A stretch of 64,000 bases of DNA from Polaromonas sp. A23 (GTDB lineage: Bacteria > Pseudomonadota > Gammaproteobacteria > Burkholderiales > Burkholderiaceae_C). The notes beneath the pieces are model-generated. The model ran no database searches. It was given only the letters and a program-made list of their open reading frames with translations, and was not told the DNA's origin. A program made the position numbers and the translations under genes. Where the stretch lies: the NCBI RefSeq assembly GCF_002001015.1, contig NZ_MUNO01000004.1, positions 62,001-126,000 of the forward strand, read 5' to 3'. This document shows, piece after piece, positions 1 through 64,000 of the stretch; the stretch's first letter is position 1, and the number at the start of each line of letters is the position of its first letter.

Positions 1-1067
1 GCGTACATGCTGGCCAGCACGGCCGGCAGCACTTGCGCGGTGCAGATGTTGGAGGTGGCTTTTTCGCGGCGGATGTGTTGCTCGCGCGTCTGCAGTGCAA
101 GGCGGTAGGTCGGGTTGCCGTGTACGTCCACGCTGACGCCGACCAGCCGGCCGGGCAGGGAGCGTTTGAACTCGTCGCGGCAGGCGAGGTAGGCCGCATG
201 CGGCCCGCCGTTGCCCATGGCCACGCCGAAGCGTTGGGTGTTGCCCAGCACGATGTCGGCGTCCCATTCGCCGGGAGGGGCCAGCAAGGTCAGCGCCAAC
301 AGGTCGGCGGCCACGCACAGTGCGGCGCCGTCCACATGGGCCTGGCCGGCCAGGGGACGCAGGTCATGGATGCTGCCGGTGGTTGCCGGGTACTGGGCCA
401 GCACACCGAAGTAATTGCCTTCGGCCATCAGCTGCGGCACGGTGATGGCAGCGGTGCTGACCTTGACTTCGATGCCCAGCGGTTTGGCGCGTGTCTGAAT
501 CACTTCGATGGTTTGCGGGTGGCAGTCACCGGCAACGATGAAGACATTGCTCTTGCTCTTGACGCTGCGTTTGGCAAGCGTCATCGCTTCGGCGGCGGCA
601 GTGGCTTCGTCGAGCATGGAGGCGTTGGCAATCGGCATGCCGGTCAGGTCGCAGACCATGGTCTGGAAGTTGACGAGTGCCTCCATGCGGCCCTGCGAAA
701 TTTCAGCCTGGTAGGGCGTGTAGGCGGTGTACCAGGCGGGGTTTTCAAGAATGTTGCGCAGGATCACGCCGGGCGTGTGGGTGCCGTAATAACCCTGGCC
801 GATGAAGCTCTTGAAGACCTTGTTCTTTGCGGCCATGGCTTTCAGTTCGGCCAGAGCCTGTGCTTCGGTGACAGGTGCCGGAATGGCCATGGCCTGGCTG
901 CGGGCAATGCTGCGTGGCACGATGCCGTCGATCAGCGCGCGCCTGGAAGCGGAGCCCACTGCGCTGAGCATGTGGGCCTCGTCGGCATCGTCAATGCCGA
1001 TGTGGCGGGCTATGAATTCGGAAGTATTTTCAAGCTCGCGAAGCGGCTTGGCGGTTGGCATCAGCAT
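1..1067 (-). CDS. gcvP: Glycine dehydrogenase (decarboxylating), P-protein, N-terminal part
   Basis: This is the PLP-dependent P-protein of the glycine cleavage system. It decarboxylates glycine and passes the aminomethyl group to the lipoyl arm of GcvH. About 355 N-terminal residues are present; the gene continues past base 1. The reading frame shows the family's typical N-terminal stretch, with an early FIARHIG segment and later [31 protein letters not shown] and DVHGNP motifs. The start ATG at 1067 was chosen because the protein then begins MLMPTAKPL just before the conserved region; an in-frame ATG at 1061 is an alternative, and neither has a strong ribosome binding site. It is the third gene of gcvT-gcvH-gcvP, 104 bp after gcvH, and a repeat lies in that gap. 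Identity is firm; the catalytic lysine domain is outside the window. Confidence 0.95.
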
Positions 1068-1084
1068 GGCAGGTTCCAGAATTC

Positions 1085-1151
1085 GTTCGCCCTGAGCTTG
1101 TCGAAGGGTCGGTGAACAATGAGGCAAGGCTTCGACAGGCTCAGCCAGAAC
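1085..1151. repeat. Inverted repeat of the CTTCGACA-GCTCAG type between gcvH and gcvP
   Basis: Arms at 1085-1106 and 1130-1151 are reverse complements at 19 of 22 positions, separated by 23 bp. The core, CTTCGACAGGCTCAGCC or a variant, is a very common dispersed intergenic repeat in proteobacterial genomes. It could fold in the gcv transcript between gcvH and gcvP and act as a processing or stability element. That role is inference. Confidence 0.8.
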
Positions 1152-1171
1152 GGTGTGGCAGGTAGGTTAAT

Positions 1172-1540
1172 TTAGGCGGAGGCAGAAAAAGCGGTGTAGC
1201 TTGTCTCGTCCATCAGCGCGTCAAGCTGGCCCTTGTTGGACAGCTTGACCTTGAAGAACCAGCCGGCTCCCAGCGGGTCGGTGTTGGCCAGTGACGGGTC
1301 GTCGCGCAGCGCTTCGTTGACTTCAGTCACTTCACCGCTGACGGGCATGTAGACGTCTGCCGCAGCCTTCACGGATTCCACCACACCGGCGACTTCCTTC
1401 TGCGCAACTGTGCTGCCAACAGAAGGCAGGTCCACAAAAACAACATCACCCAGCGCGTCCTGGGCATGGTGGGTGATGCCCACGGTGGCGACGTCGCCTT
1501 CAACTTTGATCCATTCGTGGTCTTCGGTGTACTTGATCAT
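1172..1540 (-). CDS. gcvH: Glycine cleavage system H protein
   Basis: This 122-residue lipoyl carrier protein shuttles the aminomethyl group from GcvP to GcvT. The N-terminus MIKYTEDHEW is the classical start of the family. The lipoylated lysine is visible at residue 58 in the ESVKAA motif. Length is normal for the family. ATG at 1540 is preferred over an upstream in-frame TTG at 1552 because a GGAGAA ribosome binding site lies just ahead of the ATG. The gene sits 24 bp downstream of gcvT in the riboswitch-controlled operon. Confidence 0.97.
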   Translation of the reverse strand: MIKYTEDHEWIKVEGDVATVGITHHAQDALGDVVFVDLPSVGSTVAQKEVAGVVESVKAAADVYMPVSGEVTEVNEALRDDPSLANTDPLGAGWFFKVKLSNKGQLDALMDETSYTAFSASA

Positions 1541-1564
1541 GGGGTTCTCCAAAATAATAAAAAT

Positions 1565-2728
1565 TCAACCGCGGAAATAGCGATTCGGGACAAAAGGCAT
1601 GGCGCTGACTTCCATGGGCACGGGCTTGCCGCGCACGATGGCGTTCACGCGGGTACCGATGGCCGAGAACTCGGGCTTCACATAGCCCATGGCCACAGGC
1701 TTGTCGATGCTGGGGCCCAGCAAGCCGCTGGTGACTTCGCCAATCGGCGAGCCGTCCATGCTTTGCAAGGGTGTGTGGTCCCGCACGGGGATGCGCTCCA
1801 GCGCAACCAGGCCCACGCGCTTGCGCGTGAGGAGGGCCGGAGAAGCCAATTGGGCCAGCACTTTGTCGGCGCCCGGGAAGCCGCCGGCCCGTGCACCACC
1901 AGTGCGGCGCACTTTCTGGATGGCCCAGTTCAGGTTGGCCTCGACCGGTGTGGTGGTGGTGTCGATGTCGTTACCGTAGAGGCAAAGCCCTGCTTCCAGC
2001 CGCAAGGAGTTGCGTGCGCCCAGGCCGACCGGCTTGACCTCAGGCTGGGCCAGCAACGCCCTGGCCAGGGTATCGGCCTGCGCCGCAGGCACGGAGATTT
2101 CAAAACCGTCTTCGCCGGTGTAGCCGCTGCGTGTGAGGAAGCAGTCGCAGCCGGCCACGGTAAAACGCCCGCCGGTCATGAAGACCAGTTTTTCGACGCC
2201 GGGCGCCAGGCGCGACAGCGCGTTCACTGCCTGCGGCCCCTGCAGCGCCAGCAAGGCCATGTCGGGCATGGGAATGACCTTGCAGCGGCTACCGATTTTT
2301 TGCTGGATGTGCGCGATGTCGCCGACCTTGCAGGCGCCGTTGACGATGACGAATATGTCACCGCCGTTCAGGTAGTCGCGGTTGAAAAACATCAGGTCGT
2401 CGATGATGCCGCCGTCTTCATTGAGCAGCAGGCCGTAGCGCTGCTTGCCGGCGGGCAGGTCGATCACATCGACCGGAATCAGGGTCTCCAGCGCGGTTGC
2501 GGCGTCGGAGCCCACCAGGCGCAGCTGGCCCATGTGCGACACGTCGAAAAGCCCGGCGGCGCTGCGTGTGTGGTGGTGTTCGGCCATCAGGCCGGCCGGG
2601 TATTGCACCGGCATGGAATAACCGGCAAACGGCACCATGCGCGCGCCCAGTTCCATGTGCAGGTCGTACAGCGGTGTTTTCAGCAGTTCAGGGGCAATGG
2701 CGGACAAGGCGTTCTCCGGGGCAAACAT
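1565..2728 (-). CDS. gcvT: Glycine cleavage system T protein (aminomethyltransferase)
   Basis: This protein transfers the methylene group from aminomethyl-lipoyl-GcvH to tetrahydrofolate and releases ammonia. From ATG 2728 the product is 387 residues, close to family length. Recognisable motifs are LYDLHMELGARMVPFAGY near the N-terminus, AGLFDVSHMGQ, the folate-site region SRSGYTGEDGFEIS (here TRSGYTGEDGFEI) and LRLEAGLCLYGND. The frame stays open further upstream into the riboswitch, but that part has no family similarity, so the start is placed at MFAPENALS. It is the first gene of the gcvTHP operon. Confidence 0.96.
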   Translation of the reverse strand: MFAPENALSAIAPELLKTPLYDLHMELGARMVPFAGYSMPVQYPAGLMAEHHHTRSAAGLFDVSHMGQLRLVGSDAATALETLIPVDVIDLPAGKQRYGLLLNEDGGIIDDLMFFNRDYLNGGDIFVIVNGACKVGDIAHIQQKIGSRCKVIPMPDMALLALQGPQAVNALSRLAPGVEKLVFMTGGRFTVAGCDCFLTRSGYTGEDGFEISVPAAQADTLARALLAQPEVKPVGLGARNSLRLEAGLCLYGNDIDTTTTPVEANLNWAIQKVRRTGGARAGGFPGADKVLAQLASPALLTRKRVGLVALERIPVRDHTPLQSMDGSPIGEVTSGLLGPSIDKPVAMGYVKPEFSAIGTRVNAIVRGKPVPMEVSAMPFVPNRYFRG

Positions 2729-2760
2729 ACAACATGGCCATAAGCCACGGGCTGCCCCTG

Positions 2761-2969
2761 CTGTCCTCTTTACCTGAGAGATTCGCCTGGCGATGCAGGT
2801 TTGCTCCTTCGGTGGGCCGCCTCGAGGGGGCCTCTCTCCAGTAGGGAACGCCGCCTGGCAGGTGTTCGGCCGGGCGGCGGTTGCCAGTCCTTTTGCCTGA
2901 GCGTTCAGAGCACCATTGGGGTGCCGCATGCGCCTTCGGCGGTTTTCTCGGGGAAAACTCTCTCCTGAC
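2761..2969 (-). promoter_or_regulatory. Tandem glycine riboswitch upstream of gcvT
   Basis: Read on the minus strand, two glycine aptamers follow each other. The first is at about 2969-2887, beginning with a GGAGAGA element and ending with CGCTCAGGCAAAAGGAC. The second is at about 2846-2761, with GGAGAGA again and ending TCTCAGGTAAAGAGGAC. Both have the conserved CCGAAGG-type loops. This is the canonical two-aptamer arrangement that switches gcv expression on with glycine. It ends some 30 bp before the gcvT start. Boundaries are approximate because the secondary structure was judged by eye. Confidence 0.95.
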
Positions 2970-3026
2970 GGGCTCAAGTGTAGCCCAAGGTTCCGATAGT
3001 GGCCTGAAGCCAGCCGGCTCCAATAA

Positions 3027-3042
3027 CCTTCGCTAGCGAAGG
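3027..3042. repeat. Perfect 16-bp palindrome upstream of the glycine riboswitch
   Basis: CCTTCGCTAGCGAAGG is perfectly self-complementary and lies about 60 bp upstream of the riboswitch on the gcvT side. It may be an operator or part of a hairpin. No T-run follows it on either strand, so it is not a standard terminator. Confidence 0.6.
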
Positions 3043-3065
3043 AGGATGAAGTGGCTCTTATTCAA

Positions 3066-3126
3066 GCAGGGGCCGCGGGCCCGGCTTCGCCGGCCCGCAG
3101 GCGCAGCGGCCCCCTCGGGGGGGGCA
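3066..3126. repeat. GC-rich dispersed repeat, copy A
   Basis: This segment begins GCAGGGGCCGCG, contains a CCGGCTTCGCCGG hairpin, and ends in a C-run/G-run pair. A related copy lies at 59932-59990, with GCAGGGGCCGCG, CCGGCTTAGCCGG, GGCGCCGCCCCCT and GGGGGG in the same order. Both copies sit just beyond the stop codon of a minus-strand gene (dctM here, ridA there) and in the same orientation. The family looks like a mobile or structural intergenic repeat, possibly helping 3'-end formation (inference). Confidence 0.65.
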
Positions 3127-3170
3127 GGGCGCTACACGCAGTGAGCAACCGTGGGGGCTCTATATTTGTT

Positions 3171-4448
3171 CTATTTGTTATAGACCAGGTCCCGCAAAGT
3201 CAGCGAGATGGCCGGGAAGTAAGTGATCAGCATCAGGCAGGCAATGATCACGAGCACAAAGGGAATCAGGTGTTTGACAATTTGATCCAGTGATATTCGT
3301 GCCACCGTACACGCCGCAAACAGATTCACGCCAAAGGGCGGTGTGATCATGCCCAGCGCCAGGTTCACCACCATGACCATGCCGAAATGCACCGGGTCAA
3401 TGCCAAAGTGCATGGCCACCGGGGCCAGGATGGGCGCCAGCACAATGATGGCGGCACTGGTTTCGATGAACATGCCGATGACGAAGAGCGCGGCGTTCAC
3501 GCCCAGCAGAAAAAGGGCAGGCGACTGCAGCACGGCTTCCAGCCAGCGGCCGATGGCGTCAGGCACGCCGGCGCGCGTGATCAGGAAGGCAAACAGCCCG
3601 GCATTTGCAATGATGAACATGATGACGGCACTGGAAATCACCGACTTGCGCAGCACCACGATCAGGTTCGGCAGGCTGATTTCGCGGTAAATCACCACGC
3701 CCACCACCAGCGCATAAAACACCGCAACAGCGGCGGCTTCCGTGGGCGTGAAAATACCGCCGTAAATGCCGCCGAGGATGATGACCGGCATCAGCAATGC
3801 CCAGCCGGCCTGCCAGGTGGCCTTGAAAAACCCCAGTCGGCCATCGCCATCGTTCTTTCCCCAGCCTTTGATCCTGCAATAGACGTAGACGAAAGCCATC
3901 AGGGCGAGGCTGATCAGGATGCCGGGGCCGACGCCGGCGATGAACAGTTCGCCAATGGAGACTTCGGCGCTCACCCCGTAAAGAATCATGGGAATGGACG
4001 GCGGAATGATGACGCCCAGCTCGGCGCTGGTAGCTTGCAGGGCTGCAGCGTAACTCGTGGGGTAACCGTGCTTGATCAGCGCGGGAATCAAAATGGCACC
4101 GACAGCAAAGGTGGTGGCCACCGACGAGCCTGAAACCGCGGCAAAAATCATGCAGGTGAGCACGCAGGTCATGGGCAGTCCGCCTTGGACCCCACCCACA
4201 ATGCTTTTTGCAAACTCGACCAGCCGGCGCGAGATCCCGCCGGTTTCCATCAGGTTGCCGGCCAGGATGAAAAACGGAATGGCGGCCAGCGGAAACTTGT
4301 TGATGGCGTTGAACATCTCCTTGACGGAGATCAGCATGTGGGCATTCGACGCCTGGATGCCAAAAACGGCTGCGAGGCCGATGGACACGGCAACAGAGAT
4401 CGTGAGTGCAAAACACACGATCATGGTGGTCAACATGACGGCGGTCAT
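3171..4448 (-). CDS. dctM: TRAP transporter large permease subunit (DctM family)
   Basis: This 425-residue polytopic inner-membrane protein carries the ion-coupled translocation pathway of a TRAP transporter. The sequence is a succession of hydrophobic helices with DctM hallmarks: MLISVKEMFNAINKFPLAAIPFF near residue 35, SGSSVATTFAVGAILIPALIKHGY near 110, and GIDPVHFGMVMVVNLALGMITPPFGVN near the C-terminus. The start ATG at 4448 overlaps the dctQ stop by 4 bp (ATGA), indicating translational coupling. The frame is open further upstream, but that part lies inside dctQ and has no similarity to DctM. Confidence 0.95.
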   Translation of the reverse strand: MTAVMLTTMIVCFALTISVAVSIGLAAVFGIQASNAHMLISVKEMFNAINKFPLAAIPFFILAGNLMETGGISRRLVEFAKSIVGGVQGGLPMTCVLTCMIFAAVSGSSVATTFAVGAILIPALIKHGYPTSYAAALQATSAELGVIIPPSIPMILYGVSAEVSIGELFIAGVGPGILISLALMAFVYVYCRIKGWGKNDGDGRLGFFKATWQAGWALLMPVIILGGIYGGIFTPTEAAAVAVFYALVVGVVIYREISLPNLIVVLRKSVISSAVIMFIIANAGLFAFLITRAGVPDAIGRWLEAVLQSPALFLLGVNAALFVIGMFIETSAAIIVLAPILAPVAMHFGIDPVHFGMVMVVNLALGMITPPFGVNLFAACTVARISLDQIVKHLIPFVLVIIACLMLITYFPAISLTLRDLVYNK

Positions 4449-4939
4449 TGCGCTGTCTCTAGTTCGTGGCGCTGGGGGTCGATCAGGTTGCCGATGATGC
4501 CGATGACGCAGAACATGGCGCCAATCGGCATGGCTACATAGCCCCAGAACATGGAGACAGACTCCAGGCCGGCCATGGACTGCACGCGCCCGCGCAGGGC
4601 GTAGTCCCAGCCCCACCAGATGATGACGCCAATCAGGATCAGGGCCGCCAGACAGACCAGCCAGTCCAGCACCCGCCTGACCTTGGGCGGGCTCCAGCGG
4701 TACAGCACGTCCACGCTGACCATGGCACCCTGGCGAAAGGCGGCCGGTATGCCCATGAAGACCATCCAGATCAGCGACAGGCGGATCAGGATTTCGGTCC
4801 ACTCAGCGGGCTGTTCGAGCACGAAGCGCGTGACGATCTGGAACATGCCAAGCGAGGAAGCGATCACCAGCATGAGGCAGGCGATGAGGAGGGATAGCCC
4901 CGTGGTCCAGCGTTCCAGTTTGAGGAAGGTGTTTTTCAT
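4445..4939 (-). CDS. dctQ: TRAP transporter small permease subunit (DctQ family)
   Basis: This 164-residue protein has four predicted transmembrane helices. The family motif WTEILIRLSLIWMVFMGIPAAFRQG lies around residues 41-65. It pairs with DctM to form the membrane part of the transporter. It overlaps dctM by 4 bp and lies downstream of the binding-protein gene dctP, from which it is separated by a hairpin with a T-run on the transcribed strand. This probably lets the binding protein be made in excess. Confidence 0.93.
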   Translation of the reverse strand: MKNTFLKLERWTTGLSLLIACLMLVIASSLGMFQIVTRFVLEQPAEWTEILIRLSLIWMVFMGIPAAFRQGAMVSVDVLYRWSPPKVRRVLDWLVCLAALILIGVIIWWGWDYALRGRVQSMAGLESVSMFWGYVAMPIGAMFCVIGIIGNLIDPQRHELETAQ

Positions 4940-4960
4940 GGGAATACCGGTTCTACAAGG

Positions 4961-4992
4961 AAAACGCCCGCAGGCCCAATGGCTGCGGGCGT
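4961..4992 (-). terminator. Intra-operon attenuator/terminator between dctP and dctQ
   Basis: On the minus strand a 9-bp GC-rich stem (CGCCCGCAG paired with CTGCGGGCG, arms 4983-4991 and 4965-4973) is followed by TTTT at 4964-4961. It has the form of a short Rho-independent terminator. Its place between dctP and dctQM suggests partial read-through, giving more periplasmic binding protein than permease (inference). Confidence 0.65.
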
Positions 4993-4996
4993 GTTA

Positions 4997-5014
4997 AGCT
5001 ATAAAAAAAGTAGC
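4997..5014. repeat. AGCTAT-type mini-palindrome, dctP 3' end
   Basis: GCTAT at 4998-5002 and GTAGC at 5010-5014 flank an A-rich loop, with one mismatch to a perfect GCTAT/ATAGC palindrome. It belongs to a set of similar elements at 40790, 41530, 58189 and 60566. Confidence 0.5.
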
Positions 5015-5026
5015 GAACGAAGCGGT

Positions 5027-6013
5027 TTATTTGACGCTGCGAATTTTCTCTATGTTCGCTTTGCCGAACTGCTTCTCGAACTCGGCATTGACAGGTGCCA
5101 GGGCGGCAACGAACTTGCTTTTGTCCACGTTGTCGATCACGGTCATGCCCTTGGCGCGCAGGTCGGCGACACCCTTGGCATCGTCTTCGTCGACGCGAGC
5201 GCGGTTGGCTTTGGTGCCTTCTGCGGCTGCTTCGAGAAAAGCCTTTTTGTCGGCAGCGCTGAGCTTCTCAAAGACCCCTTTGTTCATGACCCAGATGCAG
5301 GGTGAATAAACGTGGCCGGTCAGGGACAGGTGTTTTTGAACCTGGTCGAACTTGGCCGCAATGATGACGGACAGCGGATTTTCCTGGCCGTCAACCGTGC
5401 CCTGCTGCAGCGCGGTGAACACTTCGGGGAAAGCCATGGGCGTGGTGACAATGCCGAAACCCTTGTAGGCCGCGATGTGCACCGGGTTTTCCATGGTGCG
5501 CATTTTCAGACCCTTCAGGTCCTCAGGCGCTTTCACGTCGCGCTTGCTGTTGGTCATGTGGCGGAAGCCGTTCTCTGCCCAGCCCAGCGCCTTGAAGCCT
5601 TTGGCGTCGAACTTGGTCAGCAGGTCCTGACCGATAGGTCCGTCCAATACGGCGCGTGCATGGGGCTTGTCGCGAAACAGGAAAGGCACATCCAGGATTT
5701 TGGTGTCGGGCACAAAGTTGGGAACGGGGCCCGTCGACGAGAAAGCCAGTTCCTGGGTACCGAGTTGCACAGCTTCTATGGACTCGCGTTCACCGCCGAG
5801 CGAGCCGTTGTAGAAGGTTTGAACCTTGTAGCGGCCACCGGTGCGCTTTTCCACTTCCCGGGCGAAGGTATCAATGGCCACGCCCTGATGGGAGTTTTGT
5901 GCCGTCGAGATGCTGATTTTCATCGTCGTCTGCGCGGCGGCACCAGCCACCAGGCCAAGCGCGAGGGTGACGGCCATTGCAACCCCGGAAAGCGTGGGTT
6001 TTAAAAAAGTCAT
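5027..6013 (-). CDS. dctP: TRAP transporter periplasmic solute-binding protein (DctP family)
   Basis: This 328-residue exported binding protein delivers substrate to DctQM. It has an N-terminal signal peptide, cleaved near AGAAAQ. DctP-family motifs visible are FYNGSLGGERESIEAVQLGT, RTMENPVHIAAYKGFG (contains the arginine that usually binds the substrate carboxylate) and FTALQQGTVDGQENPL. ATG 6013 is chosen because AAGGAGAC precedes it; the open frame upstream has no signal-peptide character. It lies 56 bp after a DenD-like dehydrogenase gene, which suggests a small sugar-acid substrate such as an erythronate or threonate. The substrate cannot be read from sequence alone. Confidence 0.93.
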   Translation of the reverse strand: MTFLKPTLSGVAMAVTLALGLVAGAAAQTTMKISISTAQNSHQGVAIDTFAREVEKRTGGRYKVQTFYNGSLGGERESIEAVQLGTQELAFSSTGPVPNFVPDTKILDVPFLFRDKPHARAVLDGPIGQDLLTKFDAKGFKALGWAENGFRHMTNSKRDVKAPEDLKGLKMRTMENPVHIAAYKGFGIVTTPMAFPEVFTALQQGTVDGQENPLSVIIAAKFDQVQKHLSLTGHVYSPCIWVMNKGVFEKLSAADKKAFLEAAAEGTKANRARVDEDDAKGVADLRAKGMTVIDNVDKSKFVAALAPVNAEFEKQFGKANIEKIRSVK

Positions 6014-6069
6014 TGATGTCTCCTTGGTGAAAAAGGGTGGCGCTAAAGTTGTCATACAACTTTCAATTT

Positions 6070-7092
6070 TCACCGTACTGGCACTTTCACCGCATAGGGG
6101 TTTTCGCTGACGTAGGCCCGAATAATGTCGTCAAAGCTCTTTTCGGGCAGCAGTCCAAGGCCTGCGGCGCGTGCGGCGTGGATATGCGCAGGCCAACTCG
6201 TCACGATGCCGGCAATGGCCGGATCGGGCGTCCAGTCGATCAGGGCTGCCACATCGTTTCCGGCAACCCGCTCAAGGGCGGCGGCCATTTCACCGGCCGT
6301 GGTTTTGATGGCCGGCAAGTTGATGGCGGTTCGTGCACCCCAGTCGGTGTCGCTGGCTTCGATCGCACGAATCAGGCCGGCTATGGTATTGCCCGGCGAG
6401 GAAAGGGCAACAGGTGTTTCAGGGGTGACGGGACAGACCGCTCGCACACCTGCCAACGGCTCGCGGATCATCCCACTGAGGAAGCTGGAAGCGGCGCCAT
6501 TCGGCTTGCCCGGCCGAACACTGACTGTCATCAGTTGTACATTGCGCCCTCGCACAAAACCTTTGCGCGCGTAGTCGGCCACCAATTGTTCACCGATGAA
6601 TTTCTGGATGCCGTAGCTGTTTTGCGGCGTGGGAAGCGTGGTGTCTTCAATGACCTCCGGCAGAGGTTGTTCCGGCGAGTTGCCAAAAACAGCCAGAGAA
6701 CTGGCGAAAAGCAGCATCGGTCTGGTTTTCAGCCGGCGGCAGGCCTCAAGCAGTGCGCGCGTGGCGTCCAGGTTGCTGCGCATGCCCAAGTCGAAATCGG
6801 CTTCGCATTCACCGCTGACGGCAGCCGCAAGATGAAAAACGACATGCGCGTCACCGGCGATCACGGCGCTGGAGAGGCTACCTGCCTCAAGAAGCGCGTT
6901 CAGATCACCTTCGATGACGTGCACCCGACTGTCTGCCACGAGATCCGCAGGGGGTGCTGCACGGTCAACCAGCGTCAGACGGGAAATCGCTTGCGCCGGG
7001 CTCCCAGCCAATGAGATTTCGCCCCGCGAGAGAAGCGTGCGCGCAAGACGAACGCCCAGAAAACCGGCGCCGCCGGTGATGACGATATTCAT
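6070..7092 (-). CDS. denD: NAD-dependent epimerase/dehydratase family protein, DenD-like
   Basis: This 340-residue extended SDR has an N-terminal NAD(P)-binding motif, GGAGFLG (residues 7-13), and the catalytic pair in SYGIQKFIGE (YxxxK). Its overall layout resembles D-erythronate dehydrogenase (DenD), a family often encoded beside TRAP transporters in Burkholderiales. Here it is the first gene of a denD-dctP-dctQ-dctM unit. The DUF1537-type kinase and isomerase genes of the characterised erythronate pathway are not in this window, so the exact substrate remains inference. ATG 7092 was chosen because the protein then opens MNIVITGGAG; the ribosome binding site is weak. Confidence 0.75.
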   Translation of the reverse strand: MNIVITGGAGFLGVRLARTLLSRGEISLAGSPAQAISRLTLVDRAAPPADLVADSRVHVIEGDLNALLEAGSLSSAVIAGDAHVVFHLAAAVSGECEADFDLGMRSNLDATRALLEACRRLKTRPMLLFASSLAVFGNSPEQPLPEVIEDTTLPTPQNSYGIQKFIGEQLVADYARKGFVRGRNVQLMTVSVRPGKPNGAASSFLSGMIREPLAGVRAVCPVTPETPVALSSPGNTIAGLIRAIEASDTDWGARTAINLPAIKTTAGEMAAALERVAGNDVAALIDWTPDPAIAGIVTSWPAHIHAARAAGLGLLPEKSFDDIIRAYVSENPYAVKVPVR

Positions 7093-7333
7093 GAGTTGAT
7101 GGCTTTCATCTGTGTGTTGAACGATCTCGCTTCGTCGAAGGATCATCTGTGCGGCACAGTCTATCGCGAGGGGGCTATTTTGGTGCGTCGTGGATTTGCG
7201 CCCTGGTCGAATTTGGTGCCGGGGACTGCGCTAGACGCTTCGCGAAACCTGGGAGTCTGCGCGGCAGAAGGAGCGCCGGCTGTAAAGCGGCCGCGACGAC
7301 CCATTTTTCACAGGCCTTTTGCTGCGCAGATTC

Positions 7334-8359
7334 CTAGGCGGTTGCTTGCCTGCCGGTGGGTAACGCCGTCTTCACCCTGGACGTGCTTCCCAGCAACCAG
7401 AGATTCAGGGTTTCGCTGCGGCCGATGAGCTGTGCACAAACGATGGGGCCGAAAATTCCAGCGAAAGCGCCAGGGACCAACAGGGCGTAAATATCGTTGA
7501 TGCCGGCTCTTTGTAGAAAGATGCGGCTGCCAGCGGTGAAGAAAACATGCAACAGATAAATGGCAAAAGAGTAAGCACCGATGTAGGCGAGAGGCCGTGA
7601 CTGCCAGCCGCTCCTCAAAAGCAGCAAACCTGCGGAGACACCAATGGAAACAGAAGCCAGGGCCGCCAGAGTGTTCTGCTTGCCCATCTGCTCGGGAAAC
7701 AACACAACGATGGCGAGCCCCCCCACCAATGCCGCAGCAGCCAGAAGAAGAGCCGAAGGCTGCACGATTTCAAAACGCTTGCAAGCCAGTCCTGCCAGGA
7801 AAAACGGCATCAGGTAAACCGCGCCCCGCGCTCCAAAATAATTGGTGAAATCAACCAGGCCAAACAAAACAGCACTCGCGATCCACACGGCCGAAAACCC
7901 GGCGACGGTGGAAAGGGCCTTGAAGTGTTCAAGAAGAATGATCACCAGGAAAATGATGAAGAGCGCTTCGAGAAACCAGAAGTGGCCTACCGGCATGATG
8001 TGCAACAACCACCAGTTCTCAACGCTGGCATTGGCGCCCGGTGTCAATGCCTGCACGATCGCGTAGAAAGTTCCGACGGTCAGCAAAGGAAGCAACAGGC
8101 GCCTGACTTTGCCCTTGACGAATCCTTGTGGATTGCCCTGGTAAGGGCGGAAAGCGTAAACGTACCCTGAGATAAAAGAAAAGAGCGGCATCCGGAAATA
8201 AACAAGGAATTCGTTGAATGTCCGCAACCAGTGTCCTTCTGCGATCCTCAGTCCTTCGGTCGGTGTGCTGCCCACTGCATGAAAAAAAACCAGCAGGAGG
8301 CATGCAATGCCCCGCAAGGTATCAACTTCCATGCTTCGTTTCATCTTCGCGCTTGCCAT
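7334..8359 (-). CDS. Acyltransferase family 3 membrane protein
   Basis: This integral-membrane O-acyltransferase of about 341 residues has roughly ten hydrophobic helices. The family signature EVDTLRGIACLLLVFFHAVG near residue 10 includes the conserved R..H arrangement. Such proteins usually O-acetylate or otherwise acylate surface polysaccharides. It lies at the edge of the exopolysaccharide region and is divergent from epsA. The start could be ATG 8359 or ATG 8344; neither has a good ribosome binding site. The 71 codons open upstream contain no family sequence. The acyl donor and acceptor are unknown. Confidence 0.85.
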   Translation of the reverse strand: MASAKMKRSMEVDTLRGIACLLLVFFHAVGSTPTEGLRIAEGHWLRTFNEFLVYFRMPLFSFISGYVYAFRPYQGNPQGFVKGKVRRLLLPLLTVGTFYAIVQALTPGANASVENWWLLHIMPVGHFWFLEALFIIFLVIILLEHFKALSTVAGFSAVWIASAVLFGLVDFTNYFGARGAVYLMPFFLAGLACKRFEIVQPSALLLAAAALVGGLAIVVLFPEQMGKQNTLAALASVSIGVSAGLLLLRSGWQSRPLAYIGAYSFAIYLLHVFFTAGSRIFLQRAGINDIYALLVPGAFAGIFGPIVCAQLIGRSETLNLWLLGSTSRVKTALPTGRQATA

Positions 8360-8450
8360 CGGATATGTGCCTATTCCTGAAATCAATCGTCTAGCGTAAT
8401 CGCCAGAAGCTGGATTTGTCCTTTCTGTGTGGTGATTTGCTGATTCAAAC

Positions 8451-8484
8451 TGTTGCAAGTCGTATCGTGTTGCAAATGGTATCG
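8451..8484. repeat. Abutting 17-bp direct repeats upstream of epsA
   Basis: TGTTGCAAGTCGTATCG (8451-8467) is followed directly by TGTTGCAAATGGTATCG (8468-8484), with 14 of 17 identical positions. It lies in the intergenic region shared by the acyltransferase and epsA, about 170 bp upstream of epsA. It may be a regulator binding site (inference). Confidence 0.6.
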
Positions 8485-8656
8485 GCCGCAGCCGGCTGGC
8501 CTGCTTTTGTCTGACACCGAGGTCGCTTTCTCTCCTACGTAGAACGGCCAGCCAAGCCACTACGCTCTCCATGGAGTTCAGGTTTTCAGTCCTGAATGGT
8601 TACGCCGTCATGCGCTTTATCGCCAAGAATGAAAAACGGGATCTCGATACACAACA

Positions 8657-9445
8657 ATGAACATTCATCTTCAGCCGCCGCCCATGGACGCCGCGCGTTA
8701 TCTTGAACTTGCAGCGCATACCCCCATGCTCGAGCGGCATGCCGACTTGTTGCATTGGCTCCAGGGAGATGTCCAGCAGTACATCCCGCATGACATTCTT
8801 CTCGCGGGATGGGGCGACTTTCAGGAAGGCACGGTTCGGCATGACATTCTGTCGCCGCTGCCGGGTGCACGGTCTTATAGCGCGGGTACCGACAGCCTGC
8901 CTTTTATTCTGGGCAAATTTCACGACCACTGGATTGCGGCGGGCAGACGTCCCTGCATGCTGGATTTCCGGACTTTTGAATATCTGCTTGGCAGCGCCAG
9001 TCTGCCGGGTTCGTTTCCCAGCGAGCTGCGCAGGATGCGCTCGGTGTTGATTCACGGTCTATGCGACGAGCGCAGTGGCCACGATTGCCTCTATGTTGTT
9101 TTGAGTGCAGAAAATATTCCGCCGGAGCCCGCCAGTACCGCTTTCAGGGTGTTGATGCCCTTTATTGACGCTGCGTTGCGTCAGATGACGCACTTGCCAC
9201 AACAACGCAACGCGGCTGCAAAGCCCGCGAAAAATTTACCGGAAGACACCTGCGGCCTGAGTGAGCGGGAGACACAAATCATGGCCTGGGTTGCAATGGG
9301 AAAAACCAACTCCGAGATCGGGACCATCCTGAACATCAGTGGTTTCACGGTGAAAAACCATATGCAGCGCATCTTCCAGAAGCTGAATGTTTATAGCCGC
9401 GCGCAGGCGGTTTCCAAAATGACAAGGGTGATGGTCGATGGCTGA
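8657..9445 (+). CDS. epsA: LuxR-type transcriptional regulator, EpsA family
   Basis: This 262-residue regulator has an N-terminal domain typical of the EpsA group found at the head of Methylobacillus-type exopolysaccharide loci. Its C-terminal LuxR helix-turn-helix covers residues about 199-255, with LSERETQIMAWVAMGKTNSE followed by TVKNHMQRIFQKL. The phosphoacceptor receiver seen in two-component regulators is absent. It overlaps epsB by 8 bp, so the two are likely cotranscribed. It probably activates the eps genes (inference from position and family). Confidence 0.85.
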   Translation: MNIHLQPPPMDAARYLELAAHTPMLERHADLLHWLQGDVQQYIPHDILLAGWGDFQEGTVRHDILSPLPGARSYSAGTDSLPFILGKFHDHWIAAGRRPCMLDFRTFEYLLGSASLPGSFPSELRRMRSVLIHGLCDERSGHDCLYVVLSAENIPPEPASTAFRVLMPFIDAALRQMTHLPQQRNAAAKPAKNLPEDTCGLSERETQIMAWVAMGKTNSEIGTILNISGFTVKNHMQRIFQKLNVYSRAQAVSKMTRVMVDG

Positions 9446-10865
9446 TATAGAACAAACCGTTTCCGCTTCTGCCTGGCTGAATCGGCGCGAGCCCCGCTCC
9501 GTCGGGCTGGGGCGGAGTAATGTTTTTTCAGTCATAGAAGCAGCGCTCGATCCGCTGGTTCTGGTGTTTTCGCTTTGGGGGCTGGCCTTTTATTTCGAGG
9601 ACTCGGTCAGCCCCTCTTACCTGATTCTCTCGATCATTGTTTTTTCGCTGGCATTTCCTGGAAGCTCGCAACTTCGCGCACCTGTCTGGCGGGTACTGTT
9701 CAACATTGCTTTTCAGTGGATATGGATTGCAGGATTGTTGGTCTTGACAGGGTACGCAACGGACTACATTTACAAGTTTTCTCCGGCTGTGGTGGGCAAC
9801 TGGTTGTGGCTGGCGCCCGTTACCCAAGCTGGCGCGCATCTGGTTCTTCGGGCTGCTGCGCCCCGGTTGCTGAAGTTGCAGGGCTCCGCCTCCCAGGCCG
9901 TGATTGTCGGAATGAATGACCAGGGCTTGTCGCTGGCGCGCCATATTTTCGACTCCAAATACTCCGGCATTGAGTTGATGGGATTTTTTGACGATCGCGG
10001 AGAGGAGCGTCGGGGAGAGCAGGCGGAGCACACGCTGATTGGAAAAATTGAGGATCTGCCAGCGTACGTGAAACGCCACAGGATCCAGTTCATTTATCTT
10101 TCCCTGCCCATGGCTGCACGCCCGCGCATTCTTCAGGTACTCGATGGGCTGAAAGACACCACAGCATCGATTTATTTTGTTCCCGACATGTTCATCACGG
10201 ACCTGATTCAGGGCCGCAGCGATTCAGTGTGCGGCGTAACCGTGATCTCTGTTTGCGACACGCCGTTTCGTGGCGTTAACGGGTTTCTCAAGCGTGGTAG
10301 CGATGTTGCCTTGTCGCTGCTGATTCTTCTGCTTGTGTTTCCGGTCATGTTATTGATTGCGTTATTGGTAAAGCTGGATTCGCCCGGGCCTGTCATTTTC
10401 AAGCAGCGGCGCTATGGCCTGGATGGGGAGGAAATCCTTGTCTACAAGTTTCGGTCCATGGCGGTCACAGAAGATGGTGGATCGATCAGGCAAGCACAAA
10501 AAAACGACATGCGGGTGACACGGCTGGGAGCTGTTTTGCGCAGGACCTCGCTCGATGAACTCCCGCAATTTGTGAATGTGCTGCAAGGCCGAATGAGCAT
10601 CGTGGGCCCCCGGCCTCATGCGGTTTCGCACAACGAGATGTACCGGACCCTTATCAAGGGTTACATGGTTCGCCACAAGGTCCGGCCGGGGATCACGGGC
10701 TGGGCGCAAGTCAATGGCCAACGCGGGGAAACAGACACGCTGGACAAGATGCAGGCAAGGATCGATTGCGATCTGGACTACCTGCGCAACTGGTCTTTGA
10801 GGCTTGATTTTTTCATTATTTTCAAAACAGTGCGCTTGATCTTCAAAGACAGTTCTGCGTACTGA
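9438..10865 (+). CDS. epsB: Undecaprenyl-phosphate glucose phosphotransferase (priming sugar transferase)
   Basis: This 475-residue polyisoprenyl-phosphate hexose-1-phosphate transferase starts repeat-unit assembly by loading a sugar phosphate onto undecaprenyl phosphate. It has several N-terminal membrane helices, a central Rossmann-like part ([16 protein letters not shown]), one more helix near residue 290, and the conserved catalytic domain with [43 protein letters not shown] and [13 protein letters not shown]. The full length fits the WcaJ/EpsB group. The ATG lies inside the end of epsA. Confidence 0.93.
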
Positions 10866-11017
10866 AATCATCACCGAGTCACCCAGTATTAGGGCGAAAG
10901 AGCTATTGCTCCTAAAGCCCTCCAAAAACTACCATCAATGATGTCTGCACCTCAGTTCCAAAACGGTTTTTCCAGAGTCCATGTGTCGCTTTGCCAAGTG
11001 CAGAAGAAGGGGCGTTG

Positions 11018-12217
11018 ATGACCTGCCGCAAACTTGCTCCTTTTCCTTTGGCGGCTGTGTGGCTTCTTTCGTGCCTTGCGCATGCAGATCAGCTCGACAC
11101 CCTTCAGTTTCAGGCGGGGCAGTCGGTTGAACACGACAGCAACGTGTTTCGGCTTTCCGACTCTGCCAACGCGCAGGCGTTGATCGGGTCTTCAGATCGC
11201 TCGGATACCGTTGCTGTCACTCATTTGGGGCTGAAGCTGAACAAGCCTTATGGACTGCAGCGGTTCGAGCTTGATGTCAACGCTCAGGACCATCACTACC
11301 AGCGGTTTTCGAACCTGGATTTCACAGCATTCAACTATGCAGCTGCCTGGCGGTGGAGCTTCACGCCAAGGCTTCATGGAAATCTGACCTCGGACCGGCG
11401 CGAGTATGTGGACACAACGGCTGATGTGCAGAACTTTGGGCAGGTGAGCCGTCGGACCACGCGCTCAACCGTATTCGACGCGGAGTACGAAATCGACGGT
11501 GCCTGGCGGCTTGTGGGCGGCGTGTTTGACCGCAGCAGTACCAGTAGCCAGGCGTCTACCTTCGAGGCAGACACCAAAATCTCAGGCGCGGAAGCTGGCG
11601 TGCGTTATGTTTTCCCTTCCAACACTTCCATGGCCTACCGCTTCAGAAACGGCAACGGTGAATATCCCGGTCGTTTGCCATCCCCCTTGTTTGCCCGGAG
11701 CTTTACTGATCGTGAGCACGAGTTCCGGCTCGATTGGGCCCCGACCGGAAAAACAGCAATTCGGGGGAAGCTCTCTCATTTCGAGCGGTCGCATGATGAT
11801 TTCGCCGCGCGAGATTTTTCCGGATTCACCGGGCAGGTAGACGCCACCTGGACCATCACCCCTAAAACCAGTCTCGCGGGAGGCGCCGCCAGGGAGCTGG
11901 GAAGTTACCAAGCGGTCACAGCGAGCCACTATGAGGGCTACCGCCTTTTTGTCGCGCCGACATGGAAACCGAGCGAAAAAACTGCATTACGCGCGAACTA
12001 CAGCCACGGCGTGCGTACCTATAGCGGCGCACTTCCTGGCTTCGTGGAGAGCAACCGCCGCGATACCACCCGACTCGCATCTCTTGCGTTTGACTGGCTG
12101 CCCTGGCGCGCACTCAAGTTAACCGCATCCCTGGAGCGGGACAGACGCACTTCCACGGAGCCCGGCTTTGACTACAGGAGCAACCGTATCGGGCTCTCCG
12201 CTCAAGCCAGTTTTTGA
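11018..12217 (+). CDS. epsL: Putative exopolysaccharide outer-membrane beta-barrel protein (EpsL-like)
   Basis: The product is 399 residues with a signal peptide (MTCRKLAPFPLAAVWLLSCL, cleaved after AHA). The mature part alternates polar and hydrophobic residues and is rich in aromatic beta-strands, ending in an SAQASF-type aromatic C-terminus. This pattern fits an outer-membrane beta-barrel. Position and features match the EpsL family of exosortase-B-type polysaccharide loci, thought to act in polymer export. ATG 11018 was preferred to an upstream start because it places the signal peptide at the N-terminus and follows AGAAGGGG. Confidence 0.75.
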   Translation: MTCRKLAPFPLAAVWLLSCLAHADQLDTLQFQAGQSVEHDSNVFRLSDSANAQALIGSSDRSDTVAVTHLGLKLNKPYGLQRFELDVNAQDHHYQRFSNLDFTAFNYAAAWRWSFTPRLHGNLTSDRREYVDTTADVQNFGQVSRRTTRSTVFDAEYEIDGAWRLVGGVFDRSSTSSQASTFEADTKISGAEAGVRYVFPSNTSMAYRFRNGNGEYPGRLPSPLFARSFTDREHEFRLDWAPTGKTAIRGKLSHFERSHDDFAARDFSGFTGQVDATWTITPKTSLAGGAARELGSYQAVTASHYEGYRLFVAPTWKPSEKTALRANYSHGVRTYSGALPGFVESNRRDTTRLASLAFDWLPWRALKLTASLERDRRTSTEPGFDYRSNRIGLSAQASF

Positions 12218-12263
12218 TCTCCCGCGGGCAGTTTCTGCCACGCACTTTTCATGAGGCCTTTCG

Positions 12264-13130
12264 ATGAAACACGCGACTTCCTATCTGTTTGCAACATGTT
12301 TGCTTCTATTCTCAACACTGGGCTTTACGCAGCCCGCTCCAGCGGTGCCATCACCGGTAGCCGCAGCCACGCCGTCGGGTAACCAGCCGGTGATGCAAGC
12401 CAGTCAGGACTATCGACTCGGTCCTGGCGATGCGATCGGTGTGCAGGTGTATCAGAGCCCTGACCTTTCGGTGGACGCCCGCGTTTCCGAAAGCGGGGTG
12501 ATCAGTTACCCATTGGTGGGTAATCTGCAGCTGGGCGGGCTAACCATTGCTGAAGCCGAAAAGAAGATCGCTGATGCCTTGCGCAACGGCGGCTTTGTCA
12601 AGGTGCCCCAGGTCAACATCGTTTTGCGCCAGGTGCGGGGCAATCAGGTTGCGGTGCTGGGGCAGGTCAGTCGCCCCGGACGTTTTCCGCTGGAGACTTT
12701 CAATACTCGCGTTAGCGACATGCTGGCGGCCGCTGGCGGTACGACCCCGACCGGGGACGATGTGCTGATTCTCACGGGTCAGCGTGACGGCAAGCCGTTT
12801 CGCAAGGTCATAGATATTCCGGCTCTGTTTTTGAACGAAAAATCTGCCGATGACGTGATGGTCGCAGGCGGCGATACGCTTTATGTTGCCAAGGCCCCCA
12901 TGTTCTATATCTACGGTGAAGCGCAAAAACCCGGCCCCTACCGGATTGAGCGCGGCATGACGGTGATGCAAGCCCTGGCCCAGGGGGGCGGGCCTACGGC
13001 GCGCGGCAGCCAGAACCGGCTGCGCATTCATCGGCGGGATGCAAACGGCAAAGTGGTGGAAGCAGTGCCGCAGCTGACTGATCTCGTGCGGGCCGAAGAC
13101 GTGATTTATGTTCGTGAAAGCATCTTTTAA
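12264..13130 (+). CDS. epsE: Polysaccharide export periplasmic/outer-membrane protein (EpsE, Wza-like)
   Basis: This 288-residue secreted protein begins with a signal peptide. A Poly_export domain follows (YRLGPGDAIGVQVYQSPDLSVDARVSESG, around residues 51-79), then SLBB repeats (GQVSRPGRFPLE and GEAQKPGPYRIERGMTV). It probably forms or helps form the export channel across the outer membrane. It is followed 3 bp later by epsF. Confidence 0.92.
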   Translation: MKHATSYLFATCLLLFSTLGFTQPAPAVPSPVAAATPSGNQPVMQASQDYRLGPGDAIGVQVYQSPDLSVDARVSESGVISYPLVGNLQLGGLTIAEAEKKIADALRNGGFVKVPQVNIVLRQVRGNQVAVLGQVSRPGRFPLETFNTRVSDMLAAAGGTTPTGDDVLILTGQRDGKPFRKVIDIPALFLNEKSADDVMVAGGDTLYVAKAPMFYIYGEAQKPGPYRIERGMTVMQALAQGGGPTARGSQNRLRIHRRDANGKVVEAVPQLTDLVRAEDVIYVRESIF

Positions 13131-13133
13131 ATC

Positions 13134-14522
13134 ATGACTTTCCATCAATTTCTTCTGATGCTTCGCGCCCGGTACCAGGTCGCGGTCCTGATTTTTCTTC
13201 TCACCATGCTCGCAGCGGTGACTGTCAGCCTGCTGCTTCCTAAAAAATACACAGCCGAGACGGCGGTGCTGGTGGACATGCGCTCGCCGGACCCGGTGGC
13301 TGGAAGCAATGTGATGCAGGGTGTTATTGCGCCCAGCTACATGGCGACGCAGGTGGACATCATTGGCGGCGACCGCGTGGCGCGGCAGGTGGTCAAATCC
13401 CTGAAGCTTGATCAGGCGCCTGGGATCAGGGAAAAATGGCAGGAGGCAACGGACGGCCGCGGCGAACTGGACGCATGGCTTGCCGGGTCCTTGCAACAAG
13501 GTCTGGACGTACGACCGGCCCGTGAGAGCAATGTCATCAACATCACCTACAAGGCCAACGATCCCGAGGCTGCTGCCGAAATAGCCAACGCATTTGCACA
13601 GGCCTACCTCGACACCACGTTGACACTGAAAACCGAACCGGCCCGGCTTTATGCGGAATGGTTTGACGAGCAGACCAAAACCTCCCGCGCCAAGCTGGAA
13701 GACGCCCAGGCACGCCTGTCGGACTTCCAGCAGAAGGCCGGGATTGTCTCGAGTGACGAGCGTGTTGACTATGAAACAACCAAGCTCGCTGAAATTTCTT
13801 CGCAATTAACGACGGTTCAAGGTGAGACCACAGACAGCCACAGCAAGCGCAATTCACGCGGAGATACCGTTGCAGAAGCCATGCAAAGCCCGTTGATCAA
13901 TGGATTGAAGACCGACATTGCACGCCTGGAGGCCAAAGTTCAGGAAACCAGGGTGCGCCTTGGTGCCAATCACCCGGAACGCCAAAGCCAGGAGTCTGAG
14001 CTGGCCTCCTTGCGCAGCCGCCTGGCCAGCGAGGTGGGACGCATCTCCAGCTCCATCGAAACAACCTATCGTGTGGGCAAGGATCGCGAACGCGAACTGC
14101 AGGGAGCGCTGGCCGCCCAGAAGGAACGCGTCATGCAGTTGAACAAGCAGCGTGACGAACTCAGTGTCTACAGGCGCGATGTGGAGTCGGCACAGAAGGC
14201 GTACGAAACCGTTACCCAAAGCGCATCGCAGACCCGCTTGCAAAGTCTGTCCAATCAGACCAATGCGGTCAGGTTGAACACGGCCACGCCGCCTACGGCG
14301 CCGTCCAGTCCGAAAATGCTGATGAATCTCCTGATTGCTGCTTTTGGCGGCACCTTGTTGGGCATTGCATGTGCCCTGCTACTCGAACTGGTTAACCGGC
14401 GCGTGCGATCCGCAGAGGACCTGGTCCAGATGCTGGATCTGCCAGTCCTGGCCAGCATTACTTCAGCGGGCCCTGGCCGACTGCCTGGCTCGCACCGCCT
14501 TACCCTGGGAAGGTCCACATGA
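13134..14522 (+). CDS. epsF: Polysaccharide chain-length determinant protein (EpsF, Wzz/GNVR family)
   Basis: This 462-residue polysaccharide co-polymerase has a helix near residues 15-37, a Wzz domain, a long periplasmic coiled-coil, a GNVR-like region before the second helix (around 395-420), and a short cytoplasmic tail. It sets polymer length together with the EpsG ATPase. Its stop overlaps the epsG start by 4 bp. Confidence 0.92.
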   Translation: MTFHQFLLMLRARYQVAVLIFLLTMLAAVTVSLLLPKKYTAETAVLVDMRSPDPVAGSNVMQGVIAPSYMATQVDIIGGDRVARQVVKSLKLDQAPGIREKWQEATDGRGELDAWLAGSLQQGLDVRPARESNVINITYKANDPEAAAEIANAFAQAYLDTTLTLKTEPARLYAEWFDEQTKTSRAKLEDAQARLSDFQQKAGIVSSDERVDYETTKLAEISSQLTTVQGETTDSHSKRNSRGDTVAEAMQSPLINGLKTDIARLEAKVQETRVRLGANHPERQSQESELASLRSRLASEVGRISSSIETTYRVGKDRERELQGALAAQKERVMQLNKQRDELSVYRRDVESAQKAYETVTQSASQTRLQSLSNQTNAVRLNTATPPTAPSSPKMLMNLLIAAFGGTLLGIACALLLELVNRRVRSAEDLVQMLDLPVLASITSAGPGRLPGSHRLTLGRST

Positions 14523-15451
14523 ACAGAGCGTCTCCGCAAATTGTCAGGTCAGTACCGCTGACAGTCCCCAGCAAGCCGGCGGTCGGTGCCGGACGCTCCA
14601 TTGGCACCATTCTGGTTGATTCAGGTCGCCTCTCACCGACAGATGCCCAGCGTGTGCTGGATTTTCAGCGGGAGCGGGGTGTCCGTTTCGGGGACGCTGG
14701 CATTGCCCTGCGCGTATTGAGCGACGACGATGTCCGGTACGCTTTGTCCATCCAGTTTGGCTATCCTTATCTCGCACGCGGAAGCAACCTGAGCCGCGAG
14801 CTGGTGGCTGCTTACCAACCCGGCAGCCGTCCTGTCGAGCAACTGCGTGAGTTGCGCAGCCAGCTGATGCTGCGCTGGTTCGATACAGGCGCAGACCGCA
14901 GGGGTCTGGCTATCGTCAGCGCGGGATCCGGTGATGGGCGCAGCTATATCGCAGCCAATCTGGCCATCGTTTTTTCGCAGCTTGGAGAGCGGACCTTGCT
15001 GATCGATGCTGACATGCGTGCGCCGCGCCAGCACCATCTGTTTAACCTTGGCAGGACGGCCGGGTTGTCGGACATGCTCGCTGGTCGTGCCGGCCTGGAG
15101 GCGGTGGTGGGGATTGAAACCTTGCAGGATCTCTCGGTGTTGTCCGCAGGCGCCATTCCTCCCAATCCTCAGGAATTGCTCGGGCGCCAGGATTTCTCAA
15201 AGCTGTTGCAATCCCTTGGAGAAGACTTCAGTGTGATCATCATTGACACGCCGGCTGCAAACACTTGTGCGGATGCCCATACGGTGGCGGTTCGTGCAGG
15301 AGCTGCGCTGGTGGTTGCCCGGCAAGACAAAAGCTCGATTCCCCAGCTAGCCCGTTTCACGCATGGACTGAGAGAGTTTGGTGTGGCCTTGGTCGGCTCG
15401 GTGCTTAACGATGTCAAGTCCGGCGATGTACCAGCCAGCACTCCAGCCTGA
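14519..15451 (+). CDS. epsG: Chain-length determinant tyrosine-kinase-like ATPase (EpsG, BY-kinase/CpsD family)
   Basis: This 310-residue cytoplasmic P-loop protein is expected to work with EpsF. Residues about 20-100 form a GspE-N/MshEN-like domain (GTILVDSGRLSPTDAQRVLD). Then come Walker A (SAGSGDGRSYIAAN), A' (LLIDADMRAPRQHHLF) and B (VIIIDTPA) motifs. The usual Walker A lysine appears as arginine (GDGRS), which may be normal for this subgroup. There is no C-terminal tyrosine cluster, so autophosphorylation as in Wzc is doubtful. It overlaps the convergent VanZ-like gene at its 3' end by 38 bp. Confidence 0.85.
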   Translation: MNRASPQIVRSVPLTVPSKPAVGAGRSIGTILVDSGRLSPTDAQRVLDFQRERGVRFGDAGIALRVLSDDDVRYALSIQFGYPYLARGSNLSRELVAAYQPGSRPVEQLRELRSQLMLRWFDTGADRRGLAIVSAGSGDGRSYIAANLAIVFSQLGERTLLIDADMRAPRQHHLFNLGRTAGLSDMLAGRAGLEAVVGIETLQDLSVLSAGAIPPNPQELLGRQDFSKLLQSLGEDFSVIIIDTPAANTCADAHTVAVRAGAALVVARQDKSSIPQLARFTHGLREFGVALVGSVLNDVKSGDVPASTPA

Positions 15452-15812
15452 GCAGGGCTGCGGCCAGCACACCGCCTGCGGTATCGGCCAACAAATCGAC
15501 CCAGCTGGCGTTTCGCCCGGGCAGGTAGGCTTGGTGCCATTCGTCCAGGGCACCTGCAAGGACGGCGCCCGCGACACAGCAAATGGCTCTGCGCCAGCCG
15601 CGCGTACCGGTTGCGAGACCGAAAGCGCCGCCTATCAATGCGAAGGCCATCACATGCGCCAGCTTGTCCCACGGCGAAGAGAACAGCCCCACGGCAAAAG
15701 CCTGCGCGCCCAGCACATGCAGACCGGCAAAACTCAACACCACCGAAGCGCCTGCCAGCATACGAATATTGCGCTGGAGGGCAGGGTTGTAGATTGTTTC
15801 GTTGCCATTCAT
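15414..15812 (-). CDS. VanZ-family small membrane protein
   Basis: The 132-residue protein has about four hydrophobic helices and VanZ-type conserved residues: DKLAHVMAFALIGG, then ALDEWHQAYLPGRNASWVDLLADTAGG. Family members have no agreed biochemical role. It sits where related Eps loci carry the exosortase gene, and its end overlaps epsG by 38 bp on the other strand. ATG 15812 is preferred over a TTG three bases upstream. Its start lies only 29 bp from the divergent wecG-like gene. Confidence 0.8.
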   Translation of the reverse strand: MNGNETIYNPALQRNIRMLAGASVVLSFAGLHVLGAQAFAVGLFSSPWDKLAHVMAFALIGGAFGLATGTRGWRRAICCVAGAVLAGALDEWHQAYLPGRNASWVDLLADTAGGVLAAALLRLECWLVHRRT

Positions 15813-15841
15813 CAAAAAAGACCTTTATCTGGGGCCGTGTC

Positions 15842-16609
15842 ATGCTGAGTAGTCATGCGCAGGATCACACCGATTGGCGGCACCGCTGGAACTGCCTGGT
15901 TCGCAAAATCGAGCGTGTGGAAACTACCGCGCAAGAGCAGCAACTGGTGGCCGGATTGGGGCAGCCGGATCGGCCGTTTGTGCTGGCTTTCGCCAACGCA
16001 CATGCCATGAATTCGCTTGTCCATTCTGTGCCGTTTTTCGATGCATTGCATTCGGCGGACATGGTGCTCAGGGACGGGTCGGGCATGGCCACCCTGTTCA
16101 AGCTGCTTCGTCTGGACCCGGGTCGCAATCTGAACGGCACCGACCTGATTCCAAGATTGGTACGGGAGTTTGACGGCCGCTGCATCGCGTTTTTCGGCAC
16201 GCAGGAACCTTATCTGCAGCGTGCTGTGCAGGCTGGTGAGCGGGAGCTTGCACCCCGCAGTCGCTTTGTCAGTGCCCATGGATTTCATGATAACGGCGTT
16301 TATGTCGGCATGGCTTTGCTGCATAAGCCAGCTCTGATCGTTCTCGGCATGGGTATGCCTCGGCAGGAGAACGTTGCTGCGGCACTGCGTGCTTCCATCA
16401 CTTTTCCTTGTCTGATTGTTTGCGGCGGCGCCATTATTGATTTTCTCGGCGGCAAGACGCCACGTGCGCCGCTGTGGTTGCGCCAGAAGGGCCTGGAGTG
16501 GTTGTACAGGCTGGCCATCGAGCCAAAGCGCCTGTTCCAGCGCTACGTGATCGGCAACCCGCTTTTTCTGTCACGGGCGTTGCGGCTGGCGTCGTTTCGT
16601 CGCAGTTGA
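15842..16609 (+). CDS. WecB/TagA/CpsF family glycosyltransferase
   Basis: The product is 255 residues of the WecG/TagA/CpsF fold, which adds a sugar (often N-acetylmannosamine or its uronate) to a lipid-linked intermediate. Conserved parts are FANAHAMNSL, the DGSGMATLFKLL segment with the catalytic aspartate, NGTDLIPRL, FFGTQEP and GMGMPRQENVAAALR. The C-terminal region WLYRLAIEPKRLFQRY is also typical. The reading frame is open upstream, but similarity begins after ATG 15842. It is the last plus-strand gene of the eps core; its 3' end overlaps the convergent acetyltransferase gene by 39 bp. Confidence 0.92.
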   Translation: MLSSHAQDHTDWRHRWNCLVRKIERVETTAQEQQLVAGLGQPDRPFVLAFANAHAMNSLVHSVPFFDALHSADMVLRDGSGMATLFKLLRLDPGRNLNGTDLIPRLVREFDGRCIAFFGTQEPYLQRAVQAGERELAPRSRFVSAHGFHDNGVYVGMALLHKPALIVLGMGMPRQENVAAALRASITFPCLIVCGGAIIDFLGGKTPRAPLWLRQKGLEWLYRLAIEPKRLFQRYVIGNPLFLSRALRLASFRRS

Positions 16610-17248
16610 TTTGTCCGCCGTCGTGAAATCTGCGGCGTCTGGGTCTGGCGTTGAGGGGTTGGCGTCGCTTTGAGAGGGCTCCCAGCGATTGTCGACATCA
16701 GGCGTGCAATGGCTCTTGACGACCTGGCCCGGATTGCCCAGCACGACGCTGTAGGCAGGGATGCTTCTGAAAACATAAGCCCCTCCGGCGATCCTGCTGC
16801 CTCTGCCAATCGTCACCCCGCCCACCACAATGGCTTGTGGGCCTATCCAGACTTCATCTTCAATGACCGGGTAGGTGGTGAACCTCCGGCCTTCGCTGTC
16901 AATATGGTCGCGCTGTCCCAACGTAACACCGTGAAAGAGCGTCACATTGCTGCCGATGCGGGTGCCGACGTTGATCACAATTCCTCGCCCATGTGTCAGC
17001 GCCAACCCCGGGGCTATTTCCGTTCGCCAGGGAAGCTCTATGCCGGACCATTGGCATGCGAGGCCATGCCATAACCTCGCAAAGACGAAGGCTGGCCAGC
17101 GCAAGGTGGGGTGGCATTGCTGCGCTGCCTGGCAGCACCGAAAGGTGACGAGGACACGGTACGTGGGGCTTGCCAAAAACCCCTTGGCCACCAGCCACCA
17201 GTTGAAGTGCCCGAATTGGCGAACAGTGTCGGCCTTCAATGCGTCCAT
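16571..17248 (-). CDS. Serine acetyltransferase-like hexapeptide acetyltransferase
   Basis: This 225-residue protein ends in a left-handed beta-helix of hexapeptide repeats (THGRGIVINVGTRIGSNVTLFHGVTLGQ, then PVIEDEVWIGPQAIVVGGVTIGRGS). The fold matches CysE/WcaB-type acetyltransferases. In this context it most likely acetylates a sugar or polymer precursor rather than serine. A polar 40-residue tail after the helix is unusual. It is the last gene of the minus-strand polysaccharide operon and overlaps the epimerase gene by 13 bp. Confidence 0.88.
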   Translation of the reverse strand: MDALKADTVRQFGHFNWWLVAKGFLASPTYRVLVTFRCCQAAQQCHPTLRWPAFVFARLWHGLACQWSGIELPWRTEIAPGLALTHGRGIVINVGTRIGSNVTLFHGVTLGQRDHIDSEGRRFTTYPVIEDEVWIGPQAIVVGGVTIGRGSRIAGGAYVFRSIPAYSVVLGNPGQVVKSHCTPDVDNRWEPSQSDANPSTPDPDAADFTTADKSTATKRRQPQRP

Positions 17249-18246
17249 AGGGGTTTCTCAAGTACCTTCCGTGCCAGCTGATGTTCCTTCAGGAACCATG
17301 CTGCCGAACTTTGAAGACTCTCTGTGTAAGGCGTCCAGTTCAGGCCAAGTTTTTTCGTCGCGGCACGCGTATCGAGCTGGATGTGCTGCTTCCAGAGGCG
17401 AAGCAGCCCCGGCGGCATGGGGTCCGGCACGCTGTTGGGGGATACGCCAAAGCGTTTCAGTAGCAGCTCGGCAACCTTCAGCGGTGGTCCGGCCCCCCAG
17501 GCATCGAGCAGCAGTTGACGCTGAGAGAGGCGTGGCACCGGTGTGGCGCCGGTCGCCAGAGCCAGATCCAGGAAGTAATCGTTCCATCTCGGGCTGTCCG
17601 GAGCTGCCAGATTAAAAGCTGCGCTTTGGTGCGGGGCTAGCGGCAACTGAAGCGCGGCGATGACGGCCTGGCAGACGTCGTCGACGTGAACCAGATTCGA
17701 CCAGCCATCGCCTGCAGCGCCCAGGTCACCCAAGCGCCGGGAATTCAACCACCGTCCTGTTCTTCCTACCCAAAGTTCGCTGCCGGGCCCGAATACACAG
17801 CCGGGCCGCAGGATCACTGCCTGGCCCCCCCCGCGGACAAAGTCGGACAAGTGTGCTTCGGCCTCGCATTTGGCGCGGCCATACCATCCCAGGCCTGGAT
17901 CCAATGGGGCATCCTCGTTGATCAGGCCTTCTGCCGGCCCATAGACCGACATCGTGCTCAAGTGCACGATCCTTGTGCATTCAGCGGTTTGGCATGCCTG
18001 GGCAAGCGACAGCGAACCTTCGGAAATGGCGCGGGCACTGCCGGCAACACAATTGACCACCGCGTCAAATCCCCGGAGGGCGGCCGCTAAAGAAGCCGGG
18101 TCACGTGTATCCACCCGAAGCGACTCAAGGCCAGGTGCGGTATATCCGCGCGAAGCTCCCACAGGTTCGGCCCACGATGTGTTCGCGAGCAGGTTGACCA
18201 GTCGCTGGCCCACGTACCCGGTGGCTCCCAATACCAACACCCTCAT
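17236..18246 (-). CDS. NAD-dependent epimerase/dehydratase
   Basis: This 336-residue extended SDR starts with the cofactor loop LGATGYVGQRL (residues 6-16). The active-site YxxxK appears as WYGRAKCEAE around residue 140. A late LDTRAATKKLGLNWTPYTESLQ segment is like nucleotide-sugar epimerases. It probably converts a nucleotide-sugar or a polyol/oxo intermediate in the polysaccharide pathway. It overlaps the upstream GMC oxidoreductase gene by 4 bp (ATGA). Confidence 0.88.
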   Translation of the reverse strand: MRVLVLGATGYVGQRLVNLLANTSWAEPVGASRGYTAPGLESLRVDTRDPASLAAALRGFDAVVNCVAGSARAISEGSLSLAQACQTAECTRIVHLSTMSVYGPAEGLINEDAPLDPGLGWYGRAKCEAEAHLSDFVRGGGQAVILRPGCVFGPGSELWVGRTGRWLNSRRLGDLGAAGDGWSNLVHVDDVCQAVIAALQLPLAPHQSAAFNLAAPDSPRWNDYFLDLALATGATPVPRLSQRQLLLDAWGAGPPLKVAELLLKRFGVSPNSVPDPMPPGLLRLWKQHIQLDTRAATKKLGLNWTPYTESLQSSAAWFLKEHQLARKVLEKPLWTH

Positions 18247-19934
18247 GCCGGCACTCCGTCCAGCTGCAGGGCATGACTGGGGCGCAGTCGGCGCGAGAGC
18301 GTGTCGCCCAATCTCAGCGAAAGGGCGATGAGCGTGAGCGTCGGGTTGGCCTGGCTCGACGTGGGAAACACTGCACTTCCCGCCACGAACAGGTTGTGCA
18401 CAGAATGCACCTGGCAGTCGGCGTTGACCACGCTGGTGCGTTCATCAAGACCCATGCGCGCAGTCCCGATGTGATGTCCGCCGTAAGCGCCAAAACGCAT
18501 GAGGTCTTCTTCCAGCGTGGAGCGGTTGTATTCAAGCCGGGCGGTACCGCTTCGCTCAAACTCCTGCGCAAAAACGTCGAGAGATCGCGCGACAGATTCA
18601 ATATCCGTCTGGCTATAGTGCCAGTCCACACGCAGCTGCGGCATACCGAAGGCGTCTACTTTGTCCGAGAGCATGACCCGGCTTCGGGCTTGCGGTACCT
18701 GTTCGCCGTGCATCTCCAGGCTGAAGCGGTTGGTCCGGTTGCGCAGGATCACCGAAGGGAACTTGCGGCTGGCTAGGGTGCGGCGAGTCAGCCAATGTGC
18801 CAGAAAAGCGGTGGTGTCGATCGGGTCCCTCACCACATTGAGCGCATGTCGCGCGTAGGTGCCCAGTGTGGGCGGGGTGCCGTCGTTCAGTCGTTTGCTG
18901 TACTCATAGCTGATCAGCTTGCGTGCCAGGAACAGGCCGGACAACACGCCGCTGCGGTGCGATGGGTCGGTAATGCGCGGAAAGTGCAGGCGACCCACTG
19001 CATTGGCCAGGCCGAGACGGCGTTGTTCGCTGGCGGTGACCGATAGCCGGCGCCGGCAATACACCCCTTCGGGTGCCAGTTCATAACCGTGCCGCACACG
19101 ACTCGGGGTACCGCGAACCGTGAGGGTGCCCACATTGCCGGCGATGTGGCACATGTAGTAGCGACCAACCACATCATGATGGTTGCCGACACCGGTAGGT
19201 GTCACCTCACGCGAAGCCAGCAGCAGACGTGCGGTCTCCAGTCCACCTGCAGCCAGCACCGTTGCGCGTGGCATCACGGAAAAACGCTTTCCGGACAGCG
19301 TGGCCACTTCGATGGAGCGTACTGCACGGCCATCGGCCTGCAGATGAATACCCGTGCAATTCGCCCCGAGCAGGACCTTTACGCCCGGCGCCAATTCCAG
19401 CCGTTTGGCATAGCGGGTACCAAAGTGGGTGGGGCAGGAGAAGCGCTCGAGACCGTTTGTGCGCACGCGACTGCTGTCGAAGCCGCGAATCATGGGAGCA
19501 ACGTCAGGGCCAAGTGCCTCTTCGGCGTTGTAACTGAAACGTCCGGCTTCTGCCAGGGCGTTGGCTGCCGGGTAGTAGGGCAGCAGATCTTCATAGGAGA
19601 TCGGCCAGCCGCTGTCGGGTACATGGTTGCGCGTTTCAAAATCGAGCGAGTCGAATGGCATGCAACGTCCACCCCAGATGGCGGTTGATCCCCCCAATCT
19701 CCTGTGCCTGTATTTGTCTGGCGGGCTATGCAGGTCCTTGTCGGTCACCTCGCCCTCATAGAGAGCCTGGGTTTTTTCGTCCGCTTTCAGAAAACCCGAT
19801 TCCAGCAGCAAGACGGAGAACCCCTGCTCGGACAGGGCCAGGGTGAGGGCGATGCCTGCAGGCCCTCCACCCACGATGCAAACATCAGTCTGGAGGCAGG
19901 CGCCATGAGGCGTGTTGTTGGCGTTCGAAATCAA
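18243..19934 (-). CDS. GMC-family FAD-dependent oxidoreductase
   Basis: The 563-residue flavoprotein has an N-terminal dinucleotide motif VGGGPAGIALTLALSEQG (about residues 21-38). The C-terminal GMC signature carries GGHHIGTARMG and NLFVAGSAVFPTSSQANPTL. Family members oxidise alcohols, often sugars. The start is a TTG at 19934, supported by GGAGG seven bases upstream and by a 4-bp overlap with the preceding glycosyltransferase stop; no ATG fits the conserved N-terminus. Together with the next two genes it suggests an unusual oxidised or epimerised sugar in the polymer (inference). Confidence 0.88.
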   Translation of the reverse strand: MISNANNTPHGACLQTDVCIVGGGPAGIALTLALSEQGFSVLLLESGFLKADEKTQALYEGEVTDKDLHSPPDKYRHRRLGGSTAIWGGRCMPFDSLDFETRNHVPDSGWPISYEDLLPYYPAANALAEAGRFSYNAEEALGPDVAPMIRGFDSSRVRTNGLERFSCPTHFGTRYAKRLELAPGVKVLLGANCTGIHLQADGRAVRSIEVATLSGKRFSVMPRATVLAAGGLETARLLLASREVTPTGVGNHHDVVGRYYMCHIAGNVGTLTVRGTPSRVRHGYELAPEGVYCRRRLSVTASEQRRLGLANAVGRLHFPRITDPSHRSGVLSGLFLARKLISYEYSKRLNDGTPPTLGTYARHALNVVRDPIDTTAFLAHWLTRRTLASRKFPSVILRNRTNRFSLEMHGEQVPQARSRVMLSDKVDAFGMPQLRVDWHYSQTDIESVARSLDVFAQEFERSGTARLEYNRSTLEEDLMRFGAYGGHHIGTARMGLDERTSVVNADCQVHSVHNLFVAGSAVFPTSSQANPTLTLIALSLRLGDTLSRRLRPSHALQLDGVPA

Positions 19935-21097
19935 AGTGTGGCCTCCGTGATGCGGGCGTGGCTTTCCAGCGGCTGGCCGGCAATGCCAAAGTGCCGTTGG
20001 TGAATGCGCGCAATGCTGGCCGCGAAACGGGTCAGGGAAAATTGCAGTTCGTACAGCGCGCGTCCGTTGCGTTCAAGCGTTTCCCGCAAGGCAGGTTGTG
20101 CCAGTACCTGCTGCAGAGCCGTTGCGATTCCGGGTACGTCACCGGGCTGGACAAAACAGGCATTGACGCCGTTTGTCAGCACGAAAGGTATCTCTCCGAC
20201 CGGACTGCAGACAACGGCAACACCGTTGGCCATTGCTTCGAGGATGACCAGCGGCAAGCCTTCGTCATACGATGGAAGCACCAGCACGTCCGCCTGTGCC
20301 ATCAGGCGCGCGACTTGCTGCTGGTCCGACCAACCCGCAAACCGCACAAAATGGTCGACTCCAAGCTCACGGGCTTTTTGCTCGTAGCTCTGGACCTCTC
20401 CTCCCCCCGCAAAGGTAAGTTCGACGCGGGATGCATCGAAGCCAGGTACAGCCATCGCATGCAGAAGGTCTGACACACCTTTGCGTTCCGTCAAATTTCC
20501 TACAAACAGAATTCTCTGGCGGGTCTGCGCGGCTACATCACGCCGCGTCTCGGTCGGTTCCGGAACACCGTTGATGACCACTTCGATGCGGTTGGCCGGG
20601 ACTTTCAGTTCCTCATTGACAAAGCGCCGCGCCGCGCTGCCGAGAACCACGCAGCTGGACGGCAAAGAAAAGGCCCAGCGTGCCAAGGCTTGCAGCGGCT
20701 GCGGCCAGGCACGGTAAGCGTGGTGGAGTTGCGCAGCGTGCAGATGCAGAACCACGGGGACACGAAGCAGCCGGCATACGGCCATGACTGCCACCTTCCG
20801 AAAGAAGCTCAGGCGCTCGGCCATGTTCACATGCACGCCGGCCAGCTTGCCGTTTAGCTTGCCTTGCAGGAGTTTGCCAAGAGCGGTAGCAAGAACCCAA
20901 AAGGAGTAGAGGGCATTGGCTCCTCCCCGCGTATCCAGCGGACGCAGTTCGGCTATGTCGGCGCGGGCGTTGAAGGCCTGTGCCTGAATGAGGTAATCCG
21001 CGACCTTGAACATGCCGCCGCCTTTGTGGGTCCAGGGGCAGGCAATGTAGATATAGCGCTTGTCGTGGGCAGAGGACGCTGGGAGGTTTTTTTGCAT
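19931..21097 (-). CDS. Glycosyltransferase family 4 (GT-B)
   Basis: The product is 388 residues with a GT-B fold: an N-terminal acceptor domain and a C-terminal donor domain containing ILFVGNLTERKGVSDLLHA and the EX7E-type motif LPSYDEGLPLVILEAMANG. It should add one sugar of the repeat unit at the cytoplasmic membrane face. ATG 21097 has GGAAAG upstream and lies 2 bp beyond the acyltransferase stop. The open frame before it lies inside the upstream gene and is not family-like. Confidence 0.93.
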   Translation of the reverse strand: MQKNLPASSAHDKRYIYIACPWTHKGGGMFKVADYLIQAQAFNARADIAELRPLDTRGGANALYSFWVLATALGKLLQGKLNGKLAGVHVNMAERLSFFRKVAVMAVCRLLRVPVVLHLHAAQLHHAYRAWPQPLQALARWAFSLPSSCVVLGSAARRFVNEELKVPANRIEVVINGVPEPTETRRDVAAQTRQRILFVGNLTERKGVSDLLHAMAVPGFDASRVELTFAGGGEVQSYEQKARELGVDHFVRFAGWSDQQQVARLMAQADVLVLPSYDEGLPLVILEAMANGVAVVCSPVGEIPFVLTNGVNACFVQPGDVPGIATALQQVLAQPALRETLERNGRALYELQFSLTRFAASIARIHQRHFGIAGQPLESHARITEATL

Positions 21098-21099
21098 GG

Positions 21100-22167
21100 T
21101 CACTTTCCAAGAGGCTGGGCAGACAACGCGAGAGGCTTGAACAGCGCGCGTTTGAGATAGGAGGTCATGGGCCGTTCCAGCCACAGATAGGAGACGCAAC
21201 CGGCAATCAGCACCACGAGGCACACAACCGGAACAATGATCATGCTGTCCCGCAAGCCAAGTTGCCTGAGCGCCAGGACAACTGCCGGAACCACGAAGGT
21301 GTGCGAAAGATAAATGGAATAAGAAGCATCACCCAGAAAAGACAAAGGAGCAGCGATGCGGGCATGCGCTATCCAGGGCTCCAGCCAGACCGCGCCCAGG
21401 ACCATGAACGCCGCGGCTATGCCCCAGGTGAAGAAGCGATTGGCCGACACATCCCAGGCGATGCCGAACATCAGAACCAGACCGGCTGATATGGCGAGCA
21501 GACCTGTGGCAGGGGGAATGGGGCGATAGTGAAGCAGCGCGTGGGCGATACAGACGCCCAGGAGGAATTCAAACACAATCGGCTGGGCATAAAAAGCCAA
21601 TGGCGCGGATGTCGAGATGGCCTGTCCGGCGATAAAAATTGTCAGAAAAACCAGGAGGCAAAACCGTATGCGTGGCGCACCCCACGCGATAGCCAGGGCG
21701 AAAACAGCATAGAAAAGCATTTCGAAATTCAGTGTCCAGCCTACCGGCAGCGTGGGTTCGATCAGGCCCCACGGGCTGAGGGATGGAATGAAAAGCAGGG
21801 ATGCCGCCAGATGACCCGGCTCCAATGATGATCGGACTGCCAGGCCGGGCAAAGCCAGCAACAGCGTCACTTTCAGCAGGGTGCAAAACCAATAAAGAGG
21901 AGCTATTCGCAATATGCGCCGCTTCATGAACATCCATGCCGCCTGCAGGCGGGCTGTACTGCTTGCGAAAGAGTTGCGGGTAGACATGGCCATGACAAAC
22001 CCGCTGATCACAAAAAAGATGTCGACCCCCGCGGAGCCGTTTACCCAGTAGTGACCGTGACCCTGCCCGCTTACGTAAATCGAAACGGCCTGCGTGGCGT
22101 GCATCACCACCACCAGCATGGCGGCGACAAGCCTGAGGATCTGAACGCCCGTGAATTGCTGCGTCAT
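21100..22167 (-). CDS. Acyltransferase family 3 membrane protein (exopolysaccharide O-acyltransferase)
   Basis: This 355-residue protein has about ten membrane helices. The family N-terminus is GVQILRLVAAMLVVVMHATQ with the conserved R and H residues, and GSAGVDIFFVISGFVMAMS follows. It probably O-acetylates the lipid-linked repeat unit or the polymer in the periplasm. It lies between glycosyltransferase genes of the same operon and is distinct from the acyltransferase at 7334-8359. Confidence 0.92.
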   Translation of the reverse strand: MTQQFTGVQILRLVAAMLVVVMHATQAVSIYVSGQGHGHYWVNGSAGVDIFFVISGFVMAMSTRNSFASSTARLQAAWMFMKRRILRIAPLYWFCTLLKVTLLLALPGLAVRSSLEPGHLAASLLFIPSLSPWGLIEPTLPVGWTLNFEMLFYAVFALAIAWGAPRIRFCLLVFLTIFIAGQAISTSAPLAFYAQPIVFEFLLGVCIAHALLHYRPIPPATGLLAISAGLVLMFGIAWDVSANRFFTWGIAAAFMVLGAVWLEPWIAHARIAAPLSFLGDASYSIYLSHTFVVPAVVLALRQLGLRDSMIIVPVVCLVVLIAGCVSYLWLERPMTSYLKRALFKPLALSAQPLGK

Positions 22168-22192
22168 GTGAAATCTTTGTGGCCTCGGGAGC

Positions 22193-23290
22193 TCAGGGCG
22201 CAGAACCCCGGGCAGCCTGCCTTGGCGTCATGACCGGCTCCCGGATCACGCGGCTGGAAATAGCTTCACGTGCAGGATGCCGGTGCTGCAGCAGTCCCCG
22301 CAGCAGGCCGGCCGCATTGAAACACCACGACACCACGGAATAAAGGGCTTTGGTGAATGAACGCTTTCTCCAGGCCATCAGAGCGAGGGGCATGATGGCC
22401 AACAGGCCTAGCGATGTGACGCGCCAAAGCGGAGGCAGCGGCCAGAAAGGTACGCTAGCCAGCAGGCACCACCAGGCGATTACAGCCAGATAGATGCGCA
22501 ACTCGCGCAGGCCTTGCAGGATGAGGCGCATGCGCGACTGGCCTGCTGCCGCCCGAACCAGCTCGCCCAGCCCGCAGATGTAGCGGGTGCGCCAGCGCCG
22601 CAGCAACAGGCTGTAGGGCGGAGCATCATGGCCAAAGTGGTCTGCGGCATCCAGCGGCAGACGCCAGAGCAGCCATCCCAGCGAGCGCAGCCGCACCGCC
22701 AAGTCGAACTCCTCATAACTATGCAGGTTGCGGTCCGAGAAATAGCCCGCCGCCTCAATCGCCTTACGCCTGTAGAGGCCGCCGCCATCCAGACGGTCAA
22801 CGGCCCCGGGCAACTGATGAGTCGCAACCCGTTCGGCACGGGAGCGGTACTCCAGGCTCTCCGTGTTGTTCTCGACGATGCGGCCTCCGACACCGGCGAC
22901 TGACTCATGGGTATTCAGAAAGGCCAGAGCCTGCTCCAGGAAGCCGGGCCGCATCTGCATATCACCGTCGAGAATGTAGATGAAGTCGCCGCGTGAATGC
23001 TGGTACCCCAGCTGTGGACCGGCGCCGCAGCAACGCTCCTCAGGATGAGCCAGCTGTACGATGCGTATCGGATAGGCGCACGCAAGGTGAACCGTCCGGT
23101 CGGTTGAGCAGGAATCGGCAAGTATTACTTCGCCGCCCACAGCTGCTGCCGCCCGCAGCGCGCTTTCGATCGTGGATGTGATGCGCTGTTCCTCGTTCAA
23201 CGCCTTGATGACAATCGACACGGGGCAGGAGGACGGGGACGATCGCTGACCTCCCGAGAAGTTTTCCGGTTTCATTTCTTTATCCAGCAT
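22193..23290 (-). CDS. Glycosyltransferase family 2 with C-terminal membrane helices
   Basis: This 365-residue GT-A enzyme has VSIVIKALNEEQRI near residue 25, a DSCSTDRT nucleotide-binding motif and an ILDGDMQM (DxD) motif. A hydrophobic region near residues 255-300 probably anchors it in the membrane. It overlaps the upstream GT2 gene by 11 bp if translation starts at ATG 23290; ATG 23275 (MKPENF) is an alternative. It should extend the repeat unit; the sugar is unknown. Confidence 0.92.
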   Translation of the reverse strand: MLDKEMKPENFSGGQRSSPSSCPVSIVIKALNEEQRITSTIESALRAAAAVGGEVILADSCSTDRTVHLACAYPIRIVQLAHPEERCCGAGPQLGYQHSRGDFIYILDGDMQMRPGFLEQALAFLNTHESVAGVGGRIVENNTESLEYRSRAERVATHQLPGAVDRLDGGGLYRRKAIEAAGYFSDRNLHSYEEFDLAVRLRSLGWLLWRLPLDAADHFGHDAPPYSLLLRRWRTRYICGLGELVRAAAGQSRMRLILQGLRELRIYLAVIAWWCLLASVPFWPLPPLWRVTSLGLLAIMPLALMAWRKRSFTKALYSVVSWCFNAAGLLRGLLQHRHPAREAISSRVIREPVMTPRQAARGSAP

Positions 23291-24242
23291 CAGGGGAACC
23301 TGGCGTTCGGCTCACGCGCCAGAGTTCCCAGTTACGCAGAGTCTGGCCAGGCAAAAACAGGGCGATCAAAGCCGTCAGCCACCAGCGGCCACTGTTGATG
23401 GCACGCCGCCCCTGGAACAGGTAACGCAGTGCCTGGAGCCGGCGGCCAGATGTCACAGCCTCGCGGGCCAACGTCACATCATGCTGTGCCGCCAACCACA
23501 GGCTTGACCCGCGTAATGAAGGAATCATGGCGCCGGATATCGCGCGGAGCCGCATTCGCTGCAAAAACGGGGGAACAGTTGAGCCGATGTGGCTCGCCGT
23601 CAAACTGCCTTCGGCCGCAACCCGGTACGCCATCAGCGGTGCCCGAACCAATGCGATCGGGGTGCTCTCCGCCAGGCGAAACCACAGGTCAAGGTCTTCT
23701 CCTTGCGACTCCCCCGGAGGAAAGCAAGGTTGCATGGCCTGTAACCGCGACGTTCGCACGCAAACTGCACTGGTGCAAAGCGAGGGGCCCCTCATCCAGC
23801 GCACTGGAAGGTTCGTGATGATTTCAATCTCGGGTTGCCCGGCCTGGACGGGCCAGCGAGGCGGCCACAACTCCGGCTTGTCCTGTAGGAAGATGAATCC
23901 CGTCGCCACAGTGTCTGCCTGGGGAGCGGCAGACTGGGCGATCAGCAGGTTGGCGAGATAGCTGGGATGATGCCAGTCATCAGCATCGAGAAAGGCGACC
24001 CATTCGCCTCGGGCCAGAGCGATCCCATGGTTTCGCGCTGCGGAAACACCGGCGTTGGCCTGCCGTACCATGCGCACGCGCGGGTCGGCCACCGCTTCTA
24101 CCAGTGCCGGGCCGCCGTCCGTTGAGCCATCATCAACAACGATGATTTCAAAGTCGGTGAAGCTTTGAGAAAGTGCCGACGTCAGCGTGCCGATGATGTA
24201 GGTCGCCTTGTTGTAGAGCGGGATGACGATGGAAAATTTCAT
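23280..24242 (-). CDS. Glycosyltransferase family 2
   Basis: The 320-residue enzyme begins with FSIVIPLYNKATYI and shows IIVVDDGSTDGG and the DxD motif in WVAFLDADDWHHPSYL around residues 81-96. All are standard for inverting GT-A transferases. Only the far C-terminus is hydrophobic. It starts 8 bp after the polymerase-like gene and belongs to the same operon. Confidence 0.93.
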   Translation of the reverse strand: MKFSIVIPLYNKATYIIGTLTSALSQSFTDFEIIVVDDGSTDGGPALVEAVADPRVRMVRQANAGVSAARNHGIALARGEWVAFLDADDWHHPSYLANLLIAQSAAPQADTVATGFIFLQDKPELWPPRWPVQAGQPEIEIITNLPVRWMRGPSLCTSAVCVRTSRLQAMQPCFPPGESQGEDLDLWFRLAESTPIALVRAPLMAYRVAAEGSLTASHIGSTVPPFLQRMRLRAISGAMIPSLRGSSLWLAAQHDVTLAREAVTSGRRLQALRYLFQGRRAINSGRWWLTALIALFLPGQTLRNWELWRVSRTPGSPDAG

Positions 24243-24250
24243 GGGTCGAA

Positions 24251-25708
24251 TCAGGTTGCTTTGGGTATGCCTGCTGCAAAGGTTGCGGTTGCGGGGCGCC
24301 CCGCAACGGTCCTTGGCCGCGCCAGCCGCACCGCACTGGCCGACGCTGCCAGGGTCATCAGCAACAGCATGTGGGTGACCAGTTCGGAGCCGTAACCGAA
24401 CAGCAGCAAGGGAACTTCGCTGATTGCACGCATCGTCAATGCCAGGAACAAGGCCAGCGATATTCCTTTGCTGACACGGGCATAACGGATCGACAGCACT
24501 AGCAGTACCAGTGCATACAGCACCAGCGCTGAGGCTCCGACCACACCAGCACGCGACAGCGTGTCCATGAACTGGTTATGCGCGTGGGTTGCTGCGGGCA
24601 TACCGATGCTCGCCCTGAAGCTGGCATCCCACATGGAAGGGCCATAACCAAAAACAGGATTGCGTTCCCATTCGTCCCAGGCGACGGCCCAAATACGATC
24701 ACGGCCGGTCAGCGAGGCGAGCTGGGCGCCCTCGGCACTGTCAAAGAAACTGCTCAACTTGCCGCCGACATCTCCCAGCATCAGCACCAGCACCAGCGCT
24801 GTGACAGCGGCCATGAAGCCCAGTATCGACGCGATGCCAAACTCCGGACGCACAGGGTCACCGACTCGGCGCCAGAAAACCGGCCCGTTTCGTACAGCGA
24901 TGATGCAAGCCGAACAGAGAAAAAAGGAAATCCAGGCGGTTTTGGATTGGGCCATGAAGAGCACTCCCAGTCCCACTGCCCATGCCAGCCGGTTCAGCCA
25001 GGTGCGCCGGAAGGGTTGTGCCAGCAGGCAAAGCATGCAAATTTGTGCCAGCATTCCAAGAGACACCGCATGTGTTGCCAGTCCGGCCAGCCGCGGTACA
25101 CCGGGCAACAGGCCCTGTGTGTAAGAGGTTTCGAGGACCATGTTGGTCTTGAACGGAATCAGCAGCAGGCCGGCGACCATAAAAAGCAGCAGGGCGTTGC
25201 GCGCGGCCCTGAATGCATGCTCAAGTTCGTCGCCCTCGGTCAATACGGCGGCCATTCCGATGACCAGCGGATAAACATAGGCATGGGACATCTTCGGGTG
25301 GGCACCCAGCAGTGCAGGCGCCGCCACCGTGCCCAGCCAGAAAACAACAAAGCCTACGAGAATCGCAGAGGGCAGGAACGCGGCTTTGTCCCGCTTCAAC
25401 CAATGCGTGAGGATGCGTTCGCAGGCTATGGTCAGCAGAATCAGCGACACCAGGGGCTGGGCCAGGGTTTGCAGTGGGTGATGGATGGGCACATCGAGCT
25501 CGCTCACGCTCAGAGGCACAGTGAGGTCGCGACCCGACAGCAGAAGCGAAAGCGCCTGCATGAACAGGATCGCATAGAACGCCCAATGCAGGTAGCCATG
25601 GTTTCGGTGGGAGGTCAGGTGGACAGCTCCGGCCATGCCCAGTGACGCACCAAACGCTGCAAGCACGGCGCCGGTTAGCAGAACGGAAATGATGATGACT
25701 TGTTCCAT
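24251..25708 (-). CDS. O-antigen ligase/polymerase-family membrane protein (Wzy/WaaL-like)
   Basis: This 485-residue polytopic protein has about twelve helices. The Wzy_C signature is a long periplasmic loop with NPVFGYGPSMWD and THAHNQFMDTLSRAG, including the conserved histidine. In this setting it most likely polymerises the lipid-linked repeat units. Ligase and polymerase cannot be separated from sequence alone. It lies 9 bp downstream of the flippase gene. Confidence 0.87.
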   Translation of the reverse strand: MEQVIIISVLLTGAVLAAFGASLGMAGAVHLTSHRNHGYLHWAFYAILFMQALSLLLSGRDLTVPLSVSELDVPIHHPLQTLAQPLVSLILLTIACERILTHWLKRDKAAFLPSAILVGFVVFWLGTVAAPALLGAHPKMSHAYVYPLVIGMAAVLTEGDELEHAFRAARNALLLFMVAGLLLIPFKTNMVLETSYTQGLLPGVPRLAGLATHAVSLGMLAQICMLCLLAQPFRRTWLNRLAWAVGLGVLFMAQSKTAWISFFLCSACIIAVRNGPVFWRRVGDPVRPEFGIASILGFMAAVTALVLVLMLGDVGGKLSSFFDSAEGAQLASLTGRDRIWAVAWDEWERNPVFGYGPSMWDASFRASIGMPAATHAHNQFMDTLSRAGVVGASALVLYALVLLVLSIRYARVSKGISLALFLALTMRAISEVPLLLFGYGSELVTHMLLLMTLAASASAVRLARPRTVAGRPATATFAAGIPKAT

Positions 25709-25717
25709 AAGCGTCGC

Positions 25718-27235
25718 TCAGAGCCGCTGCTCGCCCAGGGTATCCCGAAGTGGCACCGGGCTGGCCCGGCGCAGCAGATGCCCCAGCCAGGGTGCAAACC
25801 TGAGCACCATCGCGGCCGCCTCCTCTCCAAGGAACTGCGGACGCACAGCCACCAATGCCCCCAGCATGCCAAGGGCGATCACGCCACTGGCTGCCAGCGA
25901 GAGCAAGGGCTGGTCGAAGCGGCTCATGATTTCGTGTCCGGACAGGGCTCCCGCCGCTGCAAGAATGCTAAGCAGCAGTCCGCGCGCGAAGTGCGGCCAT
26001 AGTCTGCCGAACCCGATTTGCAATGCACGGCATGCGGCGCTTGCCACAACGATTGCCCGCAGCAGGAGCAACAGGGCCGCTACCGTTGCTGCCACGCGTA
26101 TGCCTTGTCCCGCGAAGACATAAAAGCCGGCGGCGCCCGCAAGTACAAGCGGCAACTGCAGGGCAAACTCCAGGTGTTTGCGGCCTGTGTTCCAGAGCAC
26201 GGGTGTGGACAGCCCCCAGACCACATAGGCCGGCATGCTCAGAAACAGAATGCCCAACACCCAGGCTGCGCCACTCCACTGCGGCCCATACAGCAGGTGC
26301 ACGAGGTCGGCCGAGATGACAGCAAGAAAAACAAAAGCCGGGAGTCCCAGGACCAGAACGGTGGCCAGCATCTGAACATAGGCGTTGCCAAACCTCTGCA
26401 ATTCGTTTTGCAGGCGTGCCCCGGCTGCCAGGAAAGCGGGTTGCAGTGCCCCGAGCAACAGGGTATTGGGCATGGTGGCCAGGTTGTAGGCGACGTTGTA
26501 CAGACCCAGTGCCTGGGCGTTGAGCATGCGACCTATCAGAATGCGGTCCATGTTGTTGAGCACCCAGTTGATGATGTTGGTCAAAAAGACCATGCGGCCG
26601 GTGCCTATGGCGCTGGATGCCTCGGCGTACCACAGCAAAGGGCGTGCGGGGTGGGGCTTGAGCCAATAGCTCGCAACCAGCTGAACGGCGGCCTGTACCA
26701 GCCATGCAGCCACCAGTGCGCTTGCCCCCCAGCCCATCAGCGCCATAGGCACCCCCACAGCGACATAGCCGGCGGCATAACTGCCAACCTGTATCAGTCC
26801 GACAGCGCGAAAGTTCAGGTCGCGCTGCAACAGATAGGTTGCCGGCGCAGCTGCCGCGGTTAGCAGGCATGCCAGGGACAGCCATTCAATGACCGACTGC
26901 GCCCGGGGTTCCTTGAAGTACTGCGCCAGCAGAGGTGCCAGCAAGTACAGGGCTACCATGGTCATTACGCCCACCATCACCTGCCATGTCCAGGCAAAGC
27001 GGACGTCCTCGTCTTTCAACGAGGTTTTCTGCAGCAGGCTCCAGCTGAAACCGAAGCCTGAAACAAAGTTGGCGAAAGTCAGGACGACCATGCCGATGGC
27101 GAAGACCCCGAAAATATCCGGCCCCAAGGTGCGCGCAAGCACCACCTGCGCCAGCAACTGGAGCACGAAACGTGCAGCGGTGGAGACTGCACTCCACTTG
27201 ACCGCTGCCACGCCAGGCCGGCCAAGCCCGCTCAT
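25718..27235 (-). CDS. Lipopolysaccharide/polysaccharide flippase (Wzx-like, MATE/MVF superfamily)
   Basis: The 505-residue protein has about twelve to fourteen helices. The N-terminal pattern VKWSAVSTAARFVLQLLAQVVLARTLGPDIFG is typical of Wzx/WzxC-type exporters. It should move the undecaprenyl-linked repeat unit to the periplasm. ATG 27235 lies 2 bp beyond the stop of the preceding small gene; a TTG at 27241 would give a 4-bp overlap instead. Confidence 0.9.
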   Translation of the reverse strand: MSGLGRPGVAAVKWSAVSTAARFVLQLLAQVVLARTLGPDIFGVFAIGMVVLTFANFVSGFGFSWSLLQKTSLKDEDVRFAWTWQVMVGVMTMVALYLLAPLLAQYFKEPRAQSVIEWLSLACLLTAAAAPATYLLQRDLNFRAVGLIQVGSYAAGYVAVGVPMALMGWGASALVAAWLVQAAVQLVASYWLKPHPARPLLWYAEASSAIGTGRMVFLTNIINWVLNNMDRILIGRMLNAQALGLYNVAYNLATMPNTLLLGALQPAFLAAGARLQNELQRFGNAYVQMLATVLVLGLPAFVFLAVISADLVHLLYGPQWSGAAWVLGILFLSMPAYVVWGLSTPVLWNTGRKHLEFALQLPLVLAGAAGFYVFAGQGIRVAATVAALLLLLRAIVVASAACRALQIGFGRLWPHFARGLLLSILAAAGALSGHEIMSRFDQPLLSLAASGVIALGMLGALVAVRPQFLGEEAAAMVLRFAPWLGHLLRRASPVPLRDTLGEQRL

Positions 27236-27237
27236 GC

Positions 27238-27573
27238 TCAAGGTCTTCCCGCTCTTGATCGCCGGACAGCGATGGCTGCCATCAAAACCAAGGTAGCCAG
27301 CAAGGTGCCGTAAGGCAGGCCTTCTCCTTCTGCCTCATTCGTATCCTTGAGGTCAGATGGGTTCTGAGCCGTTTGGCGAGTCTGTGGTGTGCTGTGTGCT
27401 GTATTCAAACGGACAGCTTCCTGGCTCGGCTGGAATTTCATGCGTGTTGCTGTGGCTCCAGGCGGGTGAGCGCTGGCGACAGCTTTTTTTGCTGGTTTGT
27501 CGGTGGCTATCGGCGCTGCAGCGAAAGTCTGGCTGTGGAGCAAAAAAACGATAGTGATCAGGGCTAGACGCAT
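27238..27573 (-). CDS. Small secreted protein with C-terminal sorting-like tail
   Basis: The 111-residue product has a signal peptide (MRLALITIVFLLHSQTFAAA). A Pro/Ala/Thr/Gln-rich, probably disordered middle follows. The C-terminal tripartite tail has a short LPYG motif, about 15 hydrophobic residues and a basic end, RRSRAGRP. This architecture resembles PEP-CTERM/exosortase substrates, though a clear PEP motif is lacking. It could also be a simple membrane-anchored protein. It is the first of the tightly linked minus-strand polysaccharide genes, 90 bp after galE. ATG 27573 follows GAGGAC. No function can be assigned. Confidence 0.7.
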   Translation of the reverse strand: MRLALITIVFLLHSQTFAAAPIATDKPAKKAVASAHPPGATATRMKFQPSQEAVRLNTAHSTPQTRQTAQNPSDLKDTNEAEGEGLPYGTLLATLVLMAAIAVRRSRAGRP

Positions 27574-27663
27574 AAATGTCCTCAATGGAGGCGAAAACCA
27601 AGTTTGTTGTGCAGTGCAGCAAAGTGCAATAGTCCAAATGGGCCATGGCCGGTGAAGCTCACT

Positions 27664-28776
27664 TCAGGCCGTGCCGGCGACGGTCGGCTGGAGGGGCATG
27701 GCCGGCTCCTGGTTCCTGTGGCTTGACGCTGGCTGCATCGAAGACATGGAGGTTCGGTAACCGTCAGGATTTTTTTGTTGCCAGTGCCACGAGTCGCGGC
27801 ACATGTCCTCTATCGTGCGAGTCGCTCGCCAGCCCAGCAGGGCTTGCGCCTGGGAGACATCGGCGAAATACTGCGCGACATCCCCGGCACGGCGAGGCAC
27901 GAACTCAAAAGGAACCGGTCGTCCACTTGCCCTGCCGAACGCGCTCAGGACACCAAGCACACTGATGCCTTCACCCGTGCCCAGATTGACCGTGAAACTC
28001 TGGTTTTTGGCGATCAAGGCACGCAGCGCTGCGACATGACCCTCGGAGAGATCGGTCACGTGGAGGTAGTCGCGCACGCCGGTTCCGTCAGGAGTCGGGT
28101 AGTCGCTTCCAAAAACACGGAGCTTGTCGCGCATGCCAACGGCCACCTGCGTCACGTAGGGCATCAGGTTGTTGGGCACGCCATGGGGATCCTCGCCGAT
28201 CAGTCCGCTGGCGTGTGCCCCGACGGGATTGAAGTAGCGCAGAATTCCAATCCGCCAGGCGGGATTGGATGCCGCGAGTGAATTGAGCATGTCTTCGCAT
28301 GCCAATTTGGTGCGGGCATACGGGCTTTCCGGTGCACATGGGAAGTTCTCTTTGATCGGGACGCTGGCGGGGTCGCCGTACACCGTCGCGCTGGAAGAAA
28401 AAACCACGGATCGGCAGTCCACACTGTCCATGGCCTGCAGCAGGCTGAGCAGGCCGCTCACGTTGGTGTGGTAGTACCTGAGTGGCTGCTGCACACTTTC
28501 CCCGACGGCCTTGAGGCCGGCAAAGTGCACGGCTGCAACGCAGTGATAGCGTTTGAGCACCTCTGCCACCATCCCCGTTTGCAGCACATCACCGCGCTCG
28601 CACAGGACGCGCTGGCCGGTCAGATGCGCGAGCCTGTCCAGCACCACGGGATGGCTGTTGGAAAAGTCGTCAAGAATGACCGGCCGGTAGCCGGCTTCGG
28701 TCAGCGCGACATAGGTATGGCTGCCGATATAGCCGGCGCCGCCAGTCAATAACACACTGGGTTTGTCTAGAGTCAT
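27664..28776 (-). CDS. galE: UDP-glucose 4-epimerase
   Basis: The enzyme interconverts UDP-glucose and UDP-galactose, supplying precursors to the adjacent polysaccharide operon. The N-terminus VLLTGGAGYIGSHTYVAL is diagnostic. The catalytic SSSATVYGDP and YARTK (YxxxK) motifs follow, with NPVGAHASGLIGEDP later. At 370 residues it is about 30 longer than usual; the extra part is a low-complexity Ser/Gln/Pro-rich C-terminal tail. ATG 28776 is chosen over an in-frame TTG at 28803. Confidence 0.95.
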   Translation of the reverse strand: MTLDKPSVLLTGGAGYIGSHTYVALTEAGYRPVILDDFSNSHPVVLDRLAHLTGQRVLCERGDVLQTGMVAEVLKRYHCVAAVHFAGLKAVGESVQQPLRYYHTNVSGLLSLLQAMDSVDCRSVVFSSSATVYGDPASVPIKENFPCAPESPYARTKLACEDMLNSLAASNPAWRIGILRYFNPVGAHASGLIGEDPHGVPNNLMPYVTQVAVGMRDKLRVFGSDYPTPDGTGVRDYLHVTDLSEGHVAALRALIAKNQSFTVNLGTGEGISVLGVLSAFGRASGRPVPFEFVPRRAGDVAQYFADVSQAQALLGWRATRTIEDMCRDSWHWQQKNPDGYRTSMSSMQPASSHRNQEPAMPLQPTVAGTA

Positions 28777-29180
28777 GTAGAAAGAACCAGAAGGAGCCGG
28801 CAAGCCGACGAGTTGGACGGAATGTAAGGAAACGGACGATGCAGCGAGTACGCATTACAGCGAGTACGCATTACGCGCGGCAACGATGGCCTGTCGATGG
28901 CATTAACGAAGGCTCGCTGATGACCGCAAGGGTCGATGTCGGAGAGAAACCATTGTGAATGTCAGACAGGGGCCAACCCGTGCTCAGAGACGTGTCAGGC
29001 GTATCGAATCGTGTGTGCGAGGCGGTTCCGGTTTTCTGCTGAAACATCCGGAGCGCAGGCTTTCATGGGAAAAATCGGAAAACTTCCCGCCCACTTCGGG
29101 ATGACAGAAAGTCACACTTCGGCAGCGTTCTTTTTCATGCGCATCTTCAGTGTTGCCATTGCAGACAAACGCAGCGCAAA
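28777..29180. other. Intergenic region between galE and the etf-QO terminator, no gene found
   Basis: About 400 bp hold the galE upstream region and the tandem repeat at 28843. A 101-codon open frame on the plus strand (from 28936) has no recognisable similarity, runs through the terminator and is not credible as a gene. Confidence 0.6.
28843..28874. repeat. Two perfect tandem copies of a 16-bp unit upstream of galE
   Basis: AGCGAGTACGCATTAC occurs at 28843-28858 and again at 28859-28874 without a gap. It lies 67 bp upstream of the galE start and may be a slippage-type duplication or a paired binding site. Confidence 0.75.
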
Positions 29181-29210
29181 AAAAAGAGCCTGCAGAGGAG
29201 GCTCTTTTTT
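29181..29210. terminator. Rho-independent terminator after ETF-QO gene
   Basis: A 10-bp stem (AAAAAGAGCC / GGCTCTTTTT, loop 29191-29199) is flanked by A- and T-runs, so it can stop transcription in both directions. It lies 15 bp beyond the stop of the minus-strand ETF-QO gene. Confidence 0.88.
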
Positions 29211-29225
29211 TGGAGGGAAGAAGAT

Positions 29226-30911
29226 TTACATTCCGCTGTAGTTTGGACCGCCGCCGCCTTCCGGCGTGACCCAGACAATGTTCTGGGTCGGGTCCTTGAT
29301 GTCACAGGTTTTGCAATGCACGCAGTTCTGCGCGTTGATCTGTAGACGGTCGCTGTTGTCAGGATTTTTCACAAATTCATACACACCGGCCGGACAGTAG
29401 CGCGACTCCGGTCCGGCATAAGTCGCCAGGTTGATGTTGACCGGCACGCTGGCATCCTTCAGGGTCAGGTGCGCGGGCTGCTGCTCTTCGTGATTCGTAT
29501 TGGAAACAAAAACCGAGCTCAGGCGGTCGAAGGTGATCTTGTTGTCCGGCTTGGGGTAGACGATCTGCGGGTACTCCGATGCTGGCTTGAGCTTGGCATG
29601 GTCGGGCACCTTGTTGTGAATGGTCCAGGGCGGCGCCTTGAACCCAAGCTTGGGCAGCAGCCACAGCTCGATGCCGTTCATGATGGACGACAGGTACAGG
29701 CCCTTTTTCATCCACTGCTTGGTGTTGCGCGAGACCTCCAGCTCTTCAAACAACCAGCTCTTCTCGAATGCTTCGGGGTAGGCCGTGAGTTCATCATGCT
29801 GGCGCCCTGCGGTCACCGCCGCATAGGCTGCTTCTGCGGCCAGCATGCCGGTCTTGATCGCTGCATGGCTACCCTTGATGCGCGCGAAGTTGAGGAACCC
29901 CGCTTCGCAGCCGACAAGGGCGCCACCTGGGAAGACGGTTTTGGGCAGGCTCATCAGGCCGCCGCAAGTGATGGCGCGTGCGCCGTAGCTGATGCGCTTT
30001 CCGCCTTCGAGGTATTGGCGAATTGCCGGGTGTGTCTTCCAGCGCTGCATTTCCTCAAAAGGGCTCAACCACGGGTTGCTGTATTCCAGGCCGGTGATAA
30101 AGCCCAGCGTGACCTTGTTGCCTTCGAGGTGGTACAGGAAGCCTCCGCCATAGGTCTTGCTGTCCATGGGCCAGCCCAGTGAGTGCACCACATGGCCGGC
30201 CTTGGCTTTGGCCGGATCGATTTCCCAGAGCTCCTTGATGCCCAGTGCATAGGTTTGTGGGTCTTTACCGGCGTCAAGCTTGAATTTGGAAATCAGCTGC
30301 CGGCCCAGGTGGCCGCGCGAGCCTTCGGCAAAGATGGTGTACTTGCCGTGCAGCTCCATGCCCAGCTGGAAATGGTCACTCGGCTGGCCGTCTTTACCAA
30401 TGCCGAGGTTGCCGGTTGCGACGCCCTTGACGGAGCCATCATCGTTGTAAAGAACCTCCGCGGCAGGAAAGCCGGGGAATATCTCCACGCCCAGCGCCTC
30501 CGCCTGCTCGCCCAGCCAGCGGACCACATTGCCGAGGCTGATGACATAGTTGCCTTCGTTGTGCAGGCACTTGGGAATGAGGAACTGCGGAGTGCTGATT
30601 TTGCCGGTCTGGCTCAGGAACAGCATCTCGTCGCCCGTGACGGGTTGGTTCAGCGGAGCGCCACGCTCTTTCCAGTCGGGAAACAGTTCGGTGATCGCGC
30701 GTGGATCCATCAGGGCGCCGCTCAGGATGTGCGCGCCGGGCTCTGAGCCCTTTTCAAGTACCACCACCGAGAGTTCCGTGCCTTTTTCGACGGCCAGCTG
30801 TTTCAGCCGGATCGCTGTGGCCAGGCCACCGGGGCCGCCTCCGACAACGACCACGTCGTATTCCATCGCTTCGCGGGGGCCGAACTGGGCCAGGATTTCT
30901 TGGTTATTCAT
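29226..30911 (-). CDS. etfQO: Electron transfer flavoprotein-ubiquinone oxidoreductase
   Basis: This 561-residue inner-membrane-associated flavoprotein passes electrons from ETF (fed by acyl-CoA dehydrogenases) to ubiquinone. An FAD motif VVVVGGGPGGLATAIRLKQ is near residue 20. The C-terminal 4Fe-4S ligand region is NCVHCKTCDIKDPTQNIVWV, and the GGGGPNYSGM end is typical. ATG 30911 (MNNQEIL) gives the normal length; a frame extension up to 31004 has no family similarity. It is divergent from an SDR gene across a TetR-type palindrome. Confidence 0.96.
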   Translation of the reverse strand: MNNQEILAQFGPREAMEYDVVVVGGGPGGLATAIRLKQLAVEKGTELSVVVLEKGSEPGAHILSGALMDPRAITELFPDWKERGAPLNQPVTGDEMLFLSQTGKISTPQFLIPKCLHNEGNYVISLGNVVRWLGEQAEALGVEIFPGFPAAEVLYNDDGSVKGVATGNLGIGKDGQPSDHFQLGMELHGKYTIFAEGSRGHLGRQLISKFKLDAGKDPQTYALGIKELWEIDPAKAKAGHVVHSLGWPMDSKTYGGGFLYHLEGNKVTLGFITGLEYSNPWLSPFEEMQRWKTHPAIRQYLEGGKRISYGARAITCGGLMSLPKTVFPGGALVGCEAGFLNFARIKGSHAAIKTGMLAAEAAYAAVTAGRQHDELTAYPEAFEKSWLFEELEVSRNTKQWMKKGLYLSSIMNGIELWLLPKLGFKAPPWTIHNKVPDHAKLKPASEYPQIVYPKPDNKITFDRLSSVFVSNTNHEEQQPAHLTLKDASVPVNINLATYAGPESRYCPAGVYEFVKNPDNSDRLQINAQNCVHCKTCDIKDPTQNIVWVTPEGGGGPNYSGM

Positions 30912-31004
30912 GGTGGACTCGCTGATAATGATTTTCAGGAACGGTGGCCCTTGGGTAACGGCCGCAGGTGTCGCGCCTGATTTTATGTCGTGAATCCTGT
31001 GCAT

Positions 31005-31018
31005 CGAACGACCGTTCG
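31005..31018. promoter_or_regulatory. Perfect 6-2-6 inverted repeat, candidate TetR-family operator
   Basis: CGAACG-AC-CGTTCG lies between the divergent etfQO and SDR genes, 33 bp ahead of the SDR start. This spacing and sequence are typical of TetR-family operators found at fatty-acid and acyl-CoA degradation genes in Burkholderiales. The regulator is not in this window, so its identity is inference. Confidence 0.6.
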
Positions 31019-31050
31019 TATTCGTACACTTTTATTGAGAGGAGCCTCTA

Positions 31051-31833
31051 ATGGCCTACAGCCTGGATCTTTCAGGACGTGTCGCACTCGTGACCGGCGC
31101 ATCGGGTGGACTCGGTGCGCAGTTCGCCAGGACCTTGAGCAGTGCCGGTGCCGCGGTGGTGCTGGCCAGCCGCAGGATGGACAAGCTCAAGGCCTTGCGT
31201 GCACAGATCGAGGCCGACGGCGGCGATGCCCACGTGGTCATGCTGGATGTGACAGACCACGCCAGCATCAAGTCAGCGGTTGCCCATGCGGAAACCGAGG
31301 TCGGTCCCATCGATATCCTGGTCAACAATTCGGGCGTGAGCACCACGCAGCGCATCCAGGACGTGAACGAAGAAGACTACGACTTCATTTTCGGCACCAA
31401 TGTCAAAGGGGCATTTTTTGTGGCCCAGGAAGTCGGCAAACGCATGCTCGCACGTTCGCGTGGCATGGCGCCAGGTACCTTTTCCGGGGGCCGCATCATC
31501 AACATCGCGTCGATGGCGGGCCTTCGCGTGTTGCCGCAAATTGGTGTGTACTGTATGAGCAAGGCCGCTGTGGTGCAAATGACCAAGGCCATGGCGCTGG
31601 AGTGGGGCAAGTTCGGCATCAACGTCAACGCCATCTGCCCGGGCTACATCGACACCGAGATCAATCACCACCACTGGCAGACCGAGCAGGGCCAGAAGCT
31701 GGTGCAGATGCTGCCGCGCAAGCGCATAGGCAAGCCCGAGGACCTTGATGCCTTGCTGGTGATGCTGGCCAGTGGACAAAGCCACTTCATCAATGGCGCC
31801 GTGATTGCGGCGGACGACGGCTTCGGTGCCTGA
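31051..31833 (+). CDS. Short-chain dehydrogenase/reductase (SDR)
   Basis: The 260-residue classical SDR has the cofactor motif VTGASGGLGAQFARTL (residues 14-29), NNSGVS, the catalytic serine in IINIASMAG, and the YCMSKAAVVQMTKAMA stretch carrying YxxxK. It oxidises or reduces a hydroxyacyl or similar substrate; given the etfQO neighbour, a role in acyl-CoA metabolism is plausible. GAGAGGAGCC precedes the ATG. The candidate TetR operator lies in its promoter region. Confidence 0.93.
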   Translation: MAYSLDLSGRVALVTGASGGLGAQFARTLSSAGAAVVLASRRMDKLKALRAQIEADGGDAHVVMLDVTDHASIKSAVAHAETEVGPIDILVNNSGVSTTQRIQDVNEEDYDFIFGTNVKGAFFVAQEVGKRMLARSRGMAPGTFSGGRIINIASMAGLRVLPQIGVYCMSKAAVVQMTKAMALEWGKFGINVNAICPGYIDTEINHHHWQTEQGQKLVQMLPRKRIGKPEDLDALLVMLASGQSHFINGAVIAADDGFGA

Positions 31834-31874
31834 ACCCGGGTGAGGGGTTTCCTGTTTCAGCCAGATTGCCGCCC

Positions 31875-32777
31875 ATGCTGACGGGCGTCCTGGCGGGCTT
31901 GGCGGCCGGCGCTTTGTGGGGCCTTGTATTTGTTGCCCCGCGCATGTTGGACACCGGTCCGGGCGGCTATTCGTCGATAGACCTCACGGCCGGACGCTTT
32001 GCGGTATACGGGGTGTTGGCCGCAGCGGTGATGCTGATGGGTTGGCGCCGCCGCCGCCTGCCAACCCTTCGCCAGGCCGGCGCCGCGTTGGCCATGAGCG
32101 TGTTGGGTTTCAGCGGGTATTACCTGTTGCTGGTGCTCGCCATCCGCGATGCAGGCACGGAAGTGCCTTCCTTGATCATCGGCACCATTCCCCTGTGGGT
32201 CATGCTGTTCGGCAAGCCGCAGGGGCTGCGCTGGGGTGCATTGCTGCCGGGGCTGGCGTTGACGCTGGCCGGGTTGGCGCTCATGATGGGCTCCACGCAT
32301 GAGACGGGCCAGGGTGCGGCCACGCATTTCTGGCGCGGCATGCTGTTTGTCACAGCCTCGCTCGTATGCTGGACAGCGTTTGCCATTCTCAACTCCGCAT
32401 GGCTCAAGCGGCACCCCGAAGTCAATGCCACCGACTGGGCCAACTGGCTGGGCGTGGCCACAGGTTTGGGCGCCTTGCTGATGTGGCTGGCAGGGGGCTC
32501 GGACTGGCCGGTGCTGGCTGTGCGCGAAGACCGGGGGATGTTTGTTCTCCTGTGCGTGGCGGCCGGGGTGGGCTCGACCTGGCTGGCCACGATTTTGTGG
32601 AACATGGCCAGCCAGCGGCTCAGCGCCAGCCTGTGCGGACAACTCATCGTCAGCGAAACCATTTTTGCGCTGTTGTATTCTTTCATGTGGGACGGTCATT
32701 GGCCCACCTTGACGCAACTCGCCGCCTGTGTGCTGTTCACACTGGGCATTCTGGCTTCCATCCGGGCGCACCGCTGA
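31875..32777 (+). CDS. EamA/DMT-family transporter
   Basis: This 300-residue inner-membrane protein has about ten helices in two EamA halves. The first contains GVLAGLAAGALWGLVFVAPR; the second starts near GMLFVTASLVCWTAFAILN. Family members export amino acids or metabolites. ATG 31875 is chosen over a TTG nine bases upstream; no strong ribosome binding site is visible. It follows the SDR gene by 41 bp. The substrate is unknown. Confidence 0.88.
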   Translation: MLTGVLAGLAAGALWGLVFVAPRMLDTGPGGYSSIDLTAGRFAVYGVLAAAVMLMGWRRRRLPTLRQAGAALAMSVLGFSGYYLLLVLAIRDAGTEVPSLIIGTIPLWVMLFGKPQGLRWGALLPGLALTLAGLALMMGSTHETGQGAATHFWRGMLFVTASLVCWTAFAILNSAWLKRHPEVNATDWANWLGVATGLGALLMWLAGGSDWPVLAVREDRGMFVLLCVAAGVGSTWLATILWNMASQRLSASLCGQLIVSETIFALLYSFMWDGHWPTLTQLAACVLFTLGILASIRAHR

Positions 32778-32810
32778 GCTGCCCTTCATCCTGACCAACA
32801 CGCCCTCGTC

Positions 32811-33230
32811 ATGAAAATCGAAATCCCCGAATCAAAAAAACTGGTGTTTGAAATGCGCATCGCCATCCGTTGGGGCGACATGGATGCGATGGGCCATGTC
32901 AACAATGCCAGCTATTTCCGTTATCTGGAGACGGTCCGCATCGATTGGATGCATTCCATCGGCTGTGTGCCCGACCCCCAGGGTGAAGGCCCGGTGATCG
33001 TCAATGCGTTTTGCAACTTCTACAAGCAGCTCGAATACCCGGGTGATGTGCTGGTGAAGATGTACGTCAGCGACCCGGGCCGCACCACTTTCGAAAGCTG
33101 GGGAACGATGGAGCGCGTTGACCAACCTGGCGTCATCTGCGCTGCGGGCGGTGCCACCACCATCTGGGTGAATTTTCCGAGCCAGAAGGCGGCTGAGTTG
33201 CCGGATTGGATGCGTGCCATCGTCAGTTAG
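32811..33230 (+). CDS. Acyl-CoA thioesterase, 4-hydroxybenzoyl-CoA thioesterase family
   Basis: The 139-residue hotdog-fold protein has the family motif WGDMDAMGHVNNASYFRYLE around residues 21-40, including the catalytic aspartate. It hydrolyses an acyl-CoA thioester. The gene lies 33 bp after the EamA gene, in the same direction as the SDR, suggesting a shared transcript. Substrate is not determinable. Confidence 0.92.
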   Translation: MKIEIPESKKLVFEMRIAIRWGDMDAMGHVNNASYFRYLETVRIDWMHSIGCVPDPQGEGPVIVNAFCNFYKQLEYPGDVLVKMYVSDPGRTTFESWGTMERVDQPGVICAAGGATTIWVNFPSQKAAELPDWMRAIVS

Positions 33231-33311
33231 TGATAAAAAAGGCCTTTAGCCCTTTGTCTGCGGGAATACTTCGCTATCGAATGAGGAGCAACCCGGCGCG
33301 GTGGCGGCTTC

Positions 33312-33890
33312 CTATTTTTGCTTGGGTACCCGCCCCATCAGGTAAAACTCGGGGTTGGGCAGCATGTTCGAGAAGCTGGCGATGCGGTTGGACAGGCCGA
33401 AGAACGCCGTGATTGCCGCGATGTCCCAGATGTCCTCATCGTTGAAGCCGTGCGCACGCAGGGCGGCGAAGTCGGCTTCCTCGATCTCGTGGGATTTCTC
33501 GCAAACCTTCATCGCAAAGTCCAGCATCGCGCGCTGGCGCGGCGTGATGTCGGCCTTGCGGTAGTTCACCGCGACCTGGTCGGCCACCAGCGGCTTTTTC
33601 TCGTAGATGCGGAGCAGGGCGCCGTGTGCCACCACACAGTAAAGGCACTGGTTGGCGGCGCTGGTCGTGGTGACGATCATCTCGCGGTCGCCTTTGCTGA
33701 GACCGGACTCTTCCCGCAGCATCAAGGCGTCGTGGTAAGCAAAAAACGCGCGCCATTCGGCCGGTCTGCGGGCCAGTGCCAGGAAAACATTCGGCACAAA
33801 CCCGGCCTTTTCCTGGACCTCCAGGATTTTCCCCCTGATGTCATCGGGCAGTTCATTGAGCGACGGGGTGGGGTAGGGCGCGAACATCAT
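33312..33890 (-). CDS. AhpD-like/carboxymuconolactone decarboxylase family peroxidase-related protein
   Basis: The 192-residue protein is all-helical by composition and carries the CxxC...H active site in NQCLYCVVAHGALLR around residues 83-97. This motif occurs in AhpD-type alkylhydroperoxidases. Length and the GFVPNVFLALARRPAEW stretch fit the uncharacterised peroxidase-related subgroup. ATG 33890 follows GGAG. It stands alone, convergent to the thioesterase and downstream of the histidine kinase gene. Confidence 0.9.
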   Translation of the reverse strand: MMFAPYPTPSLNELPDDIRGKILEVQEKAGFVPNVFLALARRPAEWRAFFAYHDALMLREESGLSKGDREMIVTTTSAANQCLYCVVAHGALLRIYEKKPLVADQVAVNYRKADITPRQRAMLDFAMKVCEKSHEIEEADFAALRAHGFNDEDIWDIAAITAFFGLSNRIASFSNMLPNPEFYLMGRVPKQK

Positions 33891-33960
33891 GGGGCTCCTT
33901 CAGATCAATGGCGGGCGGGTGATGGACCGGATGATACGTCCGGCCTCTCACCCGCCCCGG

Positions 33961-36273
33961 TCAGAGGGTTACGGTGAAGCAGGCGCCCTGGCCAGGGGCG
34001 CTGCGCACATCAATGCTTCCGCCGTGCAGCTCGACCGAGTTCTTCACGATGGCCAGGCCCAGCCCGGTGCCCTGGATGTCACCCACATTGCTGGCGCGGT
34101 GGAAGGACTGGAAAAGATGGGGAATTTCTTCGGTCGGAATGCCGATGCCCCGGTCCTGCACCTCGAACACGGTGCGGCCGTCCTGCCTGGAAACGTCCAG
34201 GCTGACCTTGCCACCCTGCGGCGAGTACTTGATGGCGTTGGACAGCAGGTTGCCCAGGATGTGACGCAGCAGCTTGGCATCGAAGACACCGGCGGACACC
34301 TCCGGGGAAAACTGCGTCTCTATTTCGCAGTTGGTCTTGGGCAGGAGGAAGCGCGCTTCTTGCACGATGTCGCGGCAAAGCGCCAGGAGGTCCGTCTGCT
34401 GCGGCCGGAACTCCAGCATCTGCGCGTCCACCTGGCCTATCAGCAAGGCGCGGTCCAGCATCCTGGCCATGCGCTGGACACCGGCGCCTATGCTGTTGAG
34501 TATTTCAAGTCTCTCTTCCGCAGGCATCCGGTCGCTGTAGTCCCTGACGAGCTCCGACGCCGACAGGATGGCCGCGAGCGGTGTCCTGAACTCATGGCTG
34601 GTCATGGACACAAAACGCGAGCGCAGGTCGTTGAGTTCCTTTTCACGTTCCAGGGCGGCGCGGATGTTGTCTTCCGCGCGCCGGCGCTCGGTGATGTCCA
34701 GCAGCGTCCAGATCACGCCGGCCGAAGGGGTGCGGTCCACCACGCAGCGGCCGGCCAGCTGCATCCACACCGCCTCGCCGCCGCGGCGCAGGAAGCGCCG
34801 CTCGTCCACGTAAACACCATCACGCAACAAGGCTTCGCGCGTCACGCGGCCATCGGCTTCGAAAGTCTCGTCGTCCGGGTAGAGCAGCCGCGACGACTGA
34901 CCTACCAGCTCCTGGCGCGAGTAGCCCGTTATTTCCAGATACTTGTCGTTTATCCACTGGATGCGCCGGTCCACGTTGAAGCTGATGCCCACCAGCGCGC
35001 TGTTGAAGATGGCTTCGCGTTCCGACGAGGTTTTCTCGAGCGCGGCTTCCAACGCCTTGCGTTCCGTGATGTCCATCACTGCCCAGACCGTTCCCTGGGT
35101 CCTGTCGAGAATGCTGACGGCCTTGCCGGAGGCGGTGACCCAGAACAGGCTGCCGTCAAGCTTGCGCATCCGCAGGTCGTTCTGGTAGGCGCGGCCCTCG
35201 CTCATGCAGTCCGCGATATCCCTGGCCACACGGGTGTATTCGGCCTCTGACTCGAACAGCTCGCTCCAGTGGGCCGGTGCGGTTGCGCCGGGGGCGATGC
35301 CGAAAATTTTCGACAGCGCCTGGTTGGACCAGCGGAAAGTGTCGGCACTCGTGAGGAAGGCAATGCCGACCAGCGAGTTTTCAAGAATGGTCTCTCGCTC
35401 TTCCAGGGTGTCGCGCAGCTTTTCCTCAAGGGCTCTTTTTTCGCTGATGTCCGAGAAAAAGGTGAGGGTGGCCTGCTCGCCGTCCCAGGGAACCACCGTC
35501 ACGCTGATGCCTATCCAGCGGATGGTCCCATCGGGCAACAGCAGCCGAAGTTCATAGCGGCTGGGCGCATCTTCGCCGGCCAGGCGTTTGCGCTGGCGCT
35601 CCAGCACCAGGGCGTGGTCATCGGGGTGGATGCGGTGCAGGAAACCGATCTGCTGCATGTCCTGCGGAGACATGCCGGCTATCTCGGCAGCCCTTGCGTT
35701 GGAATAGGCCACCTTCTGGTCTTTCACCACAATCATGCCTTCACTGACATGTTCGACCACGGCACGGTACTTTTCCTCCGAGCCGCGCAGTGCCTGCTCC
35801 ACCGAGCGCCTGCCGGAGACGTCGCGGATGAAGGCGCCGAAGCTGTTGGTCCCATCGCCCCGCACGGTGAAGATGGAAAGTTCGATGGCGATCAGCGAGC
35901 CATTCTTGTGCAGCGCTTCGATCTCCAGCAGCCGGTTGGCGGTGTTTGCCTCGCCGGTTTCCAGGTGCGCCGCGAAACTGGTTTCGTACGCTTCGCGGTA
36001 TTTGTCCGGAACGATCAGGTCGCCCATCTGCCGGTCAACAGCCTCCCCGGCGTTCCAGCCCAGCATCCGTTCGGCACTGAGATTCCAGTGGGTGATGGTT
36101 CCGCTGGCGTCCAGTTCCAGCACCGCATCGCGTGCGGAATCCAGCAGTGAGGTGAGGTGGCGTTGCCTGGCCTCCAGCGCCTTGATGGTCGCTGCCTGGC
36201 TGGCGATGACATCCTCTGCGGATCCGGGCTCCGGCGGCGCGGTGGCTGCGGGTCGTGGGGACTGTTTATTCAT
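33961..36273 (-). CDS. Multi-PAS sensor histidine kinase (soluble)
   Basis: This 770-residue kinase has no membrane helix or signal peptide, so it should sense a cytoplasmic cue. About four PAS/PAC units cover residues 30-535; repeated WTLLDITERRRAED-type linker motifs mark their ends. A HisKA domain follows, with the phosphoacceptor His560 in SHEFRTPLAAIL. The HATPase domain has HILGNLLSNAIKYSP and GIGIPTEEIPHLFQSFHRA. It is divergent from the GlrR-like regulator gene, 221 bp apart, and is the obvious candidate partner. It does not resemble the membrane kinase GlrK of enterobacteria. Confidence 0.93.
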   Translation of the reverse strand: MNKQSPRPAATAPPEPGSAEDVIASQAATIKALEARQRHLTSLLDSARDAVLELDASGTITHWNLSAERMLGWNAGEAVDRQMGDLIVPDKYREAYETSFAAHLETGEANTANRLLEIEALHKNGSLIAIELSIFTVRGDGTNSFGAFIRDVSGRRSVEQALRGSEEKYRAVVEHVSEGMIVVKDQKVAYSNARAAEIAGMSPQDMQQIGFLHRIHPDDHALVLERQRKRLAGEDAPSRYELRLLLPDGTIRWIGISVTVVPWDGEQATLTFFSDISEKRALEEKLRDTLEERETILENSLVGIAFLTSADTFRWSNQALSKIFGIAPGATAPAHWSELFESEAEYTRVARDIADCMSEGRAYQNDLRMRKLDGSLFWVTASGKAVSILDRTQGTVWAVMDITERKALEAALEKTSSEREAIFNSALVGISFNVDRRIQWINDKYLEITGYSRQELVGQSSRLLYPDDETFEADGRVTREALLRDGVYVDERRFLRRGGEAVWMQLAGRCVVDRTPSAGVIWTLLDITERRRAEDNIRAALEREKELNDLRSRFVSMTSHEFRTPLAAILSASELVRDYSDRMPAEERLEILNSIGAGVQRMARMLDRALLIGQVDAQMLEFRPQQTDLLALCRDIVQEARFLLPKTNCEIETQFSPEVSAGVFDAKLLRHILGNLLSNAIKYSPQGGKVSLDVSRQDGRTVFEVQDRGIGIPTEEIPHLFQSFHRASNVGDIQGTGLGLAIVKNSVELHGGSIDVRSAPGQGACFTVTL

Positions 36274-36494
36274 GGATGGCCAGGGCGGGGACGTGCCTTG
36301 TGCGGCCGGTCCGGGGTTGAATCGGTAACGGGATTCTCTGCGATAGCCATCCGTTCGGTCAAATCAGGGAAGCCCGCAGTGCCGTCAAGGTGTGTCGCGA
36401 CGGTGTACGGTCCATCGGTTAGACGTTATGCTTGGAAAAAAACGTCAACAACAGCTCTGCCAGCCTGAGGTACGTGCTTGATCAACGGGGAACT

Positions 36495-37841
36495 ATGGCG
36501 CGTATTCTGATCGTCGACGACGACCCGGCCCTGCTGAGGCTGCTGTCCCTTCGCCTTCATTACGAAGGCCACACGGCCATAGAGGCGGGCAGCGGTGCGG
36601 CCGCGCTTGCCCGGTTGGACCAGGAGTTGCCGCACATTCTCATCACCGATCTGCGCATGCCCGGCATGGACGGCTTGCAGCTGTTCGAGGCTGTTCACCG
36701 CCGTTTTCCGCTCTTGCCGGTTCTGATCCTGACGGCCAATGGCACGATTCCAGACGCGGTGCATGCCATGCAGCGCGGTGTTTTCGGCTATGTGACGAAA
36801 CCCTTTGAAGGCCTGGACCTGATGCGCGAAGTGGACCGGGCACTGGAGGCGTCTTCCACGCTGGGCGCGGACATGCCCGGTGAGTTGCCCGGCGAAGCCT
36901 GGCGGGAAGCCATCATCACGCGCAGTCCGCGCATGGAAAAACTTCTGGCCGAGGCACGTCTCATGGCACAAAGCGATGCCTCGGTGCTGATCCACGGCCA
37001 GAGTGGCACCGGCAAAGAGCTGCTGGCGCGCGCCCTGCATGCTTCCAGTGCACGGCATCAGGAAGCGCTGGTGGCCGTGAACTGCGGCGCGATACCGGAA
37101 AACCTGGTCGAGTCGGAGCTCTTCGGCCACGTCAAGGGTGCCTTCACCGGTGCGGTGCGCGACAGCGTGGGTTTGTTCACCAGCGCACACCGCGGCACGA
37201 TCTTCCTGGATGAAGTGGCCGACCTGCCGCTGGCCATGCAGGTCAAGCTGCTGCGTGTCCTGCAGGAGCGGGAAGTGCGCCCGGTAGGGGCGGCCAAGTC
37301 CCACAAGGTCGATGTGCGCGTGATCTCGGCTTCCAACCGCAGGCTGGAGGACGAAGTGGCAGCCGGCCGTTTCCGCGAAGATCTTTTTTACCGCCTCCAT
37401 GTGGTGGGCCTGAACCTGCCGCCGCTGGCCGAACGCCGCGAGGACATTCCCCTGCTGGCCAACCATTTCATGCGCAGCCTGTCGCTGCGCTACGCCAAAT
37501 CACTGACCGCGTTTGCGCCGGGCGCGCTTGAACAGCTCAGCACCGCGCCCTGGCCGGGCAATGTGCGGCAACTGCAAAACGTGGTCGAAAAATGCGTGGT
37601 GCTGTGTACCGGATCGCTCATTCCGGCTGCCCTGGTGCAAAGCGCGTTGACCAGCCAGGGCGGGGAAATGCTGCCGCTGGACGAGGCCCGCAAGGAGTTT
37701 GAACGTGACTACTTGACGCGGCTGCTGAAGATCACCAATGGCAATGTCACCCAGGCCGCCAAGCTCGCCCGCCGCAACCGGACGGATTTTTATGCCTTGC
37801 TGGCCCGCCACCAGCTAGACGCCGCCAGCTTCAAGGCCTGA
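36495..37841 (+). CDS. glrR: Sigma-54-dependent response regulator, GlrR/QseF-like
   Basis: This 448-residue NtrC-type enhancer-binding protein has a receiver domain with phosphoacceptor Asp52 (LITDLRMPG), an AAA+ domain and a DNA-binding C-terminus. The AAA+ part has Walker A HGQSGTGKELLARA (about 166-179) and the sigma-54 contact loop GAFTGA (about 215-220). The Q in GQSGTGKE and the C-terminal NRTDFYALLARHQLDAASF closely match what I recall of Escherichia coli GlrR, supporting this subfamily. ATG 36495 follows GGGGAAC; 21 open codons upstream lack similarity. The downstream region holds two GlrR-type sites and a -24/-12 promoter. Confidence 0.85.
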   Translation: MARILIVDDDPALLRLLSLRLHYEGHTAIEAGSGAAALARLDQELPHILITDLRMPGMDGLQLFEAVHRRFPLLPVLILTANGTIPDAVHAMQRGVFGYVTKPFEGLDLMREVDRALEASSTLGADMPGELPGEAWREAIITRSPRMEKLLAEARLMAQSDASVLIHGQSGTGKELLARALHASSARHQEALVAVNCGAIPENLVESELFGHVKGAFTGAVRDSVGLFTSAHRGTIFLDEVADLPLAMQVKLLRVLQEREVRPVGAAKSHKVDVRVISASNRRLEDEVAAGRFREDLFYRLHVVGLNLPPLAERREDIPLLANHFMRSLSLRYAKSLTAFAPGALEQLSTAPWPGNVRQLQNVVEKCVVLCTGSLIPAALVQSALTSQGGEMLPLDEARKEFERDYLTRLLKITNGNVTQAAKLARRNRTDFYALLARHQLDAASFKA

Positions 37842-37864
37842 GCGCGCCTTGCGCCGTGTTCAGC

Positions 37865-37882
37865 TGTCTGTATTGACAGACA
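37865..37882 (+). promoter_or_regulatory. Candidate GlrR-type upstream activating site 1
   Basis: TGTC (37865-37868), ten bases, GACA (37879-37882) match the TGTC-N10-GACA consensus known for enterobacterial GlrR exactly. The site is embedded in a perfect 8-4-8 inverted repeat (37864-37883). Its centre lies about 155 bp upstream of the predicted globin transcription start, a normal distance for a sigma-54 enhancer. No T-run follows, arguing against it being only the glrR terminator. Confidence 0.7.
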
Positions 37883-37930
37883 GGCTACATCTCTGATTTC
37901 ACACGCTTTTTTGCTAATGGCCACCCTGGC

Positions 37931-37948
37931 TGTCGGTGAAACCCGACA
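37931..37948 (+). promoter_or_regulatory. Candidate GlrR-type upstream activating site 2
   Basis: A second exact TGTC-N10-GACA (TGTC 37931-37934, GACA 37945-37948) lies 66 bp, centre to centre, from site 1 and on the same side of the promoter. The sequence around it is TGTCGG...CCGACA, so the half-sites pair over six bases. Confidence 0.7.
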
Positions 37949-38001
37949 CTGTTGCCAAGGAGGGGCGCGTGCAAGTCATTGATTTCATTGGAAAAGGGGG
38001 G

Positions 38002-38016
38002 TGGCACGCATCTTGG
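38002..38016 (+). promoter_or_regulatory. Sigma-54 (-24/-12) promoter of the globin gene
   Basis: TGGCACG-CATC-TTGG matches the sigma-54 consensus TGGCACG-N4-TTGC except the last base. Spacing is exact. The predicted start lies near 38028, about 28 bp ahead of the globin ATG. The C-to-G change in the -12 element is the weak point. Confidence 0.65.
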
Positions 38017-38055
38017 GTAGCAGTGGGGGTCCAACCCGCTTACCCAAGGAAACCC

Positions 38056-38490
38056 ATGAACTCCGAACAAATCAATCTTGTGCAATCCAGTTTCAAGGAT
38101 GTGCGCCCCATCGCTGCGCTTACAGCTGACATTTTTTATACCCGCCTGTTTGTGCTGGACCCGTCGCTGCGGACCATGTTCAAGGGCGACCTGGTCGACC
38201 AGGGACGCATGTTGATGTCCATGCTCAGTACGGCCGTCAACGGCCTGACGAACCTGGACGCCACTGTGCCGGTTGTGCGCCAGCTGGGCATGCGCCACGC
38301 GAAGTATGGCGTGCAGGACGAGCATTTCGACACGGTGGGCAGTGCACTGCTCTGGACGCTGGAGCAGGGGCTGGGCGAAAAATTCACGGCCGATGTGCGT
38401 GAAGCGTGGACTGCGGCCTACGCACTGCTGGCCAGCGTGATGCAGCTGGGTCTCATCGAAGCCCGGTCGCAGCAAGCGGCCGCGGCCTGA
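38056..38490 (+). CDS. Single-domain bacterial globin (Vitreoscilla-hemoglobin type)
   Basis: The 144-residue haem protein aligns along its length with Vitreoscilla hemoglobin. The proximal histidine is His81 (MRHAKYGVQDEHF), the B10 tyrosine is Tyr28 (DIFYTRLF), and a distal Gln49 lies in the expected place. It lacks the FAD/NAD reductase domain of flavohemoglobins. Likely roles are oxygen or NO handling in the cytoplasm. AAGGAAACCC precedes the ATG. It follows the GlrR-like gene by 214 bp and has its own predicted sigma-54 promoter, and is followed 15 bp later by a small membrane protein gene. Confidence 0.92.
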   Translation: MNSEQINLVQSSFKDVRPIAALTADIFYTRLFVLDPSLRTMFKGDLVDQGRMLMSMLSTAVNGLTNLDATVPVVRQLGMRHAKYGVQDEHFDTVGSALLWTLEQGLGEKFTADVREAWTAAYALLASVMQLGLIEARSQQAAAA

Positions 38491-38505
38491 GCGAGGCCTT
38501 CTGCC

Positions 38506-38871
38506 ATGAAAGCTATTGCCAATTTCAAAAGCGATTCAGGCTACCGCGTGAACGCCCACACCATGCGCACCACCGCCTTCCACCGGCCACGCGGCACCGG
38601 CCTCGTGCTTGCGCTCGTGGCCATCATCCTGGTTGCAGGCTCGGCCCTGATCGCCCATGGCATTGCCCAGGCTGGCGGGATCGAACCGTTTGAGAAACCC
38701 GCTGCTTCCGCCAAACCGGTTCCAGGTGCTGCCGTGGTGATAGACCACTCATCCCTGGCCACATCGACCCTGTTGCCCGAGCCCGATGCGTCCCTGCTGC
38801 ATTCGGATCCCACTGCGTATCTGAATGCGAATGGGCCGGCGCCTGTCAAGGCGCTTCGGGCCGCTTTGTGA
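38506..38871 (+). CDS. Hypothetical single-pass membrane protein downstream of globin
   Basis: The 121-residue protein has a basic N-terminus and one hydrophobic helix at about residues 32-56. A Pro/Ala-rich part without recognisable domains follows. It begins 15 bp after the globin stop, so it probably shares the globin transcript. No family is recognised. A later in-frame ATG (residue 20, MRTTAFHRPRG) is a possible start. Confidence 0.6.
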   Translation: MKAIANFKSDSGYRVNAHTMRTTAFHRPRGTGLVLALVAIILVAGSALIAHGIAQAGGIEPFEKPAASAKPVPGAAVVIDHSSLATSTLLPEPDASLLHSDPTAYLNANGPAPVKALRAAL

Positions 38872-39025
38872 ATGCCTGGGTCGCCGCGTTAGCGCCGTCG
38901 GAAGGGGTGTTTCAGGTTTTTGTAAAAAACTATCGGTTGAATTTATTTAATTGACTTTGTTTATTGATGAGGTGCTTCTAGCATTCGTGCATGCCCCACC
39001 TTTTTCAACAGCAGGAGTCCTTTTC

Positions 39026-40534
39026 ATGAGTCAACACCCCCCTCTGACCACCGCGTCCGGCATCCCCGTCGTCGACAACCAGAACAGCCTCAGCGCAGGT
39101 CCGCGAGGCCCGCTTCTGCTGCAGGACTTTCACCTGATCGAGAAACTCCAGCACTTCAACCGCGAACGCATTCCCGAGCGCGTGGTCCACGCCAAAGGCT
39201 CCGGCGCCTACGGCACTTTCACAGTGACCCATGACATCAGCCGGTACACCAAAGCCCGTTTGTTCAATGCCGTGGGCAAGAAGACGGAAACCTTTGTCCG
39301 CTTTTCCACGGTGGGCGGTGAAAAGGGCAGCGCCGACACCGAACGCGATCCGCGCGGCTTCGCCATGCGCTTCTATACCGAAGAGGGCAACTGGGACCTG
39401 GTGGGCAACAACACGCCCATGTTCTTCATCAAGGATCCGATCAAGTTTCCCGACTTTGTGCACACGCAAAAGCGCGACCCACAGACCAACCTGAAGTCGG
39501 CCCAGATGATGTGGGACTTCTGGAGCAAGGCGCCCGAGTCACTGCACCAGGTCACGATGTTGTTCAGCGACCGTGGCACGCCCGACGGCTATCGGCATAT
39601 GGATGGTTTCGGCAGCCATACCTTCAGCCTGATCAACGCTGCGGGTGAGCGTGTCTGGGCCAAGTGGCACCTGAAGACGAAGCAGGGCATCAAGAACCTG
39701 AGCGCCGACGAAGCCGCGCGCCTGGCGGGCACTGACCCCGATCACGCGCAGCGTGACCTGTTTAACGCCATTGCCGCGGGCAACTTCCCGCAGTGGGACG
39801 TGTCCATTCAGGTCATGACCGAAGCCGAGGCTGTGGCCTGGGAAAACCGCACGGGCTGGAACCCGTTTGACCTGACCAAGGTCTGGCCATACGGCGATTT
39901 CCCGCGCATTCCCGTCGGCGTGCTCGAGCTCAACCGCAACCCCGACAACTACCACGCGCACGTCGAGCAGGCGGCGTTCTCGCCGGCCAACATCGTGCCG
40001 GGCATGGGCTACAGCCCCGACAAGATGCTGCAGGGGCGCCTCTTTGCGTACCACGACGCGCAGCTGTACCGCGTGGGCACCAATCACCAGCACCTGCCGG
40101 TGAATCGCGCGCGCTGCCCCTTCCACAACCAGCAGCGCGACGGCCAGATGGCGATCGACAACGGCGGTTCAGCGCAAAACTATGAGACCGTTGCGGCGGC
40201 CGGTACTTCGCCGAGCGGGCTGGGCCATGGCGACGCGGGCCTGTCACTCAACGGGATGGCAGGGCGGTATGACGAGCGTGGCACCTCGGACGATTTCACC
40301 CAGGCGGGCAACCTGTTCCGCGTGATGAAGCCGGACGCGCAGGACCGACTGACCAGCAACATTGCGGGTGCCTTGAAGGATGTGAGCAGGGACGTCCAGC
40401 AGGTGCAGATCGGCCACTTCACCAAGGCCGACCCGGCCTATGGCGCGGCAGTGGCGCGCAAGCTGGCGGCCCTGGCGGCGGCGAGTGTCCAGGCAGCCAA
40501 GCCGCTGTCCGTGGCAAAAGAGGCCGTGGCATGA
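39026..40534 (+). CDS. katA: Monofunctional haem catalase
   Basis: This 502-residue enzyme breaks down hydrogen peroxide. Catalytic residues are visible: His55 in ERVVHAKGSGAYGTF, Asn128 in DLVGNNTPMFF, and the haem-ligand tyrosine in GRLFAYHDAQLYRVG. Length fits small-subunit catalases. ATG 39026 follows GCAGGAGT; the frame is open upstream but lacks similarity. A possible -35 box TTGACT lies at 38951. I saw no clear OxyR motif. Its neighbours (globin, AhpD-like protein nearby) are consistent with oxidative or nitrosative stress defence. Confidence 0.95.
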   Translation: MSQHPPLTTASGIPVVDNQNSLSAGPRGPLLLQDFHLIEKLQHFNRERIPERVVHAKGSGAYGTFTVTHDISRYTKARLFNAVGKKTETFVRFSTVGGEKGSADTERDPRGFAMRFYTEEGNWDLVGNNTPMFFIKDPIKFPDFVHTQKRDPQTNLKSAQMMWDFWSKAPESLHQVTMLFSDRGTPDGYRHMDGFGSHTFSLINAAGERVWAKWHLKTKQGIKNLSADEAARLAGTDPDHAQRDLFNAIAAGNFPQWDVSIQVMTEAEAVAWENRTGWNPFDLTKVWPYGDFPRIPVGVLELNRNPDNYHAHVEQAAFSPANIVPGMGYSPDKMLQGRLFAYHDAQLYRVGTNHQHLPVNRARCPFHNQQRDGQMAIDNGGSAQNYETVAAAGTSPSGLGHGDAGLSLNGMAGRYDERGTSDDFTQAGNLFRVMKPDAQDRLTSNIAGALKDVSRDVQQVQIGHFTKADPAYGAAVARKLAALAAASVQAAKPLSVAKEAVA

Positions 40535-40623
40535 AGGCGCTGCGCCTCTCCGTCGGCGCCGCCATCAACAGCGCGGGCCTGCTGGCGATGCTGGCCAACC
40601 TGGCGCAGTGGCACGCGGGCTGA
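40531..40623 (+). CDS. Possible short ORF coupled to katA
   Basis: An ATG overlaps the katA stop (ATGA) and opens a 30-codon frame (MKALRLSVGAAINSAGLLAM...) that ends at 40621-40623. It may be a small coupled gene or the remnant of a larger downstream gene cut by a frameshift, since the DNA keeps coding-like composition to about 40735. No family is recognised. Confidence 0.3.
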   Translation: MKALRLSVGAAINSAGLLAMLANLAQWHAG

Positions 40624-41030
40624 CCCGCTGGCCGCAGGACGTGCTGCTGCACGCCAGCATTGACTGTGGCCTGTCCGCTGCCGTGGACGCTTTCCACACG
40701 GCCGCGGAGGTGGTCGACGTGCCCAGGGCTGTTTGAGCGCTGAGTGTTGATGATTTTGGCCATTTGCCCAATGGCTGCGGACACAAGTAGCTATTGAATT
40801 GATAGCGAATGCATAACCGCCGAAATTTCGAACCGCGGCTGAATGCGGCGGGAAATGCGCTGTGGGGCTGTCCATTTTCAATAAACGCAGGCCTTACCCG
40901 GGCATGCGAATGAGGACTACAGCCCGCGCGGCTTGCAGGCGCACAATGAATTTTCCGGCCTCCATTTCGGGGGCTTGCTGGCCGCACACCTGTTGCTTTG
41001 CGCTGCTGCAGCCTGAAAGGAAAAACATAG
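40624..41030. other. Intergenic region between katA and the HPF-like gene
   Basis: About 400 bp hold no convincing gene. The first 110 bp are coding-like on the plus strand (possible gene remnant). An AGCTAT-type palindrome lies at 40790-40806, and the rest is upstream sequence of the HPF-like gene. Confidence 0.5.
40790..40806. repeat. AGCTAT-type mini-palindrome upstream of the HPF-like gene
   Basis: GCTAT at 40790-40794 and ATAGC at 40802-40806 form a perfect short inverted repeat with an AT-rich loop. It shares flanks (GTAGCTAT, ATAGCGA) with the copy at 41530, which lies beyond the other end of the same gene. Confidence 0.6.
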
Positions 41031-41390
41031 ATGCAAATTCAAGTCAACTCCAATCACACCGTCCACACCGGCGAGTCGTTTGAGCGATGGGCGAATACGG
41101 AACTCAATGAATCCTTGCGCCGCTTCAAGGACGACATCACCCGCGTTGAAGTGCACATGAGTGAGGAGAACAGCGACAAGGCCAGCAACGGCCACAAGCG
41201 TTGCACGATGGAAGCCCGGCTTGCCCATCACGAGCCGGTGGCCGTGAACCACGACGCTTCCAGCCAGGACCTGGCTTTCCGCGGCGCCAGCGACAAGCTC
41301 AAGCGTTTGCTCGAACACACGCTGGACAAATTGCGCGACCATCGCTCGCGCGAATCGATCCGTCGCGCCGAAGATCTGGACGCCGTCTGA
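41031..41390 (+). CDS. HPF/RaiA-family ribosome-associated protein
   Basis: The 119-residue protein has an S30AE-like fold by pattern: MQIQVNSNHTVHTGESFERW, a helix around ELNESLRRFKDDITRVEVHMSEEN, and the second helix DKLKRLLEHTLDKLRDHRSRES. These proteins bind the ribosome and promote hibernation or stabilisation. The exact subgroup (short HPF or RaiA-like) is uncertain. AAAGGAAAAACATAG precedes the ATG. The gene stands alone, flanked on both sides by AGCTAT-type palindromes. Confidence 0.82.
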   Translation: MQIQVNSNHTVHTGESFERWANTELNESLRRFKDDITRVEVHMSEENSDKASNGHKRCTMEARLAHHEPVAVNHDASSQDLAFRGASDKLKRLLEHTLDKLRDHRSRESIRRAEDLDAV

Positions 41391-41529
41391 ACTTCGCGAG
41401 AGTACAGCGCAGGGCGTGGGCAGGGCCGCAGAGGTGAGCTTCGTCAGCGGCAATTTCCTGCTTTTTCCTGCTTTCAGTAAAAAATTCAGGTACTTTCGGC
41501 TTCCGGCCCTTGTCGTACGGTACTAGGTA

Positions 41530-41546
41530 GCTATCAATATCATAGC
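41530..41546. repeat. AGCTAT-type mini-palindrome downstream of the HPF-like gene
   Basis: GCTAT at 41530-41534 and ATAGC at 41542-41546 form a perfect inverted repeat with a 7-bp loop. It lies between the HPF-like gene and the metallophosphoesterase gene. Confidence 0.6.
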
Positions 41547-41653
41547 GATTGAGGCAGGCGTCTCCGATAGGCAGAAGGTGCAAAGGCGGACGCGTTGAAT
41601 GCAAGTTTGGCATCAGCTTGCAGCACGATGATGGGCCAAGCCCGGAATCGATC

Positions 41654-42406
41654 ATGAAAATTGCGCTGCTGTCCGACATTCACGCCAATCTGCACGCCTT
41701 TGAGGCGTGTGTAAGCCATGCGCGCGCGAATGGGGTCGTCCGTTTTGCCGTGCTCGGTGATCTGGTGGGTTATGGCGCGCAACCGGCCGAGGTGGTGCGC
41801 CGCGTCCGGGCGCTCGCGGAGGAGGGCGCCATCGTCCTTCAGGGCAATCACGACGCGCTGGCGGTGAATCCTCTCGCGCAGGCCGGCACGCTGGAGGCCG
41901 GTGGCGCCGCATGGACCCGTTCCCAGCTGGATGCCTCCGCGCTGGAATTCCTCGATGGTCTGCCGATGACTGCCACCGACGGAGAGGTTTTTCTGGTGCA
42001 CGCCAGCGCAGACGCGCCGCAGCGGTGGCTGTATGTAGACAGTGTGCATCGGGCCGCGGCCAGCCTCAATGCGGCCTGCGAAGACGCAGGCGTGCGTTAT
42101 GTCTTTGGCGGTCATGTGCATCATCAAACACTGTATTTCCGCAATGCAAACCAGGCGCTCATGCGCTTTGATCCGACACCGGGCAGCCCCATCCCGTTGC
42201 CGCCACATCGTCGATGGATAGCCACCGTAGGATCGGTCGGGCAACCGCGTGACGGCGCCACGCCTGCCATGTATGCCATGTTTGACGCAGGCCGGGCCGA
42301 GATGACCTTTTACCGGGTGGCCTATGACCACCTGGCCGCTGCCGCCTGCATCCGGGCGGCGGGGCTGCCGGAGCCTTTCGCGCAGCGGCTGGAGCGCGGT
42401 CTGTGA
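41654..42406 (+). CDS. Calcineurin-like metallophosphoesterase
   Basis: The 250-residue protein has all metal-binding blocks of the family in order: SDIHAN (residues 7-12), GDLVGYG, GNHD, VHAS and GGHVHH. Two divalent metals should be bound for phosphoester hydrolysis. It may be a protein phosphatase or a nucleotide phosphodiesterase. The following kinase gene starts at a GTG overlapping its stop by 4 bp, so the two products are made together and may act on the same targets (inference). The frame is open upstream of ATG 41654, but the family begins there. Confidence 0.92.
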   Translation: MKIALLSDIHANLHAFEACVSHARANGVVRFAVLGDLVGYGAQPAEVVRRVRALAEEGAIVLQGNHDALAVNPLAQAGTLEAGGAAWTRSQLDASALEFLDGLPMTATDGEVFLVHASADAPQRWLYVDSVHRAAASLNAACEDAGVRYVFGGHVHHQTLYFRNANQALMRFDPTPGSPIPLPPHRRWIATVGSVGQPRDGATPAMYAMFDAGRAEMTFYRVAYDHLAAAACIRAAGLPEPFAQRLERGL

Positions 42407-43857
42407 AGCTGCTGGAGCCCGGCACGGTGGTTGATGGCTTTCGCGTAGGCACCTGCCTGCATGCAGGCGGCATGGCGCATATCTACCAAGTGGCTTATGC
42501 CGCTGCTGCGCAGCGGAGGCCTTTTCCCATGGTCATGAAAGTGCCACGCATGACCGCGGGCGACGGTGCTGAAAACATCGTCGGGTTCGAGGTGGAACTG
42601 CAAATCCTCTCGGTGCTGACGGGCGCCCACGTGCCGCGTCTGGTGGCTGCTGGCGATCTGGAAAAGCTGCCCTATCTGGTCATGGAGCATGTCGCCGGCC
42701 AAACCCTTCAGCAGCGGCTGGATGCCAACGCTGAGCCCCTGCCGCTTGAGGAAATTGCGCGGCTGGGCGCGGCCGTGGCGCAGGCCGTGCACAGCCTGCA
42801 CCTGCAGGACGCCTGCCATCTCGACCTCAAGCCGGCGAATGTACTGATACGGCCGGACGGCCTTGCGGTGTTGCTTGATTTCGGGTTGTCCTGTCACGCC
42901 CGCTACCCCGATCTTCTGGCCGAAGAGCTTCGGCCCGCCGTCGGGTCGCCCACCTGGATGGCGCCCGAGCAGGTGGTGGGTGTGCGCGGCGATCCGCGCA
43001 GCGACATCTTTGCCATCGGTGTCATGCTTTATGAGCTGGCCACGCGTGAACTGCCGTTTGGCAATCCGCTGACCAAAGGCGGGCTGCGCCAGCGACTTTG
43101 GATGGACCCGGTGCCGCCGCGCAGGCTGCGACCGGACCTGCCCGAGTGGCTGCAGCAGGTGATCCTGCGGTGCCTCGAACCCGAGGCTGATCGCCGTTAC
43201 GCGTCGGCCGCACTTGTGGCTTTTGACCTGTCCCATCCCGGCCAGATCGAGGTGACCGAACTCGGACGCCGCGAGCAGCCGACGGGCTTCTGGGCACATT
43301 GCAAACGCTGGGTGCGCGCCGCCGGCATGCACTACCGGCCCAGCGCGATGCCGTCACGCCAGATCGCTGAAGTACCCATCATCATGGTGGCTGTCCCGAA
43401 CCGTGACGTGAGCGATGCCACGCTGTATTCACTGCGCATGGCGGTGGCGCGTGCGCTCGGTACCGCGCCCGGCGCGCGGCTGGCGTGCGTCAGTGTCATC
43501 AGTCCCGGCGAGACGCCAGGCCATGACACGGCGTCGAGCGAAACCACGGTTCACCGGCGTTACCTCGGCATGTTGCGGCAATGGGCCCAGCCGCTGGAAC
43601 TGAACGGGCAGAGTGTGTCTTTCCATATCCTCGAATCCGGCGATGTTGCGCAGGCCTTGCTGCGTTATGCCGAAGGCAATCATGTGAGCATGATCGTGAT
43701 GGGCGCGGCCACACATGGCTTGCAGATGCAGCGATTGCTGGCGACGGTCCCCATCAAGGTGGCCATGGCTGCACCTTGCACGGTGGTTCTGGTCAAGCAG
43801 GCGCTGCCTTTCGGCCATCTTGATGCTCTCAATGAGCAGGGCCTGCTGCTCTCCTGA
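42403..43857 (+). CDS. Serine/threonine protein kinase fused to a universal stress protein domain
   Basis: The 484-residue protein starts with a Hanks-type kinase domain (about 1-285). It shows a glycine loop in CLHAGGMAHIY, Lys46 in VMKVPR, HLDLKPAN at 139-146, DFG at 159-161 and WMAPEQ. Residues about 320-465 form a UspA-like domain (IIMVAVPNRD ... IVMGAATHG ... APCTVVLVK). The usual USP ATP-binding G-S pair is replaced (ATVPIKVAM), so nucleotide binding by that domain is doubtful. There is no membrane helix. The start is GTG 42403, overlapping the phosphoesterase stop. It may phosphorylate stress-response targets. Confidence 0.9.
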   Translation: MKLLEPGTVVDGFRVGTCLHAGGMAHIYQVAYAAAAQRRPFPMVMKVPRMTAGDGAENIVGFEVELQILSVLTGAHVPRLVAAGDLEKLPYLVMEHVAGQTLQQRLDANAEPLPLEEIARLGAAVAQAVHSLHLQDACHLDLKPANVLIRPDGLAVLLDFGLSCHARYPDLLAEELRPAVGSPTWMAPEQVVGVRGDPRSDIFAIGVMLYELATRELPFGNPLTKGGLRQRLWMDPVPPRRLRPDLPEWLQQVILRCLEPEADRRYASAALVAFDLSHPGQIEVTELGRREQPTGFWAHCKRWVRAAGMHYRPSAMPSRQIAEVPIIMVAVPNRDVSDATLYSLRMAVARALGTAPGARLACVSVISPGETPGHDTASSETTVHRRYLGMLRQWAQPLELNGQSVSFHILESGDVAQALLRYAEGNHVSMIVMGAATHGLQMQRLLATVPIKVAMAAPCTVVLVKQALPFGHLDALNEQGLLLS

Positions 43858-43886
43858 GGCTGTACCGCTAGCAGCCAAGGCAGGCG

Positions 43887-44441
43887 TCAGCCTTCCATCA
43901 ATTTATGCACAAGGTCGGCGGTGGTGGACGCCTTGTACTTTCGCATCAGGCGCGCGCGGTAGATTTCCACCGTGCGATGGCTGATGACGAGGGCGCGGCC
44001 GATCTCCTTGGAAGTCATGCCGTCCAGCAGGTGCGCAGCGACCTCGCGCTCACGCGCGGTGAGTTCGGCCTTCACCGGTCGGCGCGAGCTGAGGTCTTCG
44101 AAGGTCCAGATTCCGGCCTCATGCGGCGCCGCGCGGTTGAGCGCACGCCCGGTCACGTGGCACCAGAAGGTTTCGCCTTTGAGGCGGCCGTCCACCCGCT
44201 TCATGATCCGGTCGTCCGCGTAGTGGCCTTTGGTATTGAGGATGGGCAACATGCGTGCGCCTATGCGCTCATATTCATCCGCGCTGGGATAAAGAATCTG
44301 AAACGATTGCCCGATCAGTTGCTCGCGCGTTGCACCAAACATCTCACACACGTGCTGGTTGCAATCAACAATGGAGCGGTTGCGCGACAGCACCAGGCCT
44401 ACAGGCGCCATGTCGAAAGCCAGGCGGTAGTCAATGTCCAT
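43887..44441 (-). CDS. PAS-LuxR transcriptional regulator
   Basis: The 184-residue protein has one N-terminal PAS domain (MAPVGLVLSRNRSIVDCNQH, then QSFQILYPS, about residues 11-115). A C-terminal LuxR helix-turn-helix follows (LTAREREVAAHLLDGMTSKE, then VISHRTVEIYRARLMRKY, about 127-175). There is no receiver domain. It is divergent from the CoA-transferase genes with 112 bp between, so it probably controls them in response to a small ligand (inference). Confidence 0.9.
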   Translation of the reverse strand: MDIDYRLAFDMAPVGLVLSRNRSIVDCNQHVCEMFGATREQLIGQSFQILYPSADEYERIGARMLPILNTKGHYADDRIMKRVDGRLKGETFWCHVTGRALNRAAPHEAGIWTFEDLSSRRPVKAELTAREREVAAHLLDGMTSKEIGRALVISHRTVEIYRARLMRKYKASTTADLVHKLMEG

Positions 44442-44484
44442 GTTGTTGCGATGCGTCCGGGCTGCGGGTTAGACTTTAGGGAGA

Positions 44485-44506
44485 ACTACGTATAAAGATA
44501 GGTAGT
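44485..44506. promoter_or_regulatory. Candidate operator between the PAS-LuxR gene and scoAB
   Basis: ACTAC (44485-44489) and GTAGT (44502-44506) form an inverted repeat with a 12-bp spacer in the 112-bp divergent promoter region. LuxR/NarL-type proteins often bind palindromes of about this width. No experimental link exists. Confidence 0.4.
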
Positions 44507-44553
44507 ATCGTAAAGCTTTTGAAGTTCGTGTTGAAGTTCTCCAGGAGATTTTT

Positions 44554-45258
44554 GTGAACAAACTTTTTCCCTCCGCTGCCGAGGCCCTGAAGGGCGTCGT
44601 CAAGGACGGCCAGTTGATGGCTGTGGGCGGTTTCGGCCTGTGCGGCATTCCCGAGGCGCTGATTGAAGCGCTGAAGGCCAGCCAGGTCCAAAACCTCACC
44701 GTGATCTCCAACAACGCAGGGGTCGACGGCTTCGGCCTGGGCAAGCTGCTGGAGACACGGCAGATCAAAAAAATGATTTCCAGCTACGTGGGCGAAAACA
44801 AGGAGTTCGAGCGCCAATACCTGGCCGGCGAGCTGGAGCTGGAGTTCACGCCGCAGGGCACGCTGGCCGAGAAGCTGCGCGCCGGCGGCGCCGGCATCCC
44901 GGCATTTTTCACGAAAACCGGTGTCGGCACCCTCGTTGCGGAAGGCAAGGAACTGCGTGAGTTCGATGGCGAAACCTATCTGATGGAGCGTTCCCTGGTG
45001 CCTGACGTGGCGCTGATCAAGGCCGACATCGCCGACCGCTCGGGCAACCTGCGCTTCAACCTGACGGCGCGCAATTTCAACCCGGCCGCAGCGATGGCGG
45101 GCAGGATCTGCATCGTGGAAGTGGAGCGCATCGTCGCCACCGGCGAGCTGGCGCCTGACGACATCCACCTGCCCGGGATCTACGTGCACCGCATCGTGCA
45201 CAACCCCACGCCCGAGAAGCGAATTGAAAAGCGCACCACCCGCGACCGTAAAGTTTGA
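44554..45258 (+). CDS. scoA: 3-oxoacid CoA-transferase subunit A
   Basis: The 234-residue alpha subunit transfers CoA from succinyl-CoA to a 3-oxoacid such as acetoacetate. Family motifs are [18 protein letters not shown] (GGFG.CG.P), [15 protein letters not shown] and [20 protein letters not shown]. The start is GTG 44554 with CAGGAGA upstream. Its stop is 11 bp before the beta-subunit start, as usual. The precise 3-oxoacid (acetoacetate or oxoadipate) is not certain. Confidence 0.93.
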
Positions 45259-45269
45259 GGAGCACGAAC

Positions 45270-45908
45270 ATGGCATGGACCCAGGATCAAATGGCCGCAC
45301 GCGCGGCGCAGGAACTCGAAGACGGTTTTTATGTGAACCTCGGCATCGGCATCCCGACGCTGGTGGCCAATTTTGTACCCGACCACATCGAGGTGTGGCT
45401 GCAAAGCGAGAACGGCATGCTCGGCATTGGCCCGTTCCCGTATGAAGACGAGGTGGACGCTGACCTGATCAACGCCGGCAAGCAGACCGTCACCACCATC
45501 AAGGGGTCGGCGATTTTCGGCAGCCACGACAGCTTTGCCATGATCCGCGGCGGCAAGATCAACCTCAGCATCCTCGGGGCCATGCAGGTCAGCGAACACG
45601 GCGACCTGGCCAACTGGATGATTCCGGGCAAGATGATCAAGGGCATGGGCGGCGCGATGGACCTGGTGGCCGGCGTCAAACGCGTGATCGTGCTGATGGA
45701 GCATGTGGCGAAGAAAAAAGACGGCACGGAGGACTTGAAGCTCCTGGAAAAATGCACCTTGCCGCTGACCGGGGTTGGCGTGGTGGATCGCATCATCACC
45801 GACCTGGCCGTCATGGACGTGACGCCGGAGGGCCTCAAGGTGGTTGAACTGGCGCCAGGCGTCACGCGGGAAGCCCTGCAGGCGAAGACTGGCTGCAAAC
45901 TGCATTAA
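45270..45908 (+). CDS. scoB: 3-oxoacid CoA-transferase subunit B
   Basis: The 212-residue beta subunit carries the catalytic glutamate in [11 protein letters not shown] (SENG motif, about residues 47-50). [13 protein letters not shown] and [25 protein letters not shown] are also diagnostic. It forms the active enzyme with the preceding subunit. GAGGAG lies ahead of ATG 45270; an in-frame upstream start at 45255 would overlap scoA. A strong hairpin terminator follows. Confidence 0.95.
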
Positions 45909-45948
45909 AAAAGCAGGGCCGCTGCAACAGGCGGTTGCGATGAAAAAA

Positions 45949-45972
45949 GAAAAGGCCCGGAAGGGCCTTTTC
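45949..45972. terminator. Bidirectional terminator between scoB and tRNA-Gly
   Basis: GAAAAGGCCC (45949-45958) pairs with GGGCCTTTTC (45963-45972) around a GGAA tetraloop, with A- and T-rich sides. It can end both the scoAB and the tRNA transcripts. Confidence 0.88.
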
Positions 45973-45980
45973 ATTTTGTC

Positions 45981-46054
45981 TGGAGCGGGTGATGGGAATC
46001 GAACCCACGCTATTTGCTTGGGAAGCAAAAGTTCTACCATTGAACTACACCCGC
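45981..46054 (-). tRNA. tRNA-Gly (anticodon CCC)
   Basis: Read on the minus strand, the acceptor stem GCGGGTG pairs with CACCCGC. The D-arm follows, then an anticodon stem TTTGC/GCAAA with loop TTCCCAA (anticodon CCC), the T-arm GTTCGATTC, a discriminator T and an encoded CCA. It decodes GGG. The gene lies between scoB and the DsrE-like gene. Confidence 0.95.
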
Positions 46055-46099
46055 GTGGCCTGATTGTAAAACCATCAGCGCGGTTTTCAGAACAAAAAC

Positions 46100-46549
46100 T
46101 CAGGGCCGCAGGTAAGCCCAGCCTTCACCCTGTTTTTTCATGATTTCTGTCACGCCTGCCGGCACGTAGCTGATGGCGGGCAGCATGTCGTCCTTGCCCA
46201 GCTTTTGGGCGCGCATGGTGTTTTCACAGGCAACGACCCGTACATTGGCTTTCATTGCGTCGGCGACACGCGCCCCGGTGGGTGATTCGAGCTTGAGCAT
46301 GCCTATGCCGGGGCCGTAGGCGACGATGGCGATGTCCACGTTGGCGGCGCCCACATCGTCCTGTACGTTTTTGGCGTTGTTGAGCGCCAGGTTCCATTTG
46401 GCCGGGTCGTTGTCGCTGACCTGGATCACCAGCTTGTAACGTTTTTGGCCGCTTGCCCCCGTCCCCTGGGCATAAGCAGCTATAAAAACAGGAGCAAACA
46501 GCGTTGCGGCCCCGGCCAGGCCGGCCTGGAGAAGAAGTCTGCGGTTCAT
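46100..46549 (-). CDS. Exported DsrE-family protein
   Basis: The 149-residue protein begins MNRRLLLQAG, a twin-arginine-like signal followed by a hydrophobic stretch ending near AAYA. The mature part has a DsrE/DsrF-like fold (KLVIQVSDNDPAKWNLALNNAKNVQ, later VRVVACENTMRAQ). The cysteine in ACENTM may be reactive. Its start overlaps the gabD stop by 4 bp, so it is the last gene of the GABA-type operon. A role there is unclear. Confidence 0.85.
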   Translation of the reverse strand: MNRRLLLQAGLAGAATLFAPVFIAAYAQGTGASGQKRYKLVIQVSDNDPAKWNLALNNAKNVQDDVGAANVDIAIVAYGPGIGMLKLESPTGARVADAMKANVRVVACENTMRAQKLGKDDMLPAISYVPAGVTEIMKKQGEGWAYLRP

Positions 46550-48024
46550 TTGAGGATGTCTCCCATGCAAAGGTATTTCATTTCCAGGTACTCGTCCATG
46601 CCATGGCGCGAGCCTTCGCGGCCCAGACCCGACTGCTTGACGCCCCCAAAGGGTACATGCTCGGTTGCAATGACGCCAGCGTTGATGCCCACCATGCCGT
46701 ATTCGAGTGCCTCGGCCACCCTGAAGATGCGGCCCACGTCGCGGCTGTAGAAATAGCTGGCCAGGCCGAACTCGGTGTTGTTCGCTGCGTCAATGGCTTC
46801 CTGCTCGTGCTTGAAGCGGAACACCGGTGCGAACGGACCGAAGGTTTCTTCCCGGGCGCAAAGCATGCCTGCAGTGGCTTCAGACACCACCGTGGGTTCA
46901 AAGAATTGACCCTTGATGTGGTGGCCCCCGGCCAGCAGCTTGCCGCCTTTGGCCAGCGCGTCTTCCACATGGCGCTGGACTTTCTCGACGGCCGAGTCTT
47001 CAATCAGCGGACCTTGCACCACCCCATCCTCGAAGCCGTTGCCTACCTTGAGCAGTTTCACCTTGGCGGCAAACTTTTCGACAAACTGGTCATACACGCC
47101 GTCCTGCACATAAATGCGGTTGGCACACACGCAGGTCTGGCCCGCATTGCGGTACTTGCTGGCCATCGCGCCTTCAACGGCGGAGTCGATGTCGGCATCG
47201 TCAAACACGATGAAAGGAGCGTTGCCGCCGAGCTCGAGTGCGAGTTTCTTGACCGAGGGTGCGCTTTGCGCCATCAGGATGCGGCCGACCTCGGTGGAGC
47301 CGGTGAAGCTGATGTGGCGCACCACATCGCTGGCGCAAAACACCTTGCCGATGGCGATGGAGTTGTTGCTGTCGGCTGTCAGGATGTTGAGCACGCCAGC
47401 CGGGATACCAGCGCGAATGGCCAGCTCGGCGGCCGCCAGGGCGGTCAGGGGGGTCAGCTCGGCCGGCTTGATGACCACCGGGCAGCCGGCGGCCAGGGCC
47501 GGGGCGACCTTGCGGGTGATCATCGCCAGCGGGAAGTTCCAGGGTGTGATGGCGGCGCACACGCCGATGGGTTGCTTGAGCACCATCAGGCGGCGGTTGT
47601 TGTCGAACTGGGGCAGGGTTTCGCCGTTGACGCGTTTTGCTTCTTCGGCAAACCATTCGACAAAACTCGCGCCGTAGGCGATTTCGCCCTTGGCTTCGGC
47701 AAAAGGCTTGCCCTGTTCGGCGGTCATGATGCGGCCCAGATCCTCCTGGTTGGCCATCAGCAGCTGGTACCACTTGAGCAAAATCGCGTGGCGCTCCTTG
47801 CCGGTTTTGCTGCGCCAGGCGGGCCAGGCAGCATTGGCTGCGGCAATGGCGGCTTCGGCATCGCTGGCGCCGAGGTTGGCGACGTCGGTGAGCTTCAGGC
47901 CGGTGGCGGGGTCGTTCACGTCAAAGCGGCTGGTACCCTTGATCCACTGGCCGTTGATCAGGGCGTCGGTCTTGAGCAGGCTGGGGTCTTTGAGCAGCGA
48001 AATGGGGGAGGTCTTCATGTCCAT
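46546..48024 (-). CDS. gabD: NAD(P)-dependent succinate-semialdehyde dehydrogenase
   Basis: The 492-residue aldehyde dehydrogenase carries TPWNFPLAMITRKVAPALAA (residues about 157-176), catalytic glutamate in LELGGNAPF and catalytic cysteine in NAGQTCVCANR. The GabD-type N-terminus (LINGQW, then NPATG here DPATG) supports succinate semialdehyde as substrate. It performs the second step of GABA breakdown, after GabT. AGGA precedes ATG 48024. The ABC transporter genes lie upstream in the same operon. Confidence 0.93.
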   Translation of the reverse strand: MDMKTSPISLLKDPSLLKTDALINGQWIKGTSRFDVNDPATGLKLTDVANLGASDAEAAIAAANAAWPAWRSKTGKERHAILLKWYQLLMANQEDLGRIMTAEQGKPFAEAKGEIAYGASFVEWFAEEAKRVNGETLPQFDNNRRLMVLKQPIGVCAAITPWNFPLAMITRKVAPALAAGCPVVIKPAELTPLTALAAAELAIRAGIPAGVLNILTADSNNSIAIGKVFCASDVVRHISFTGSTEVGRILMAQSAPSVKKLALELGGNAPFIVFDDADIDSAVEGAMASKYRNAGQTCVCANRIYVQDGVYDQFVEKFAAKVKLLKVGNGFEDGVVQGPLIEDSAVEKVQRHVEDALAKGGKLLAGGHHIKGQFFEPTVVSEATAGMLCAREETFGPFAPVFRFKHEQEAIDAANNTEFGLASYFYSRDVGRIFRVAEALEYGMVGINAGVIATEHVPFGGVKQSGLGREGSRHGMDEYLEMKYLCMGDILK

Positions 48025-48136
48025 GGGGAATGTCCTGGAAAAGTGGGGTATCTGGGGGATGGGTTAATTTTGACCGGTTTCGGGCCAGGGCGTTTTGTGG
48101 CCACCTGCTTCCCGGGGGCCGGTCAGGGGTGGGCGC

Positions 48137-48961
48137 TCAGCGCCGGCGCCCGCGCAGCCATTCAAGCAACAGGAGCAGGGTTGTCGTAAACAGAATCAGC
48201 AATGCGGCAACGGCCGCAATCGTGGGTGAAATGTTCTCCCGGATGCCGGTGAACATCTGCCGTGGCAGGGTGGCTTGCTCCGCGCCGGCCAGGAATAGCG
48301 TGACCACCACTTCATCAAATGACGTGGCAAACGCAAACAGCGCACCGGAGATCACGCCCGGCGCGATGACCGGCAGGGTGATCCTGAAAAACGTCCGGAG
48401 GGGTGTTTCGCCCAGGCTGAGGGAGGCCCTGACCAGGTTGTGATTGAAACCCGCAAGCGTCGCGAGTACGGTGGTCAGCACAAACGGCGCGCCCAAGGCA
48501 GCGTGCACCACAATCAGCCCGAAGTAGCTGTCGGCCAGACCCAGTGGGGCGAAGTACAGGTAGGTGGCCACACCAACTACCACGATGGGGACCACCATGG
48601 GCGCAATGAGAATCCCCATGAGAAGGCTCTTGAACCGGAAATTGGTTCTGGACAGGCCGACGGCCGCCAGAGTACCCAGCGCAGTGGCGATCACGGTTGC
48701 AGCGGGGGCCACGATGAAGCTGTTTTTCGCAGCCCTCGCCCATTCCGGTGAATCCAGCAGGTTCTGGTACCACTTCAGCGACCAGCCTGGAATGGGGTAG
48801 GTCAGGAACGAGCTGTCTGAAAAAGACAGCGGCACCATGACCAGGATGGGGGCCAGCAGAAAAACCAGAATGGCGACGCAGGCGGCGCGCACCAGCCACC
48901 AGCCGGCTTTGTCTGCCAGGGTGGCGTAGCGGGGAAAGGCGGGCCCTTTGATTTTGAACAT
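48137..48961 (-). CDS. ABC transporter permease, PotC-like
   Basis: The 274-residue inner-membrane permease has six predicted helices. The EAA-type loop is in RASLSLGETPLRTFFRITLPVIAPGV (around residues 180-205). Family resemblance is to spermidine/putrescine PotC. With the other permease, ATPase and binding protein it forms an importer, most likely for GABA or a polyamine given gabT and gabD in the same operon. Confidence 0.93.
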   Translation of the reverse strand: MFKIKGPAFPRYATLADKAGWWLVRAACVAILVFLLAPILVMVPLSFSDSSFLTYPIPGWSLKWYQNLLDSPEWARAAKNSFIVAPAATVIATALGTLAAVGLSRTNFRFKSLLMGILIAPMVVPIVVVGVATYLYFAPLGLADSYFGLIVVHAALGAPFVLTTVLATLAGFNHNLVRASLSLGETPLRTFFRITLPVIAPGVISGALFAFATSFDEVVVTLFLAGAEQATLPRQMFTGIRENISPTIAAVAALLILFTTTLLLLLEWLRGRRR

Positions 48962-48997
48962 GGTGAATTGGCGTCTGCGTCTGAAAAAAAAAGGATG

Positions 48998-50251
48998 TCA
49001 GCCGATGCTGAGTTCGGCCTTGCCGATGCGCCGGTAAACGCTGTAAAGAATCATGGTGGCCGCCAGCAGCACGGCGCCCAGCGCGCAGGCCATGCCCCAA
49101 TTGACTTCGACGTTGGTATAGCGGGCGATGTAATAGCTCAGCATCTGGTCATCGGCGCCGCCGAGCAGGGCGGGGGTGACGTAATAACCAATCGAGAGAA
49201 TGAACACCAGCAGCGCGCCGGCACTGATTCCGGGATAGGTCTGCGGCACGTACACCCGAAAGAAGGCGGACAGTGGGGCGCTACCCAGGGAAACGGCGGC
49301 ACGCACGTAAGTTGCCGGCACATTTTTCATCACGCTGTAAAGCGGCAGGATCATGAACGGCAGCAGGATGTGCACCATGGCAATCACCACGCCGGCGCGG
49401 TTGAACAGCAGGGCCAGGGGGCTGTCGATGAGGCCGATGCCCATCAGCCCGCGATTGACCAGGCCTTCGGATTGCAGCAGGACGATCCATGCGGCCACGC
49501 GTACCAGAATCGATGTCCAGAAGGGCACCAGAACCAGGATCATCAGCAGGTTCGCTTTGCGCGCCGGCAAGGAGGCCAGCCACCAGGCCAGCGGGTAGCC
49601 CAGCGCCAGGCAAAAAACGGTGACCAGAAAACTGATCTGGAAGGTACGCAGCAAAATGGCGCCGAACGCGCGTTGGTCGGGCGGCATGCGCTCCACCTTG
49701 CCTTTGCTGTTGCGTTGCAGGTCGACCGATGCCAGCAGATAGTCGGGCGTCCAGCGGGAACTGTTTTTTGCTATCGCCTGCCAAAAGAGGGGCTCCGCCC
49801 AGCGCGGATCGAGCTGGAGTAGCCTGGCCTGTATTTCCTCAGGAGTGCCCGCGATGGGTAGCGCGCGGTACGTGCCCATCACGAGGGAGCGCGCACCGGG
49901 CACTTCGGAGTTGAGGCGCCGTGCCAGTGCGCCGGCATCTGAACTGTCGGGAAGATGGCCCAGGTCTTCCACCAGCGCCGCGTAACTCGCGGGCTCCGGT
50001 GGGACCTCGGGGTTCCAGCCTTTCAGGCTTTGCACCGTCCGGGGCAGCGCCGCCACCACTTCCGGATTTTCAACGGCGCGCAGCAACAGGGCCGCAATCG
50101 GGACCAGCAAGGTCAGCAGCAAAAACACCAGCAAGGGCACGGTGAGCGCAAAGGCGCGCCATTTTCGCCGTGCATCGGCGCGCGACAGCGCGATGCGCAA
50201 CGCGGCGGCGTCATTTCCCTGAAAGGCGCCCTGGCTGGTGATACTGCTCAT
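48998..50251 (-). CDS. ABC transporter permease, PotB-like
   Basis: The 417-residue permease is longer than typical PotB because of a large soluble insertion after the first helix (about residues 65-190). The EAA loop lies in RAAVSLGSAPLSAFFRVYVPQTYPG near residue 325. It starts 20 bp after the binding-protein gene. Confidence 0.93.
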   Translation of the reverse strand: MSSITSQGAFQGNDAAALRIALSRADARRKWRAFALTVPLLVFLLLTLLVPIAALLLRAVENPEVVAALPRTVQSLKGWNPEVPPEPASYAALVEDLGHLPDSSDAGALARRLNSEVPGARSLVMGTYRALPIAGTPEEIQARLLQLDPRWAEPLFWQAIAKNSSRWTPDYLLASVDLQRNSKGKVERMPPDQRAFGAILLRTFQISFLVTVFCLALGYPLAWWLASLPARKANLLMILVLVPFWTSILVRVAAWIVLLQSEGLVNRGLMGIGLIDSPLALLFNRAGVVIAMVHILLPFMILPLYSVMKNVPATYVRAAVSLGSAPLSAFFRVYVPQTYPGISAGALLVFILSIGYYVTPALLGGADDQMLSYYIARYTNVEVNWGMACALGAVLLAATMILYSVYRRIGKAELSIG

Positions 50252-50271
50252 GGGGTGCGTGCTCCGCTGGC

Positions 50272-51300
50272 TTATTGCGTGGCCCAGGCAGCAAAGCGTT
50301 TTTCAAGCGCCTCGCCCTGGTCGGCCCAGAAACCAACATTCATCTGGATGGCCTCTTTGGCATTGGCTGGCGACGTTGGCAGATCGTCCAGCACTTTTTT
50401 GTCGAGCTGGGCCAAAGCCTTGTTGTTCACCGGACCATAGGCAATGTTCTGGGCATAGACGGCCTGGGTGGCGGGCTGGCTGGCAAAGGCGATGAATTTC
50501 ATCGATGCGTCCTTGTTTGGTGCGCCTTTGGGAATGACCCAGTAGTCCAGGTCATAGATGCCGCCCGGCCAGTAGATCTTCAGGTTGCGACCTTCGCGGT
50601 TGGCAGCGTCAATGCGGCCGTTGTAAACCGTGCTGAGGGCAACGTCGCCGGCCACGAGGAACTGGGCAGGCTGGGCGCCGGCTTCCCACCACTGGATGTT
50701 GGGCTTGAGTTCTGTGAGCTTGCGAAACGCGCGGTCAGCACCGTCTTTGGTGGCCAGGACTTTGTAGACATCGGCGGGCTTGACGCCGTCAGCCATCAGT
50801 GCGAACTCGAGGTTGTAGCGGGCGCCTTTGCGCATGCCGCGCTTGCCGGGGATCTTCTTGACGTCCCAGAAGTCGGCCCAGCTTGTGGGTGCAGTTTTGA
50901 CTTTGTCGGCGTTCCAGGCCATCACGGTGGACCACACAAAAACGCCTACGCCGCATTCCTTGACCGCTGCGGGCAGGAAGTTTGCCTTGGGGCCGATCTT
51001 GCTGAAGTCGATTTTTTCAAACAGGCCCTCATCGCAACCGCGCTGCACGTCAGGCGCTTCGACCTCGACCACGTCCCAGGTGACTTTTTTCGTCTCGACC
51101 ATGGCCTTGATCTTGGCCTGCTCGCCGTTGTATTCCACGGCAACAACTTTGGTGCCTGCTTTTTCGAAGGGCTCGTAGTAGGCCTTTTTCTGCGCATTGG
51201 CATTGGCGCCGCCGAAGTTCACGACGGTGATCTGCTGCTGCGCGAACGCGGGTACGGCCAGGCACGAAGCCATGGCGATGGCGATGATGTTTTTCTTCAT
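50272..51300 (-). CDS. ABC transporter periplasmic substrate-binding protein, PotD-like
   Basis: The 342-residue exported protein has a signal peptide (MKKNIIAIAMASCLAVPAFA). A PotD/PotF-type fold follows, with VNFGGANANAQKKAYYEPFEKAG near the start and IYWPGGIYDLDYWVIPKGAPN later. Its operon with gabT and gabD argues for GABA or a related amine as ligand. The leader contains the GTAAAM hexamer repeat. Confidence 0.93.
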   Translation of the reverse strand: MKKNIIAIAMASCLAVPAFAQQQITVVNFGGANANAQKKAYYEPFEKAGTKVVAVEYNGEQAKIKAMVETKKVTWDVVEVEAPDVQRGCDEGLFEKIDFSKIGPKANFLPAAVKECGVGVFVWSTVMAWNADKVKTAPTSWADFWDVKKIPGKRGMRKGARYNLEFALMADGVKPADVYKVLATKDGADRAFRKLTELKPNIQWWEAGAQPAQFLVAGDVALSTVYNGRIDAANREGRNLKIYWPGGIYDLDYWVIPKGAPNKDASMKFIAFASQPATQAVYAQNIAYGPVNNKALAQLDKKVLDDLPTSPANAKEAIQMNVGFWADQGEALEKRFAAWATQ

Positions 51301-51328
51301 GGTGCTATTTCCTCGGTGGTTGATAAAG

Positions 51329-51352
51329 GTAAAAGTAAACGTAAACGTAAAA
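51329..51352. repeat. Four tandem GTAAAM hexamers
   Basis: GTAAAA-GTAAAC-GTAAAC-GTAAAA lies between the ATPase and binding-protein genes, about 30 bp ahead of the latter's start on the minus strand. It may vary in copy number by slippage and could affect translation of the binding protein. Confidence 0.7.
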
Positions 51353-51378
51353 GTCGAAAGATGCGGGAGACAGGGCTG

Positions 51379-52464
51379 TCAGGCCGCGTAAATTCGGGTG
51401 AATGCAGCCGGAAATTCCAGATGCACAGCCTCGCCCGGTTGCGGCGGTGCCAGGCCGTTCAACAGCGTCAGCGGCAGCTTGACGGTGGCTTCCGCCTGGC
51501 CGGTACCGACGTCACACAGCAGCCGCAGGTGGTCGCCGAAATAAATGATGCGGGCCACGCGAGCTGGCAGCACATCGGCGAGTGAAGCCGGCGCCTGGCG
51601 GTGCAACACAATGCGCTCCGGTCGTATGTAGGCTTCGACCTGTGCGCCGGCAGCCGCCTGATTGACGTTGATGCCGCCCAGAACACGGCCATCAGGCAAT
51701 TCAATGCCCGCAGCATTTCCCTTGCCTTTGAGTACCGTGCTGTCGCCTACGAAGCCGGCCACAAAGCGGTTGGAAGGCGCCTCATAAAGTGTCTCTACCG
51801 GTGCCAGCTGCTGTATGGCCCCATCGTTGAACACCGCCACACGGTCGCTCATCGTCAAGGCTTCCCCCTGGTCGTGCGTGACATAGACAAAGGTCACGCC
51901 CAGTTGCTTGTGCAGCTCTTTCAACTCGATCTGCATGTGCTCGCGCAATTGCTTGTCGAGTGCGCCCAGTGGCTCGTCCATCAGTACCAACTGGGGTTCA
52001 AACACCAGCGCGCGGGCCAGGGCGACGCGTTGCTGCTGGCCGCCTGACAGTTGCCCAGGCAGGCGGTCAGTCATGCCCGACAGGCGAACCATGTCGAGCG
52101 CCCGCCGCACACGGCTTGCCTGGTCGGCCTTTGAAACCTTGCGCACCGTGAGCGGATAGGCCACGTTCTGGCCCACGGTGAGATGCGGGAACAGCGCATA
52201 GTTCTGAAACACCATGCCGAAGTTGCGCTTGTGCGGCGGCGTGCCGGTGATCTGCGAACCATTGAGAAAAATTTCTCCGGCGGTAGGTGACTCGAAGCCG
52301 GCCAGCATCATCAGCGTGGTGGTTTTCCCGGAACCGGAGGGGCCGAGCAGGCTCAGGAATTCCCCGCGATGAATGTCGAGGTCGAGCTGTTGCACGACAA
52401 GCTGTTCGCCGTCGTAAGTTTTCTGCACGCCTGAAAAGCGCACAAGGACATCGTTATCGGTCAT
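51379..52464 (-). CDS. ABC transporter ATP-binding protein, PotA-like
   Basis: The 361-residue ATPase has Walker A LGPSGSGKTTTL (about residues 37-48), signature LSGGQQQRVALARAL, Walker B LVLMDEPLGALD and H-loop VTHDQ. A C-terminal TOBE domain follows. ATG 52464 follows AGGAAAG. It lies 26 bp after gabT in the operon and powers the neighbouring permeases. Confidence 0.95.
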   Translation of the reverse strand: MTDNDVLVRFSGVQKTYDGEQLVVQQLDLDIHRGEFLSLLGPSGSGKTTTLMMLAGFESPTAGEIFLNGSQITGTPPHKRNFGMVFQNYALFPHLTVGQNVAYPLTVRKVSKADQASRVRRALDMVRLSGMTDRLPGQLSGGQQQRVALARALVFEPQLVLMDEPLGALDKQLREHMQIELKELHKQLGVTFVYVTHDQGEALTMSDRVAVFNDGAIQQLAPVETLYEAPSNRFVAGFVGDSTVLKGKGNAAGIELPDGRVLGGINVNQAAAGAQVEAYIRPERIVLHRQAPASLADVLPARVARIIYFGDHLRLLCDVGTGQAEATVKLPLTLLNGLAPPQPGEAVHLEFPAAFTRIYAA

Positions 52465-52490
52465 CGTCTTTCCTGAACTTGCCACGGAGA

Positions 52491-53783
52491 TCAGCGCGAT
52501 GCTTTGAAGCTGTCGGCCAGGATTTGCAGGCCTTCGTCCAGCAAGGCGTCTGACGCCGTGAGGGGAACCAGAACCCTGATCACGTTACCGTAGGTGCCGC
52601 ATGAGAGCAATATCAATCCGCGCCGGGCCGCTTCGGCCACCACGCGTTTGGTGAGTGCCGCGTCAGGGCGGGCGAGGTCCCCGCTTTCAAAGAGTTCAAT
52701 GGCCACCATGGCGCCCAGGCCGCGCACGTCGCCGATAGAGGTTTCCTTTTTTGCAATGGCGTGCAAGCCTTTGACCAAATACGCGCCCAGGGTTTTGCTG
52801 CGCGCCAGGAGTTTTTCTTTTTCAAAGGCCTTGAGTACGGCCAGTGCTGCCGCGCAGCCGATGGGGCTGCCTGCGTAGGTGCCGCCCAGGCCGCCGGGGC
52901 CGGGTGCATCCATGACGTCTGCGCGGCCGACCAGGCCTGAGATTGGGAAACCGCCTGCCATGGATTTGGCGATGGCAATCAGGTCCGGCGCCACGGGCCA
53001 CTGTTCGCAGGCATACCAGGTGCCTGTGCGGCCAGCGCCGGTTTGGACTTCGTCGGCGATCAGCAAAATGCCGTGTCGGTCGGCCAGTGCCTTCAGGCGG
53101 CTGATGAATTCGGGCGGGGCGATGTAAAAGCCTCCTTCGCCCTGCACCGGTTCAATGATGAAGGCCGCCACGCGCTCGGGTTCGACATCGTTCTTGAGGA
53201 TTTGCTCGACCGAGTGCAGTGCCTGGTCAATGCTCACGCCGTGCAGCGCGTTGGGGTATTCCGCATGGAACACTTCGCCGGGGAAGGGACCGAACCCCAG
53301 CTTATAGGGCGCCACCTTGCCGGTCATGCCCAGCGTCATATTGGTCCGGCCGTGGTAGCCGCCCGTGAAAGCGATGATGCCGGGGCGTTTTGTATAGGAC
53401 CGCGCCACCTTGACCGCGTTCTCCACGGCTTCGGCGCCAGTGGTCAGCAGCAGGGTTTTTTTGGCGAAATTGCCGGGCGCCAGTGCATTGAGCTTTTCGG
53501 CCAGTTCAACGTAGGGTTCATAGGCGACCACCTGAAAGCAGGTGTGTGTGTAGAGGTCGAGCTGGGCTTTGACCGCGGCAATGACTTCGGTATGCAGGTG
53601 GCCGGTGTTGAGGACGGCGATGCCGCCGGCGAAGTCGATATAGCGGCGGCCTTCAACATCCCACAGTTCGGCGTTTTTCGCGCGGCTGACAAAAATCTCG
53701 TGTGCCTGGCCCACGCCGCGTGTCACGGCGGCTTGGCGGCGCGCCATCAGGGCGGCGTTGCTGGAGGTCTGGTTTGGCTGCAT
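52491..53783 (-). CDS. gabT: 4-aminobutyrate aminotransferase
   Basis: The 430-residue class-III PLP aminotransferase converts GABA and 2-oxoglutarate into succinate semialdehyde and glutamate. Landmarks are YIDFAGGIAVLNTGHLH, TTGAEAVENAVKVAR, AFTGGYHGRTNMTLGMTG, LIADEVQTGAGRTGTWYAC and the PLP lysine in IAIAKSMAGGFP. Related enzymes act on 5-aminovalerate or other omega-amines, so some substrate overlap is possible. It is the first gene of the catabolic operon and is divergent from the MocR regulator. Confidence 0.93.
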   Translation of the reverse strand: MQPNQTSSNAALMARRQAAVTRGVGQAHEIFVSRAKNAELWDVEGRRYIDFAGGIAVLNTGHLHTEVIAAVKAQLDLYTHTCFQVVAYEPYVELAEKLNALAPGNFAKKTLLLTTGAEAVENAVKVARSYTKRPGIIAFTGGYHGRTNMTLGMTGKVAPYKLGFGPFPGEVFHAEYPNALHGVSIDQALHSVEQILKNDVEPERVAAFIIEPVQGEGGFYIAPPEFISRLKALADRHGILLIADEVQTGAGRTGTWYACEQWPVAPDLIAIAKSMAGGFPISGLVGRADVMDAPGPGGLGGTYAGSPIGCAAALAVLKAFEKEKLLARSKTLGAYLVKGLHAIAKKETSIGDVRGLGAMVAIELFESGDLARPDAALTKRVVAEAARRGLILLSCGTYGNVIRVLVPLTASDALLDEGLQILADSFKASR

Positions 53784-53847
53784 GGTGAAGGTGATTTCAG
53801 GTTGGAGAAAGGAAACGGATGGACTTTAGAAGCCGGCGCCAGCTCCG

Positions 53848-53908
53848 TCCATGTACACCGCTGCTCTGTTTTCAGCACACTGTGCGGGTCTAGAATCCTG
53901 TACATGGA
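53848..53908. promoter_or_regulatory. Divergent promoter region with 10-bp inverted repeat between gabT and the MocR gene
   Basis: TCCATGTACA (53848-53857) and TGTACATGGA (53899-53908) are perfect inverted copies, 41 bp apart, in the space between the two divergent starts. GabR-type regulators bind paired half-sites at a similar distance. They probably mark the operator (inference). Confidence 0.6.
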
Positions 53909-53965
53909 TTCCCCAACCCGGTGCATGAGGATTGCGATGCACAATCTGCCTTTTTTGGTTTTTTG

Positions 53966-55381
53966 ATGCTCACCCTTCGCCCGGAACTGCAGACCCCCTT
54001 GGTGAGCCAGATCGTTGACGGCCTGCGGGGGATGATTGCCGGGCAAGCGCTGAAAGCAGGCGTCAAGCTGCCTTCCATTCGCGCTTTTGCGGCCATGCAC
54101 GGCGTCAGCGTCTTCACTGTGGTGGAGGCCTACGACCGCCTTGTAGCCCAGGGCTGGCTTGTTTCCCGGGCCAATGCCGGATTTTTCGTCAAGCGCAGGG
54201 GCGACGATGGTGCATCGGGTGCGCCGCACGCGTTGCCTCCGCAACCGAAATTTGACGCACGCTGGTACCTCAAGCAGATTTTTGAAAATCGCAACCTGCC
54301 GATGAAACCCGGTTGCGGCTGGTTGCCGCACGATTTTCTGTTCGGCGACGCGCTTCGCCGCAGCATGCGCCACCTGTCAGCAGACGGCTCCTCCCTCGAA
54401 GGCTACGGCCTGCCTTATGGGCATATGGCCCTGCGCATGATCATCGCGGAGGCACTCGCCGAAAACCAGATAGCGGTGGAGGTTGACCAGGTCCTGCTGA
54501 CACAAGGGTCCAGCCAGGCGCTGGACCTGGTGGCCCGGCAGCTCGTCAAGCCGGGCGACACCGTGCTGGTGGACAGCCCGGGTTATCCCAACCTGATGTT
54601 CATGCTGCGTTTTCTGGGCGCCAACCTGGTGGGCGTGCCGCGTACCCCGACGGGTTACGACCTTGCTGCGCTGGAGGCGATGCTGGCCGTACACAAGCCC
54701 AAGGCCTTCTTCACACAGCCCCGCCTGCAAAGCCCAACCTGCTCGATTGCCTCGGCGGCCCATCTGCACCGCTTGCTGCAGCTGGCCGAGGCGCACGGGT
54801 TCACGCTGGTAGAGAACGATATTTACGCCGACATGGACCCAACCTCGCGGTCTACGCTGGCCAGCCTGGACCAGCTGCAGCGCGTGGTCTACATCGGCAG
54901 TTATTCAAAAACAATTTCTCCCAGTCTGCGTGTGGGCTACCTGCTGGCGCGGGGCGACCTGATTGAGGATTTGGCCCAGCTCAAGATGATTTCGGGCCTT
55001 ACGTCTTCGGACATTTCCGAGCGGCTGACCTTTGGCGTGGTGACCGATGGCCGTTGGCGCAAACACCTCAAGTCGCTTCGGGAGAAGCTGGCAGCGGCCC
55101 ATCGCAAGACTGAAAAGAACCTGACCGGCCTCGGATTTGAGCTTTTCCATGAGCCGGGGGCCGGCATGTACCTGTGGGCGCGGCACCCGGACCTTCCCGA
55201 TGGTGCCGTCCTGTCCAAAGAAGCCACGCCCGAGGGCATCATGCTCGGCCCAGGGCAGCTGTTTCTGCTGGAACCCCATCCGACGGGTTGGCTCCGCTTT
55301 AATGTGGCTTTCAGCGACGATGAGCGCATATGGCGCTTTTTGTCCCACCGCATTGACTTGGGCCGGCAGACAGCCCAGTAA
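53966..55381 (+). CDS. MocR/GabR-type transcriptional regulator (GntR HTH plus aminotransferase domain)
   Basis: The product, about 471 residues, has an N-terminal GntR winged helix (LVSQIVDGLRGMIAGQAL ... KLPSIRAFAAMHGVSVFTVVEAYDRL, residues 8-60). A class-I aminotransferase-like domain follows, with DSPGYPNLMFML and the PLP lysine in YIGSYSKTISPSLRVGYLL. Such proteins sense PLP plus an amine and typically activate gabT/gabD. Divergence from gabT supports a GABA-type role. The start may be ATG 53966 or GTG 53921; neither has a clear ribosome binding site. Confidence 0.9.
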   Translation: MLTLRPELQTPLVSQIVDGLRGMIAGQALKAGVKLPSIRAFAAMHGVSVFTVVEAYDRLVAQGWLVSRANAGFFVKRRGDDGASGAPHALPPQPKFDARWYLKQIFENRNLPMKPGCGWLPHDFLFGDALRRSMRHLSADGSSLEGYGLPYGHMALRMIIAEALAENQIAVEVDQVLLTQGSSQALDLVARQLVKPGDTVLVDSPGYPNLMFMLRFLGANLVGVPRTPTGYDLAALEAMLAVHKPKAFFTQPRLQSPTCSIASAAHLHRLLQLAEAHGFTLVENDIYADMDPTSRSTLASLDQLQRVVYIGSYSKTISPSLRVGYLLARGDLIEDLAQLKMISGLTSSDISERLTFGVVTDGRWRKHLKSLREKLAAAHRKTEKNLTGLGFELFHEPGAGMYLWARHPDLPDGAVLSKEATPEGIMLGPGQLFLLEPHPTGWLRFNVAFSDDERIWRFLSHRIDLGRQTAQ

Positions 55382-55476
55382 GCGGGGGGCGTCCCCCTGA
55401 AACCTATAATCAAAGGCTTAGCCAAAGCGGGTGAGCCCGAGGGGCGCCCGCCTTGCCAAAACCACTATTGCAGACC

Positions 55477-58179
55477 ATGAGCCATCCCACTTCCAAGTCA
55501 GCCTCCACGCCTGTATTTACCGTCGCAGACATTCGCAAGACATTTCTCGATTTCTTTGCGTCAAAGGGCCACACCGTGGTGGCGTCCAGCTCGCTGGTGC
55601 CGGGCAACGATCCGACGCTGATGTTCACCAACTCGGGCATGGTGCAGTTCAAGGATGTGTTCCTCGGCACCGACAAGCGGCCCTATGTGCGCGCAGCATC
55701 GGTTCAGGCCTGCCTGCGTGCCGGCGGCAAGCACAACGATCTGGAAAACGTGGGCTACACCGCGCGCCATCACACCTTCTTTGAAATGCTGGGCAACTGG
55801 AGTTTTGGCGACTACTTCAAACGCGAGTCGCTGAAGTGGGCGTGGGAGCTGCTGACCGAGGTGTACAAGCTGCCGCCCGAACGCCTGCTGGCCACAGTGT
55901 ATGAAGAGGATGACGAGGCCTACGACATCTGGACCAAAGAGATTGGCCTGCCGCCCGAGCGCGTGATCCGCATTGGCGACAACAAGGGCGGGCGCTACAA
56001 GTCCGACAACTTCTGGATGATGGCCGACACCGGCCCGTGCGGCCCGTGCAGTGAAATTTTTTACGACCACGGCGACCACATCCCCGGCGGCCCGCCCGGC
56101 AGCCCCGATGAAGATGGCGACCGCTTCATCGAGATCTGGAACAACGTGTTCATGCAGTTCGACATGGCCGCCGACGGCAGCGTCACCAAGCTGCCCGCGC
56201 CTTGTGTGGACACCGGCATGGGCCTGGAGCGCCTGGCTGCCATCCTGCAGCACGTGCACAGCAACTATGAAATCGACATCTTTGCCGAGCTGATCAAGGC
56301 GGCATCACGCGAGACTGGCGAAAAAGACCTGGGCAACAAGAGCCTGTTCGTCATCGCCGACCACATTCGTGCCACCGCGTTTTTGGTGAGTGACGGCGTC
56401 AACCCGTCCAACGAAGGCCGCGGTTATGTACAGCGCCGCATCATCCGCCGCGCGATTCGCCACGGCTACAAGCTGGGCAAGAAAACGCCGTTCTTCCACA
56501 AACTGGTGGCTGATTTGGCTCGCTTGATGGGCGACGCCTATCCCAAGCTCAAGACTGATGAAGCGCGTATCACCGCTGTACTCAAAGCTGAGGAAGAGCG
56601 CTTCTTCGAGACGTTAGCCACTGGCATGAACATCTTGGAGCAGGAGATGGCCAACGTTTATGAATTATCTGGAAGTCGTTCCGATCCGATGGGGGATGTC
56701 CCGGTTGGTACTGGTTGGCTTCTGCCGGGCGAAGTCGCATTTAAATTGCATGACACCTATGGTTTTCCGCTGGATTTGACCCAAGACGTTTTGCGAGAAG
56801 CGAATCTGTCCGTCGACGAAGCCGGTTTCAAATCTGCGATGGACAGGCAAAAAGCCGCTGGCCGCGCCGCCGGCAAGTTCAAGATGGACCGTGCGTTGGA
56901 ATACTCCGGTGAAGGCCACGCGTTCACCGGCTACGAGTTGCTCGAAGAGCCTGCCAAAGTCGTCGCGCTGTATGCCGAGGGTGCCGCAGTGCAATCACTG
57001 AACGCCGGACAAAGTGGCGTGGTCGTGCTCAGCACCACGCCCTTCTACGCAGAGAGTGGCGGCCAGGTCGGTGACCAGGGTCGGCTCACGGCAGCCGGTT
57101 CTACCTTCACGGTGGACGACACGCTCAAGATCAAGGCCGACGTGTTCGGCCACCACGGTACCCAGGAAGAGGGCACGCTGAAAGTCGGCGATACCGTGAC
57201 CGCGCAGGTCAACACCGCGCTGCGCGCTGCGACCGTGCGCAACCACAGCGCCACCCATTTGATGCACAAGGCCTTGCGTGAAGTGCTGGGCGACCATGTG
57301 CAGCAAAAGGGCAGTCTGGTAAATGCCGAGCGCACGCGTTTTGACTTTGCGCACAACGCGCCTGTCACTGACACGCAGATCCGCGAAATCGAAGCCCGTG
57401 TGAATGCCGAAATTTTGTCCAACGTGGCGACCGATGCCAGCGTGATGGCCATGGAAGATGCGCAGAAATCCGGCGCGATGATGCTCTTCGGCGAAAAGTA
57501 TGGCGAGACCGTGCGCGTACTGACGATTGGCTCCAGCAAGGAGCTCTGCGGCGGCGTTCACGTCAAGCGAACCGGTGATATCGGTCTGTTCAAGATCGTT
57601 GCTGAAAGCGGCGTGGCCGCGGGTGTGCGACGCGTGGAAGCGGTTACCGGTGAAAACGCGCTGTCTTACCTGCAATCCCTCGAGACTGCCGTCCAGTCGG
57701 CAGCAGGCTCGCTCAAGGCCAGCCCTTCCGAGCTGCAAGGCCGCATCGGCCAGGTGCTTGACCAGGTCAAGTCACTGGAAAAAGAAGTGGCTGCGCTCAA
57801 GGGCAAGCTGGCTTCTTCGCAGGGCGATGAACTGCTGTCCCAGGCAGTGGATGTCAAGGGCTTGAAGGTGCTGGCAGCCAGGCTGGAAGGCGCCGATGCC
57901 AAAACTCTGCGCGACACCATGGACAAACTCAAGGACAAACTCAAGACCGCCGTCATCGTGCTTGCCGCCGTCGATGGCGACAAGGTACAGATCGCCGCGG
58001 GTGTGACAGCCGACAGCGTGACCGTGGTCAAGGCCGGCGAGCTGGTGAACTTTGTGGCCCAGCAGGTGGGCGGCAAAGGCGGCGGCAAGGCCGACATGGC
58101 CATGGCGGGCGGGACCGACGCGTCCAGGTTGGGCGACGCACTGAAGTCGGTTCAGGGCTGGGTAGCCGAGCGGGCATGA
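55477..58179 (+). CDS. alaS: Alanyl-tRNA synthetase
   Basis: The 900-residue enzyme charges tRNA-Ala. The catalytic core starts with [33 protein letters not shown]. Editing-domain zinc ligands are NHSATHLMH and [15 protein letters not shown]-terminal coiled-coil and DHHA1 domain follow. It is about 25 residues longer than usual; the extra part lies near residues 388-420 and has more AT-rich codons than its surroundings. ATG 55477 is chosen over an in-frame TTG at 55453. A TATAAT-like box lies near 55405. Confidence 0.96.
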
Positions 58180-58188
58180 TACCGATCT

Positions 58189-58205
58189 GCTACTAAAACC
58201 ATAGC
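58189..58205. repeat. AGCTAT-type mini-palindrome after alaS
   Basis: GCTAC (58189-58193) and ATAGC (58201-58205) form an imperfect short inverted repeat in the 28-bp gap between alaS and the hydrolase gene, like the other AGCTAT-type elements. Confidence 0.4.
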
Positions 58206-58207
58206 TG

Positions 58208-59068
58208 GTGGCGCACGTGAGACAAGGGCTAAGGGCGCTTTTTGTTGCCAACTTGCTGCTGTTGGCCTTTTCGGCCGCGGCAGCGGCCACGCCGCAAGAG
58301 GTGCACTTTTACAGCCTCGATGGAACAGCACTCAAGGCCTGGGTGTTCCAGCCCGCCGGGCAAGCGCCCAGAGGCACGGTGATTGCGCTGCACGGCTGCG
58401 GTGGTCTCTACGCCACCATTGGCCGGAACAAGGGCCAGCTTAATGCCCGGCACCAGGCGATGGCGGACCTGCTGGTGGCGCAAGGTTATGCCGCAGTGTT
58501 TCCCGACAGTCTCACACCGCGTGGCGAGACCGAGCTGTGTACGCAGAAACTTGGCACCCGCAACATAGACCAGGCCGAGCGCCGTGCCGATACGTTGGGA
58601 GCCCTGGCCTGGGTGGCCGTGCAGCCGTGGGCAGAAGCTGAGCACATTGCCTTGCTGGGCTGGTCGCATGGCGGCAGCGCTGTGCTCTCCGCCACCGATG
58701 TGTCGCGTGCCGACGTACGCGGGCAGACCGTGCGCCCCGCGGTGGCCATCGCGTTTTACCCGGGTTGCAGCGCCGCGCAGAAGTCGGGCTACAAAAGAGG
58801 CGTGCCCCTGGTGCTGATGCTGGGCGAAAAAGACGACTGGACGCCACCGGCTCCGTGTATTGCACTGGGCAAGGCCGTTGGCGCCGAAGTGAACGTGTAC
58901 CCGGACAGCTACCACGACTTTGACAACCCGGCCGGCCGTCTTCAGGTACGTATGGATGTACCCAATGGCGTTAACCCCGGCCAGGGCGTGCAAGTCGGCC
59001 CCAATCCGGCGGCACGCGAAGCTGCTTACGCGCGGCTGCGCGAGGTGCTACGCAAGGCTTTTCAGTAG
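58208..59068 (+). CDS. Exported dienelactone-hydrolase-family alpha/beta hydrolase
   Basis: The 286-residue protein starts with a signal peptide ending near AAAAATPQ. The alpha/beta-hydrolase core has IALHGCGGLY, the nucleophile serine in LLGWSHGGSAVL, a later DDWTPPAPC acid region and histidine in YPDSYHDFDNP. Substrate is unknown. The start is GTG 58208; a second GTG at 58217 is also possible. It lies 28 bp after alaS and may be cotranscribed. Confidence 0.87.
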   Translation: MAHVRQGLRALFVANLLLLAFSAAAAATPQEVHFYSLDGTALKAWVFQPAGQAPRGTVIALHGCGGLYATIGRNKGQLNARHQAMADLLVAQGYAAVFPDSLTPRGETELCTQKLGTRNIDQAERRADTLGALAWVAVQPWAEAEHIALLGWSHGGSAVLSATDVSRADVRGQTVRPAVAIAFYPGCSAAQKSGYKRGVPLVLMLGEKDDWTPPAPCIALGKAVGAEVNVYPDSYHDFDNPAGRLQVRMDVPNGVNPGQGVQVGPNPAAREAAYARLREVLRKAFQ

Positions 59069-59071
59069 CAC

Positions 59072-59581
59072 TCAGGCCACTGCCTGCTCTTGCAGCTCTC
59101 GCAGTTGCTTCAGACTGGCGAGGGTACGCAGGCAGGCTTGTGCCACTTCCTTTCCCTTGACGGCCAGATGATCGGTAAAAAAGCGCCGGTGCTCTTCGTG
59201 CTCGTGGAAATGCTGTGGTGTCAGCACCGCCGAGAAAACGGGAACACCGGTGTCGAGCTGCACACGCATCAAGCCGCTGATCACGGCATCGGCGACAAAC
59301 TCATGCCGGTAGATGCCGCCATCCACCACCAGGCCGCAGGCCACGATGGCGGCGTAACGGCCGGAGCGCGCGAGCTGTTGTGCATGCAAGGGGATTTCGA
59401 AGGCGCCTGGCACCTCGAACAGGTCAATGCTTTCACGCAAGACGCCGTGCCCGGCCATTTCTGCCAGAAAGGCGTCACGCCCCTGGTTGACGATGTCGGC
59501 GTGCCAGCTGGCCTGGATGAAGCAGAACCTGGCTGGTTGTTGTTGCGGCAGCAGGGCTGTCTGGGCTTGTCTGTGGCTCAT
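59072..59581 (-). CDS. ribH: 6,7-dimethyl-8-ribityllumazine synthase (RibH2-type)
   Basis: The 169-residue enzyme condenses the ribityl-pyrimidine with dihydroxybutanone phosphate in the penultimate step of riboflavin synthesis. FEVPGAFEIPLHAQQLARSG and IVACGLVVDGGIYRHEFVADAV mark the family; PVFSAVLTPQHFHEHEEHRRFF holds the catalytic histidine region. The sequence looks like the RibH2 (decameric type II) branch, often an extra copy. CAGGAGAAACCC precedes ATG 59581. An FMN riboswitch controls it. Its stop lies 3 bp from the end of the convergent hydrolase gene. Confidence 0.92.
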   Translation of the reverse strand: MSHRQAQTALLPQQQPARFCFIQASWHADIVNQGRDAFLAEMAGHGVLRESIDLFEVPGAFEIPLHAQQLARSGRYAAIVACGLVVDGGIYRHEFVADAVISGLMRVQLDTGVPVFSAVLTPQHFHEHEEHRRFFTDHLAVKGKEVAQACLRTLASLKQLRELQEQAVA

Positions 59582-59683
59582 GGGTTTCTCCTGAAAACGG
59601 TCATCGAAATTCAGGGCGCACGAGCCTGCGGCCCCTTGCAGACTGGCGTGCGAACACCAGCCTGTGAACGGGCCGAAAACATC

Positions 59684-59832
59684 GCGCTCTCTTTCATCCG
59701 GACTGTGACCGTCGGCTTTGGAGTTGAACCAAATCTGCTGACCCTGGCTTGCGTGAGCAAGCCAGGCGCTCGCGGGCTGATGCGTTTGCACGCAAACACC
59801 GCCGGTGGGGAATTTCGCCCCGCCCTGAGAAC
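59684..59832 (-). promoter_or_regulatory. FMN riboswitch (RFN element) upstream of ribH
   Basis: On the minus strand the element starts near TCTCAGGGCGGGG, continues through ATTCCCCACCGGCGG, AGCCCGCGAG and GTCAGCAGATTTGG, and ends CGACGGTCACAGTCCGGATG. All conserved RFN blocks appear in order. It lies about 100 bp before the ribH ATG; the sequence between can form GC-rich hairpins suited to terminator or start-site sequestering. FMN should repress ribH. Confidence 0.95.
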
Positions 59833-59931
59833 GCTGTGCCGGCGGGATGGCCGACACCCATGAAGTTTAAGCGCCGTTCCAAAGACGCTGCCGGACACAG
59901 GACATTCGGCCGAAGCACAACCTCTTCACCA

Positions 59932-59990
59932 GCAGGGGCCGCGATCCGGCTTAGCCGGGCGCAAGGCGCCGCCCCCTGCAAGGGGGGAGG
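59932..59990. repeat. GC-rich dispersed repeat, copy B
   Basis: This is a relative of the element at 3066-3126, with GCAGGGGCCGCG, CCGGCTTAGCCGG, GGCGCCGCCCCCT and GGGGGG in the same order. It lies between the FMN riboswitch and the end of the RidA-family gene. Confidence 0.65.
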
Positions 59991-60017
59991 AGGCGAAGCC
60001 TCCACGGGGGTGTGTGT

Positions 60018-60488
60018 TTATTCCACTTCCGCGATCAGGTCGATCTCGACGCAGGCACCCAAGGGAACCTGCGCCACGCCGAATGCGCTGCGCGCATGCT
60101 TGCCGGCGTCGCCGAAGACTTCAGCGAACAGTTCGCTGGCACCGTTGGTCACCAGGTGTTGTTCGGTGTAGTCGCCGGTGCAATTGACCAGGCTCATCAG
60201 CTTGACGATGCGGGTGATCTTGCCCAGGTCACCCACGGCGGCATGCAGCGTGCCCATCAGGTCAATGGCAATGGCGCGTGCGGCCGCCTTGCCTTCTTCT
60301 GTAGCCAAGTTGCGGCCCAGTTGCCCCACCCAGGGTTTGCCGTCTTTTTTGGCAATGTGGCCGCTCAGGAAAACCAGCTTTCCTGTCTGCACAAAGGGTA
60401 CATAGGCCGCCACAGGCGCGGCGACCGGGGGCAGGGTGATGCCCAGGGCTTTGAGCTTGTCGTAGATCGGACCGGTCGGATTTGTCAT
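60018..60488 (-). CDS. RidA/YjgF-family protein
   Basis: The 156-residue protein belongs to the Rid superfamily, whose members hydrolyse reactive imines and enamines formed by PLP enzymes. VFLSGHIAKKDGKPWVGQLG and the C-terminal RSAFGVAQVPLGACVEIDLIAEVE, with the conserved Arg and Glu, support this. The subgroup (not archetypal RidA) and substrate are uncertain. AGGAGCACCTC precedes ATG 60488. Confidence 0.9.
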   Translation of the reverse strand: MTNPTGPIYDKLKALGITLPPVAAPVAAYVPFVQTGKLVFLSGHIAKKDGKPWVGQLGRNLATEEGKAAARAIAIDLMGTLHAAVGDLGKITRIVKLMSLVNCTGDYTEQHLVTNGASELFAEVFGDAGKHARSAFGVAQVPLGACVEIDLIAEVE

Positions 60489-60565
60489 GAGGTGCTCCTG
60501 AAGGCGGTTTTGCCTGAAGTTGATAGAGAAATATGCCCGGCGCCCTTATGGTTCGGGCGCAGTAA

Positions 60566-60582
60566 GCTATGAAAAATATAGC
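60566..60582. repeat. AGCTAT-type mini-palindrome upstream of the RidA-family gene
   Basis: GCTAT (60566-60570) and ATAGC (60578-60582) form a perfect short inverted repeat with an A-rich loop, like the elements at 40790 and 41530. Confidence 0.6.
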
Positions 60583-60655
60583 AAATGCGGGTTGCAGCCA
60601 GATGATTTTAGCGCGGCAAGCCCGGGCGGCTGTGCAAGGTTGGGCCCGGTGAGGC

Positions 60656-61600
60656 TCAATCCGGTTCTGGCAACTTTTCGATGGGCGTGACGGTCACGGC
60701 CACGTCCAGCACGTGGTTGGCGCCACCGCGTATCACGCCCCGCATGGGCGACACGTCGAGGAAGTCGCGCCCCGTGGCCAGCGTGACGTAGTCTTCGCCA
60801 GGCGAGCGGTTGTTGGTCGGGTCGAAGTCCAGCCAAAGACCGCTCCCTTGCCCGTCGGCCAGGGCGATGCCGCCGGGTTCACTTTCTACAGGGCAATACA
60901 CCGAGGCCCAGGCATGGGAGGCGTCGCTGCCGATCAGGCGAGGCTGACCGGGTGCCGGGCTGGTCAGGAGGTAGCCGCTGACATAACGCGCCGGCACGCC
61001 CATGGAGCGGCAGCAGGCGATCATGATGTGGGCAAAGTCCTGGCATACCCCTTTGCCAAGCCGCAGCGCTTCGAGCGCGGGCGTGCCGACCTCGGTGCTT
61101 TCGCTCTCGTAGGTCATGGTGGTGTGGATGCGCTCCATCAGGTCTCGTGCGGCTTCCGGCAGCGGCCGCCCCGGGGTGAAGCTGGGCCGGGCAAATTCTG
61201 CAAAGGCCTCGTCTCGCGGCACGTAGGGTGAGGCAAATACAAATTCGCAGGCGCTGTCGTAAGCGCTGCCGGCGCGGTAGAGGAACTGTTCGCGCACCTG
61301 CTCCCAGGGCAGGCCGGCAGGAGATTTTTCTGGGGCGGCATTGAGCGCCAGCGTGGAAACAATGCTGCTGGCCACCACCGTCAGCTTGTCATGCGGCGTG
61401 TGCAGCGAGAAGTAGGTGCGCGTATTGCCGTACACGTCAGTCAGTTCATGCAGCTGGGCTGGCTGTGGGCTGATGGTCAACTGGTGGTGCAGCAACTCCT
61501 GGCCGGCGTGAACGGCCGGCCTGAGATGCAACACGTGGTGCGCACTTTCCACGGTAGGGCTGTACGCGTAACGCGTTTCATGAACCAGGTGAAGCAGCAT
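60656..61600 (-). CDS. Transglutaminase-like cysteine protease family protein
   Basis: The 314-residue protein has an N-terminal bacterial transglutaminase-like domain (LVHETRYAYSPTVESAHHVLHL) and the papain-like core. Catalytic cysteine is in GKGVCQDFAHIMIACCR, histidine in DASHAWASVYCP, and aspartate in WLDFDPTNN. The gene lies 40 bp after the ATP-grasp/alpha-E gene in the same direction. This neighbourhood is widely conserved and predicted to build or cleave a peptide-like product. Confidence 0.92.
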   Translation of the reverse strand: MLLHLVHETRYAYSPTVESAHHVLHLRPAVHAGQELLHHQLTISPQPAQLHELTDVYGNTRTYFSLHTPHDKLTVVASSIVSTLALNAAPEKSPAGLPWEQVREQFLYRAGSAYDSACEFVFASPYVPRDEAFAEFARPSFTPGRPLPEAARDLMERIHTTMTYESESTEVGTPALEALRLGKGVCQDFAHIMIACCRSMGVPARYVSGYLLTSPAPGQPRLIGSDASHAWASVYCPVESEPGGIALADGQGSGLWLDFDPTNNRSPGEDYVTLATGRDFLDVSPMRGVIRGGANHVLDVAVTVTPIEKLPEPD

Positions 61601-61640
61601 CGTTGGAAAAATAAAGGTTGCGGGCCGAAACGCTGATGTT

Positions 61641-64000
61641 TCAGGCGCCCAGGCTGTGTTCGTCTGCGGCCACGTGGCTGAAATAGCGGCGGCTCAGCAT
61701 GTCCGACAGTTCGAAGGCAGCGCTGCAGCATTGCTCCAGCTGCGAGAGCAGGCCATCGTATTGGCTGCTCTCGGGCGCTCCGGGGGCAGCGGTGCAAAGT
61801 TCATGGAGCTGCCAGTTTCCCGGGTCAGGCAGGGTGGCCGTCAGGTCAGGCACGGGTTGCGGCGCGCCCACGGTGTTTTCCGCCAGGCGCGCCAGGCGGC
61901 CACGCAGGGTTTGCGTGACCCAGCCGAGCGAGCGCGGGTTGTCCCTGTCGAGAACCAGCAGGTCCAGCAGGGCAGGCACGTCACGCTGCTGCTGGTACTG
62001 CGCATGGAAGGTGATGGTGCTGTCGAACAGCGCCAAAATGGCACCGAAGCCACCTTCGTCATAAACAGCGCCGGTTTCAAAACCAAGGATCAGCGAAGAC
62101 GCCAGCGTGTTCAGGCGCTCGATGTGGCGGCCGGTGCTGAGAAGGCGCCAGCCGTCGTCGCGGCTCATGCGGTCGGTTTGTGCGCCCGTCATGGCCGCCA
62201 GGAAGCCGCTTGCCGATTCGAGTGCAGCAAGGGCTTCGACCGATGAGTACTCGAGTGCCTGCGAGGCAGGGTGATCGGGCCCGCTGAAGGCCTCGCAGCG
62301 CCGGAAAAAGTCGGTTTCCGCCCGCATGATCACATGCCATTGTTCCTGCGACAGCCGCTCCCGCACAGCCGAGGCTGCACCCTTGAGCGCGCGCAGGCTG
62401 TAGCCCACGCTGGCGGCGTTTTCGGTGTCGGCCAGGCTGGCAATCAGCGAGCGTTCGAACACCCGGCGGGATTGGGTTGCCGGTGGCACCGAGTCAATCA
62501 CCAAGCCGTTCTTGACGGCCAGCTCCGACAGCCAGGCCATCAGGGGCTGCGATGACTGGTCTTCCCCGTTGAGGGACAGCAGCGTCAGCTGCGCCATGCG
62601 AATGGCGTTTTCGGTTCGCTCGGTATAACGGCCCAGCCAGAACAGGTTTTCGGCAGCGCGGCTGGTCACCGGGGGCTTATGCAGGTTATGCAAGCTACGC
62701 ACCACGGCGCGCGGCGCAGCACCCATTTCCCCGCCAGAGGCAGAAAGAGGCGCTGGAGCAGAGCTTGACGCAAAGCTGGCGTTTCTGGGTTTGGAGCAGG
62801 GCACGTTGTCTTCCATGGCCCAGACATCGGCGCTGCTGCCGCCTTGTTGCATAGAGGCAATTTTGTCGTTGGCGCCGGCCAGCCGCGCCAGGCCGCCGGG
62901 CAGCACCTGCCACGAGCCCGTGCCGTCCGCCACGGCAAACACGCGCAGCATGGTCGAGCGCGGGGCAATGCGCTGCCCTTGCCACGTCGGTGTTTGCGAC
63001 AGCGGCAGGTAGGCCTGCACGGTGTAGTCTTCGCTGCGACGAACCAGGCGACCGGCCCATTCGTCCAGCTCGCGGCGCGACAGCGTCTGCCCGATCACGG
63101 ACTGGATGCCGGACCCCGGATAGGTGCCTTTGATGACGCATTCCTTCAGGCGCGGCAACACAGACTGCAACGCTGCCTGCTCGCCACACCACCAGGTGGC
63201 CAGCGAAGGCAGGGCCAGGGGCTGGTCCAACAGGTGGCGCGATAGCGCCGGCAGAAAGCCCAGCAGCGCGCTGGATTCAAGAAAGGCCGAGCCCGGGGCG
63301 TTGGCCACCAGGACATTGCCGGCACGTATGGCCTGAAGCAGACCCGGTATTCCCAGCGTGGAGTCAGAGCGCAATTCGAGCGGGTCCAGAAACTCGTCGT
63401 CCAGCCGTTTCAGCAGGCCATGCACCCGCTCAAGTCCCTGCAGGGTTTTGAGATAGAGCTTGTCATCACGCACCAGCAAGTCGCTGCCTTCAACCAGGGT
63501 CAGGCCAAGGTAACGCGCCAGGTAGGCGTGTTCGAAGTAGGTTTCGTTGTAGGGACCCGGCGTCAGCAGCACGATCCGGCTTTCCTCGCCCTGGTCAGTC
63601 GCCGGGCAGGATGCTTTCATGCCGTCGACCAGCGCCTTGTAGGACGCGGCGAGGCGTTGCACCTTCATTTCCCGGAAGGCCTCCGGGAACAAGCGTGAAA
63701 TGGCCAGACGGTTTTCCAGCAGGTAACCCAGACCCGACGGCGCCTGGGTGCGTTGCGACACCACCCACCAGCGCCCGTCCGGGCCGCGCGCCAGGTCGAA
63801 TGCGGCAATATGCAGAAAGGTTCCACCGGCCGGCCGCATGCCATGCATGGGCCGCAGGTAGCCCGGGTGCCCTTGTACCAGGGCGGCGGGCAGCAGGCCC
63901 AGCTCCAGCAGTTGCTGCGGGCCGTAAACGTCGGCCATGATGCGTTCGAGCAGCCTGGCGCGCTGGCGCACACCGACATCGATTTGCGCCCAGTCCTGCG
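61641..64000 (-). CDS. Circularly permuted ATP-grasp and alpha-E domain fusion protein, partial
   Basis: The frame is open to the right edge, so the start lies beyond 64000; about 786 residues are present. The N-terminal part is a circularly permuted ATP-grasp ligase (RARLLERIMADVYGPQQLLE, HPGYLRPMHGMRP, YNETYFEHAYLARYLG, PGSAFLESSALLGFLP). The C-terminal half is an alpha-E domain (AENLFWLGRYTERTENAIRM). In many bacteria these are two genes; here they are fused. A GTG at 63971 is an in-frame but unlikely start because family sequence continues upstream of it. Substrate is unknown. Confidence 0.92.
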   Translation of the reverse strand, partial: QDWAQIDVGVRQRARLLERIMADVYGPQQLLELGLLPAALVQGHPGYLRPMHGMRPAGGTFLHIAAFDLARGPDGRWWVVSQRTQAPSGLGYLLENRLAISRLFPEAFREMKVQRLAASYKALVDGMKASCPATDQGEESRIVLLTPGPYNETYFEHAYLARYLGLTLVEGSDLLVRDDKLYLKTLQGLERVHGLLKRLDDEFLDPLELRSDSTLGIPGLLQAIRAGNVLVANAPGSAFLESSALLGFLPALSRHLLDQPLALPSLATWWCGEQAALQSVLPRLKECVIKGTYPGSGIQSVIGQTLSRRELDEWAGRLVRRSEDYTVQAYLPLSQTPTWQGQRIAPRSTMLRVFAVADGTGSWQVLPGGLARLAGANDKIASMQQGGSSADVWAMEDNVPCSKPRNASFASSSAPAPLSASGGEMGAAPRAVVRSLHNLHKPPVTSRAAENLFWLGRYTERTENAIRMAQLTLLSLNGEDQSSQPLMAWLSELAVKNGLVIDSVPPATQSRRVFERSLIASLADTENAASVGYSLRALKGAASAVRERLSQEQWHVIMRAETDFFRRCEAFSGPDHPASQALEYSSVEALAALESASGFLAAMTGAQTDRMSRDDGWRLLSTGRHIERLNTLASSLILGFETGAVYDEGGFGAILALFDSTITFHAQYQQQRDVPALLDLLVLDRDNPRSLGWVTQTLRGRLARLAENTVGAPQPVPDLTATLPDPGNWQLHELCTAAPGAPESSQYDGLLSQLEQCCSAAFELSDMLSRRYFSHVAADEHSLGA

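Follow-up and report, generated by a model that had tools for sequence, protein, structure and literature searches.

A GlrR-related sigma-54 regulator with predicted operators at a single-domain globin gene in Polaromonas sp. A23

Which factor controls the single-domain globin gene in the 64-kb window of Polaromonas sp. A23 (the whole stretch of DNA analysed here), and is the sigma-54 regulator encoded upstream of it GlrR with a new target or a separate protein?

Layout of the globin locus

On the forward strand, the regulator gene is followed by two TGTC-N10-GACA palindromes, a -24/-12 element and the globin gene. The initial annotation had taken regulator, enhancer pair, promoter and globin for one unit, a layout borne out by re-reading of the sequence; its account of the locus as a whole proved half right. 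The features are as follows.

33961..36273, minus strand: sensor histidine kinase, 770 aa, with several PAS domains, HisKA and HATPase_c (Pfam)
36495..37841, plus strand: response regulator/sigma-54 activator of 448 aa, GlrR paralog (Pfam, NCBIfam, own clade)
37776..37811, plus strand: putative recognition-helix segment NRTDFYALLARH, residues 428-439, with D431, A434 and A437 (alignment)
37865..37882, no strand: distal palindrome TGTCTGTATTGACAGACA, proposed enhancer (motif scan, conservation)
37931..37948, no strand: proximal palindrome TGTCGGTGAAACCCGACA, proposed enhancer (motif scan, conservation)
37972..37984, minus strand: IHF-type site, minus-strand letters AATCAATGACTTG (match to the consensus)
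37979..37991, plus strand: conserved TTGATTTCATTGG box (TTGATT[T/C] shared by window-type promoters)
38002..38016, plus strand: predicted -24/-12 promoter TGGCACGCATCTTGG (motif scan, conservation)
38056..38490, plus strand: single-domain globin, 144 aa (Pfam Globin, PDB relatives)
38506..38871, plus strand: 121-aa protein with one hydrophobic stretch (ORF reading, hydropathy)

The two exact TGTC-N10-GACA motifs, 66 bp apart from start to start, are the only ones in the window. Given that 20 of 100 shuffles of the window held two or more (0.76 motifs expected), this bare count is weak evidence. TGGCACG-N4-TTGG occurs once, and one was present in 12 of 100 shuffles. Genome-wide, the exact single motif was found at 58 places compared to 37 in the backwards control. 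Such frequencies could be taken to mean that the motifs are there by chance, the sigma-54 regulator next to them being an unrelated orphan and the globin promoter an ordinary one. Against this, exact-motif pairs 30-60 bp apart exist only twice in the whole genome (control, 0), each after a GlrR-type gene, namely at the globin locus and directly after a GlrR-like gene on contig 14, and order and spacing are kept across other genera and families. Pair rarity and conservation elsewhere led us to reject chance, an explanation that we find scarcely credible. A site followed after 40-70 bp by TGGCAY-N5-TTG was found once in the genome, at the globin locus (control, 0).

Between the end of the proximal palindrome and the TGG of the -24 element lie 53 bp. 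The IHF consensus is WATCAANNNNTTR. With a -24/-12 element, paired upstream sites and an intervening bending site, the array has, at the sequence level, the parts of an enhancer-dependent sigma-54 promoter, and the transcript is predicted to begin near 38028, as judged from the -12 element.

The Pfam Globin domain covers residues 27-129 of the 144-aa product. The protein had been described as a Vitreoscilla-type globin; a globin it is, yet the qualifier is loose, for its best PDB relatives are 3wfw (E 3e-27) and 3s1i (7e-25), which we take to be Methylacidiphilum globins, with the Vitreoscilla-type 1vhb weaker (1e-15). Tyr28, Gln49 and His81, presumably positions B10, E7 and F8, are conserved in the globin alignment, His81 in all 37 rows (rows L081 and L086, with a stop within the aligned stretch, were excluded). 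Fold signature, proximal His and absence of a reductase domain identify it as a single-domain globin. The 121-aa ORF starts 15 bp past the globin stop codon and is probably co-transcribed. This small membrane protein had been proposed as a target beside the globin, but it was not found at the other loci scanned: tblastn of the loci matched the window alone, and a scan for small hydrophobic ORFs at seven loci returned only an unrelated 91-aa ORF in G410 and a piece of a longer L047 protein. Seen in the window only, it was rejected as a conserved part of the module.

A regulator beside GlrR proper

The window regulator combines a receiver (PF00072) with a sigma-54 AAA+ domain (PF00158), and its translation contains GAFTGA, GQSGTGKE and the C-terminal NRTDFYALLARHQLDA. 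Receiver, AAA+ domain with GAFTGA and C-terminal helix-turn-helix segment place it among the NtrC-class sigma-54 activators. It is 54% identical to E. coli K-12 GlrR, and GlrR is its top NCBIfam model, at 570 bits against a cut-off of 763. E. coli GlrR passes this threshold (982), whereas GlrR proper of the same genome also fails it (602), and the score by itself therefore cannot separate the two regulators. In two trees, window-type regulators fall on one side of a branch (support 100/100 and 100/99) and do not group with GlrR. Their order of branching relative to GlrR varies with the outgroup, being nested in GlrR with a distant outgroup (flagged as a long branch) and beside GlrR when E. coli GlrR serves as outgroup.

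GlrR proper is encoded on contig 14 in a separate glrK-glrG-glrR-opgGH cluster, which has twin sites of its own before opgGH, the likely local GlrR target in this family (periplasmic glucan synthesis). Thus GlrR itself has not been rewired. The earlier suggestion that the lineage connected a GlrR-type regulator to the globin instead does not hold, as GlrR proper is retained, complete with a kinase, a lipoprotein and the twin opgGH sites, and the window regulator is ruled out as a GlrR ortholog with a new target. By sequence, it is rather a GlrR paralog, a duplicated and re-specialised copy. Neither GlrK nor QseG/GlrG was found next to it (GlrK- and GlrG-like genes lie on contig 14), its neighbor being the PAS kinase. 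With a highest 19-residue hydropathy of 1.18, this kinase is probably soluble. A relative (71%) holds the same divergent position at L047, and histidine-kinase relatives adjoin the regulator at other loci as well; we infer the PAS kinase to be the partner of the window regulator.

Conservation of the array in other genomes

Conservation of the motifs at orthologous loci, on which the initial annotation had staked its reading, was indeed observed. Five further genomes that encode a window-type regulator (L044, L046, L047, G134 and G198) repeat the arrangement. Ahead of the globin gene they have a palindrome, in some cases two, together with a TTGATT box, an IHF-like site at the box and a sigma-54 element; L044 and L046 have just one exact palindrome there, and in G134 a hydrolase-like gene separates array and globin. 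The proximal palindrome stands 51-53 bp from the TGG in 12 of 12 window-type arrays examined; of ten such promoters compared, all have the TTGATT[T/C] box and six the full IHF consensus. The TTGG form of the -24/-12 element recurs at L044, L045, L046, L047 and L055.

The module is rare and patchy in the family: the regulator is present in five of 299 family genomes and in two of 81 genomes of the genus. All five carry a site, TTGATT[T/C]CA and a sigma-54 element, a combination found in none of the other matches listed of the site-plus-promoter scan (25 places in 22 genomes, 20 of these places outside the five). Likewise, 28 globin loci of the family that lack the regulator (L010, L072 and L075-L100) were checked, and none combined an exact site within 1.5 kb with a TGGC-type element within 250 bp. 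The promoter-box pattern without the sites occurs in seven of the 299 genomes (G000, G134, G198, G243, G183, G206 and G052; control, 0). G183 has another NtrC-type regulator (44%) and G052 a weak regulator-like match only, and nothing related was found in G206.

In genus g40 (G243, G039), what follows the array is a GGDEF-kinase-regulator operon, with no adjacent globin; the G376 locus ends at a contig end. Two MAGs have this promoter type before both the globin and a GGDEF gene. The array might therefore chiefly serve autoregulation or the GGDEF/kinase branch, with the globin a passenger gained repeatedly. The g40 loci and the L044/L046 GGDEF promoters favor this reading, as does the globin tree, in which linked globins form no single supported clade (three changes on the tree). 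Set against it, the globin is part of the predicted transcription unit in six of nine genomes with a window-type regulator and at both outgroup loci (diverged in one), and we hold a passenger role to be unlikely, if worth keeping in mind. Two relatives from other families retain kinase, regulator, twin TGTTGG palindromes and globin, the last diverged in one of them. The L047 globin has an altered C-terminus past about residue 107.

Recognition helix, operators and predicted control

By analogy with the family, segment 428-439 of the regulator would be the DNA-reading helix. In an alignment of eight window-type and 37 GlrR proteins, residue 431 is D in 8/8 versus E in 37/37, and residue 434 is A in 8/8 versus R in 37/37, while NRT and FY are common to both (NRTDFYA versus NRTEFYK/R). 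Consistent differences between the groups extend to ~39 positions, the helix not standing alone. The operators differ in parallel, with half-sites TGTC[G/T]G at window-type loci versus mainly TGTCGC at GlrR loci, such that only the outer TGTC/GACA is shared and the window locus departs from GlrR sites at the inner position 6. A hand-picked set of 14 sites at eight window-type loci, which leaves out one L046 site (+2028) and two L054 sites (-2212 and -4831; offsets from the regulator end), has G at this position in all 28 half-sites; three more L044/L046 sites, tallied apart, gave G in 6/6. At GlrR loci, the 80 half-sites have C in 68, T in nine and G in three. Unrelated exact motifs have G in 2/12 (six distinct motifs, a small sample).

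These comparisons bear on whether the globin promoter is a target of GlrR proper, acting by itself or jointly with the window regulator, through the shared TGTC-N10-GACA, the regulator next to the globin being redundant or mainly for something else. The common outer bases, the NRT and FY of both helices, a G at position 6 in one E. coli glmY half-site and the own operons of window-type regulators as further apparent targets would fit such a role. However, the groups differ in position 6 and in site-to-promoter distance (the 51-53 bp above versus 92-95 bp, the latter in 15 of 24 on the GlrR side), and at least 79 of about 84 GlrR-type loci, 37 of which were read with wide flanks, lie in genomes without the globin-type array. 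We therefore judge action of GlrR proper to be improbable. Given the other kinase, the changed helix (D431, A434) and the changed operators, the window regulator and GlrR are probably insulated from each other.

Anatomy, conservation, phylogeny and the parallel change of helix and operator suggest that the locus most probably works as a local sigma-54 switch for the single-domain globin, dependent on phosphorylation. The adjacent PAS kinase would phosphorylate the receiver; the regulator, as conservation and co-variation suggest, would bind the palindromes; IHF would bend the DNA at the TTGATT box; and the AAA+ domain would open sigma-54 RNA polymerase at 38002-38016, the globin thus being made when the signal is present. 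Three separations would set it apart from GlrR: a PAS-type kinase versus GlrK/QseG, D431/A434 with G6 versus C6, and a target that is the globin (a GGDEF protein or the regulator's own operon in certain relatives) versus opgGH or glmY. That this is a dedicated two-component switch of the GlrR family, distinct from GlrR proper in kinase, DNA reading and target, we consider highly probable. More tentatively, as an idea that may well fail, we propose a GlrR duplicate in which a small helix change (E431 to D, R/K434 to A/S) was answered in the operator by a single base, C6 to G6, and which thereby became insulated, switching both the globin and c-di-GMP synthesis. Together with its PAS kinase it would have been passed along among several families of Burkholderiales, as a module responding to gas or redox cues.

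The locus yields a prediction of which regulator and operator govern a single-domain globin in bacteria. Moreover, a single cell naturally contains two sister sigma-54 activators with operators alike in outer bases and unlike at one inner base. Each sister has exactly one place with exact paired sites in the genome, adjoining itself, and the recognition helices differ to match. The pair looks like a natural example of ended cross-talk, allowing the loss of cross-talk between duplicated enhancer-binding proteins to be probed by few substitutions.

GlrR/QseF and IHF are described at TGTC-N10-GACA-type sites in E. coli and Proteus (excerpts of PMC6075780 and PMC8745638). The enterobacterial GlrK-QseG-GlrR system (QseEGF; targets glmY and rpoE) shares with the window regulator family, motif, IHF and sigma-54 promoter (same excerpts), but differs in its accessory genes, its target and its score above the NCBIfam cut-off. 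In the family's own glrK-glrG-glrR-opgGH cluster, too, paired sites (spaced by about 67 bp), an IHF-type site and a sigma-54 promoter come after the regulator gene; kinase, target, inner operator base and promoter distance are different. NorR/FhpR with hmp/fhp flavohaemoglobin also places a sigma-54 activator beside a globin-family gene, and such control has been predicted for a Polaromonas hmp (excerpt of PMC1274295); in Vibrio, NorR1 and NorR2 are paralogs with diverged sites (excerpt of PMC3299288). NorR, however, is an NO-binding activator with a GAF domain (excerpt of PMC2941729) and GT-(N7)-AC sites, whereas a Pfam scan found no GAF domain in the window regulator but a receiver, and sites and globin type differ as well. 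Finally, the NmpRSTU pathway of Myxococcus xanthus, for which a response to oxygen through a globin has been proposed, has an NtrC-like response regulator; its globin forms the sensor domain of a kinase (excerpt of PMC6211767), whereas here the globin is the predicted target gene.

The regulator–globin locus and its predicted sigma-54 promoter

Re-reading of the window confirmed the coordinates that the initial annotation had given for a unit of regulator, sites and globin.

33961-36273, minus strand: multi-PAS histidine kinase, 770 aa, divergent from the regulator
36495-37841, plus strand: response regulator, 448 aa, forming a divergent pair with the kinase
214-bp gap between regulator and globin: first palindrome TGTCTGTATTGACAGACA
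Same gap, 66 bp after TGTCTGTATTGACAGACA: second palindrome TGTCGGTGAAACCCGACA
Same gap: TTGATTTCATTGG box, overlapped by a minus-strand IHF-type site
38002-38016, same gap: sigma-54 element TGGCACGCATCTTGG
38056-38490: globin, 144 aa
38506-38871: 121-aa protein with one hydrophobic stretch
39026-40534, same direction, downstream: catalase (Pfam Catalase)

The globin retains Tyr28, Gln49 and His81, and searching the other loci gave no match for the catalase gene. The genome encodes a second globin (56%; L012, contig 10, 55000-68669, at 8799-9218 of that locus) that adjoins ABC-transporter and sensor-type genes that by eye resemble a nitrate-uptake cluster.

GlrR/QseF is known to act via such sites, IHF and sigma-54 (passages of PMC6075780 and PMC8745638), and this published behaviour makes the same scheme the default reading here: most likely, the PAS kinase would phosphorylate the window regulator, which would then bind the palindromes and, through DNA looping helped by IHF, open sigma-54 polymerase at 38002-38016. 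Such a mechanism is conventional. The kinase looks soluble; with a globin as the target, the signal may be O2, NO or redox. Sigma-54 activators beside globin-family genes have precedent in NorR/FhpR with hmp/fhp, including a predicted Polaromonas case, and Vibrio has NorR1/NorR2 paralogs with diverged sites (both in passages of PMC1274295 and PMC3299288). Among the matches listed in the open-licence PMC literature, none describes a globin gene as the target of a GlrR-family response regulator.

A GlrR paralog alongside GlrR proper

The proposal that this lineage had wired a GlrR-type regulator to a globin "instead" did not hold, as GlrR proper is still present with its own sites before opgGH. 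On contig 14 of the same genome, genes named by likeness run in the order GlrK-like kinase (473 aa), GlrG/QseG-like protein (210 aa), GlrR-like regulator, two exact TGTC-N10-GACA sites 67 bp apart, TTGGCACAGGGTTTGCC, and two genes that, from their sequence type, we take to be opgG and opgH. Wide flanks were read at 37 GlrR-type loci: a glrK match was present at 36 (just 34-38% in three), a glrG match at 33, an opgG and/or opgH match downstream of glrR at 31, and one or more exact sites in the 500 bp following glrR at 31. Together, the contig 14 cluster and this survey point to opgGH as the likely local target of GlrR in the family, suggesting that periplasmic glucan synthesis is under its control; no pairing of GlrR with opgGH was found among the matches listed in the open-licence PMC literature.

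The single motif occurs at 58 places in the genome (37 for a backwards control) and the motif pair at exactly two (control, none), one at the window and the other directly after the GlrR-like gene on contig 14. Alone, the motif is frequent; paired, it is rare and exceeds the control. Across the 299 family genomes, pairs lie at 44 places in 42 genomes, 30 of these places being no more than 6 kb from a regulator match when the two listings are compared; for the backwards control the figure was 33 places in eight genomes, a single genome (G027) supplying 26. Two genomes of one genus carry twin GlrR-kind sites far from glrR, possibly a second GlrR target (G119 contig 47:108557-108642; G282 contig 19:261666-261751).

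In a tree of 46 proteins, one branch (100/100) split eight window-type regulators (the window protein and its relatives) from 37 GlrR proteins, with the distant outgroup placing the window type inside GlrR. With that outgroup replaced by E. coli GlrR together with six relatives from the order, both groups stayed intact (100/99 and 99/91); the window type then fell beside family GlrR, near regulators of other families (91/69); the branching order is thus outgroup-dependent. The window protein is 54% identical to E. coli GlrR and the genome's GlrR proper 57%; both score below the cut-off of 763 of the NCBIfam GlrR model (570 and 602). By sequence, the window regulator is a paralog of GlrR. In E. 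coli K-12, glrR-glnB adjoins the globin-family gene hmp, probably by coincidence.

Distribution of the window-type unit

Window-type regulators occur in nine genomes: that of the window, the Polaromonas sp. 39-63-25 MAG (L047, same contig as G323), a Rhodoferax MAG (L044), a betaproteobacterial MAG (L046), G134, G198, and G243, G039 and G376 of the relative genus g40. An array of palindrome(s), TTGATT box and sigma-54 element precedes the globin in the first six, with one exact palindrome in L044 and L046 and two in the other four. A hydrolase-like gene (by eye) separates array from globin in G134, and in L044 a kinase gene with its own site and sigma-54 box lies between regulator and globin array. 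The array of G243 and G039 precedes GGDEF-kinase-regulator genes with no globin adjacent; the G376 locus ends at the contig end. An additional array, with one palindrome that contains a mismatch, precedes a related GGDEF gene in L044 and L046. Such GGDEF promoters may link the window-type regulator to c-di-GMP in several relatives. The same promoter type was seen before a GGDEF (diguanylate cyclase-like) gene at L044 5812-6825, L046 5810-6843 and the upstream operon of L052 and L053. A further Rhodoferax MAG piece (L045), which carries no regulator, has an array with one mismatch before an uncharacterised gene and a 68% globin.

In each of the 12 arrays examined, 51-53 bp separate the end of the proximal palindrome from the promoter's TGG; at GlrR loci, the site-to-promoter distance is 92-95 bp in 15 of the 24 loci (of 37) where the pattern saw a promoter. 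In 28 globin loci of the family that lack the regulator (L010, L072, L075-L100; globins 47-66% identical), a site never occurs together with a TGGC-type element; a lone site ~700 bp upstream is present at two of them and a lone sigma-54-like box at one. Three observations count against a conserved unit: the regulator is carried by just 5/299 family and 2/81 genus genomes; the linked globins do not form one supported clade; and that of L047 (5001-5393) loses its likeness after about residue 107, its C-terminus being altered or broken. The unit is real, its conservation confined to a narrow, patchy set of bacteria.

Outside the family, 399 genomes of the order yielded two further relatives (G475 and G410, 63% identity), whose grouping with window-type regulators is supported at 99/89 and 94/91; both have the related kinase upstream. 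G475 has TGTTGGCATTTGCCGACA and TGTTGGCATTTGCCAACA 67 bp apart, then an IHF-type site, TGGCACAGGCGTTGC and, farther on, a 51% globin. In G410, TGTTGGCTTGCGCCAACA is followed 68 bp on by a one-off second copy, with an IHF-type site upstream of it, and then by TGGCACGGTGACTGC, beyond which lie a small ORF with one TM segment and a globin-like ORF (L196 7317-7739), the latter so diverged that it was linked by eye alone and, by eye, without clear haem-binding residues. The proximal distance in these arrays is 65-66 bp, and exact TGTC-N10-GACA is absent from both loci.

Operator position 6 and the putative recognition helix

Position 6, an inner base of the operator half-site, is G in 28/28 half-sites at window-type loci (14 hand-chosen sites, eight loci), as against C 68, T 9 and G 3 of 80 at GlrR loci (40 sites); the Fisher value of 7e-23 is descriptive only, because the sequences are related. 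At E. coli glmY the counts are C 4, G 1 and T 1, and in six unrelated exact motifs G 2, C 3, A 6 and T 1 of 12, a background that slightly strengthens the specificity point. Within the putative recognition-helix segment, residue 431 is D in 8/8 window-type proteins versus E in 37/37 GlrR, residue 434 is A in 8/8 versus R in 37/37, and residue 437 is A in 7/8 versus Q in 35/37. The helix segment may read position 6. Consistent differences between the two groups extend to about 39 positions over the full length of the protein, so residue comparison does not single out the helix. The pattern looks like an unusually clean case of paralog divergence. The helix segment is NRTEFYKLLSRH in E. coli GlrR and NRSDFYS in G475 and G410.
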